Assembly (NCBI GenBank): GCA_027596945.1
Contig: JADGJH010001377.1
Span: forward strand, 1 to 10,357
Direction of reading: 5' to 3'
Source of the DNA: Physocladia obscura
Lineage: Eukaryota; Chytridiomycota; Chytridiomycetes; Chytridiales; Chytriomycetaceae
Length of the DNA stretch: 10,357 bases
Shown here: in pieces, positions 1 through 10,357 of the stretch
Numbering within the stretch: the stretch's first letter is position 1
Layout: every line of letters begins with the position of its first letter
Position numbers and translations under genes: made by a program
Notes under the pieces: model-generated
The model's database searches: none
The model's input: the letters and a program-made list of their open reading frames with translations, nothing else
Told to the model about the DNA's origin: nothing

Positions 1-442
1 TTCCGAAATAATATACACGTCCAAACAGTGAAGTCGTAGTAGAAGAAAGAAGATTGAAGAAAAACGAAAATATACTTAAACCCGAATAAAAACAACCGTC
101 TATTTTCGCAGGTGCTTGTGTCAGCAAAAAGTTATTGTACGCCTGGATATTTGGAAAAAATGGAGGACACAAGTATTCTAAAACAAATGGTGATTAAATC
201 TTCGCAAAAACAAATAAAAATTCTTACTGTGAGTTTTTTAGAAATCAGTTTGACACATGAAGGGGTAAGGGGGAAAAAATATTTTTGCGCTCGAGGCAGC
301 AATTTGGCAGCAATCAATAATAAGACTTGGAGAAAGGTAGCAGCAGGTTCCAGCACGCTGACAAAGCAAACGAACAGACTTGCTGCCACAAAAACCAGCA
401 CAAAAAATGAATTGCAGACTTACAAAAAGGAAAGAAAAAAAC
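1..442 (+). other. 3' flank of the ZFC3H1-like gene with an unrecognised plus-strand ORF
   Basis: On the plus strand a frame runs from an intron-acceptor-like site (TATTTTCGCAG, ending 111) to TAA at 451-453, with its first ATG at 160. It could be the 5' part of a gene (MEDTSILKQMVIKSS) followed by a good donor, GTGAGT, at about 229, but no acceptor I tried gives a convincing continuation, and I recognise no family. The frame overlaps the ZFC3H1-like stop (443-445) tail to tail. I see no clear AATAAA for the minus-strand gene here. Chance is the default explanation. Confidence 0.25.
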
Positions 443-3400
443 TCATTTTGTAAGTGTCGTGGCTATCACGTCATCGTCGGTATCTTTTTCTCCAGTCATC
501 TGGTAACTTATGTTTCAAAAAAAAAACACAACCTAAAAAAAATAATTAACCTGAACAATATTTTTCGCATACAAAGCACCAAAGATTTCTGCTGCGTAAT
601 CACAAATTCGTTGAACTGTTTTCGTGTTTCCAAACTGCCCACCCAGGTTTTCAACAGCATAAATTCTACGAAACGCGATATCATGTAAAAAATAAAAATA
701 AGAAAAACATAAAAATCGGCTTAACAGCTGCCAGATCCATAATGACTTTGCGTTCATTCGCAATGCTCCAGACAAAATATTTTTTCCTGATTCGACAGCA
801 TCTGCTTCAAAATAATATTTCGCGAAACTAAAAAAGAAATATCAGCAAAATAAAACAGATATTTCGTCCCATTACATTGGCAAAGTATATAGTACTTCTG
901 ACTGTGTCTTATTCATCATATCCAAAATTTCAGCCGCTTTTTCTCGCGGAAGAAGAGAGACCAGCCTCAGAAGCATTTGCGCACAATCTCGAAAATCCTT
1001 GTGAAAAACAAAAACCAATTAATTTAATTCAAATATATACAGTATTTACCTTGACAGAAACTAAACCACAAATTCCATCAATACCGTCCTTTGATCCTCC
1101 GATTGGACTATCTGAAGGAGCGCCCAAATCATCAACTGCTCGCCATAATACAACCAAAACTCTCTTATATACTTCTCCAACAACATGCCTTATTTCAAAG
1201 GTTAAATATTCATTCCATAACAAAATTCGGTCATCTCGCGATTTGACAACCTCCAGTGCTTGTTCAAACGCGTGTCGCACGTTGGAATGTCCAGTCTCAA
1301 AAAATTGAATGCTTTGAAGCATAAGATAATTAAGCCACAAATAAACATTCGGTTTAAGTGATGAATATGAAGATGAAGCTTTGATATAAGGAGAGAAATC
1401 TGGGGTTTGAATGTTAACGGATAACCCAAGAGCTTTTTCATAGAGTTTCATTGCTTCTTCTCGCACAGTAACAATATTTTCCAGATCAGCTACCAAATCA
1501 ATCTAAGTTTGTGTCAGTCATTGTTGCAAAGAAAAAATGTGATTACCTTTTCAAGGCCACTAAAACAGACGCGAATAGAATTTACAAGCAATTCAACAGC
1601 TTTTGATGCTGCTGGTGAAACAACTTTAAGTGATTGTTTCTTTGAATCTGCAGCGAAAAGATCCTTGACCCATTTATTCACAAGCCCGAATTCTCCAACT
1701 GGTATGGAATAATTATTCAACTAAAAATGTTGTGAAAAATTTAAAAATTAACAAAAAAGTTGAACTTATTTTGTTGCCAAACCTTCACGGACAGCAATAA
1801 TAAGCCTTTACACCACGGCTTCGACTCAATAGCATTCGAAACAAGCCTCTCCACGCGACTACTTTTACTTCGCAGCGAAATAAATTCCACGTAGTTTTTG
1901 AATATTGCAAGGTATGGAACACTCGCTTTCTCGTGAAACGCAGAACTACATTCTTCAACGTAAACGTCCCATGCATGAATACAGTTCTGAAACAACTGCT
2001 TGAACCAGATCATGTCGACTCCAGATGGCGTGTGTATGGCATTTGCAATATCTTTCCCAAATTTCAACAGAAAGTACTCTTGCCGAATGAGATGGTCATA
2101 AGGGTAGTTATAAAATATTCCAGTCGGAAGTGTGCCGTGGTATGTTAAATGCAAATAAATTAGCCAGATTTTTGCAAGATCAGACACAGTCAAAACTTTG
2201 CAATGCAAATATTCTGTAAACGGGTGGAGGCTATTCTTGTCGGCGCGACTATTCGAAGAAAACTTTTCAATGTCCAAAAACTTTCTGGCTCCAAGAAACG
2301 TGTGCAAAAAGACTCGTCCGGATTTTTTTTGCACATCATAATCCAAATACAGTTTCGCCAGTTGTACAACAACTGCTAAAACTGTAGATGACCTCAAACA
2401 AGAATCTACAAAGAACATCAATTTTTTTAAAAAAAAATAGGGTATTGAAAAAAAAAGAATACAGATTTTAATGACTCACCAATTAAGCAATCATCGTCCA
2501 GAAATTTGAAAAGCATTCTTTTCAAAAGTGTTTCCTTTGCATCAACATCTATTTCCCACAAAAAAAATCGCCACCAAAACGCAACGCAATTTGGAATAAA
2601 TCCAAGCCCCTGTTCGAAAATATCCCGTACATCATCATCTTTTGCCCGTCGCATGTAGAGCTCGATATAAAACATCCATAATTCTTCGGAATTATTAATT
2701 TGTTCCACAGCTTCCACAAGTACATCTATACATGCAACTATATCCTTATTCGTCTTTCGGAACTCCTTCGCAGATAGCATGCTTGGCAAAAGTGAATGAG
2801 CATATGAAATTCGCAGCGAAACATTTTTGGGATCTCGTTCAATCATGGCCTTGTGTTCGCTTTCTTCTAACGGAATTTCAAAGTAACGTTCGAATTTTGC
2901 TTTCTCGCCGTCGCAAACACGTTGGATTCCTTTCAAGAAAATCGGTTGGTTTGTCGGGAGAAGAAATGGAGGGTACTCTTGATGCACAACAACAGCATGC
3001 GCATCTCGGAACACATTATTACCCCCAGGATTCAATTGCTCGTTCAGGGCCTTGCAAACGGCACCGTTTGCTGATTTGAAAACTACTGTGTGATCTTTAG
3101 CATGGGCGTTTCGAAAGTCGATTATCAAACGAACAATATCGTCGTATGTCGTCCCTTTTCCGCGACTTTGTTGGATTAACGCACGCACTTCAGCGACATT
3201 GATATTTGGGTCGCTTTCAAGGTGCGCAAGTAAATCAAGCACGACCTCGTTTTCTGGAGAAAAACAGGAAAAATAATGAGAAACTGGTTTAAACACAAAG
3301 CTTCAATTTAAAACATACCAGACAGAGACGAATCTCGAAAGTGTTGACCAGAACACGCAGGATCATTACATGCAATATCAGCAGTTTCATTTTTGCACAT

Positions 3401-6400
3401 AACTTTGAAAACATCAATCTTGTTTCCCAAGCCCAATTGTTTCGCCACTACCGATTCTCCATTTTGTAATAAATTAAAATAACGGTAAGACCGAAATTGA
3501 ATCAAAGGGCTTTCAAAAGGAACGAACCCAGCAACAGTAGATGTTTTTTGAGACTAATTAAAACAATTATTCAGAAATTGGATTTGAACAGAAAAGCAAC
3601 ATAAATTTAGGTATACCTTAATCTGACCCAATCCATCATCCAGAGGCACATTTGATCCATACAAATCTGAAAGTCTGCAAACTTCTGACATTTTAACCAA
3701 ACAACCTCCAATAACATACAGCCGATCAACAGTTGTCTCTTGCTCCCACACAATACGTGAAAACTTTTCCTCTCGATCAACAGTAGCCGAAACACTCTCA
3801 TTTACATTTCGAAAAGCTGCTGGCTCCAATGTTTCTCCATCACCACTCTCTAAACCATCAACATCCATATCCCCAAAGCGAATAAAATCATCCTCACTCA
3901 CAATAACCTGCTGCATCTTTGTCTCAATTTTGGCTCTCTTATAATCCCCGCCTTGTATTGTACCAACACGCTTCCCATATTTTTGTTGCTGCTGTTGCGG
4001 CACAATTACTTGTTGCTGCGTCTGCTCTTTCCTCAGCTTATCTTTCATCCTCTGCTCTTTCTTCAGCTTTTGCGATACTTCAAGTAATTGCATCCGCCGG
4101 CCATTCAACGCCCCACGCAGATTTCCAGCAGCACTCACTTTTAGCAAAATAGTTTTTTTCGCATTTGCCAAAGTATTACCTACATCTTCGCGCTCACGTT
4201 CCGTTTGAATGAGTCCTGTCCGTGCAACTGCAAGATTCTCTTCAAGCTTTGCTATCTCGCTTTTCTGCGTCTCAAGCTGCGCATCCAAATGTTCGACAGT
4301 CTTTGTGAGAACAGGTAGTTGAGATTCAAGGGTCGCGATATTGCCGAGCGCCGAGGCTAGGAGAGCTTCGTCGGCAGCAATCTGGGATTCAAGAGTGTTT
4401 TTTGTTGCAGAAGTTGATGACAATGCCGATGTAACTGCACGAGGTGAAGATGGATTCGATGGATATTCAAGAGTGTTGTTGACAGCAGAAGTTGGCAAAC
4501 TTGCTGATACGCGAGGCGATGACGGATTTGACGGTGAGTCTAAATGCGTCGGAGTTTTTTCCTTCAGGGACGAGGGCTTCTGTAATACAGCAATAACAGG
4601 TTGAGGTGTTTGTGGAGAAATAATGCTGGCTACCATAAGCGACGACGAAGCAGTTATCTGTGGGTTTGCAACAGAAGCTGGCAAAATAACCACGTTCCCA
4701 AACCTATTACCAACACCGTCATTATGATCTTTAGTTTCAGATTTTCTATCTGACATCTCAACATCGCCATTGATTTCTGGTTTTAGTTCACTTGGATTCT
4801 CCTCTTTCATCTGGCTAATTTCGCCCTTGGAACAACTAACACTTCCTTCTCCTCCAACGGCTACTCCTGGAACAGGGCTACTGGGCGGAAGAGGACTCGC
4901 CAACGAATCGATGCTACCAAGAGCCTGATCAATCTCGTTTTTTTTTCTTGTCGCTGCCTTTTCTGCTTCCTTCGCCGCAATCGCTTCTTTCATTTTCCGA
5001 ATTTTTTCTTCGAGCGTCAACGTCTTGACAGCGAGTTTCGTTTTCTGTTCATTTGATTCTCCGCCACTGTTATTAGCCACCGCTGATTTTTCATCCACTT
5101 TTTTATCGTCATCGACAACACTACTATCACCGTCGCTATCTTCATCTTCATCTTCACTGACAATAAACGGCGTAACGCGATTCGACGGATTCGGTGGTAT
5201 AAAAGCGCGTCGGCTTGTCAACGATTGCAGTGGCGATGGCGAGGTGACGGAGCTTTGAGGCGAACTCATATCGGCAGAAGAGGGTTTCGGCGAATTCAGA
5301 CGGAGATTCAAATCAGCTGCCGTAGGGCGGTTTTGGCGAGCCCAGATTGCAGCTTGAGCGGATATAAATGGAGCATTGTCGATTTTATGTGAGAACCCTA
5401 TTTTTTCAGTGATAGAACAAAAAAAAAATTTCTGTCAACCAGAAAACAAGATTTCTGCGTTGTAATTTACCATTAGTAAGAGTATGAAGATCAGAAGGTG
5501 CTTCAGTTTTAACAATAGAATTTGATGAGTTTGGCGAGGATGAGAGGGCAGGCGTAACAAGGTTACTGGTGTTGTTGAAACTGGAAAGTTTTGTCCGCCA
5601 ATTTTTGGCAATATTAGATGATTCCGAGGACGAAGAGTACTCATCAAGGGTATCCGCTTCCGACTCGGTTTTTGACAACCGCCCCAGACTGCTTGGTTTC
5701 TCAGACTTAATTTTTTCACTGTTTTCGGGAAATTGCTCGTCAGATTCGCTAATTTCCATATCAGATTCTGAAGATTCGCGTTCTTGAACTTCTTCAGACG
5801 TCTGATTTAGAGGTAAACTTGCTGAAGATTCGGATTTTTCAAAATTTGAAGTGGGTGTTGTAACGACTGAAAGTTTCGAAGCACGTAAAGTTGAACGAAG
5901 TTTTTCCAGAAGTGACATTGGTGGGTCACTTTTTGTTTTCTGTTTGTCCAATTCATGCAGTTTGAAGCCATCTTGGAGAATTTGACTACTTTCAGCCATA
6001 CCTGGAAGAATAGTGTCAGTTTTGGACAAATTTCCATTTGATTCTCCAGCTCTAGTTCCTGAAAAATCAGAAACAAGCGTTTGCAAATCAGCTTCAGTCT
6101 TGATTGAAGTTACACTTGAACTCAATATAGTACCATTCACCCCAAAGTCGTCAGTTCGGTTATATACTCGCGCCACATTTTGCGTCAGCTGCCGTTCCGC
6201 TTTTTTGCTCATTTTTACTGGTTCTGGAATTCCCAAAGTTCGAGCATTGTCCACAAGTGATATCAGACGGTCTTCTTTGTTGGCTTGCTTTTTTGCCACT
6301 CGGTAGCTTCGAAGTAGAGATGTAGTTGTGGTAGCAGCGGATGTAATGAGAGAAGAAGCATGTATGATGGCGGAGGAGGAGCTTGAAGTTGCGGCAGTAG

Positions 6401-7627
6401 AATCTGGCTCAATGGCTGCAATCGATTGTATATCTCTTTGCATTTGCGCAACTTTTTTTTGCTTACGCGTCTGGGAAATTATTTCGTTTTGCCTTCTCTG
6501 AGGACTTTGCTGCAAGTAAGACTTTTTCTGCTGCACTTTCTGAGACTGCTGTGACTTTTGTTTTTGTCCTAAGTGTTTTTGTTTTGACGGACTCGCTTTT
6601 TTCGGGAAGTTTTGGAGCAGCTGGCGTTGCGGTAGTTGCTGGCGAGAAGGTGCAGGGATTGAGATTGAGATTGGCGCAGGTGGCGTTGAGGCAGGGATGG
6701 TAAAGCATGAGACAATAAGATCCGGCGCCAAGCCCATTGTTTGCAAATGCGACGGAGAAAATTTGGCCAGAAGCTGTGCAATTAGCGCACGCAATTTGGA
6801 AGCTTCGTCCGGTGGGAGGCGTAACAATGCTGTGAGTTTGTTTTTTATTTTTTCAATATTATTAGTCAGATAGAAAAAGAAAAAAAGTCACTTTGAAGCT
6901 GAGTTTGCACAGGAAGTCGAATAAGCGAAGCAAGAGGAATATACTGCGCATCTAGTTTCAGTAGTGCGGTTGCCGGATCGATATCGGCAGCGATGTTTGC
7001 GTTTGGGCTTGAGTTGGAAGTCAAACCATTGGTGACTGAGAAGCTCGATGTGCGCGACCAATTAGGAATATTGGCGCTAGTAGTATTTGCGGCATAATAT
7101 GGGGTAATGATTGGGTTAATGGGACTGAGAGATTGAATTTGCTGTGTGTTTGTGAACAGAAAACCGGAGTGGTAAAACGGAGGTTGAAAAACATTAAAAA
7201 GATGCGAAATTGGCTGCGGTTGCTGCTGTTGGAATGGGTTTGGCGGAAGCTGCAGCTGAAGTGAGGCTGGTGACTGCGATTGTTGGATGATTGGGAGATT
7301 CAAAGTATGGTGTTGTTCTCGTTCTTGTTGCCGTTTTTGTTCTCGTTCTCGATCTCGATCTCGTTGCTGATTGTGCTGACGCTGTTGAGCCCACAAACTT
7401 TGGCGGTAATCGAGCGAGTAGTCCTTGATTTGACCCTCCTCCTCCTCGGTACTGCTGCCGTCTTTATCCTCGATTCCGGTGTCGACCTCATAATCTTTCT
7501 CGTAATCTTTCCCATTATCTTTCTCTTTATCGACAGAATTATCCTTAGAGGAGTCGCTTTCGTTTACATTGTTTCTGTTGTCTTCGTCGCTGTACAAGTT
7601 GACGCTTTCTTCGTCGTCGTCTCTCAT
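443..7627 (-). CDS. ZFC3H1: ZFC3H1/Red1-family nuclear RNA-decay scaffold, 12 exons
   Basis: Exons in transcript order: 7627-6892, 6829-5471, 5397-3617, 3553-3319, 3253-2480, 2405-1783, 1720-1547, 1502-1050, 997-876, 827-726, 665-551, 499-443 (TGA 445-443). All introns are GT-AG, phases agree at every junction, and the product is 2176 aa; human ZFC3H1 is about 2000. Order: acidic N-terminus (1-70), Q/S/R-rich disorder, coiled coils (about 824-854 and 1034-1159), a segment with ESPLIQFRSYR just before a C-x8-C-x4-C-x3-H zinc finger (C1345, C1354, C1359, H1363), then HAT-like repeats from about 1490 to the end. Known for the family: ZFC3H1 bridges MTR4 to poly(A)-binding protein in the human PAXT complex, and Red1 organises fission-yeast MTREC, for nuclear exosome decay. 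The start is the first in-frame ATG before the acidic stretch; the frame stays open upstream to 7777 without an ATG. Family assignment is strong; orthology and the last three introns are less certain. Confidence 0.85.
551..2894 (-). other. C-terminal HAT/TPR-like helical repeat array
   Basis: Exons 5 to 11 encode repeated helical pairs with the HAT signature of a Trp in helix A and an aromatic or Glu a few residues later. Examples: ELWMFYIELYMRRA and FWWRFFLWEID (exon 5), NVYLWLNYLML and ILLWNEYLTFE (exon 8), SLWIWQLIYAVEN (across the exon 10/11 junction). Helix B segments such as VRDIFEQGLGF, VRHAFEQALEV and VQRICDYAAE fit the R..(F/Y)..A half. Human ZFC3H1 carries a comparable C-terminal repeat region; such arrays are protein-binding solenoids in RNA-processing factors. 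The exact repeat number cannot be fixed by eye. Confidence 0.75.
3341..3397 (-). other. zf-C3H1 zinc-finger motif within the ZFC3H1-like protein
   Basis: Residues 1345-1363, wholly inside exon 4. The ligands read C-x8-C-x4-C-x3-H, with the sequence CNDPACSGQHFRD over the last three ligands. This CND..C...QH.RD pattern is the hallmark of the putative zinc-finger domain that defines the ZFC3H1/Red1 family (Pfam zf-C3H1, PF10650). About 35 residues earlier the family-typical SPL..F.SYR segment is present, which supports a true homologue rather than a chance CCCH finger. All four zinc ligands are intact. Confidence 0.85.
4016..4393 (-). other. Long coiled coil 2 (residues about 1034-1159)
   Basis: About 125 residues without proline except one near the start, with Leu/Ile/Val at heptad spacing (for example TVEHLDAQLETQKSEIAKLE and LLEVSQKLKKEQRMKDKLRK). 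It ends in a polyglutamine-rich tail (QTQQQ, then QQQQQ, about 3983-4024) before an acidic linker leading to the zinc-finger exon. Its likely role is dimerisation or scaffolding. Confidence 0.7.
4387..4540 (-). repeat. Imperfect 78-nt tandem duplication inside exon 3
   Basis: Two diverged head-to-tail copies, about 4387-4464 and 4465-4540, both opening on the plus strand with ATTCAAGAGTG. On the coding strand each copy encodes the octamer PSNPSSPR followed by a Ser/Thr/Ala-rich stretch ending in N-T-L-E or N-N-T-L-E. The offset of 78 nt is 26 codons, so the frame is kept. It sits in the disordered linker directly before coiled coil 2. Confidence 0.7.
4931..5023 (-). other. Short coiled coil 1 (residues about 824-854)
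   Basis: An uninterrupted E/K/A-rich helix (core EEKIRKMKEAIAAKEAEKAA) with heptad-like hydrophobics. It lies just after an acidic patch (SEDEDEDSDGD, residues about 778-788) and before a Ser/Pro-rich linker. It is probably an oligomerisation or partner-binding helix in the ZFC3H1-like protein; no partner can be named from sequence. Confidence 0.6.
6438..6581 (-). repeat. Gln/Lys-rich tract in exon 2 (residues about 329-376)
   Basis: Low-complexity Q/K/S-rich segment (for example KSQQSQKVQQKKSYLQQSPQ) in the predicted disordered N-terminal half, preceded by a Pro/Ser/Ile run. The basic clusters (RRQN, RKQKK) could act as a nuclear localisation signal, which would suit a nuclear protein; this is inference. 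Confidence 0.5.
7310..7387 (-). repeat. Low-complexity Arg/Asp/Glu/Gln tract in exon 1
   Basis: Alternating RD and RE dipeptides flanked by Gln runs (QQRDRDREREQKRQQ), produced by CGA/GAx-type hexamers seen on the plus strand as repeated TCTCGA/TCTCGT. Such RD/RE tracts are common in nuclear RNA-processing proteins. The tract follows the acidic N-terminus (residues 1-70, rich in D, E, N, S, K). Confidence 0.6.
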
Positions 7628-8828
7628 TTGAACAATGACGACTGAAAATGTGAGAAATATCAACAAAATTTGTTTTGTCAATAGAGAGATTTTGCAATCA
7701 ATAGGCTGGGTTGAATTGTTCAAGGAATAAGGTTGGGCAAAACGCGGGCAGACGGGGATGTTGCCAAGACACCCCAAATGCCAATTTTATTGAGAAATAC
7801 AAAAATAAAATCAAAAGAAAACAGGCACGAAGCTTGCGTAGTGGGTGGAGGGTAGGGGGTATGACTGCACTAGACGTGGGTCATTAAAGAGAAAAAGATA
7901 AAGAAAATTTTAAACTTGACAAGTCTCCTTACCTTGTTGAACTGGTTTTAATAAATCAAAATCTTGCAGATAGGTTATTACTTTGAAGAGTTTTGGTCTG
8001 ATTTTTTGTCAAGTTTCTTGGGGAAATGCTTGCCTTTTATAGAAGTGAGAAAAGTAATTGAATAGTACCACTTTAAAAGCTAGAATATTCTACAATATTC
8101 TTGCACAACAGCAAGAGTTCAAATAAAAAAACCTGCATAATAAGAAATATCCCATTGTGAAACCAGTTTTTTGGATTTGCATCAATAAGCACGCAGGAAT
8201 TTTTCTGTTTTCAGACAAAGTGATATGAAGGAGTTGATTTAGATTTGCAACAAGGTTTTAAAATTTTTGTATCAATATCAATTAAAAAACTGAAACATGT
8301 GAGGCACAGTTTCATTTTCAACATAAAGCGGTGCAGTAAAAACAGTATCACATTATACTCTTAAAAATTAATTGAAAACTCAAAATGAGCAAATGCATTT
8401 TCAGTATTCAAATTTGTTTTGAAAACATGGCTTACAAGTGCCACCCTGTGATATTTTTTGGGTAGCTGACAGAAAGATTATAGATGGGAGAAGTGAACTG
8501 TTTGTAAGTTTCAAAGTGTTATGTGCAGGAAACTATTGATAGTTTTTTTTTGGGAAGTATCATGGTCCATTTGATAAATGGGAAATCTCTTGTTAAAAAA
8601 GCGGATTCTTTTTGTCAGAAGCTTTTTCATTTGCTGCACACACAGTTTAAAAAAGACGTGTTTCTGCTCTGCCTTCCCTTTAGACAATTAGGCGTGTTTG
8701 CAAGAAGAACTCACTGTTTCTACACAATCCTCGCAACTCCATATTTCACAGCAGTTGCTCATCAAGTTTTTTAAGTATATTGAATTGTTATTGCATCTCA
8801 TCATTCATTTGGTTTGTTCAGATAACCA
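7628..8828. other. Intergenic region without a recognisable gene
   Basis: This separates the ZFC3H1-like start from the first plus-strand fragment. Near the left end it must hold the minus-strand promoter and 5' UTR. Visible there are a pyrimidine-rich stretch ending in TTTTCAG just before the ATG (acceptor-like), a donor-like CAAG/GTAAGG on the minus strand at about 7932, and a G-rich patch at 7841-7859. Pairing that donor and acceptor would make a 5'-UTR intron of nearly 300 nt, much longer than the others, so I do not call it. Rightwards the DNA is AT-rich with short open frames (8127-8228, 8224-8364, 8523-8774) that I cannot assign. No tRNA or other RNA gene was seen. Confidence 0.6.
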
Positions 8829-9336
8829 ATGTGTGAAAAAAAAAAAAAAAGAACTGTGTCCAGCCCTTCATCTGGAGCAAAAAAGTCAAAATCCTCTGGT
8901 TCTTATGATTATGCAGCAGGAAGACTGGTGCTTTCTTCAAAACCGCCAGTAAGACGTACAACTTCCTTGAGTCAACTAACAAAAGGAAATGGCTCACCTT
9001 TTGGAAGCCAGGCTAATAATAATCAGCTATCAAATGGCGACTCTTCATTAAATTCCAGTATTCCAGCAGAAGTACAAATACATCCTTCAATCCAGCCATC
9101 AAATGGCAGTTTTTCTGATGGTTGAGCTTATAAACCAAAAAGTCCAATCATTATTGTGCTTCAATGCCAAAAGCAGTGTAGCCAAAACAACAACAGCAAT
9201 CAATGTTGCCTTTGACTTTGCTCGAGAAGGAAAGAAGACATTGTTGGTTGATGTAGACCCACAGTGCAATTTGACAAAGACATTGATTAAAAATGATGAT
9301 GATCCTCCATTGGATCTTGACATTCCAAATTGTTGA
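8829..9336 (+). pseudogene. Decayed ParA/Soj (SIMIBI-class) ATPase, N-terminal half
   Basis: ATG at 8829 opens a Ser/Asn-rich leader with a basic patch (KKKKRT, then AKKSK). It stops at TGA 9123-9125, but the same frame resumes with KPKSPIIIV, the usual first strand of ParA ATPases. A frameshift at about 9159 then moves into the frame carrying the deviant Walker A region (9163-9195), AFDFAREGKKTLLVDVDPQ (helix 1 and strand 2) and CNLTKTL, ending at a TGA (9334-9336). Walker A should read KGGxGKT; here it is KSSVAKT, with three Gly replaced, so ATP binding is very unlikely. No Walker B or C-terminal half follows. The family (PF13614/CbiA-like) is clear from the LLVDVDPQCNLT block. ParA proteins segregate DNA in bacteria and plasmids and also occur in large DNA viruses. 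It is a pseudogene by stop, frameshift, motif loss and truncation. Confidence 0.7.
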
Positions 9337-9457
9337 CAATAGTGATATATCAGAGTGTTAAGCAAGCTATGAAAGCAGTGGAAGTCTGGTATCATTAAAC
9401 TGTTGAAGTTTGCATGTAAACTGAAAGCCTTCAAGATCTGCAAAAATTTAAATATTG

Positions 9458-9764
9458 CTTGCAACCTTAAAATTATGTCAAAGAAACGGAATTTGTATAT
9501 CAAATTCAAATGGCTTTCCCAAACTTTATAAAATCAAACAGCAATTCCCTTGTCTGACATACACAATTGATTTATATTTTGTCAAATATAACTTGGTGAT
9601 TGAGTTTGATGAAAATCATTCTTATAAAGGCAGCATAAATGACATACATCAAGCAACAAGCCAAAATTGAAGATTCTTGTCATTGAAAAATGTGGCAAGT
9701 AAAACACAACAAAGATATTTTTGAAACTATCAGTAAAATCATCAAGATAATATTTAACAAATAA
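9458..9764 (+). pseudogene. Decayed giant-virus-type protein fragment with IDLYF...EFDE core
   Basis: An open frame without ATG ends at TGA 9668-9670. Its core (9560-9622) reads TYTIDLYFVKYNLVIEFDEN. The pattern IDLYFPxYxLAIExDE is a recurrent C-terminal domain in proteins of large DNA viruses, often behind KilA-N, Bro-N or MSV199 domains, and resembles the D...ExDE core of restriction-endonuclease-like folds. After the stop another frame (9708-9752) supplies NKDIFETISKIIKII, matching the FDIF..I..II ending typical of the same domain, so at least one frameshift and two TGA codons (9668, and one just before the tail) interrupt it. The family's N-terminal DNA-binding domain is not visible. I infer nuclease-like ancestry; no function is likely now. 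Confidence 0.55.
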
Positions 9765-9817
9765 TGCCTTTTGGCTTAAAGAAAAGAGAACTAAGAACTA
9801 CAACAACAAAAAAAAAA

Positions 9818-10009
9818 ATGGAAGAAAAAAATAATGCTGATGACATTTGTCAATGTCCCATTTGTTGACAGGAATTTCAAAATGAATACATTTGGAGCCT
9901 TGCAAAATGTTCTCATTTTGTTTGCAAATCTTGTTACAAGGAGCATACAAAAATGTCAGATCAGTGTCCACTTTGTAGGGCTCCAATTTACAACATGCAC
10001 TGGGAATAA
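9818..10009 (+). pseudogene. Small stand-alone RING-finger protein with one in-frame TGA
   Basis: ATG 9818 to TAA 10007-10009, 63 codons plus stop, interrupted only by TGA at 9866-9868. Around it is a complete C3HC4 RING: CPIC, 14 positions (counting the stop), then C-S-H-F-V-C-K-S-C, 10 residues, then CPLC. All eight zinc ligands are present, with the hydrophobic and Arg residues that usually follow the last pair (CPLCRAPI). Such RINGs bind E2 ubiquitin-conjugating enzymes. A minimal RING with almost nothing else is unusual for a host gene and common in large DNA viruses. With the standard code it makes only a 16-residue peptide, hence pseudogene; a sequencing error or a reassigned TGA would make it whole. 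Confidence 0.65.
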
Positions 10010-10357
10010 GGAAATGACAACAGTGTTTTTGTTTCTTGTATGCCCTAAACATACAAGAACAATAACATTTACAAAACTGCTTAGACCATATCTTCATTAA
10101 TGGGGAATGGATCAAAGTAGTACATCAGTATTGTTTAACACATTGAGTGAGCAACCAAATCTGTGCAAAAAAAAAATCAAATCTGTGCAAACCAAAAAAT
10201 GACATTTTCATGCCAAACACAATCACCAACAGATGACCACCTTTCAAATTTCAGAAATATATTGAATGAATGAACTTCTCTATTGATAATGGAGGGCATT
10301 GAGCCAGAATCATCACAGCTAAATTTGAGACACTTTTTCACACTTAAGTTTTACAGC
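10010..10357 (+). other. AT-rich right end with short overlapping open frames, unassigned
   Basis: Two tiny frames overlap by an ATGA: 10107-10202 (31 codons, starts MDQSSTSVLF, contains a run of Lys from an A10 tract) and 10199-10273 (24 codons, starts MTFSCQTQSP). A third frame is open through the right edge (contains MEGIEPESSQLNLRHFF). They could be frameshifted pieces of one more decayed gene, in keeping with the neighbours, but I recognise no domain and the lengths are within chance for such DNA. Confidence 0.25.
10156..10191. repeat. 14-bp perfect direct repeat, period 22
   Basis: CAAATCTGTGCAAA occurs at 10156-10169 and again at 10178-10191, separated by an A-rich spacer (A7, T). It may be slippage or a small duplication in the decayed region. 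No terminal inverted repeats accompany it. Confidence 0.8.

Follow-up and report, generated by a model that had tools for sequence, protein, structure and literature searches.

A decayed cluster with ParA-type ATPase and RING-finger remnants in the chytrid Physocladia obscura, possibly a relic of a large-DNA-virus-type element

Genes and repeats of the window

The window (the whole stretch of DNA that was analysed, 10,357 bp) is the complete contig C1178 of Physocladia obscura (Chytridiales). The fungal host supposed in a preliminary description of this DNA, made from the letters alone, is thus a chytrid. The genome searched comprises 21,758,710 bases in 1,222 contigs; the contigs met there are at least 10 kb long, and smaller ones may be absent. 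One Physocladia protein considered below, HK100_006121, sits on a 5-kb contig. The left part of the window carries a gene of several exons (Table 1). Its zf-C3H1 domain was matched above the cut-off (PF10650, E 4e-6), and its HAT repeats slightly below (HAT_PRP39_N, E 6.4e-6). Judged from these domains, it is probably a normal nuclear gene for RNA processing.

Table 1. Features of the window, with positions in bp
Feature	Position	Strand	Basis
Host gene, several exons	540..7627	-	zf-C3H1 (3308-3505) and HAT-like repeats; ends approximate, by eye from open reading frames
Dispersed repeat of about 270 bp with fixed ends	7698..7967		41 of the 44 matches listed for the genome; lower bound, 40 of 104 candidates scored
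Repeat common to C1218, which also carries a ParA	7970..8188		93% over 224 columns
Repeat common to C566	8330..8550		90% over 221 bp
Open frame of 98 codons, Ser/Lys-rich	8829..9125	+	Possible ParA leader in another frame; position and composition only
ParA-type ATPase fragment, degenerate Walker A	9103..9336	+	CbiA E 1.6e-12, AAA_31 E 2.5e-12 (Pfam)
IDLYF/EFDE stretch, possible PD-(D/E)XK-like nuclease motif, DUF559-like	9455..9670	+	Sub-threshold Pfam match
RING-finger frame, one in-frame TGA at 9866-9868	9764..10009	+	zf-C3HC4_3 E 1.6e-8 for 9869-10006
Dispersed-repeat fragment, contains the end of the RING frame	10004..10145		31 of the 35 matches listed for the genome
Contig-end repeat common to C1210, close to the end there	10207..10357		95% over 151 bp

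The right half of the window contains several repeats. Aligned copies of the repeat at 7698-7967 are 87-94% alike, and no target-site duplication was evident by eye. Copies of this repeat were also seen on C437 and C1120, and head-to-tail copies occur in two loci. Some of the 31 matches to the fragment at 10004-10145 are short pieces at contig ends. This fragment also has a short inverted repeat (CTTGTATG...CATACAAG). Because a large share of the right half is made up of repeats that recur elsewhere in the genome, it is probably genuine fungal DNA, and contamination is disfavoured.

An assembly chimera, in which a fungal gene was joined to unrelated DNA, was also considered. The junction would fall in the dispersed repeat at 7698-7967, and such repeats are prone to misjoins in short-read assemblies. 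However, further contigs of this genome also carry the repeats of the right half, which lowers the probability of a chimera, and paralogues of the ParA are present in the genome as well. A chimera is therefore very improbable, and if two parts of this one genome had been misjoined, the cluster described below would still be real.

The decayed cluster

Three gene remnants lie on the forward strand within 1.2 kb, at 8829-10009: a ParA-type ATPase, the IDLYF/EFDE stretch, and a RING finger. The arrangement agrees with the preliminary description, as does the decay of all three pieces; the RING frame has an in-frame TGA and the ParA is incomplete. The proposed identities held for ParA and RING, both matched by Pfam; the IDLYF/EFDE stretch is only weakly DUF559-like and stays below the threshold. 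When 7970-10357 was dinucleotide-shuffled 2000 times, the RING pattern was never reproduced; the IDLYF-like pattern and the ParA DxDxQxN pattern were each reproduced once, and a loose Walker A 28 times. The patterns were devised post hoc, so these counts are flattering. The GC content of 8829-10357 is 0.338, inside the range of six other Physocladia loci (0.316-0.391), which speaks against a viral reading.

The cluster at 8829-10009 is genuine and consists of foreign DNA, now decayed, within the chytrid genome. It is most likely non-functional today, and lies in a repeat-rich gap next to an ordinary gene. The earlier claim that a fungal chromosome holds decayed genes from a foreign source is borne out by the ParA homology and by the repeats common to other contigs, but not in the part that assigned them to a virus.

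The RING finger is minimal, as had been noted before, and its match is above the Pfam cut-off with the C3HC4-type zinc ligands present. The first CxxC directly precedes the TGA at 9866-9868, which breaks the core. The last codon of the frame and its stop (10004-10009) fall within the dispersed repeat. The best relative among the PDB sequences is RNF4 (E 1.8e-6), and a single weak match was found among the phage records (E 0.1). RING fingers are common in eukaryotes, which weighs against a viral reading. No second match to this RING was found in the genome search, where four candidates were scored.

The IDLYF/EFDE stretch was matched to DUF559 on 9500-9667 with E 0.007 and 16.6 bits, where the cut-off is 20.6. 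Three trims of the piece gave E 0.007, 0.013, and 0.057, each under the family cut-off. No match was found in NCBIfam, PHROGs, the PDB sequences, or the phage records. The model predicted from the single sequence has three strands and a helix (E-E-E-H, mean pLDDT 65.6); its fold search returned no viral structure at E <= 0.001, the best E being 0.055. The DNA pattern was found nowhere in the viral_contigs collection, which we guess may be poor in Nucleocytoviricota. One viral_contigs match of the piece (L036) was rejected, with stops flanking the match in frame and phage-like neighbours.

The three pieces might instead be unrelated scraps in a repeat-rich region: the ParA a pseudogene that came from bacteria, the IDLYF frame a product of chance, and the RING a pseudogene of the fungus. 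The nuclease piece under the cut-off, the generic type of the RING, the scattered repeats that fill the region, and the mostly bacterial-type ParA relatives among the best 120 listed are all consistent with this explanation. However, the pieces are tightly spaced on one strand, the IDLYF-like pattern arose in only one of the 2000 shuffles (with the post-hoc pattern), and the RING was without a second match in the genome search (four candidates scored). Independent origins of the three pieces are thus considered unlikely.

The ParA fragment and its relatives

The ParA-type ATPase remnant named in the preliminary description was recovered by its P-loop homology (Table 1). It is a fragment of 77 residues, which stops shortly after DPQCNLT. 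The C-terminal half was not found in the window, and the ParA has neither full length nor an intact Walker A, which reads KSSVAKTTT instead of KGGVGKTTT. The Ser/Lys-rich frame upstream occupies the position of the leader in related ParAs (P0001, P0002, and P0003). Homology of this frame to a leader was tried in six comparisons and is unsupported; 93 to 711 of 1000 shuffles matched the score.

A profile search found ParA matches at two places in the genome, the window and contig C1218, and the two copies are 53% identical. The C1218 protein is identical to HK100_001940 across its 188 residues, and a third Physocladia ParA, HK100_006121, is 90% identical to the C1218 copy. The C1218 ParA retains KGGVGKTTT, and its frame is broken in the C-terminal half, as judged by eye. 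Over 43 codons, the window and C1218 copies differ at 8 first, 13 second, and 24 third codon positions; dN is 0.25, and dS was not computable (-1), which is read as saturation. Since the differences are mainly at third codon positions, and since dead copies would not give such a pattern, protein-level constraint must have acted on both ParA lines before they decayed. A common element layout of the window and C1218 was also considered but rejected; their common repeat is 93% identical whereas the ParAs have diverged much further, and the relative orientation is not the same.

Protein databases were queried with the C1218 copy and then with the alignment, and the best 120 relatives were taken each time. 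Outside Physocladia, the relatives are P0003 and bacterial-type or phage ParAs, mostly bacterial-type among the best 120. P0003 has 304 aa, with a Ser-rich leader and a ParA domain, and is the closest non-Physocladia protein of this layout among the best 120. When the window fragment was searched by plain BLASTP, P0003 ranked 129th of 263 rows, behind many bacterial-type and phage ParAs.

The phylogenetic tree of ParA was built from 56 rows and 85 columns, which drew a program warning about the small number of columns and about long branches, including that of the window row. Within these limits, the window copy grouped with two Physocladia proteins at 98/92. P0003 came next to this Physocladia group at 94/81, in the same short alignment and among rows without any known Nucleocytoviricota; its low BLASTP rank speaks against this placement. 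The phylogeny suggested in the preliminary description therefore places the fragment with the Physocladia copies; its bearing on viruses is limited by the few columns and by rows that hold no known Nucleocytoviricota.

The window ParA resembles the bacterial-type ParA/Soj partition ATPases in its P-loop and DPQCNLT region. However, it differs from them in being located in a fungal nucleus, truncated, and with a degenerate Walker A, and the related Physocladia copies bear a Ser/Lys-rich leader.

Viral and mobile-element origins

Giant-virus genes in zoosporic fungi have already been published. The preliminary description had mentioned giant-virus insertions in early-diverging fungi, and passages of PMC5294986 bear this out for Gonapodya, Allomyces, and Rhizophagus, where NCLDV-like genes are reported. 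A passage of PMC12993054 cites work by Myers et al. on giant viruses of zoosporic fungi. For Physocladia, the literature search yielded no giant-virus paper, and on the genome of Physocladia obscura a single one, which deals with ataxin-2. The cluster resembles the endogenous giant-virus insertions (Gonapodya, Allomyces; Mycodnaviridae), as far as passages on them describe, in that small islands of viral genes lie amid host genes in a chytrid or related host. It differs in having no hallmark gene seen and in extending over only about 1.2 kb. It also includes a ParA, a word absent from the text consulted of PMC3493329, PMC8715426, PMC10640383, and PMC12455990.

The window RING adjoins a DUF559-like motif, which is reminiscent of the Nucleocytoviricota families with KilA-N, MSV199, DUF559, and RING domains. 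In the passage of PMC8715426 on an NCLDV family cluster, the domains are KilA-N (145), MSV199 (65), RING (16), and DUF559 (1). Passages of PMC3493329 describe fusions of KilA-N proteins with RING, as well as a domain that occurs downstream of KilA, BRO, and MSV199. In contrast to these families, the Physocladia genome has no MSV199 match and the DUF559 match of the window is sub-threshold. The main texts of the two NCLDV overviews, PMC3493329 and PMC8715426, do not contain the word "ParA", which counts against a viral reading. Term searches of the accessible text of PMC10640383 and PMC12455990 gave nothing on ParA, MSV199, or RING.

The giant-virus origin itself was not borne out. No close viral relative emerged, and the capsid, VLTF3, and MSV199 profiles went unmatched in genome searches that had no viral positive control. 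Capsid (PF16903 and PF04451) and VLTF3 (PF04947) profiles matched nothing in the 21.8 Mb genome, and 14 control genomes were likewise silent. MSV199 (PF10553) also had no match in the 21.8 Mb genome; one control genome was matched, below the cut-off. The ParA alignment found 55 loci in viral_contigs, and none of the 55 has nearby, in open stretches of at least 50 residues, either a complete RING pattern or the IDLYF pattern in its strict form. P0003 gave 0 relatives there from six stretches. No close viral relative of the pieces was seen in viral_contigs or the phage records, which also argues against a virus.

A Polinton/Maverick-like or other eukaryotic mobile element, carrying the ParA and the minimal RING as cargo, is a serious rival that ranks second to the virus, and is rated as somewhat unlikely. 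Relics of an integrase and of DNA_pol_B_2 are present in the Physocladia genome, and a ParA or minimal RING lies near two integrases. The rve integrase has 17 matches on 15 contigs, one copy being above the Pfam cut-off (on C1045). On C1218, the ParA and an integrase copy below the cut-off (L005, 8096-8503, forward strand) are about 5 kb apart. On C393, a minimal RING-like piece (L053, 1-168, forward strand) lies about 1.5 kb before an integrase on the same strand. It is 38% identical to the window RING over 34 residues (E 0.007), and Pfam matched it to RING only at E 0.063. The 17 integrase loci (68,318 bases) have a loose RING pattern once, on C393, and the five polymerase loci have none; among the 39 background loci, it is confined to the one that holds the window. 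Of the evidence for a Polinton-like element, this link on C393 is the strongest, yet it is a single weak case. The DNA_pol_B_2 relics on C275 (L127) and C33 (L128), 81% alike over 974 bp, are read as Polinton-like by their motifs; two further polymerase frames there have no Pfam match. Moreover, the window has no integrase or polymerase match, unlike a Polinton/Maverick, in which an integrase and a protein-primed PolB belong to one element. Neither ParA nor the IDLYF-like pattern was found in the five polymerase loci, and ParA occurs on one integrase contig only. With 2 ParA matches against 17 of the integrase, the two do not form one repeated unit. On the reverse strand of C1218 (L005, 9378-9881), an open frame resembles a Crypton-like tyrosine recombinase by eye, with no Pfam or NCBIfam match.

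A relic of a large-DNA-virus-type element in the nuclear genome of Physocladia obscura is tentatively held to be the likeliest single reading of 8829-10009, plausible and unproven. According to this reading, the three pieces would share one origin in an element of large-DNA-virus type that was inserted into the chytrid nuclear genome. The ParA ATPase might have served in positioning or partitioning the DNA of the element. The IDLYF piece may be the former nuclease-like tail of a protein of the KilA-N/MSV199 class, and the RING a former ubiquitin ligase that targeted host proteins. After the insertion, the frames would have been lost and repeats would have cut into the region. If the source was a large DNA virus, Physocladia would be a further fungus in which such infections have left relics.

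More unusual is the nuclear ParA family, in which the copies diverged while the protein was under constraint. This family is a hint of a segregating element in chytrids, either extrachromosomal or integrating. A wider proposal, regarded as quite doubtful, is that Physocladia was invaded repeatedly by little-known large DNA elements of eukaryotes, in which a bacterial-type ParA with a Ser/Lys-rich nuclear leader would segregate the element together with the fungal chromosomes. The relic in the window might then be the older and more broken of the two, and that on C1218 the better preserved.

Another B-type DNA polymerase frame was found at C443:15007-16198 (L122 and L123). Its only interruptions are TAG codons (5 and 4 in the two matched pieces), and it stays open across hundreds of codons when read with NCBI table 16. 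This reading of TAG as Leu suggests a plasmid or insert of mitochondrial type.
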